A DNA stretch of 21,867 nucleotides. Origin: a virus. The translations under genes and the position numbers were made by a program. The DNA lies in IMG/VR virus record IMGVR_UViG_3300020450_000109, positions 1 to 21,867 of that record. The stretch is one strand, 5' to 3'. Below, one piece after another: positions 1 to 21,867 of the stretch. Each line of letters begins with the position of its first letter. The first letter of the stretch is position 1. The notes beneath the pieces were generated by a model. That model worked only from the letters and a program-made list of their open reading frames with translations, made no database searches and was not told the origin of the DNA.

Positions 1-1
1 T

Positions 2-1429
2 GTAAGTGAGAATCTCAAAAAAATAGTTAGAGAAGAATTTAAGGGTGTAAAAGATTTGCTTGATTTTGACAGCAAATCTCATGAGATATTTCGTAACTGG
101 TATGTAGATGGTAGATTATATTATCATAAGGTTATTGATACACAAAAACCTGATGAAGGCATTCAAGAATTAAGGTTTATAGATGCTCTCAAAATTAAAT
201 TAATGAGAGTTCAACCAAAGAATGAAAAAGGTGCTAAGGGTGCTGAAGGTATTCCTGTATTACCGTACGCAGGCGAAACAACTATAAACAAAGATGCTAA
301 GGTAATAGAATTTTATACGTATTACCCGCAAGGAATGGCACAGAGATATGGATCTGTTGCTGGTAAAGGCATAAGGATTGCCAAGGACTCAATTTGTCAT
401 GTGCACTCTGGTCTTGTTGATAGAAATAAAAAACTAACATTATCATACTTACATAAGGCAATCAAAGGTCTCAATCAATTAAGAATGATTGAAGATTCTC
501 TTGTCATCTACAGATTATCGAGAGCACCTGAGAGAAGAATATTTTATATTGATGTTGGTAACTTACCTAAGGTAAAAGCAGAACAGTATCTACGTGATGT
601 TATGAGTAGGTACAGAAACAAACTTGTGTACGATGCAAACACAGGAGAGATAAAAGATGACAAGAAATTCATGTCAATGCTTGAAGACTTCTGGTTACCA
701 AGAAGAGAAGGCGGTAGAGGAACTGAAATCTCTACGTTGCCAGGTGGACAGAATCTTGGCGAACTTACAGACATCGAGTATTTCCAGAAAAAATTATACC
801 GAGCATTGAATGTGCCTGAGTCTCGTATTGGAGATACTGGTGGTTTTAATCTAGGTAGGTCATCTGAGATATTACGTGACGAACTTATGTTTAGTAAGTT
901 TGTTGGTAGGTTGAGAAAAAGATTTAGTGGTCTTTTCTTAGATTTATTGAAAACACAATTAGTTCTAAAAAATATTGTAACTCCAGAAGATTGGTCTAAA
1001 ATGCGTGAGCATATACAGTTTGACTATATGTATGATAATCATTTTGCAGAACTTAAGGATCATGAATTAATGACTGAGCGTTTGAATATCATGGTTGCCA
1101 TTGAACCTTACATCGGCACATACTATTCAAGGGATTATGTCAAGCGTAAGGTGTTGCGTCAGACTGATGAGGAGATAGAAGAAATGACACAAGAGATGGA
1201 AGAGGAAAATGCCATGGGTGTTGGTCTTCCATTAGAGCAACAAAATATGATGTTACAAGCGGGAATAGATGCGGAGATGCCTCCTACAAATGGCAATGGT
1301 AATGGTAGTAAAACTAAAAGTAGTAAAAACAATTTAGGTAAATCACCTAAAGATGGCAGTTTAGATGATGAAAAAAATGGCGGACGCACTGAGGCACCTG
1401 AAATAAACATCAAGAAAGCCAAGATATAA
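2..1429 (+). CDS. 20: Portal vertex protein gp20 (5'-truncated by window edge)
   Basis: This is the portal protein, the dodecameric ring at the head vertex that nucleates prohead assembly, passes DNA during packaging and joins the tail. The frame is open from base 2 with no stop, so the true start lies upstream; the TTG at 56 is an internal codon, not a credible start. About 475 codons are present against 524 residues in T4 gp20, so only the N-terminus is missing. The conserved core segments typical of cyanophage gp20 are present, including KDSICHVHSGLVDRNKKLT, then RLSRAPERRIFYIDVGNLPK and the later LTDIEYFQKKLYRALNVPES. The C-terminal tail is polar, rich in Lys, Asn, Gly and Ser. A late promoter motif overlaps the stop codon. 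The identification is firm from these segments and from the following 21-22-23 order. Confidence 0.96.
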   Translation, partial: VSENLKKIVREEFKGVKDLLDFDSKSHEIFRNWYVDGRLYYHKVIDTQKPDEGIQELRFIDALKIKLMRVQPKNEKGAKGAEGIPVLPYAGETTINKDAKVIEFYTYYPQGMAQRYGSVAGKGIRIAKDSICHVHSGLVDRNKKLTLSYLHKAIKGLNQLRMIEDSLVIYRLSRAPERRIFYIDVGNLPKVKAEQYLRDVMSRYRNKLVYDANTGEIKDDKKFMSMLEDFWLPRREGGRGTEISTLPGGQNLGELTDIEYFQKKLYRALNVPESRIGDTGGFNLGRSSEILRDELMFSKFVGRLRKRFSGLFLDLLKTQLVLKNIVTPEDWSKMREHIQFDYMYDNHFAELKDHELMTERLNIMVAIEPYIGTYYSRDYVKRKVLRQTDEEIEEMTQEMEEENAMGVGLPLEQQNMMLQAGIDAEMPPTNGNGNGSKTKSSKNNLGKSPKDGSLDDEKNGGRTEAPEINIKKAKI

Positions 1430-1432
1430 ATA
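1425..1432 (+). promoter_or_regulatory. T4-type late promoter motif TATAAATA
   Basis: An exact TATAAATA octamer contains the gp20 stop codon TAA (1427-1429). In T4 this octamer is the whole recognition element for the gp55-containing late RNA polymerase. Transcription would start just downstream, about 10 nt before the next gene's ATG at 1449. It probably drives the 67-like/21 segment. Confidence 0.6.
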
Positions 1433-1448
1433 AATACAAGCGTTTTTA

Positions 1449-1703
1449 ATGATTATGGATTCAGCAGAATTAGTCGATATGATTATAGCGGATGCTCCTG
1501 CATCGGAGATACAAGATGCTATTAAATCTTTAGCGTATGCCAAATCTGCAGATTTAGTTGATAGAGTTACTCCTGATGTTGCTGCCTCAATTTTTGGTGA
1601 TGAACCAGAAGAGGGCGATCCCTTACCTGAGGTAGGTGATGGCGAACAACCAGAAGTAGACGCTGAACTTGAACAAGAACCTACAACGGAAACGGAAGAA
1701 TGA
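1449..1703 (+). CDS. 67: gp67-like prohead core protein
   Basis: An 84-residue protein with a short helical N-terminal half and a very acidic C-terminal half (residues about 50-84 are mostly Glu, Asp, Pro and Gly, ending TTETEE). T4 gp67 (prohead internal protein, 80 aa) has the same length, the same two-part design and the same place between genes 20 and 21, where it helps form the internal prohead core and is degraded by gp21. The assignment rests on position and architecture, with weak local similarity around ADLVDRVTPD (T4: IDLIKEEK). A second in-frame ATG at 1455 could be the real start; no strong ribosome site separates them. The stop overlaps the next ATG (ATGA, 1700-1703), suggesting coupled translation. 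Confidence 0.6.
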   Translation: MIMDSAELVDMIIADAPASEIQDAIKSLAYAKSADLVDRVTPDVAASIFGDEPEEGDPLPEVGDGEQPEVDAELEQEPTTETEE

Positions 1704-2266
1704 GTGCATCACAACCATTATCATTAGTTACAGACTATGGTGAATTGTCAAGTGCAAATGCCACATCTGCTGTTACCAGTTCTCAAATAATAAAAACTGG
1801 TATATTGTATGTTGTTTGTTCAGACGATAAGGCAGCAGGACACATCGCAGTTTGCAATACAGCAAATCAAGCGGGTGTTGGATCGTTCCATGTAGCGAAG
1901 GGTGATGATTTTCTTTATAGATATGGACACCCTGCTAATGCACCAGTGTCGGCAATAAGTAAAGCAGCGTCTGCTGTTATTACCATAGATCACACTGATA
2001 GTAAAATTCAAGTGGGTGATTTTGTTACGCTGACTGGTTCATCAGTTAGTGCTTACAATAACACCATTGCACATGTAGAGGTAACTGCTAAATCAAATCC
2101 ACAACAATGGAATGATTTTAAACAAACCATTACAGTTAACGCAAATACTTCTGCACTAGCAGATTTTACAGGAACAGCAACTTTATCTAAGTCGGTGATT
2201 TTTAGACTAGCACCTGAGACATCCTCAGGATGCACATTACACTTAAACGAGGTAGGAGTAGGATGA
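1700..2266 (+). CDS. Unknown beta-rich protein, possible virion structural component
   Basis: A 188-residue protein I cannot name. It is rich in Ser, Thr, Ala and Val, with many alternating hydrophobic stretches that suggest beta structure (for example VSAISKAASAVITIDHTD around residues 83-100), no transmembrane segment, no signal peptide and few charged residues. The only two Cys outside the C-terminal tail lie near residues 35 and 52. It sits inside the late head operon, overlapping the gp67-like gene (ATGA at 1700) and the gp21 start (ATGA at 2263), so it is translated with prohead proteins. In T4 this slot is held by gene 68, a prohead core protein, but I see no resemblance to it. A head decoration or other virion protein is the most likely role; this is inferred from context. 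Confidence 0.55.
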   Translation: MSASQPLSLVTDYGELSSANATSAVTSSQIIKTGILYVVCSDDKAAGHIAVCNTANQAGVGSFHVAKGDDFLYRYGHPANAPVSAISKAASAVITIDHTDSKIQVGDFVTLTGSSVSAYNNTIAHVEVTAKSNPQQWNDFKQTITVNANTSALADFTGTATLSKSVIFRLAPETSSGCTLHLNEVGVG

Positions 2267-2910
2267 AATTAATTTCAGAAGAAATTGAATCAGTTGATAT
2301 TCTTACTGAGGAAAAAGACGGCAAGAAAACTCTCTATATTACAGGACCTTTTTTACAGGCAGAGGTGGTAAATCGCAACAAACGTTGCTATCCCATCAAT
2401 ACCATGATGAAAGAGGTAACAAGATATACAGATGAATTTGTATCAAAGGGACGTGCACTAGGAGAACTAGGTCATCCTGATGGACCTCAAATAAATCTTG
2501 ACCGTGTGTCACATAAGATTGTATCTCTTACACGAGAGGGTAACAATTTTATGGGTAAGGCACAAATCCTATCGACTCCAATGGGAAAAATTGCACAATC
2601 ACTACTGGGTGAGGGTGTAAAATTAGGTGTGTCTTCTAGAGGCATGGGATCTATCAGACAACATGAGGGTGTATCTTATGTTGGAGAGGATTTTATGTTA
2701 GCGACTGCTGCTGATATAGTGGCGGATCCCTCTGCACCAGATGCTTTTGTAGATGGTGTCATGGAAGGCAAAGAGTGGGTATGGGAGGGTTCTATTTTGC
2801 GTGAAAGGCATGTAGAGCAAGTCAAAAAGACGATAAATACGATGGTAGATCAGAGAAAATTAGAGGAACGTAAGCTTGCTTTATTCTCTAAGTTCTTGCA
2901 GGATCTATAA
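2263..2910 (+). CDS. 21: Prohead core protease gp21
   Basis: This serine protease is built into the prohead core, then cleaves scaffold and capsid proteins after Glu in (L/I)-x-E sites before DNA packaging. From the ATG at 2263 it is 215 residues, matching T4 gp21 (212). An upstream in-frame ATG at 2230 would add 11 unlikely residues; 2263 is preferred because GGAG lies just upstream (2254-2257) and it overlaps the previous stop as ATGA. The two catalytic blocks of the family are visible: ALGELGHPDGP with His71, and LGVSSRGMGS with Ser124 or Ser125. The segment between them (LDRVSHKI) is also typical. A late promoter motif follows the stop codon. Confidence 0.93.
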   Translation: MKLISEEIESVDILTEEKDGKKTLYITGPFLQAEVVNRNKRCYPINTMMKEVTRYTDEFVSKGRALGELGHPDGPQINLDRVSHKIVSLTREGNNFMGKAQILSTPMGKIAQSLLGEGVKLGVSSRGMGSIRQHEGVSYVGEDFMLATAADIVADPSAPDAFVDGVMEGKEWVWEGSILRERHVEQVKKTINTMVDQRKLEERKLALFSKFLQDL

Positions 2911-2913
2911 TTC

Positions 2914-2921
2914 TATAAATA
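2914..2921 (+). promoter_or_regulatory. T4-type late promoter motif TATAAATA
   Basis: An exact TATAAATA four bases after the gp21 stop codon and 36 bases before the gp22 ATG. Position and sequence fit a gp55-dependent late promoter for the scaffold and capsid genes. AAGGA at about 2937-2941 lies between it and gp22 as a possible ribosome site. Confidence 0.6.
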
Positions 2922-2957
2922 ATAAAAGAAATTCTAAGGAATAACGGACTGGTAAAA

Positions 2958-4037
2958 ATGACCGCACAAAATAGCGAACTACATGAGATGGAGAACCAGG
3001 TTACTAAGGGTGCTGCTAAAGCAGACTCCATGCCAACCACTCCAAATTATGTACCCGATGCAGGGGGAACGGGAGTAGAAGACTTAGGAGGTCCTACACC
3101 GCAAAATAGTAAACCTGACGATAACAGTAACAAACTGAAAACGCCAGCTGCAAAGTTTGCCCAAACGGGTGATGCTCATTTTAAAGGAGCTGCGGGTGCG
3201 GTTCACCAAGACGGTCCTCTCGGTAACCAAAAAGATGGTATGAAATCATCTGGATATGGTAGAGGTGCCAATGAAGAAGTAGAGGCATCAACCGAGGAAG
3301 AAACAGTATCAGAGGTTCAAGAAATTGATATCGACCTTACTGATGATGTGAAAGCATTATTTGAAGGCGAAGAACTATCTGAAACATTCCAAGAAAAAGC
3401 ACGTACAATCTTTGAAGCGACTGTAAAGTCAAAGATTGTTAGCGTAAAAGAATCCCTTGAGGCAGAATACTCACAAAGACTTGACGAAGAAGTCACTGAG
3501 TTTAGAACTATGCTTCAAGAGCGAGTAGACGACTACCTCTACTATGTTGCAACAGAGTGGATAGAAGAGAATGCTCTTCAGGTAGAGTCGGGAATCAGAG
3601 GGGAACTCTCTGAATCCTTCATGACTGGCCTAAAAGGTCTCTTTGAAGAACATTATGTACAAATCCCTGAAGAAAAATATGATGTTTTAGAGGCGATGGT
3701 CACTAAACTAGATGAAATGGAGAATAAACTAAATGAGCAGATTGATAGCAATGTCGCATTGACTAAAAGACTATCAGTATCTGTATCAGACAACATCCTT
3801 GATGAAGCGAGTGCAGGTCTAGCATTATCTCAAAAAGAAAAGCTTGCCGAACTTGCTAAAGGTGTTGAGTTTGAGAGTGAAGAACAATACAGGGAAAAAC
3901 TCAATACTCTCAGGGAGTCTTACTTCGCTAAGAAACCTGTATCTGAGTCCCAAGAAGTCACTGAGGAGACTTCTATAAACGAGGAAGTCAGTCCAGCAAT
4001 GGATCGATATCTTCAGGCACTTCATAAGTTCCAATAA
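2958..4037 (+). CDS. 22: Prohead scaffold (core) protein gp22
   Basis: The major internal scaffold of the prohead, around which gp23 assembles; gp21 later digests it to small peptides. It is 359 residues, longer than T4 gp22 (269). The first 110 residues are low-complexity and Gly/Pro/Asn/Lys-rich (segments such as GGTGVEDLGGPTPQNSK), which accounts for the extra length. The rest is strongly acidic and helical, with coiled-coil-like heptads around residues 140-330, as expected for the core. Several L/I-x-E sites for gp21 occur. The position between the protease and the capsid gene makes the call secure even though scaffold sequences diverge quickly. Confidence 0.9.
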   Translation: MTAQNSELHEMENQVTKGAAKADSMPTTPNYVPDAGGTGVEDLGGPTPQNSKPDDNSNKLKTPAAKFAQTGDAHFKGAAGAVHQDGPLGNQKDGMKSSGYGRGANEEVEASTEEETVSEVQEIDIDLTDDVKALFEGEELSETFQEKARTIFEATVKSKIVSVKESLEAEYSQRLDEEVTEFRTMLQERVDDYLYYVATEWIEENALQVESGIRGELSESFMTGLKGLFEEHYVQIPEEKYDVLEAMVTKLDEMENKLNEQIDSNVALTKRLSVSVSDNILDEASAGLALSQKEKLAELAKGVEFESEEQYREKLNTLRESYFAKKPVSESQEVTEETSINEEVSPAMDRYLQALHKFQ

Positions 4038-4040
4038 ATT
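4033..4040 (+). promoter_or_regulatory. Possible degenerate late promoter AATAAATT upstream of gp23
   Basis: AATAAATT overlaps the gp22 stop codon (TAA 4035-4037) and lies 36 bp before the gp23 ATG, the same geometry as the gp22 promoter. It differs from NATAAATA at the last base, so it may be a weak late promoter or chance in AT-rich DNA. AAAGGAAA at about 4062-4069 is a good ribosome site for gp23. Confidence 0.3.
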
Positions 4041-4075
4041 AAATTCAACCTTACACCCTATAAAGGAAACGCCAA

Positions 4076-5485
4076 ATGTTTAACTCTGGACAACTCCAGA
4101 AGAAGTGGCAACCCCTCCTAGAGGCAGAAGGACTTGATAATATCAAGGACAACCATAGGAAAGCGGTTACCGCACAACTTCTAGAAAACCAAGAAAGATT
4201 TTTAAGAGAGGAGAGAGCATTCTTATCAGAAGCACCTCCTACAGTAAACACAGACCCATCAGGCACAGGTAATCCAGGTTTCTCTGGTTCTGCTGCAGTT
4301 GGTGGTCCTGTTGCTGGTTTCGACCCAGTTCTAATCTCATTGATTAGAAGAGCAATGCCTAACTTGGTGGCATACGATCTTGCAGGTGTTCAACCAATGA
4401 ACGGACCTACAGGATTGATCTTCGCAATGAGATCACGCTTCGACAATCAGAACGGAACAGAAGCATTATTCAACGAACCAAATTCAGCGTTCTCTGCTCA
4501 GAACTCTGCTGCATCACTTGATCAGGGTGATTACACAGGAGCTACTGACGGTGGCACAGACGTTGGTTTTGGTACAACTGCTCAAGGTGGTACTAACCCA
4601 TCAATCTTGAACGGTGGTTCTGACAACGCATTCTCACTAGGACAAGGTTTCAAAACACAAGACCTTGAAAAGTTAGGAGATAATACTTCTACTAACGACT
4701 TCCGTGAGATGGCATTCAGTATCGAGAAGGTCTCGGTTACTGCCAAATCTCGTGCGTTGAAAGCAGAGTACTCACTAGAACTTGCTCAAGACTTGAAAGC
4801 AATTCATGGTCTAGACGCAGAAGCTGAGTTAGCAAACATTCTTTCTACTGAAATCCTTGCTGAGATCAATAGAGAAATTGTTAGAACAATCTACAAAGTT
4901 GCTGAACCAGGTGCTCAAACAAACACTGCTACAACAGGTGCGTTTGACTTAGACACTGACAGTAATGGTCGTTGGATGGTTGAGAAGTTCAAAGGTATGA
5001 TCTTCCAGCTAGAAAGAGATGCTAACGCTATCGCACAAAGAACTCGTCGAGGAAAGGGCAACATTATCCTTTGCTCTGCTGACGTTGCTTCCGCACTTAC
5101 TGCTGCTGGACAACTAGATTACACACCTGCACTCAACAGCAACTTGAATGTTGATGACACAGGTAATACATTCGCTGGTACACTTAACGGACGTTACAAG
5201 GTATACATCGATCCATTCGCTGCTAACCTAGACGCTAACCAGTACTACGTTATGGGTTATAAGGGTTCATCTCCTTATGACGCAGGTATCTTCTACTGCC
5301 CATATGTACCACTACAGATGGTAAGAGCAGTGGGACAAGACACCTTCCAGCCAAAAATTGGATTCAAGACCAGATATGGTATGGTTTCCAACCCATTTGC
5401 TGAAGGTACAACTCAAGGACTCGGACGTATCACTGCTAACAGCAACAGATACTACAGAAGGGTTAAAGTTCAAAACCTTATGTAA
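4076..5485 (+). CDS. 23: Major capsid protein gp23
   Basis: The hexameric shell protein of the head, HK97 fold, made as a precursor and trimmed by gp21. It is 469 residues; T4 gp23 is 521. The N-terminal 52 residues are helical and charged, ending at RAFLSE followed by APPTVNTD; LSE fits the gp21 site, so cleavage after Glu52 is expected (T4 cuts after Glu65). Family landmarks include LISLIRRAMPNLVAYDLAGV and QPMNGPTGLIFAMRSRF, then EKVSVTAKSRALKAEYSLE and the C-terminal FQPKIGFKTRYGMVSNPFAE. A strong terminator follows 17 bases after the stop, which should isolate this abundant transcript. No T4 gp24-like vertex gene is seen nearby. Confidence 0.98.
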   Translation: MFNSGQLQKKWQPLLEAEGLDNIKDNHRKAVTAQLLENQERFLREERAFLSEAPPTVNTDPSGTGNPGFSGSAAVGGPVAGFDPVLISLIRRAMPNLVAYDLAGVQPMNGPTGLIFAMRSRFDNQNGTEALFNEPNSAFSAQNSAASLDQGDYTGATDGGTDVGFGTTAQGGTNPSILNGGSDNAFSLGQGFKTQDLEKLGDNTSTNDFREMAFSIEKVSVTAKSRALKAEYSLELAQDLKAIHGLDAEAELANILSTEILAEINREIVRTIYKVAEPGAQTNTATTGAFDLDTDSNGRWMVEKFKGMIFQLERDANAIAQRTRRGKGNIILCSADVASALTAAGQLDYTPALNSNLNVDDTGNTFAGTLNGRYKVYIDPFAANLDANQYYVMGYKGSSPYDAGIFYCPYVPLQMVRAVGQDTFQPKIGFKTRYGMVSNPFAEGTTQGLGRITANSNRYYRRVKVQNLM

Positions 5486-5502
5486 TTTACTTACATACTT
5501 AC

Positions 5503-5530
5503 AAAGACCCCTTGCAAGGGGTCTTTTTTT
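5503..5530 (+). terminator. Intrinsic terminator after gp23
   Basis: A 12-bp perfect inverted repeat, AAAGACCCCTTG and CAAGGGGTCTTT (5503-5514 and 5515-5526), runs into seven T residues (5524-5530). It closes the late head operon. The palindrome has no spacer, so the real loop would be about four bases at TTGCAA. Confidence 0.93.
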
Positions 5531-5540
5531 ATGCTAAATT
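5512..5540 (+). promoter_or_regulatory. Possible sigma70-type promoter nested in the gp23 terminator
   Basis: TTGCAA (5512-5517, the terminator apex) lies 17 bp from TAAATT (5535-5540), which is preceded by TGC (5532-5534) as in an extended -10. Two better promoters in this window share TTGCA, 17-bp spacing and TGC before the -10. The predicted start would coincide with the ATG at 5547, implying a leaderless message. The -10 is only 4/6, so this is tentative. Confidence 0.35.
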
Positions 5541-5546
5541 GTAAAC

Positions 5547-5741
5547 ATGAAAGATCAAAACGCTATCCTAGATCAGGAAACTGAAACACAAAAGTTCAAT
5601 CGTGCACTGGATTTATACATAGAAAGTGTACACAAACCAGACCATGCCTTGAGAAGTTGTGCACATAATCAAAAGTGTTACAACGAACTTATGAATGTTA
5701 GGCAACAGGTCTTGGACTATGTTCAAACGCTAAGAAAATGA
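5547..5741 (+). CDS. Small unknown protein, 64 aa
   Basis: I do not recognise this 64-residue protein. It is soluble and probably all-helical, with a charged N-terminus, two Cys close together in RSCAHNQKCYN (about residues 37-47), and a C-terminal helix ending VQTLRK. It begins right after the gp23 terminator, so it is probably expressed independently of the head operon. Its stop overlaps the start of the next small gene as ATGA, showing the two are translated together. No T4 counterpart is evident. Confidence 0.6.
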   Translation: MKDQNAILDQETETQKFNRALDLYIESVHKPDHALRSCAHNQKCYNELMNVRQQVLDYVQTLRK

Positions 5742-5902
5742 ATGGTAGACTTTCTAAAGTTGACATGACAAACAAACTCTTTCAATTGAAAAGAGAACTT
5801 GATTACAAATGCGAAATTGGAGAAATGGGAGAGTGGGAGTGTGTTGGTGCTAAGAAATATTTGAACAAAGCATTTGATACTCTCGATGAGTTTTGGCAAT
5901 AA
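5738..5902 (+). CDS. Small unknown protein, 54 aa
   Basis: A short gene starting at the ATG of the ATGA overlap with the 64-aa gene. The 54-residue product begins MNGRLSKVDMTNKLFQLKRE and ends TLDEFWQ. It looks helical, with two Cys (in YKCEIGEMGEWECVG), and has no membrane segment. I cannot assign a function. The coding call rests on the stop/start overlap, the full use of the gap between neighbours, and a late promoter motif placed exactly on its stop codon, as with the other gene ends in this region. Confidence 0.6.
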   Translation: MNGRLSKVDMTNKLFQLKRELDYKCEIGEMGEWECVGAKKYLNKAFDTLDEFWQ

Positions 5903-5905
5903 ATA
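5898..5905 (+). promoter_or_regulatory. Late promoter motif AATAAATA before gp3-like gene
   Basis: AATAAATA fits the NATAAATA form of the late promoter and contains the stop codon TAA (5900-5902) of the 54-aa gene. It lies 18 bp before the ATG at 5923 of a tail gene, which should be late. Confidence 0.5.
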
Positions 5906-5922
5906 ACTAAAAAGTCCATGTA

Positions 5923-6504
5923 ATGCCAACTAGAAAAAGTATCCATCCAAGTGTATGGAAACAGGTTACTGATAGAAATTTTCTTTCTACTATTGGATTT
6001 AAGTTTCTTTTGGAACGTTGTCCAAAGGTAGATTTTTATTGTAATGCAGCAAATATACCAACTATAACATTAGGTGTAGCAGAACAATCATCTTATCTAA
6101 GAAACATACCTGTACCTGGTGATAAAATACAATTTCAAGATTTTCAAATATCTTTTATGGTTGATGAAAATATGGAGAATTATCTTGAATTGTATAAATG
6201 GATTACAAATCTTGGGTTTCCAGAATCTCTAAGTCAGTATGCAGGATTGCAAGATGAAAATTCATTGTTACCTGCCAGAAGTCCTGGCGATAATTTTAAT
6301 GAAAGATCTGATGCTACTCTCATGTTACTGAATAATAATCTCAATCCTTCTGTAAAAGTAAAGTTTAGAGATTTATTCCCAATTGAATTGAGTGGCATTC
6401 CATTCAACGCTAAAGCAGAAGAGCAAGAATATTTTACAGCAACCGCTACTTTCAAGTATACTATGTTTGATGTGATTGATGTTAATGGAAAAGAAGTCGT
6501 CTAA
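5923..6504 (+). CDS. 3: Tail-tube-fold protein, probable gp3 (tail completion / sheath stabiliser)
   Basis: A 193-residue protein, probably the head-proximal tail terminator gp3, which caps tube and sheath (T4 gp3 is 176 aa). Visible features match the tube-fold families (gp19, gp3, gp54): a segment near residue 38 with NAANIPTITLG, then RNIPVPGDKIQFQDFQISF, a helix with MENYLELYKWI, and late strands FTATATFKYTMFDVID. These resemble strand-loop-strand elements common to T4 gp19-like proteins, so tube-initiator gp54 or tube gp19 are alternatives. I choose gp3 because cyanophages keep gp3 between gene 23 and the uvsY/uvsW pair. There is no good ribosome site before the ATG; an ATG at 5918 is followed at once by a stop. 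It overlaps the uvsY start by 20 bases. Confidence 0.65.
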   Translation: MPTRKSIHPSVWKQVTDRNFLSTIGFKFLLERCPKVDFYCNAANIPTITLGVAEQSSYLRNIPVPGDKIQFQDFQISFMVDENMENYLELYKWITNLGFPESLSQYAGLQDENSLLPARSPGDNFNERSDATLMLLNNNLNPSVKVKFRDLFPIELSGIPFNAKAEEQEYFTATATFKYTMFDVIDVNGKEVV

Positions 6505-6940
6505 TCCCTGTAGTGTAGAGGCAATACAGGAAATGTGGAGTAAGGATTCTGTTATGAATCAAGATGAACTTGACAACGAATCTTTGCGTATACCACAATT
6601 ACACGCCAAATATTACGACCTATATAATACGATACTGCTTATGCGGAAACGTGATGAGCAACAGTATTCTTCTATTCTATTAGATCGTAGAAAGTATTAC
6701 ACTGGAAAGGCTACTGCAGACATATATGCAGAGGAACCGTTTCCATATAAAATTAGAGACAAGGATGACTTGAAGTTGTATCTTGACTCTGATGAAAAAT
6801 TGAGTAAAACTAAACTCAAGTTGGAGTACTACGATGCTATGCTCAAGTATCTTGAAGAGATACTAAGACAAGTTTCTAATAGAACCTATCAGATAAAGAA
6901 TGCTATTGAGTGGCGTAGGTTCTCTTCAGGATATGGCTGA
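6485..6940 (+). CDS. uvsY: Recombination mediator UvsY
   Basis: UvsY loads the UvsX recombinase onto gp32-coated single-stranded DNA. From the ATG at 6485 the protein is 151 residues; T4 UvsY is 137. It aligns by eye along its length: the N-terminal helix AIQEMWSKDSVMN (T4: LQEELKKDVFID), then LDRRKYYTG (T4: KARLDYYSG), and the C-terminal run QIKNAIEWRRFSSG (T4: AIKHIQDMRAFEAG). Alternative starts are TTG 6476 and ATG 6479; 6485 puts the first helix in register with T4. It overlaps the gp3-like gene upstream and the uvsW start downstream, so this pair is transcribed together as in T4. Confidence 0.85.
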   Translation: MEKKSSNPCSVEAIQEMWSKDSVMNQDELDNESLRIPQLHAKYYDLYNTILLMRKRDEQQYSSILLDRRKYYTGKATADIYAEEPFPYKIRDKDDLKLYLDSDEKLSKTKLKLEYYDAMLKYLEEILRQVSNRTYQIKNAIEWRRFSSGYG

Positions 6941-8381
6941 TCTTATTATAAAAAAGAAGAACGAAGTATATCTTCAAATAGATTGTGACCCTCATATTAG
7001 ACACGAATTACAAGATGAGTTTACTTTTGATGTGCCTGATGCAAAATTTATGCCACAGTATAGAAATAAATATTGGGACGGTAAGATAAGATTATATAAT
7101 TTACAAAAAAATGAGATATACGTTGGGTTGCTTGATAAAATAACTTCATTCTGCAAAACTTATAATTATAAATTTGAATTTTTAGATACAAAATATTTTG
7201 GATTACCTTATGAGGAAAACGAAAGGGTGTCTGAGGAGGGTGTAAAAGATTATGTAACATCAATTTCTAAGTATAAACCTAGATCATATCAAATAGAAGG
7301 CATCTACGATGCTCTGAGACGCAACAGGAGACTCATAATATCTCCAACTGGAAGTGGTAAATCGTTAATGATATATGCCATTACAAGATATCATCAAGAA
7401 CAAGGAAGAAAAATATTAATAGTTGTTCCAACTACTTCATTAGTTGAACAAATGTATAAAGATTTTGTGGACTATGGATGGGATATCAGTGAGATCGCTC
7501 ATAGAATATACGCAGGAAAAGATATGTTGAGTGATTGTCCTGTCATTATATCAACTTGGCAATCAATTTATAAACAAGATAGGAAGTGGTTTAGACAATT
7601 CAGTGTAGTGATAGGTGACGAAGCACATCAATTTAAATCCAAATCATTAGTTAGTATTATGACTAAACTAGATGATGCTAAGTTTAGATATGGTTTTACA
7701 GGAACACTTGATGGCACTCAAACACACAAATGGGTATTAGAAGGTTTGTTCGGTCCTTCATATAAAATTGTCAATACAAAAGATCTTCAAGATGCAGGGT
7801 ATCTAGCAAGGTTGAACATAAAAATACTTTTATTGAAACACGAACCTACAAAATTTGAGACATATGAAGAAGAGGTTCAATATATTATAACTCATAATAA
7901 AAGAAATAATTTCATAAAAAACCTTGCACTAGACCTAAAAGGTAACACATTAATACTATACAGTAGGGTGGAAACCCATGGTCAGATATTATTTGATATA
8001 ATAAATATAAATGAACGTAAAGTTTTTTTCATTCACGGTGGCGTGGATGTTGAAGAACGTGAACAAGTGCGTACGATTACTGAGAGGGAAAACAATGCAA
8101 TCATTGTTGCGTCTTACGGTACTTTCAGCACTGGCATCAACATTAAAAGATTGCACAACATTATTTTTGCCAGTCCCAGTAAATCTAGAATTAGAAACCT
8201 TCAATCAATTGGTAGAGTTCTAAGAAAAGGTGAAGGAAAATCTAAAGCAACTCTCTATGATATAGCTGATGACACTAAGAAAGGTTCAAAACAAAATTAT
8301 ACTTTGAATCATCTCATTGAACGCATCAAATACTACAACGAGGAAAAATTTAATTATGACATCATCCAAATCAAAATCTGA
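6933..8381 (+). CDS. uvsW: DNA/RNA helicase UvsW
   Basis: A superfamily-2 helicase that unwinds R-loops, regresses forks and migrates Holliday junctions, switching T4 from origin to recombination-dependent replication. From the ATG at 6933 (GCAGGA-like site just upstream; overlaps the uvsY stop) it is 482 residues, near T4 UvsW (503). The N-terminal domain carries DAKFMPQYRNKYWDGKIRLY, typical of UvsW. Helicase motifs follow in order: PRSYQIEG (Q-like), SPTGSGKS (Walker A, Lys143), VVPTTSLVEQ (Ia), GDEAH (motif II, residues 228-232), FTGTLDG (III), then TGINIKRL and the motif VI block LQSIGRVLRKG. An upstream in-frame ATG at 6900 lies inside uvsY and would only add 11 residues. Confidence 0.96.
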   Translation: MADLIIKKKNEVYLQIDCDPHIRHELQDEFTFDVPDAKFMPQYRNKYWDGKIRLYNLQKNEIYVGLLDKITSFCKTYNYKFEFLDTKYFGLPYEENERVSEEGVKDYVTSISKYKPRSYQIEGIYDALRRNRRLIISPTGSGKSLMIYAITRYHQEQGRKILIVVPTTSLVEQMYKDFVDYGWDISEIAHRIYAGKDMLSDCPVIISTWQSIYKQDRKWFRQFSVVIGDEAHQFKSKSLVSIMTKLDDAKFRYGFTGTLDGTQTHKWVLEGLFGPSYKIVNTKDLQDAGYLARLNIKILLLKHEPTKFETYEEEVQYIITHNKRNNFIKNLALDLKGNTLILYSRVETHGQILFDIININERKVFFIHGGVDVEEREQVRTITERENNAIIVASYGTFSTGINIKRLHNIIFASPSKSRIRNLQSIGRVLRKGEGKSKATLYDIADDTKKGSKQNYTLNHLIERIKYYNEEKFNYDIIQIKI

Positions 8382-8799
8382 ACCGTATGATGAATTTCTT
8401 GCGTGTATTAAATTGGTAAGCGGAGAGGAAATTTTATCAAAAGTTGTAATAGATTCATCAGATAATCAAAAGATAATAATTGATAATCCTGTTGTGTGCC
8501 ATGAGGTTCGCTCGCCTGGTGCTCAAATACCAATGGGATATAAATTTGAACCATGGATGAAACTAAGTGATGAAGAATGTTTTATACTCAATCTTGATAA
8601 AGTTATTACATTATCAGAGATAAAAGATGAGTTAGTTCTTGATACCTATCAACAAATAATATCAAGTGGATTCAAAAGAACTCATCCAGATCTAAATCGT
8701 GATATGGGTTATATAAATTCTGTAGAAAAATCTAGAAATATTATAGAAAAATTATATAGAGGTGATGATGCCTCTAAAGAACCTAAGAAAGACCTATAG
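8356..8799 (+). CDS. Sm-like (LSm-fold) small protein
   Basis: A 147-residue protein starting at ATG 8356 with GAGGA at 8340-8344; an earlier in-frame ATG at 8317 lies deep in uvsW. Residues 12-25 (FLACIKLVSGEEIL) look like an Sm1 first strand: hydrophobic strand, Ser-Gly-Glu turn, second strand. Further on, ECFILNLDKVITLSEI fits the closing strands of the fold. An Sm-like protein of putative cyanophage origin has been solved structurally, and this layout fits it, so RNA binding or ring formation is a reasonable guess. The C-terminal 40 residues are charged. It overlaps uvsW by 26 bases. A similar protein begins at 21620. The name rests on pattern, not a search. Confidence 0.55.
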   Translation: MTSSKSKSEPYDEFLACIKLVSGEEILSKVVIDSSDNQKIIIDNPVVCHEVRSPGAQIPMGYKFEPWMKLSDEECFILNLDKVITLSEIKDELVLDTYQQIISSGFKRTHPDLNRDMGYINSVEKSRNIIEKLYRGDDASKEPKKDL

Positions 8800-8839
8800 C
8801 TAGTCCCGTTGAACGGCAACATAGTGATTCTACATATAT

Positions 8840-8868
8840 TTGCAGTGATTGTCAAGTTGTGCTATAAT
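8840..8868 (+). promoter_or_regulatory. sigma70-type extended -10 promoter for gp55
   Basis: TTGCAG (8840-8845), 17-bp spacer, TATAAT (8863-8868) preceded by TGC (8860-8862). The -10 is perfect and extended. Transcription would start near 8875, giving a leader of about 17 bases to the gp55 ATG. The -10 is followed directly by AAATT, forming an AATAAATT that resembles the late motif. The 92-base gap 8800-8891 otherwise holds only a weak inverted repeat near 8807-8818. Confidence 0.7.
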
Positions 8869-8891
8869 AAATTTAATGAATTGAAGACATA

Positions 8892-9362
8892 ATGGTACGT
8901 AAAAGATCCGAACACTATGTGAATAACAAGGAGTTTCTTGCTGCTATTGTTGCTTATAAACAATCTATCGCACAAGCAGAGCAAGCAGGAGATCCTAAAC
9001 CTAGGATAACAAACTACCTAGGAGAATGTTTTTTGAAGATTGCTACACATTTATCATACAAACCAAATTTTGTAAATTACATGTTTAAGGATGATATGAT
9101 ATGTGATGGTATAGAAAATTGTGTACAGTACATAAACAATTTCAATCCTGAAAAATCAAAAAATCCTTTTGCATATTTTACACAAATTATACATTACGCC
9201 TTCTTACGAAGGATACAGAAGGAGAAAAAACAATTAGAAATAAGACAAAAAATTATAGAAAGATCTGGATATGAAGAGGTTTTTACTGCAGATGAAGCAG
9301 GAAAATCATCTGAATTCAACTCTATTAAAGATGCAATACAATACAGATCTAATAACAGATGA
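8892..9362 (+). CDS. 55: Late transcription sigma factor gp55
   Basis: A minimal sigma factor that redirects host RNA polymerase to TATAAATA late promoters, with gp33 and the gp45 clamp as activators in T4. It is 156 residues (T4: 185). The N-terminal HYVNNKEFLAAIVAYK matches the start of gp55. A region-2-like block follows around residues 60-115: DGIENCVQYINNFNPEK, then NPFAYFTQIIHYAFLRRIQ, where aromatic and basic residues contact the -10 DNA. It has its own strong upstream promoter, suggesting early or middle expression ahead of the late genes it serves. The stop overlaps the gp47 ATG (ATGA at 9359). Confidence 0.92.
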   Translation: MVRKRSEHYVNNKEFLAAIVAYKQSIAQAEQAGDPKPRITNYLGECFLKIATHLSYKPNFVNYMFKDDMICDGIENCVQYINNFNPEKSKNPFAYFTQIIHYAFLRRIQKEKKQLEIRQKIIERSGYEEVFTADEAGKSSEFNSIKDAIQYRSNNR

Positions 9363-10396
9363 AAGTTGCTATCATAACTGATCAACATTTTGGTTTCAAA
9401 AAAGGATCTAAATTATACCTTGATTATTTTCAAAAATTTTACGATGAAATTTTTTTTCCAAAGATTGAGGAGTTGGGGATCAAAATTGTACTCGACCTTG
9501 GAGACACTTTTGATAACCGCAAGGGAGTTGATCTCTTTTCTCTGGACTGGGCGAAGAGACATTATTTTGATAGGTTATCGAGTCTTGGTATTCGTCTTAT
9601 CAGTATTGTGGGAAACCATACTGCCTACTACAAAAATACAAATGAGATTAATACCAATGACTTATTATTACGAGAGTATAATAATATTCTCTTGTTTTCT
9701 GAGACTACGGAATTAGATGTAGGTGGACAACCTATTCTATTCATACCATGGATTAATCAGGAAAACTCGGATAAGACTTATGAGAAAATAAAAAATTCTA
9801 AATGTAAGGTAGCAATGGGTCACTTAGAATTGAATGGTTTTATTGCTACTCACGGTCACACTATGGAACATGGTGCTGATTTGGATAGTTATGATAAATT
9901 TACACAAGTATTTTCTGGACACTATCACACTAGATCTAGTAATGGAAAAATTTATTATTTGGGAAATCCATATGAAATGTTTTGGAGTGACGTAAATGAT
10001 AAGAGAGGGTTTCATATATGGGATACTCAAACATTAGAACTCAAAACTATAAACAACCCCAATCAATTATACACAGTAATAAATTATGATGATACACCTA
10101 GACAGTTAACCAAATTTTCAGACTACACTAATAAGATAGTAAAAGTCGTAGTTAGACAAAAAAGTGATGAAAAGGAATACGACAGGTTTATGGATTCTCT
10201 AGTCAAAGCAAATCCTCATGATATAAAAATTATAGAAAGAACTGATCATTTAGTTTTTGATGGGGAAATATATAATCAAACGGAGGACACAATAACTTTA
10301 TTAGATAGTTATATTGATGACCTTGAAACTAATTTGAATAAAAACAAAATCAAAGGTTTGATGAAAGAAATTTACCAAACTGCTTGTGAATTATGA
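9359..10396 (+). CDS. 47: Recombination nuclease subunit gp47 (Mre11/SbcD-like)
   Basis: The metallophosphoesterase half of the gp46/47 nuclease, which resects DNA ends to make single strands for UvsX and degrades host DNA. It is 345 residues (T4: 339). The five phosphoesterase motifs are present in order: TDQHFG (Asp8, His10), DLGDTFDNR (Asp49), GNHT (Asn86, His87), MGHLELNG and SGHYHTR. These residues bind the two Mn ions. The C-terminal third should bind the Rad50-like partner. Translation is coupled to gp55 by ATGA and to the next small gene, whose ATG overlaps its stop. Confidence 0.96.
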   Translation: MKVAIITDQHFGFKKGSKLYLDYFQKFYDEIFFPKIEELGIKIVLDLGDTFDNRKGVDLFSLDWAKRHYFDRLSSLGIRLISIVGNHTAYYKNTNEINTNDLLLREYNNILLFSETTELDVGGQPILFIPWINQENSDKTYEKIKNSKCKVAMGHLELNGFIATHGHTMEHGADLDSYDKFTQVFSGHYHTRSSNGKIYYLGNPYEMFWSDVNDKRGFHIWDTQTLELKTINNPNQLYTVINYDDTPRQLTKFSDYTNKIVKVVVRQKSDEKEYDRFMDSLVKANPHDIKIIERTDHLVFDGEIYNQTEDTITLLDSYIDDLETNLNKNKIKGLMKEIYQTACEL

Positions 10397-10662
10397 TGTA
10401 CATTATTACAATAAAAGGGATGAGAGATGATGGTGCTTATGCAGTGATGAATGAGTTTGGTGAAAAGGTTGTTTTTTTATTTGAACAAAAAGATGATGCC
10501 ACTAGATATGCAATGTTACTGGAACAGCAAGGTGATCCTCCCATGGAGGTAATTCATGTAAAAGATAGATTAGCGATTGGAGCTTGCGAAAAAACAGGAA
10601 CCAAGTATACTATTATTAGAACCGATGACATTGTAATACCTCCTTTACCAAAAGATGATTAA
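10393..10662 (+). CDS. DUF3110-like small protein between gp47 and gp46
   Basis: An 89-residue soluble protein starting in the ATGATG that overlaps the gp47 stop. Its middle, EKVVFLFEQKDDATRYAMLL, resembles the core of the cyanobacterial DUF3110 family (my memory of that core is close to VVLMFEDEDDATRYALLLE), followed by PPMEVIHV and a C-terminal DDIVIPPLPKDD. The function of DUF3110 is not known. Its place between the two subunits of one nuclease, overlapping gp46 by eight bases, hints at a link with gp46/47 or simply a convenient insertion point. T4 has unrelated small genes (46.1, 46.2, 47.1) in this area. Confidence 0.6.
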   Translation: MMYIITIKGMRDDGAYAVMNEFGEKVVFLFEQKDDATRYAMLLEQQGDPPMEVIHVKDRLAIGACEKTGTKYTIIRTDDIVIPPLPKDD

Positions 10663-12382
10663 TTTTCATAAAATAAAGTATAAAAATTTTCTATCATCTG
10701 GAAACTATTATACAGAGATACAACTTGATAGAGATAATGATACACTTATAGTAGGTCAAAATGGTGCTGGTAAAAGCACTATATTAGATGCACTGACGTT
10801 TTCTTTATTTGGTAAACCTTTTAGAAAAATTAATAAAGGTCAACTAGTAAATTCTATCAATGAAAGAGACTGTGAGGTAGAGATAGAATTTTCAATAAAC
10901 AAAACAGAATATAAAGTATCACGTGGAATCAAACCAAATTTTTTTGAGATATATAAAGACGGAAAAAAACTTAATGAGGATTGCTCTGCAAATGATCAAC
11001 AAAGAACTTTGGAATCTCAGATACTCAAACTCAACTATAAGTCCTTTACGCAAATTGTTATTTTGGGGTCTGCCTCTTTTGTTCCTTTCATGCAATTATC
11101 TGCTCCACATCGTAGGGAAGTTATAGAAGATCTTTTAGACATCAAAGTTTTTTCAACGATGTCTGATATCCTTAAGGAGAAAATAAAGTTGTCCAAGGAC
11201 AATCTGAGGGTGTTAGAGTTGAAGAAAGAATCTATCAGTGATAAAATTGTAATGCAAAAGAGATTTATCAAACAGATAGAAGAAGATGGTGAAGATGATA
11301 TTAGAGACAAGCAACATAAGATAGTTGTATGTGATGAAGAAACTGATGAGTATCAAAAGAAGATTGAAAAATTATTGTTACAAACTAATAACAAATCAGA
11401 AGAAATAAAAATCTATACTGCATCAACCGCTACCATTAAACAACTTAATACATTTAGAACTAAACTCCAGACTAAGTATCAAACCTCAGTCACAGAGTCA
11501 AATTTCTTTGATAAGAATACGGTTTGTCCTACCTGTACCCAAAATATAGAAGAGACATTTCGTGTAAATAAAATTGACCACCTCCAAGAAGTTATTTCCA
11601 AGTACGAAACTAATTTGTCTGAGATAGAGCAGGCAATTACTAAGGAAGAGGAAAGAGAACGTAAGTTTTTCAAACTTCAGAAGGAGATTACCACCCTGCA
11701 GAATGAAATTTCTCAACTTAATGTTCGTATCTCTAACTCAAATAAACTCCGAAAGGATTTGGAATCAGAAATTCAGGACATTACCGATAAGCTTGAGAAC
11801 AGAACTGTTGAAAATGTAAAACTAACTGAATACAAAGATAACCTCAAGAAGATCCTAGAGGATCTTGGAAAACTAAAAGATGAGTTTGAATACTTCCAAC
11901 AATCCAATATCCTTCTGAAAGACGATGGAGTCAAGTCTGGTATTATAAGGAAGTACTTACCTCTAATAAATCAACAAGTAAATAATTACTTGCAACGTAT
12001 GGATTTCTTTATCAATTTTACATTAGATGAGGAGTTCAACGAAAATATTCAAACTCCAGTGCATGAAAAATTTTCTTACGCATCTTTCTCAGAAGGAGAG
12101 AAAATGAGAATAGATTTATCATTACTATTTACTTGGAGAGAAGTTGCTAGACTCAAGAACAGCGTTGCTACTAATTTATTAATTATGGATGAAGTGTTTG
12201 ATTCCTCACTTGACGGGTTTGGTACGGATGAGTTTTTAAAAATTGTAAGGTTTGTTATAAAAGATGCTAACGTCTTTATTATTAGTCATAAGAACGAATT
12301 GTATGATAAGTTTAATAATTGTTTAGAGTTTGAAAAGGTCAAAGGATTCTCACGTATAAAAAAAAGTTTGACAAACACATAA
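10655..12382 (+). CDS. 46: Recombination nuclease subunit gp46 (Rad50/SbcC-like ATPase)
   Basis: The SMC-like ATPase partner of gp47. It is 575 residues (T4: 560). Walker A is VGQNGAGKST (Lys40) near the N-terminus, followed by LDALTFSLFGKPFRK. The middle is a long antiparallel coiled coil, about residues 170-440, broken by a zinc hook CPTC (Cys291, Cys294) that dimerises the arms. The C-terminal lobe has the ABC signature FSEGEKMRID (about 478-487) and Walker B LLIMDEVFD (Asp512, Glu513). It starts within the DUF3110-like gene. The -35 element of the next promoter lies in its last codons. Confidence 0.97.
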   Translation: MINFHKIKYKNFLSSGNYYTEIQLDRDNDTLIVGQNGAGKSTILDALTFSLFGKPFRKINKGQLVNSINERDCEVEIEFSINKTEYKVSRGIKPNFFEIYKDGKKLNEDCSANDQQRTLESQILKLNYKSFTQIVILGSASFVPFMQLSAPHRREVIEDLLDIKVFSTMSDILKEKIKLSKDNLRVLELKKESISDKIVMQKRFIKQIEEDGEDDIRDKQHKIVVCDEETDEYQKKIEKLLLQTNNKSEEIKIYTASTATIKQLNTFRTKLQTKYQTSVTESNFFDKNTVCPTCTQNIEETFRVNKIDHLQEVISKYETNLSEIEQAITKEEERERKFFKLQKEITTLQNEISQLNVRISNSNKLRKDLESEIQDITDKLENRTVENVKLTEYKDNLKKILEDLGKLKDEFEYFQQSNILLKDDGVKSGIIRKYLPLINQQVNNYLQRMDFFINFTLDEEFNENIQTPVHEKFSYASFSEGEKMRIDLSLLFTWREVARLKNSVATNLLIMDEVFDSSLDGFGTDEFLKIVRFVIKDANVFIISHKNELYDKFNNCLEFEKVKGFSRIKKSLTNT

Positions 12383-12401
12383 TTTTATTGTATAATAAAT
12401 A
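12368..12401 (+). promoter_or_regulatory. Perfect-consensus sigma70 promoter overlapping a late motif
   Basis: TTGACA (12368-12373), exactly 17 bp, TATAAT (12391-12396): both hexamers match consensus at all positions with optimal spacing. The -10 continues into AATAAATA (12394-12401), a NATAAATA late motif, so the same spot could be read by host polymerase early and by gp55 polymerase late. Predicted starts are near 12403 (early) and about 12407 (late). It feeds a structured RNA that ends in a terminator. Confidence 0.85.
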
Positions 12402-12402
12402 C

Positions 12403-12487
12403 TGATACAAAGGAATCGAAAGATCGTACCCCTGCGTAATGCAAAGAACTTCATGTCGGAAGTTCTATCATCCGCAAGGGTTTTTTT
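12403..12487 (+). ncRNA. Structured leader or small RNA ending in an intrinsic terminator
   Basis: Immediately downstream of the perfect promoter. An outer stem pairs CCCTGCG (12430-12436) with CGCAAGGG (12473-12480), leaving one bulged A. Inside it an 8-bp hairpin pairs AGAACTTC (12445-12452) with GAAGTTCT (12459-12466). Seven T residues follow at 12481-12487, directly abutting an ATG. The product would be an RNA of about 85 nt, or an attenuator for the secreted protein gene that follows. The candidate ribosome site AAGGG (12476-12480) is buried in the outer stem. I could not match it to a known RNA family by eye. Confidence 0.6.
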
Positions 12488-12901
12488 ATGCCCATGCGAG
12501 ATAAAATTAAAAACATGTCAATTAAATCAACAATCGCTGCAGTAGCAGCATCTCCATTCCTATTCGCTGGTGCAGCTTTTGCTGGTCCTTACGTGAATAT
12601 TGAATCTAATCTTTCATATCCTGACGGAGATTACACAAATGCCACGACTGATGTGCATTTCGGGTACGAAGGTGCTTATAATGAAAAGTTAGGATATTAC
12701 GTACAAGGTGGTCCTTCAATCAATCACAGTGAAACAACTGATAAGACAGAAACAGAACTTTCTGGTAAGGTTGGCGGAACCTATGCACTTGATGAAGACA
12801 CTGCACTTTATGCTGAACTCTCAGGTCAAACAAGTGAAGACGCAACAGGTGACGATGTTGTTAACTGGGGTGGAAAATTAGGAGTCAAGTTCCTATTCTA
12901 A
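12488..12901 (+). CDS. Secreted beta-rich protein, possible small outer-membrane barrel
   Basis: A protein of up to 137 residues with a clear Sec signal peptide: basic start, hydrophobic core STIAAVAASPFLFAGA, then AFA before Gly33, a signal peptidase I site. The mature part, about 105 residues, alternates polar and hydrophobic residues with many Gly and Tyr (DVHFGYEGAYNEKLGYYVQG) and ends in Phe, as outer-membrane barrels do. I cannot name a family. The start is uncertain: ATG 12488 directly follows the T-run of the upstream terminator; ATG 12515 gives a more normal signal peptide. If exported it would reach the host periplasm or outer membrane, perhaps altering permeability or blocking superinfection; that is inference. 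A terminator follows. Confidence 0.75.
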   Translation: MPMRDKIKNMSIKSTIAAVAASPFLFAGAAFAGPYVNIESNLSYPDGDYTNATTDVHFGYEGAYNEKLGYYVQGGPSINHSETTDKTETELSGKVGGTYALDEDTALYAELSGQTSEDATGDDVVNWGGKLGVKFLF

Positions 12902-12925
12902 ATACATCTGAGTTCGAGATGGATC

Positions 12926-12954
12926 AACCCCTTACAATGTAAGGGGTTTTTTTT
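12926..12954 (+). terminator. Intrinsic terminator after the secreted protein gene
   Basis: A 10-bp stem AACCCCTTAC / GTAAGGGGTT (12926-12935 and 12939-12948) with a three-base loop AAT, running into eight T residues (12947-12954). It separates the secreted-protein unit from the hli cluster. Confidence 0.92.
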
Positions 12955-13028
12955 ATGAAAGATAATCTATACTTATACACCTTATTAGTATTTTTATTGT
13001 TTGTACGGTTATCTAGGTATTTTTACTA

Positions 13029-13057
13029 TTACATAGTCTTAATATTTCCTATATAAT
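13029..13057 (+). promoter_or_regulatory. Probable promoter of the hli cluster
   Basis: TATAAT at 13052-13057 is a perfect -10 located 29 bp before the first hli ATG and downstream of a terminator, so a promoter is needed here. The best -35 at 17-bp spacing is TTACAT (13029-13034), a poor match. The rest of the gap 12955-13085 is AT-rich with no other clear signal. Confidence 0.5.
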
Positions 13058-13085
13058 ATTGTTACATAAATTTACAAAGTATTAC

Positions 13086-13304
13086 ATGACTTCCTCAAAA
13101 ACTCAAAAGTACACAACCACTGAGTCAGGTGGAAGACAAAACATGTTCCCAACAGAGACTCGTCCTTATATTGACGAGTCAGTCTCATACGCAGGATACC
13201 CTCAAAACGCTGAGAAAGTAAATGGACGTTGGGCAATGATTGGTTTTGTTGCACTACTAGGTGCATATGTAACAACTGGTCAAATTATACCAGGTATCCT
13301 CTAA
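13086..13304 (+). CDS. hli: High-light-inducible protein Hli (72 aa)
   Basis: A single-helix chlorophyll a/b-binding-like protein of the cyanobacterial Hli/Scp family; these bind chlorophyll and carotenoid in the thylakoid and protect photosystem II under light stress. The C-terminal domain reads AEKVNGRWAMIGFVALLGAY followed by VTTGQIIPG, matching the ExxNGRxAMxGF signature with Glu, Asn and Arg all present. The N-terminal 40 residues are polar and stromal-side. I start it at ATG 13086; the frame also has a TTG at 13059 and an ATG at 13143. It is the first and longest of four tandem hli genes. Phage copies probably keep photosynthesis running during infection. Confidence 0.95.
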   Translation: MTSSKTQKYTTTESGGRQNMFPTETRPYIDESVSYAGYPQNAEKVNGRWAMIGFVALLGAYVTTGQIIPGIL

Positions 13305-13349
13305 GACTAAGGTCTCTTACAATTCTACCCCTATTACAAATCTAAGAAC

Positions 13350-13457
13350 ATGACTCCAGAAGCAGAAAAATTTAATGGTTGGATGGCAATGCTAGGCGTT
13401 GTAGCAGCAATCGGTGCATACGCAACAACAGGACAAATCATACCAGGCATTTTCTAA
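13350..13457 (+). CDS. hli: High-light-inducible protein, short form with NGW variant (35 aa)
   Basis: A 35-residue Hli reduced to little more than the helix: MTPEAEKFNGWMAMLGVVAA, then IGAYATTGQIIPGIF. The Glu and Asn of the motif remain, but the Arg of NGR is Trp. In the family that Arg forms the salt bridge with the partner helix's Glu and helps hold chlorophyll, so this copy may only work paired with a complete Hli. The stop TAA shares its last base with the ATG of the next hli (TAATG). A 45-base gap with no clear signal separates it from the first hli. Confidence 0.9.
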   Translation: MTPEAEKFNGWMAMLGVVAAIGAYATTGQIIPGIF

Positions 13458-13570
13458 TGAACAACAACGATATTTTTGAAAAAGCAATTGGTAGACCAGC
13501 AATGTTAGGATTTATGATCCTATGTGGAACCTACCTCACAACAGGTCAACTCATTCCAGGCATAGTATAA
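13457..13570 (+). CDS. hli: High-light-inducible protein, IGR variant (37 aa)
   Basis: A 37-residue Hli starting at the ATG that overlaps the previous stop by one base. The helix reads FEKAIGRPAMLGFMILCGTY then LTTGQLIPGIV. Glu and Arg of the motif are kept, but Asn is replaced by Ile (IGR instead of NGR) and Pro follows the Arg. Asn normally supports chlorophyll coordination, so pigment binding may differ from the other copies. It complements the second copy, which keeps Asn but lacks Arg. The next hli starts one base after its stop. Confidence 0.88.
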   Translation: MNNNDIFEKAIGRPAMLGFMILCGTYLTTGQLIPGIV

Positions 13571-13571
13571 A

Positions 13572-13712
13572 ATGTATCCATCAAACGCAAAAGAAGTCGA
13601 AAGACAAAAAGTAGTTGCTGAGAAATTAAATGGCAGATTCGCCATGCTCGGCATCATTGCAGCACTAGGTGCTTACTTTACTACAGGACAAATCATACCT
13701 GGTTTCGTATGA
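13572..13712 (+). CDS. hli: High-light-inducible protein Hli (46 aa)
   Basis: The fourth tandem Hli, with an intact motif: VAEKLNGRFAMLGIIAALGA followed by YFTTGQIIPGFV. Glu, Asn and Arg are all present. A short charged N-terminus (MYPSNAKEVERQKV) precedes the helix. Its stop overlaps the ATG of the next small membrane gene as ATGA (13709-13712), so it is translationally coupled to that gene. Confidence 0.93.
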   Translation: MYPSNAKEVERQKVVAEKLNGRFAMLGIIAALGAYFTTGQIIPGFV

Positions 13713-13864
13713 ACGGGTTTGAAATAACTCCATCACTAGCAATCCTATGGTGTTTTTACCCCATAGGAATACTAGTCTTCATCGAATTATTTTTAGATAA
13801 ATCTGATGATGACGATGATGACGAGGGTGGAGGAGTAATGTCACCAGTTTACCAAGGAATTTAA
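13709..13864 (+). CDS. Small single-span membrane protein with Asp-run tail (51 aa)
   Basis: A 51-residue protein overlapping the last hli by ATGA. Residues 8-29 form one transmembrane helix (PSLAILWCFYPIGILVFIEL), followed by a charged linker with six consecutive Asp, a Gly-rich turn and the tail MSPVYQGI. The strong charge contrast suggests the tail stays on the cytoplasmic side. I cannot name the family. The coupling to an hli gene suggests a thylakoid or photosystem-associated role, which is inference. Confidence 0.7.
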   Translation: MNGFEITPSLAILWCFYPIGILVFIELFLDKSDDDDDDEGGGVMSPVYQGI

Positions 13865-13865
13865 A

Positions 13866-13940
13866 ATGCAACATCTAGTATTCACAACTCTTATCGCAGC
13901 GTACATCTTCACCAATATTGGTTCGATAGCATACGCATAA
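13866..13940 (+). CDS. Tiny hydrophobic peptide (24 aa)
   Basis: A possible 24-residue gene one base after the previous stop: a hydrophobic stretch MQHLVFTTLIAAYIF then TNIGSIAYA. It is long enough for one membrane helix and has no charged residue except His3. The spacing and direction fit the run of small genes around it, but a peptide this short could be chance, and the upstream GGAATTTAAA is only a fair ribosome site. Function unknown. Confidence 0.45.
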   Translation: MQHLVFTTLIAAYIFTNIGSIAYA

Positions 13941-13981
13941 CATTTTAGGTCTTTATACTTTTATCCCTCAATCTAAAAAGC

Positions 13982-14077
13982 ATGAAAAAATTATTTTATA
14001 GTCCATACTACCCATTGATGGAGTTTGGATTTTTTGTTGTTATAGGAACAGCAGCAGGCATGGCAGGTTTGATATGA
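13982..14077 (+). CDS. Tiny membrane peptide (31 aa)
   Basis: A 31-residue frame: a basic, aromatic start (MKKLFYSPYYPLMEF) then a membrane helix GFFVVIGTAAGMAGLI. The positive N-terminus followed by one hydrophobic span fits a small bitopic membrane protein. Its stop overlaps the ATG of the next small frame as ATGA (14074-14077), an arrangement used by most real gene pairs in this window, which supports both. A 41-base gap upstream shows no clear signal. I do not recognise it. Confidence 0.5.
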   Translation: MKKLFYSPYYPLMEFGFFVVIGTAAGMAGLI

Positions 14078-14154
14078 AACCTTTTCCATTTAAATATGTT
14101 CCATATTGGTTCATCACATCTATGATTCTTGCAACATTGCAAAGCATTGGTTAG
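14074..14154 (+). CDS. Tiny membrane peptide (26 aa)
   Basis: A 26-residue frame, MKPFPFKYVPYWFITSMILA then TLQSIG, overlapping the previous stop as ATGA. Two Lys and several aromatic residues precede a short hydrophobic stretch, so a membrane-surface or single-span peptide is likely. The -35 element of the next promoter lies inside its last codons. Function unknown. Confidence 0.45.
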   Translation: MKPFPFKYVPYWFITSMILATLQSIG

Positions 14155-14165
14155 TATGCTATACT
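14137..14165 (+). promoter_or_regulatory. sigma70-type extended -10 promoter for the replication module
   Basis: TTGCAA (14137-14142), 17-bp spacer, TATACT (14160-14165) preceded by TGC (14157-14159). It resembles the gp55 promoter in -35, spacing and TGC extension. Transcription would start near 14172, about 16 bases before the ATG at 14188, and would read through gp45, gp44 and beyond. Confidence 0.7.
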
Positions 14166-14187
14166 AATATTGATCTAACCTACATGT

Positions 14188-14499
14188 ATGAAGTACCGTG
14201 AAAAAGAGATTTTAGATGAAATCTCTGAATATATAAGCAATACTTACAGAGGGCATTACAGCAGTGGAGGAGTTCAAACTCTAGATCTCATAGACTCTGT
14301 TGGAGATGCCGAAGCATTCTGTAGAAGTAACATACTGAAGTATGCCTCAAGATATGACAGAAAGGGCACAGCACGAAAGGATATCATCAAGATAATCCAT
14401 TATGCTGTGCTCTTGCTTCATTTTAATGATAAACAAGAAAAAGCAAATACTATCAATAATAATCAACCATCTGCATTTACTGTAGATTATGACAAGTAA
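14188..14499 (+). CDS. DUF3310 family protein
   Basis: A 103-residue protein whose central block fits DUF3310: RGHYSSGGVQTLDLIDSVGD, then AFCRSNILKYASRYDRKG and the helix DIIKIIHYAVLLL. The family pattern is HY...(I/V)...D.I, GN.iKY..R...K, then a KA..YL helix; here Gly of GN is Ser. Relatives include a T7-type nucleotide kinase, but the family is mostly of unknown function. It is the first gene after a strong early-type promoter and directly precedes the sliding clamp, with which its end overlaps if the longest gp45 frame is used. A role in nucleotide supply is possible. Confidence 0.72.
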   Translation: MKYREKEILDEISEYISNTYRGHYSSGGVQTLDLIDSVGDAEAFCRSNILKYASRYDRKGTARKDIIKIIHYAVLLLHFNDKQEKANTINNNQPSAFTVDYDK

Positions 14500-14524
14500 C
14501 TTTACAATGAAACTGCGACCTGCT

Positions 14525-15196
14525 ATGAAATTATCTGACAAAACTCTCAAAATTCTTCAAAACTTTACGACCATCAATCAATCACTGTCTTTTAGAGAAG
14601 GCAGAAAGTTACGCACAATTTCTGTTATGAAAAATGTATTAGCAGAAACAGAAATTGAAGAGTTCATTCCTAAAGATTTTGCAATATATGATTTACCGCA
14701 ATTCTTAAATACATTATCTTTATACAAAGACGCTGATATAGATGTATCATCTAATCCTAATTTTGCACATATAAAATCAGGGACACATCAAAGGTCTAAG
14801 TACTTCTTTTCTGATCCTAGTGTAATCATTGCACCACCAGAAAAAGAAATGACTCTTCCTAGTGAAGAGGTTACATTCAATTTGAATGAAGAACAATTGA
14901 CAAAAATTATGAAGTCCGCCTCGGTTCTTGGTTTACCTGATTTATCAGTTGTTGGATCAGAGGGTGTTACTAAGTTAGTTGTTAATGATCGCAAGAATGA
15001 TACTTCTAATGAATTTGCTATTGTTGTCAGTCAAACTGATAAAAATTTCTCATTCAATTTCAAAATTGAAAATATAAAATTAGTTTCTGGTAGTTATAAG
15101 GTTTCTATTAGTAAGAAAAATTTAGCAAAGTTTTATAATCCAGATTATAAACTTACATACTTTATTGCATTAGAACCAGACTCAACATATGGATGA
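14525..15196 (+). CDS. 45: DNA polymerase sliding clamp gp45
   Basis: The trimeric clamp that gives the phage polymerase processivity and, in T4, activates late transcription with gp55 and gp33. From ATG 14525 it is 223 residues (T4: 228). The start MKLSDKTLKILQNFTTIN aligns with T4 MKLSKDTTALLKNFATIN. Other matches are FAIYDLPQFLNTLSL (T4: VAIYDLNGFLGILSL), DPSVIIAPP (T4: DPSTVVAPN) and the end FIALEPDST (T4: VVALEADST). ATGs at 14489 and 14507 would extend the N-terminus and overlap the DUF3310 gene; the T4 alignment favours 14525. Its stop overlaps the next small gene. Confidence 0.95.
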   Translation: MKLSDKTLKILQNFTTINQSLSFREGRKLRTISVMKNVLAETEIEEFIPKDFAIYDLPQFLNTLSLYKDADIDVSSNPNFAHIKSGTHQRSKYFFSDPSVIIAPPEKEMTLPSEEVTFNLNEEQLTKIMKSASVLGLPDLSVVGSEGVTKLVVNDRKNDTSNEFAIVVSQTDKNFSFNFKIENIKLVSGSYKVSISKKNLAKFYNPDYKLTYFIALEPDSTYG

Positions 15197-15320
15197 AGAA
15201 AAGAAACCTAAAGTACGTATCAATAAGGATGTGCTCGCAGATGTGATGAAAAAATATAAGAAGATAAAAAAATACCAAAAATCAAATCTTTTCCAGATAA
15301 AAAAATTAGATCATGAGTGA
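15189..15320 (+). CDS. Small lysine-rich protein between gp45 and gp44 (43 aa)
   Basis: A 43-residue frame filling the gap between clamp and clamp loader, overlapping gp45 by eight bases and gp44 by eight bases. The product is strongly basic: MDEEKKPKVRINKDV, then a helix with KKYKKIKKYQKS. It could bind nucleic acid or a replication protein; I do not recognise it. The exact fit between two certain genes with typical overlaps argues that it is real. T4 has no gene here. Confidence 0.6.
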   Translation: MDEEKKPKVRINKDVLADVMKKYKKIKKYQKSNLFQIKKLDHE

Positions 15321-16254
15321 TTTTATATGGGTTGAAAAATACAGACCCAAAATTATTGACGATTGTATTCTTCCTGATCGTATCAAAAATACGTTCAAAA
15401 ATTTTCTAAATACTGGCGAGATTCCTAATCTTTTATTGTCAGGTCCACCTGGCATTGGTAAGACTACAGTTGCAAAGGCACTGTGCACACAATTAAAAAC
15501 TGATTTTTATGTTATCAATGGTTCTGATGAAGGTAGGTTCTTGGATACGGTTCGTAACCAAGCAAAAAACTTCGCATCAACAGTCTCCCTCACGAGCGAA
15601 TCAAAACATAAAGTCATCATTATTGACGAAGCGGACAACACAACTTCTGACGTACAGCTCCTTCTTAGAGCAAACATTGAAGCGTTCTATAAAAACTGTA
15701 GATTTATCTTCACCTGCAACTATAAGAACAAAATCATCGAACCTCTCCATAGCAGGTGTTCTGTTATTGACTTTAGTATTGGTAGACATGATAAACCATC
15801 AATCGCAGCACAATTTTTTAAAAGAATAAATGATATCCTTTTAGCAGAGAATGTAAAAGGTGATAAAAAGGTTATAGCAGAACTTATAAGTAAATATTTT
15901 CCTGATTGGAGAAGAGTTTTGAATGAGTGTCAAAGATATTCTGTGGGAGGAGAAATAGATGTTGGTATACTTGCTAATTTAGACAATGTAAACATAAAAG
16001 AACTTACAGATTATCTAAAAGCAAAAGAGTTTCCAAATGTCAGGAAATGGATAGTTCAGAACCTAGATAACGATACTAATGTTATACTAAGAAAGATTTA
16101 CGATTCAGTATATGAATACATGAAACCTAAATCTATACCAGAGGCAGTATTGATTATTGCAAAATATCAATATCAATCTGCTTTTGCTGCTGATCAAGAA
16201 ATAAATTTATTGGCAGCTCTTACAGAAATTATGTGTAATTGCGAATTCAAATGA
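15313..16254 (+). CDS. 44: Clamp loader ATPase gp44
   Basis: The large AAA+ subunit (four copies with one gp62) that opens and loads gp45 onto primer-template. It is 313 residues (T4: 319). It opens FIWVEKYRPKIIDDCILP, typical of RFC-type loaders. Walker A is SGPPGIGKTT (Lys50), Walker B is VIIIDEADN (Asp105, Glu106), sensor 1 is FIFTCNY and the SRC arginine-finger motif is at 147-149. The last bases overlap the start of the epimerase gene by ATGA, so gp62 is not next, unlike T4. Confidence 0.96.
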   Translation: MSDFIWVEKYRPKIIDDCILPDRIKNTFKNFLNTGEIPNLLLSGPPGIGKTTVAKALCTQLKTDFYVINGSDEGRFLDTVRNQAKNFASTVSLTSESKHKVIIIDEADNTTSDVQLLLRANIEAFYKNCRFIFTCNYKNKIIEPLHSRCSVIDFSIGRHDKPSIAAQFFKRINDILLAENVKGDKKVIAELISKYFPDWRRVLNECQRYSVGGEIDVGILANLDNVNIKELTDYLKAKEFPNVRKWIVQNLDNDTNVILRKIYDSVYEYMKPKSIPEAVLIIAKYQYQSAFAADQEINLLAALTEIMCNCEFK

Positions 16255-17147
16255 AATGTTTAGTAACAGGTGGAGCAGGATTTATTGGTTCCCACATAGT
16301 AGGCAAATTATTACAGAACAACCATGAGGTTGTTGTTATAGATAATGAGTCTGCTGAATCAAACGATTCTTTTAATTGGTACGATGATCACGCTCAAAAT
16401 CATATTGTCGATATACGAGACTTCGATTCTTGCCGTCCTTTGTTTGACGGTGTTGAGTATGTTTTTCACTTAGCAGCACATAGTAGAATACAAGTTGCTA
16501 TGGAGAATCCTAGGGAGTGTTTGGAAACAAACTACCTAGGCACATACAACATGTTAGAATGTGCAAGGCAAGTAGGTGCTCGTAGATTTATAAATTCTTC
16601 CACATCATCTTCTTATGGTTTGACAAACAAACCACCCTTACAAGAAGATATGGCACCTGATTGCCTAAACCCTTACTCCGCAAGTAAAGTAGGAGCTGAA
16701 TCTTTATGTCAGATGTATTTCAAATTGCATGGACTGAGAACTATAACACTGAGATACTTCAATGTTTACGGTCCTCGTCAACCACTAAAAGGACAGTATG
16801 CACCAGTAATAGGACTGTTCGAGGAGCAAGCAAAACGTGGAGAACCATTGACCATAGTTGGTGATGGTGAGCAACGTAGAGATTTTACACACGTAAATGA
16901 TGTAGTAGAAGCAAACATAAATGCTATGATGACAAACTATTCTGGAATAGTTGTGAACATTGGCACTGGTGTAAATTATTCTGTCAATGAAGTTGCGTCA
17001 TTTATATCTAACAATACTGTAAACATTCCTGAGAGATTAGGTGAAGCAAGAGAAACTCTTGCTAATATAGACAGAGCAAATACTTTGTTATCATGGCAAC
17101 CTCAAATTACATTGGAGGATTATTTTGATACCAATACCCTTATTTGA
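16251..17147 (+). CDS. NAD-dependent sugar-nucleotide epimerase/dehydratase (WcaG-like)
   Basis: An extended short-chain dehydrogenase of 298 residues. The Rossmann signature TGGAGFIGS (residues 6-14) binds NAD; an acidic residue after the second strand (VVVIDNES) fits NAD over NADP. The catalytic set is NSSTSSSYG followed by PYSASKVGAE with Tyr142 and Lys146. LRYFNVYGPRQ and the later FTHVNDVVEA are typical of UDP-galactose or UDP-glucuronate 4-epimerases, but substrate cannot be fixed by eye. The start at ATG 16251 overlaps the gp44 stop; a TTG at 16239 is unnecessary. Such genes in cyanophages are thought to modify host surface polysaccharide. Its place inside the clamp-loader operon is unusual. 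Confidence 0.9.
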   Translation: MKCLVTGGAGFIGSHIVGKLLQNNHEVVVIDNESAESNDSFNWYDDHAQNHIVDIRDFDSCRPLFDGVEYVFHLAAHSRIQVAMENPRECLETNYLGTYNMLECARQVGARRFINSSTSSSYGLTNKPPLQEDMAPDCLNPYSASKVGAESLCQMYFKLHGLRTITLRYFNVYGPRQPLKGQYAPVIGLFEEQAKRGEPLTIVGDGEQRRDFTHVNDVVEANINAMMTNYSGIVVNIGTGVNYSVNEVASFISNNTVNIPERLGEARETLANIDRANTLLSWQPQITLEDYFDTNTLI

Positions 17148-17283
17148 ATCACTTGTATTGATTATTGCGATAGTGTGGTTAAACATTTTATTATCCCAAC
17201 TTGGTTATTATGATTTCTCAGAAAAGTCTAAAAACTCCACTAAGGTATCCAGGCGGAAAAAGCAGGGCAGTCACAAAAATTAG
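17125..17283 (+). CDS. Possible TTG-initiated small membrane protein (52 aa)
   Basis: A 52-residue frame with a TTG start six bases after a perfect GGAGG (17114-17118). It opens IPIPLFESLVLIIAIVWLN, a good single transmembrane helix, followed by a basic tail (KVSRRKKQGSHKN). It overlaps the epimerase end by 23 bases and the start of the methylase gene by 74 bases, which is long for this genome. The 62-base gap between the epimerase stop and the methylase start is otherwise unexplained. It may be real, or the GGAGG may be incidental. Confidence 0.35.
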   Translation: MIPIPLFESLVLIIAIVWLNILLSQLGYYDFSEKSKNSTKVSRRKKQGSHKN

Positions 17284-18046
17284 TCAATTCTTCCCAGATT
17301 TGACTAATCTTAAAGAGTATAGAGAACCATTTCTAGGAGGTGGTTCTGTTGCATTGTGGGTAACTAAACAATTTCCTAATTTAGATATTTGGGTCAATGA
17401 TTTATACGAACCATTGTATAATTTTTGGTCAATGTTGCAGACAAATAGTGATGAGATGACTGATAGTTTGAAAAATTATAAAACTACACATCCAAATCCA
17501 GACACAGCGAAAGAATTATTTGAAGATTGTAAGACTAAAGTTGCAGATAAAAAAACAGATAACTTAAATAGAGCAATTGCTTTCTATATTATCAATAAAT
17601 GTAGTTTTTCTGGTTTATCAGAGGCATCATCCTTCTCAAAACAGGCAAGTGATTCTAATTTTTCGATGAGAGGTATCGAAAGATTGCCAGAATACTCAGC
17701 AATTATAAGAAATTGGAGAATAACTAACGTATCATACGAGTTTTTGTTAGGTGGAGAGGACACATTCATCTATCTTGACCCTCCGTATGAGATAGGATCA
17801 AATTTGTATGGTAAGAAGGGAGGTATGCACAAGTATTTTCATCATACAAACTTCTCAAAGGCATGTTGTGAAGCAAAACATCACATGTGCGTCAGTTATA
17901 ATTCTTCAAACCTAAACAAACTTAGATTTCATGACTGGAAGGCAGTAGAATATGATCATACATATACCATGAGATCTACTGCCACATATACTAAGGCACA
18001 AAAAAACAGAAAAGAATTGGTTTTATTGAATTATAATCTTGAATAA
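17210..18046 (+). CDS. dam: DNA adenine methyltransferase (Dam, D12 class)
   Basis: An N6-adenine DNA methyltransferase of 278 residues (T4 Dam: 259), likely GATC-specific by family, though specificity cannot be read here. The N-terminal LRYPGGKSRAV is the Dam-family SAM-site element, followed by REPFLGGGSVAL (motif I, FxGxG type) and the catalytic YLDPPYE (DPPY at 190-193). NKCSFSGLSE is another conserved Dam element. ATG 17210 is preferred over TTG 17201. No partner endonuclease is seen nearby, so it is an orphan methylase, perhaps protecting phage DNA or altering regulation. Confidence 0.93.
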   Translation: MISQKSLKTPLRYPGGKSRAVTKISQFFPDLTNLKEYREPFLGGGSVALWVTKQFPNLDIWVNDLYEPLYNFWSMLQTNSDEMTDSLKNYKTTHPNPDTAKELFEDCKTKVADKKTDNLNRAIAFYIINKCSFSGLSEASSFSKQASDSNFSMRGIERLPEYSAIIRNWRITNVSYEFLLGGEDTFIYLDPPYEIGSNLYGKKGGMHKYFHHTNFSKACCEAKHHMCVSYNSSNLNKLRFHDWKAVEYDHTYTMRSTATYTKAQKNRKELVLLNYNLE

Positions 18047-18048
18047 CT

Positions 18049-18201
18049 ATGGATGAACCACCTGATTTATATGATGACATGCGTCAACTCAACACTCTTT
18101 ATGAGGAGTTATGTTGGCCACACGATGTTCCCTTAGAATTTTTACCTGATTATGAAAACAACAGAATCATCATCCGACCAATTAAAAAAATGGATACTTG
18201 A
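18049..18201 (+). CDS. Small acidic unknown protein (50 aa)
   Basis: A 50-residue frame starting two bases after the methylase stop and overlapping the next gene by 50 bases. It begins MDEPPDLYDDMRQLNTLYEE, then LCWPHDVPLEFLPDYENN. The acidic, Pro- and aromatic-rich composition is unlike a chance frame, but I cannot name it. The first two thirds occupy the otherwise empty gap 18047-18151, supporting it as a gene; the true end may matter less than the N-terminal part. Confidence 0.5.
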   Translation: MDEPPDLYDDMRQLNTLYEELCWPHDVPLEFLPDYENNRIIIRPIKKMDT

Positions 18202-18631
18202 TTTCTTAAGCAAACCAAATCCTGCGTTTGACAATTTACCACCATGTCCCTATGCAAAAAAAGCATGGGTAGAGGGTCACGTTAAAATTAAACAATTTGA
18301 AAATTTTAATAAGTTAGATCAAGATCTAATTAAGTTTTCATATGGCACAGAGGAAGTCATAATATATTACTTCAATGGCACTGCATTACCAACAAGTAAT
18401 GATTTAGAAAAAATTGCGGAGAAATATAATAAGAGGTATCGACATTTATTGTTTTATGATGAGCATCCTGACTCAATTGAAAATGTTGATGGTGTTCAAA
18501 TAAACAGTGGTGTTTGTGCACTCATTGTCCAAGACAGAAAAGACTTATTAGAGAAAAGAAAAGAATTAATGAAAACAAATTATTATGATAATTGGACAAC
18601 GGAGATGAAGGAACGTATAATAGAAAGATAA
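18152..18631 (+). CDS. Unknown soluble protein with CPYAKKAW motif (159 aa)
   Basis: I cannot assign this 159-residue protein. It starts with a polar helix, then FLSKPNPAFDNLPPCPYAKKAWVEG-type sequence (residues 19-43; key residues Cys32, Pro33, Lys36, Lys37), a mixed alpha/beta middle (EEVIIYYFNG, HLLFYDEHPDS) and a charged helical end. There is no membrane segment and no signal peptide. It lies inside the block that separates gp44 from gp62 and ends one base before the next ATG. It is a full-length plausible gene; function unknown. Confidence 0.6.
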   Translation: MKTTESSSDQLKKWILDFLSKPNPAFDNLPPCPYAKKAWVEGHVKIKQFENFNKLDQDLIKFSYGTEEVIIYYFNGTALPTSNDLEKIAEKYNKRYRHLLFYDEHPDSIENVDGVQINSGVCALIVQDRKDLLEKRKELMKTNYYDNWTTEMKERIIER

Positions 18632-18632
18632 T

Positions 18633-18833
18633 ATGAGAAAAATTTGGAGAATATGGGCAAAAGCACTTGGAGATAAATCTGGTAAAAATGATAGAGAAGC
18701 AGATTTTGTTGCTCTTATTAGAACTTTTATTTTTCTTCAACTTATAATTACGAATTGTTTTATTGTTGGTGGTAACATTCGACATTGGAATGATCATTAT
18801 ATTCCACCCTCCTATACTATTGCCAATGACTGA
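18633..18833 (+). CDS. Small single-span membrane protein (66 aa)
   Basis: A 66-residue protein with a basic amphipathic start (MRKIWRIWAKALGDKSGKND), the polar stretch READFVALIRT, one hydrophobic helix (FIFLQLIITNCFIVGG, about residues 32-47) and a polar tail. I recall similar small proteins in other cyanophages, always of unknown function. It begins one base after the previous stop and overlaps gp62 by eight bases (ATGACTGA), so it is co-translated with the clamp loader subunit. A membrane protein embedded in a replication operon is odd but the frame is convincing. Confidence 0.65.
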   Translation: MRKIWRIWAKALGDKSGKNDREADFVALIRTFIFLQLIITNCFIVGGNIRHWNDHYIPPSYTIAND

Positions 18834-19209
18834 ACTTAAAGATTGGTTGAACTCCATAAACCAAACTAAAAAAAATTTGATTGATGAAGATCATCTTTTA
18901 GAATCAAAATATTTACCTTACATTATTAATAGATGTATGTCTGGTCATTTTGATTGTGTCATGTATGCTAATGAGATGAACATAAATCCTAACCTAGATA
19001 AGAAGTTACAATATGATTTTTATCTAAATACTCTCAGGTCTAAGAAAAGATTCTCTCCTTGGTTGAAAAAAGAAGAATTAAAGAATCTTGAGATAATTAA
19101 ATCATACTATGGATATAGTAATGAGAAAGCAAAACAAGTTCTTTCACTTCTAACCGAAGAACAGATTACATTTATTAGAAGAAAACTTGAAACTGGAGGA
19201 TTGAGATGA
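18826..19209 (+). CDS. 62: Clamp loader small subunit gp62
   Basis: The non-ATPase subunit that completes the gp44/gp62 clamp loader. From ATG 18826 it is 127 residues, shorter than T4 gp62 (187). The segment YIINRCMSGHFDCVMYANEM corresponds to the T4 region with SQFPECMPAVYAMNLIG, and RSKKRFSPWLKKEE to RGKRYGKWAKLVED. An earlier TTG at 18763 would extend into the membrane gene and is not needed. Position directly before regA, with an ATGA overlap, matches T4 order and supports the call despite weak similarity. Confidence 0.78.
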   Translation: MTELKDWLNSINQTKKNLIDEDHLLESKYLPYIINRCMSGHFDCVMYANEMNINPNLDKKLQYDFYLNTLRSKKRFSPWLKKEELKNLEIIKSYYGYSNEKAKQVLSLLTEEQITFIRRKLETGGLR

Positions 19210-19628
19210 ATGGGATTGAACCTGAATACTTGTGGTCACCTGAAAGAATGGTGGAGGTATCACTAGGAGAACCAGATGACTTCTTGAAAGTTAGAGAAAC
19301 TTTAACAAGAATTGGTGTAGCGTCTAGAAAAGAAAAGAAGTTATATCAATCATGTCACATATTGCATAAACAAGGAAAATATTTTATTGTTCACTTTAAG
19401 GAATTGTTTGCACTTGATGGTAAGAAAGCAAACCTGAGTATCAATGATGTTCAAAGAAGAAATAGAATTATTCAATTACTCTCTGATTGGGGATTAGTTT
19501 CTTTGAGAGATGTAAATCTAATAAGTGAGATAGCACCACTTAATCAAATAAAAGTTATAAGTTATAAAGAAAAAGGAAGTTGGACTTTAGAAACAAAATA
19601 CAATATTGGTAAGAAGAAAGAAAATTGA
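19206..19628 (+). CDS. regA: Translational repressor RegA
   Basis: An RNA-binding protein that represses translation of many early phage mRNAs by occupying AU-rich start regions, in T4 including genes 44, 45 and its own. It is 140 residues (T4: 122). Near-identity to T4 is visible: FLKVRETLTRIGVAS, then LYQSCHILHKQGKYFIVHFK, and LLSDWGLVS. ATG 19206 overlaps the gp62 stop; ATG 19248 (residue 15) aligns with the T4 start and is an alternative. Nearby gp44, gp45 and gp62 are likely targets by analogy, though no operator could be fixed by eye. Confidence 0.96.
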   Translation: MNGIEPEYLWSPERMVEVSLGEPDDFLKVRETLTRIGVASRKEKKLYQSCHILHKQGKYFIVHFKELFALDGKKANLSINDVQRRNRIIQLLSDWGLVSLRDVNLISEIAPLNQIKVISYKEKGSWTLETKYNIGKKKEN

Positions 19629-20338
19629 AAATAAGAACAAATAAGGATCCTAGTAATCGTTATGATGTATGGCAATATGGTTCTTTTTCTTTTAGAAAAG
19701 AGATGGTATTTAACACTGTCTCACAATTAGAGAAAGTTGTAAAGAATCTTGATAGATTAAAAACAGAAAAATTTCACAACATAGTTGTGCCAGATTTTAC
19801 ATATGAGATTTCAGATCATATCTTAGTCATTGACATGGATTACATAAAAGGTCAAATGATTCAATCAATTCATCATTACAATGTTATCTACGATGAACTT
19901 GTAGAAAGAGACTCTGATTATTCATGGACGGATTATACACCAGAAAATTACATAGTATATAATGATAGAATATATGTTATCGATCTTGATGCATATGGAT
20001 ATATCAAGTATGAGGATAGAAAAAGAAAATGGGAAAATAACTTTGGTATATTTGCTCCTATCATAAGATCATACAAAGGAAAACATCAAATGAAAGTAAA
20101 TTTATCTTGTCATAACCTTGAGTATTTGAAACTAAAAAAACTTTTAAAATTTGTATTCAACGCTGAAGTAACAAGATCAATATCACCTTATTTTGCTCGT
20201 ATTGATGACTTGGAATTTTCTAATTTAGAAGACACCATGAATTACTTACGAGAATTGCACGTAGAGATGCAGAGTAACATGGACTTAAATACACCAAGAC
20301 ATCAAGAAAGAAAAAATTTACTAAGAAAATTACGGTAA
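19625..20338 (+). CDS. Kinase-fold-like protein (APH/RIO/WaaP superfamily pattern)
   Basis: A 237-residue protein with the core pattern of kinase-like phosphotransferases. ILVIDMDYIKG (about 66-76) looks like the hinge; DYTPEN gives Asp103 and Asn108 at the D-x-x-x-x-N spacing of the catalytic loop; YVIDLD places Asp120 twelve residues on, where the metal-binding Asp of DFG should be. A short N-lobe with Gly-loop-like YGSFSFRKE precedes. These resemble small-molecule or lipopolysaccharide kinases more than Ser/Thr kinases. The start is TTG 19625, overlapping the regA stop as TTGA; the next Met is residue 27, too late. Substrate unknown. In T4 polymerase gene 43 follows regA; here this gene does. 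Confidence 0.5.
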   Translation: MKIRTNKDPSNRYDVWQYGSFSFRKEMVFNTVSQLEKVVKNLDRLKTEKFHNIVVPDFTYEISDHILVIDMDYIKGQMIQSIHHYNVIYDELVERDSDYSWTDYTPENYIVYNDRIYVIDLDAYGYIKYEDRKRKWENNFGIFAPIIRSYKGKHQMKVNLSCHNLEYLKLKKLLKFVFNAEVTRSISPYFARIDDLEFSNLEDTMNYLRELHVEMQSNMDLNTPRHQERKNLLRKLR

Positions 20339-20344
20339 ACCTCA

Positions 20345-20372
20345 TTGTAACATTATCGTTATGTATTATAAT
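20345..20372 (+). promoter_or_regulatory. sigma70-type promoter for hsp20
   Basis: TTGTAA (20345-20350), 16-bp spacer, TATAAT (20367-20372), in the 85-base gap before hsp20. Transcription would start near 20379, giving a leader of about 45 bases that contains the strong ribosome site AAGGAGGT (20412-20419), the best Shine-Dalgarno in the window. Confidence 0.6.
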
Positions 20373-20423
20373 TACTATTGTTGCCTACGGGGACATTACA
20401 AATAGACGCTCAAGGAGGTCACT

Positions 20424-20864
20424 ATGTTTAATGATGCAAACAGTATTACTTTGACTGTGCCTGAAACACAGGATTATCTGTCAAAGATAAGAAGAAATAT
20501 GATCGGGTTTGATGATTGGTTCACAACCTTTGATCAACATTTTGCAAGTACAAATAATTACCCACCCTATAATACAATAAAGGTTTCTAATCATGAGTAT
20601 AGGGTTGAGGTTGCACTTGCAGGATTCAAGAAGGAAGACTTGAAAGTATACACTCAAGAAGGAAGACTTGTTATTGAGGGTAAGAAAGGTAGTAGTGTAG
20701 AAAAAGATTACGTTCATAAGGGATTGGCACAACGTGCATTCACACGTCAATGGTCATTACCAGATGAACTTGAAGTTAAGAATGTAAAGTTTGAGGATGG
20801 ACTCTTATTGATTGACATTGAAAAAATTATTCCTGATGCACAGCAACGAAAAGATTGGATCTAA
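20424..20864 (+). CDS. hsp20: Small heat-shock protein Hsp20 (IbpA-like chaperone)
   Basis: A 146-residue small heat-shock protein that should hold unfolded proteins in solution during infection. The N-terminal part ends GFDDWFTTFDQHF, as in IbpA-type proteins. The alpha-crystallin domain spans about residues 48-138: YNTIKVSNHEYRVEVALAGF, then LKVYTQEGRLVIEGKK, AFTRQWSLPDELEVKNVKFE and DGLLLIDIEK; the A-x-x-x-DG(L)L element is recognisable. The C-terminus lacks a clear I-x-I tail beyond EKIIPD. A perfect AAGGAGGT lies four bases before the ATG, so high expression is likely. Such genes are common in cyanomyoviruses. Confidence 0.92.
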   Translation: MFNDANSITLTVPETQDYLSKIRRNMIGFDDWFTTFDQHFASTNNYPPYNTIKVSNHEYRVEVALAGFKKEDLKVYTQEGRLVIEGKKGSSVEKDYVHKGLAQRAFTRQWSLPDELEVKNVKFEDGLLLIDIEKIIPDAQQRKDWI

Positions 20865-20891
20865 ATATAATGTAGACTTGGTGATAGTTCG

Positions 20892-21623
20892 TTGTATTCA
20901 AGAGTTCTTAGACACATAAAACCTAGAGATCTAAGAGAGAGTATTACTCTTAGATTTACTGAAATCCTCAATCCAGTTTTCTGGATTGGGGATTCTCTCA
21001 AGCCTGAGGTTAGACAGGCATTGATGAATTTTGCTAAAGCATTTGCTGCTTATGTTGATTTAGATGAAAAAGCAATAACAGATATATTGTTATTGGGTGG
21101 TAATGCGGGGTATAATTATACGTCATACTCAGATTTGGATGTGCATTTAGTGGTCAATCCAAAATATATTCCAGATTGTAATCCTGATTTGCTTGACCAA
21201 TTTTTCATGGACAAAAAAACATTATGGGAATTAACACATAATGTTACAATTTATGGTGTAAAAGCAGAACCATACATCGAAAAACCAGGCATCACAAGAA
21301 AGAAAAGTCAAGGTGTGTACAGTATTATGAAAGGGTCATGGGTTCAAGAACCTGAGATGGTAGATGGAGATGTGGACGAAAGAGAGATAGAAAAAAAAGT
21401 AAATGCTTTTAAAAATCAAATAGATAATCTTATCAAAAATGAAGATGCTAATGGTCTCAAGGAACTCATAAAAAAATTGAGGAGTTCTAGAGGAACATCA
21501 TTACAGAAGTATGGAGAGTATGGATTTGAGAATATGGTATTCAAAGAATTGAGAAATCAAGGTTATATTGACAAAGTACGAACAGTTGTGGTAAACTTAA
21601 AATCAAGAAGTCTTTCCTTATGA
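20892..21623 (+). CDS. Nucleotidyltransferase-like protein
   Basis: A 243-residue protein with a polymerase-beta-type nucleotidyltransferase core: ILLLGGNAGYNYTSYSDLDV, giving the GG motif (69-70) and the metal-binding pair Asp81 and Asp83, followed by HLVVNP. The preceding helix LKPEVRQALMNFAKAF and the phrase LNPVFWIGDS are features I recall in related phage proteins. The usual third carboxylate strand may be VTIYGVKAEPYIE. The C-terminal 80 residues form a charged helical bundle. The substrate (RNA end, protein or small molecule) is unknown. The only possible start is TTG 20892: upstream in frame there is a stop at 20868, and the first ATG is residue 45. Its stop overlaps the next ATG. Confidence 0.72.
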   Translation: MYSRVLRHIKPRDLRESITLRFTEILNPVFWIGDSLKPEVRQALMNFAKAFAAYVDLDEKAITDILLLGGNAGYNYTSYSDLDVHLVVNPKYIPDCNPDLLDQFFMDKKTLWELTHNVTIYGVKAEPYIEKPGITRKKSQGVYSIMKGSWVQEPEMVDGDVDEREIEKKVNAFKNQIDNLIKNEDANGLKELIKKLRSSRGTSLQKYGEYGFENMVFKELRNQGYIDKVRTVVVNLKSRSLSL

Positions 21624-21867
21624 TAAAAATTATATTATTCAAGAACAATCTTGTTCTGGTGTCAAGGATAGAAGAGGTAAGCACAGATTTAGGAGAACCA
21701 GATTGTAAACTTATTGATCCTTTTGAATTGAAAGGAGAATTCTTAGAATCATGGCCATCGTTTACAACACAACGTGAAATGATGGTGCATTCTGATAGTT
21801 TTCTTACTATAATTGAACCAGATAAAACACAGTTAGATAAGTATCAGGCATTAACTGCAAAAAATGT
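21620..21867 (+). CDS. Second Sm-like small protein (3'-truncated by window edge)
   Basis: A frame starting at the ATGA overlap with the nucleotidyltransferase and open to the end of the window (82 codons seen). The layout parallels the protein at 8356: first strand MIKIILFKNNLVLVSRIEEV, then EPDCKLIDPFEL, a Trp (ESWPSF), closing strands MVHSDSFLTIIEPD, and LDKYQAL. This suggests an Sm-like fold shared by both. Similar short proteins are common in marine phages with unknown function. The C-terminus is not visible. Confidence 0.55.
   Translation, partial: MIKIILFKNNLVLVSRIEEVSTDLGEPDCKLIDPFELKGEFLESWPSFTTQREMMVHSDSFLTIIEPDKTQLDKYQALTAKN

Follow-up and report, generated by a model that had tools for sequence, protein, structure and literature searches.

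The window analyzed in this study is a 21.9-kb virus contig (21,867 nucleotides) from a T4-like cyanophage. It carries genes of the gp46/47, gp55, gp45 and gp44 types, named in part from annotated matches. An array of four hli genes and four very short ORFs, termed N1 to N4, form one same-strand run spanning positions 13086-14154. The features of this region are as follows.

12488-12901: cyanophage outer-membrane beta-barrel protein gene (PF24653) that precedes the hli array
12926..12948, + strand: intrinsic terminator-like hairpin (a stem of 10 pairs and then a T run), which ends the outer-membrane-protein gene
13028..13057, + strand: weak promoter-like site ATTACA-18-TATAAT (10 of 12 matches) upstream of the hli array
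13086..13304, + strand: hli gene 1, with the Hli core NGRWAMIGFVALLGAYVTTGQIIPG
13350..13457, + strand: hli gene 2
13457..13570, + strand: hli gene 3, which has a TAATG overlap with hli gene 2
13572..13712, + strand: hli gene 4
13709..13864, + strand: N1, 51 amino acids (T4-GC 437 / phrog_7843; host homologue PMED4_15491)
13866..13940, + strand: N2, a single-span peptide of 24 amino acids, found only in phages on present evidence
13982..14077, + strand: N3, 31 amino acids, with the motif EFxFFxxVGxxAGxxG (host homologues of 34-38 amino acids)
14074..14154, + strand: N4, 26 amino acids, with the motif KPxPxKxVPYxF (host homologues of 35-36 amino acids)
14137-14165: promoter consensus match
14188-14499: DUF3310 protein frame (PF11753) upstream of gp45

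The original prediction placed frames of 51, 24, 31 and 26 codons on the + strand after the four hli genes, and these are indeed present at 13709-14154. The junctions it described are also found: N1 begins inside an ATGA overlap at 13709, with hli gene 4 ending at 13712, a single base separates the N1 stop codon from the N2 start codon, and N3 and N4 overlap at a second ATGA at 14074. That description left out the 41 nt that separate N2 from N3. The further statement that the frames fill the space up to the next promoter must be weakened, because the site at 14137-14165 is only a consensus match, and promoter matches across the region (this one and 13028..13057 included) are no commoner than in shuffled sequences. 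No terminator-like sites were seen on the coding strand within 13086-14154, and a single predicted transcript for this interval fits their absence. A PF24653 outer-membrane beta-barrel gene also lies 5′ of the hli array in approximately 50 related loci.

N1 has one hydrophobic span, AILWCFYPIGILVFIELFL, along with six consecutive Asp residues (DDDDDD) and a tail that reads GGGVMSPVYQG. The best 19-residue Kyte-Doolittle means are 2.23 for N1, 1.72 for N2, 1.74 for N3 and 1.06 for N4. By this measure the hydrophobic span of the window N4 is weak, yet its host homologue reaches 2.07.

Coding status and arrangement of N1 to N4 in cyanophages

Family models built from phage alignments match 156-166 loci for N1 and N3, 162 for N2 (a count that includes some weak matches that are hli) and 58 for N4. 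No opposite-strand matches of these models were found. Scans of IMG/VR identified 151 stretches encoding N3 relatives and 174 encoding N1 relatives, and 80 loci from each scan were kept for analysis. More than 150 loci from isolate and IMG/VR cyanophages carry homologues arranged in the same order.

When compared with phage records by blast, the DNA similarity extends over the hli array into N1-N3 in P-SSM3, P-SSM4 and P-RSM3. The N1 gene is annotated as hypothetical in P-SSM3 and P-SSM4 (T4-GC 437 in the latter), and the N2 and N3 counterparts in these two phages carry no annotation. Annotated relatives of N3, T4-GC 554 and 594, are found in P-HM1 and P-SSM2. All four families are present in P-TIM68 in the order of the window, and in S-SSM4 and S-SSM6b in a different order, with N4 straight after hli. 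In profile comparisons, N1 matches T4-GC 437 / phrog_7843 (E 1.8e-21, residues 5-50) through its FYP span and acidic run, and N3 matches phrog_17067 / T4-GC 554, 594 (E 2.3e-5) over the EFxFFxxVGxxAGxxG part. N2 and N4 match no PHROG. The description of the four genes as unannotated is only partly right, since relatives of N1 and N3 are partly annotated.

In phages, Hli-N1-N2-N3 usually comes first and either T4-GC 438 or N4 comes next; alternatively, N4 lies between Hli and N1. The arrangement Hli-N1-N2-N3-(N4 or T4-GC 438) is found at two genome sites, in the vicinity of psbA (24 loci) and of gp45/DUF3310 (32 loci), and the cluster must therefore have moved, whole or in parts. Tight junctions recur among distinct gene pairs. 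The Hli-N4 junction is -1 in 25 of 25 pairs, the N3-N4 junction is -4 or -1 in all 14, and the N3-T4-GC 438 junction is -1 or -4 in all 48. The N2-N3 junction is -4 in 38 of 73 pairs, and the N1-N2 junction is -1 in 45 of 92.

Where N3 does not overlap N2, a leader preceding N3 (window positions 13958-13980; loci L002, L023-L028, L008 and L018) is conserved. It takes two forms, TTTTATCCCTCAATCTAAAAAG or CTGAGGAGCACAAG, the second of which includes a Shine-Dalgarno-like GAGGAG.

The protein T4-GC 438 shares with N4 the slot after N3, the same -1 or -4 junctions and an N-terminal membrane segment that resembles N4, but it has an extra domain of approximately 75 residues that N4 lacks. It belongs to PHROG 14182, labeled 'esterase' (e.g. 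L003:3861-4178, L005:3626-4000 and L012:2334-2708). The protein has a total of only about 105-125 residues, begins with a membrane segment like that of N4 and contains a domain with a further match to phrog_1187 (function unknown), and its enzyme name 'carboxylesterase' looks doubtful. Additional hli-linked families of similarly small size were encountered, including T4-GC 272, T4-GC 719 and a 26-29-residue peptide that starts with MKALIQTLFLG or a similar sequence (L004:3800-4130, L013:1063-1282 and L265:8162-8383).

The substitution pattern is that of protein-coding genes. Between close pairs of sequences, third codon positions account for 63% of the changes in N1, 52% in N2, 67% in N3 and 65% in N4, and the majority of single-change codons are synonymous. 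Codon models (GY+F3X4 in IQ-TREE, with 40 sequences for each family and 35 for N4) give omega values of 0.159, 0.183, 0.082 and 0.124 for N1 to N4, respectively. Twice the log-likelihood difference from omega = 1 is 475, 166, 377 and 206 in the same order; the null also fixed kappa at 2.5 and so this is not a pure one-parameter test, but differences of this size put the outcome beyond doubt. The comparison of synonymous and nonsynonymous change that had been suggested for these frames thus comes out in favor of coding (omega 0.08-0.18, changes mostly at the third position), and we looked for, and did not find, the contrary outcome of frames that are not conserved or of substitutions that ignore codon position. 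Given the conserved order, the omega values, the strand-specific matches and the recurring ATGA/TAATG junctions, N1 to N4 are real, conserved genes under purifying selection.

Homologues and gene neighbors in Prochlorococcus chromosomes

The search of cyanophages and picocyanobacteria proposed along with the original prediction yields phage homologues for all four peptides and host homologues for N1, N3 and N4. A narrowed N3 alignment matched three named Prochlorococcus genomes, including HNLC2 (a 1.48-Mb scaffold). N3 was identified in 75 of 251 genomes in a family-wide search, and among 242 genomes drawn from across the class, the only ones with matches measure 1.5-1.9 Mb. Strong N1 matches (E < 1e-11) occur at approximately 60 places, every one in a genome of 2.0 Mb or less. 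Weak N1 matches (E ~1e-5) in larger genomes, which mostly involve the Asp-rich tail, were treated as composition and left uncounted. N4 is present in 10 of 201 genomes. For N2 there were no matches in 201 genomes, an empty answer that is weak at 24 residues, and some loci seem to carry a divergent N2 missed by the model. Judged by homology, N1, N3 and N4 are genes common to phage and host, and N2 appears to be without a host homologue at this sensitivity.

Part of this sharing has been described before. A 2008 report noted homology of the phage frames PSSM4_181 and PSSM2_278 with PMED4_15491 of Prochlorococcus MED4, a frame detected there by microarray (PMC2518516). Both phage frames are N1 homologues collected here (L003 and L004), and so the N1 family and its presence in phage and host were already on record. 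In the portion of that report available here, no function is given for the family, and linkage to hli or PTOX, N2, N3 and N4 are not mentioned. Within the literature available here, a search for PSSM4_181, PSSM2_278 and PMED4_15491 returned no other paper, and we found no published report of phage-host sharing for N3 or N4.

Strongly supported branches of an N1 tree (72 rows, 57 columns) force at least four phage/host changes; the tree is otherwise poorly resolved, and only label changes forced by such branches were used. In this tree, the island-type host copies have the S-SSM4 type of phage copy as their nearest neighbors.

The gene neighborhoods of the host homologues link N1, N3 and N4 to hli, PTOX and a carotenoid-enzyme-like gene. 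An Hli-Hli-N1-N3-Hli arrangement is found in three host genomes, and N4 immediately follows an hli stop codon in five host loci. Within 12-kb regions, hli is present in 10 of 20 regions for N1, 9 of 20 for N3, 12 of 15 for N4 and none of 20 controls. The control regions come from the same or related genomes, at spaced positions that we chose by hand and not at random. One-sided Fisher values against these controls are ~2e-4, ~6e-4 and ~6e-7, respectively, and overstate the case because many of the host regions are orthologous loci of related strains and are not independent. The host N3 is mostly solitary in that 11 of its 20 regions lack hli.

Eight genomes share one N1 neighborhood, and in the genome where it was read completely, the gene adjoining N1 is PTOX (PF01786, 1.8e-14). 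In all nine non-hli N4 loci, a CrtISO/phytoene-desaturase-like gene coding for an FAD enzyme of 505-509 residues lies 33-43 nt downstream of N4. The copy of this enzyme that was tested matches the carotenoid isomerase model TIGR02730 (2.4e-68) and the crtI family, below the curated cut-offs. Eight of these nine loci also have PTOX at a distance of about 4 kb. Several Prochlorococcus genomes carry, in addition, a homologue of T4-GC 272 that is separated from N1 by approximately 2 kb.

Candidate roles of the N peptides

The tie of these genes to hli, as first suggested, is strongly supported by the conserved order, by purifying selection and by the linkage of host N1, N3 and N4 to hli, PTOX and the carotenoid enzyme; a thylakoid or photosystem role is plausible. 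Building on the coding status, conserved order, coupled junctions, host homologues and host neighbors observed above, we lean on balance toward a model in which the peptides are host-shared, translationally coupled, single-span thylakoid microproteins that would act jointly with Hlips to give photoprotection or maintain PSII in the infected cell. The window copy would be expressed from 13086-14154 as one polycistronic unit, with the four hli genes followed by the four microprotein genes, and translational coupling through the ATGA/TAATG junctions would cause the peptides to be made alongside the Hlips. Each peptide may then insert as a single span into the photosynthetic membrane as an Hlip accessory that could stabilize, place or pigment-load Hlips on PSII assembly or repair complexes. 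The peptides might also ease electron pressure on the plastoquinone pool, and the outcome would be that photosynthesis goes on during infection. Against this reading stand the missing host homologue of N2, the weak span of the window N4 and the mostly solitary host N3, and gene linkage is no proof of interaction.

Known systems offer partial parallels. The hli genes of cyanophages and the multi-copy hli genes of Prochlorococcus islands show the same operon-like runs and the same phage-host sharing, and their products likely occupy the same membrane. However, Hli proteins have the core NGRxAM...TGQ, whereas N1 to N4 lack both the Hli core (A/E..NGR.AM...G, TGQ) and a match to Pfam Chloroa_b-bind. 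Psb34 (Ssl1498) is a small PSII-assembly protein that tunes how Hlips bind CP47-containing PSII intermediates (PMC9458560), the mode of action proposed here for N1 to N4, but its HliA/B-like N-terminus is absent from them by inspection. SliP4 of Synechocystis, a high-light-induced protein of 37 amino acids that helps organize photosynthetic complexes (PMC12850537), resembles the N peptides in its small size, and is known here without a sequence relation. Norf4 was ruled out as a relative, as it is reported absent from alpha-cyanobacteria. When P-HM2 infects MED4 in the light, host hli and PTOX are induced, and hli is among the phage auxiliary genes that are expressed with the middle genes (PMC5082946).

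The main rival to the Hlip-accessory reading is that the peptides chiefly serve the plastoquinone pool and carotenoid side, as accessories or anchors for PTOX and for the carotenoid isomerase/desaturase-like enzyme, and neighbor hli only because both are light-stress genes. The placement of N1 beside PTOX in eight genomes, and of N4 directly 5′ of the carotenoid-enzyme-like gene at nine loci, eight of them with PTOX roughly 4 kb off, speaks for such a role. We nevertheless regard it as unlikely, because the constant neighbor in phages is hli, N4 directly follows hli in five host loci and no PTOX lies beside the cluster in the window. It is more doubtful still that these are phage membrane peptides with roles apart from photosynthesis, such as holin-like, superinfection-exclusion or anti-defense functions. 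Small single-span proteins typically serve such purposes, and the PHROG families matched by N1 and N3 are of unknown function, but the homologues in host chromosomes adjoin photoprotection genes and no match to PADLOC was found for N1 to N4.

Frames this short and tightly coupled could also act as leaders whose translation matters and whose peptide does not, and the conserved stretch 5′ of N3 is in keeping with this. Strong purifying selection on the amino acids, together with modules that reorder and travel separately (N4 lies before or after N1), makes the leader explanation very improbable. Overlooked small subunits of PSI, PSII, cytochrome b6f or NDH-1 were suggested by the size and single span of the peptides in the original prediction. 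This proposal is already disfavored and now seems hardly credible: none of the Protein Data Bank sequences, which include cyanobacterial photosynthetic complexes, was matched significantly by any of the four profiles, and N1 to N4 match no Pfam or NCBIfam family.

A broader version of the Hlip-accessory reading, which we offer tentatively and consider less than likely, is that N1, N3, N4 and the further hli-linked small families form an unrecognized set of Hlip partners in Prochlorococcus and its phages. Through this set, Hlip placement might be coupled both to the supply of carotenoids and to the PTOX electron valve, and phages would carry it as a ready-made photoprotection module.

What is new is that N1, N3 and N4 reside in Prochlorococcus chromosomes, where they lie beside hli more often than control regions do. 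Photosynthesis genes borne by phages are a classic example of how viruses steer primary production in the ocean, and to our knowledge work on such genes has concerned psbA, psbD, hli, PTOX and petE. Alongside photosynthesis genes we find peptides of 24-60 residues, unstudied and under strong selection, in both phages and Prochlorococcus, and N1 to N4 illustrate that standard annotation misses much phage metabolic cargo. Prochlorococcus carries approximately 20 hli genes, little is known about what each of them does, and the N peptides are direct, testable candidates for Hlip partners. Because three of the four genes also lie beside light-protection genes in Prochlorococcus chromosomes, it is probable that this virus brings along a group of photoprotection helper peptides that have so far escaped study.
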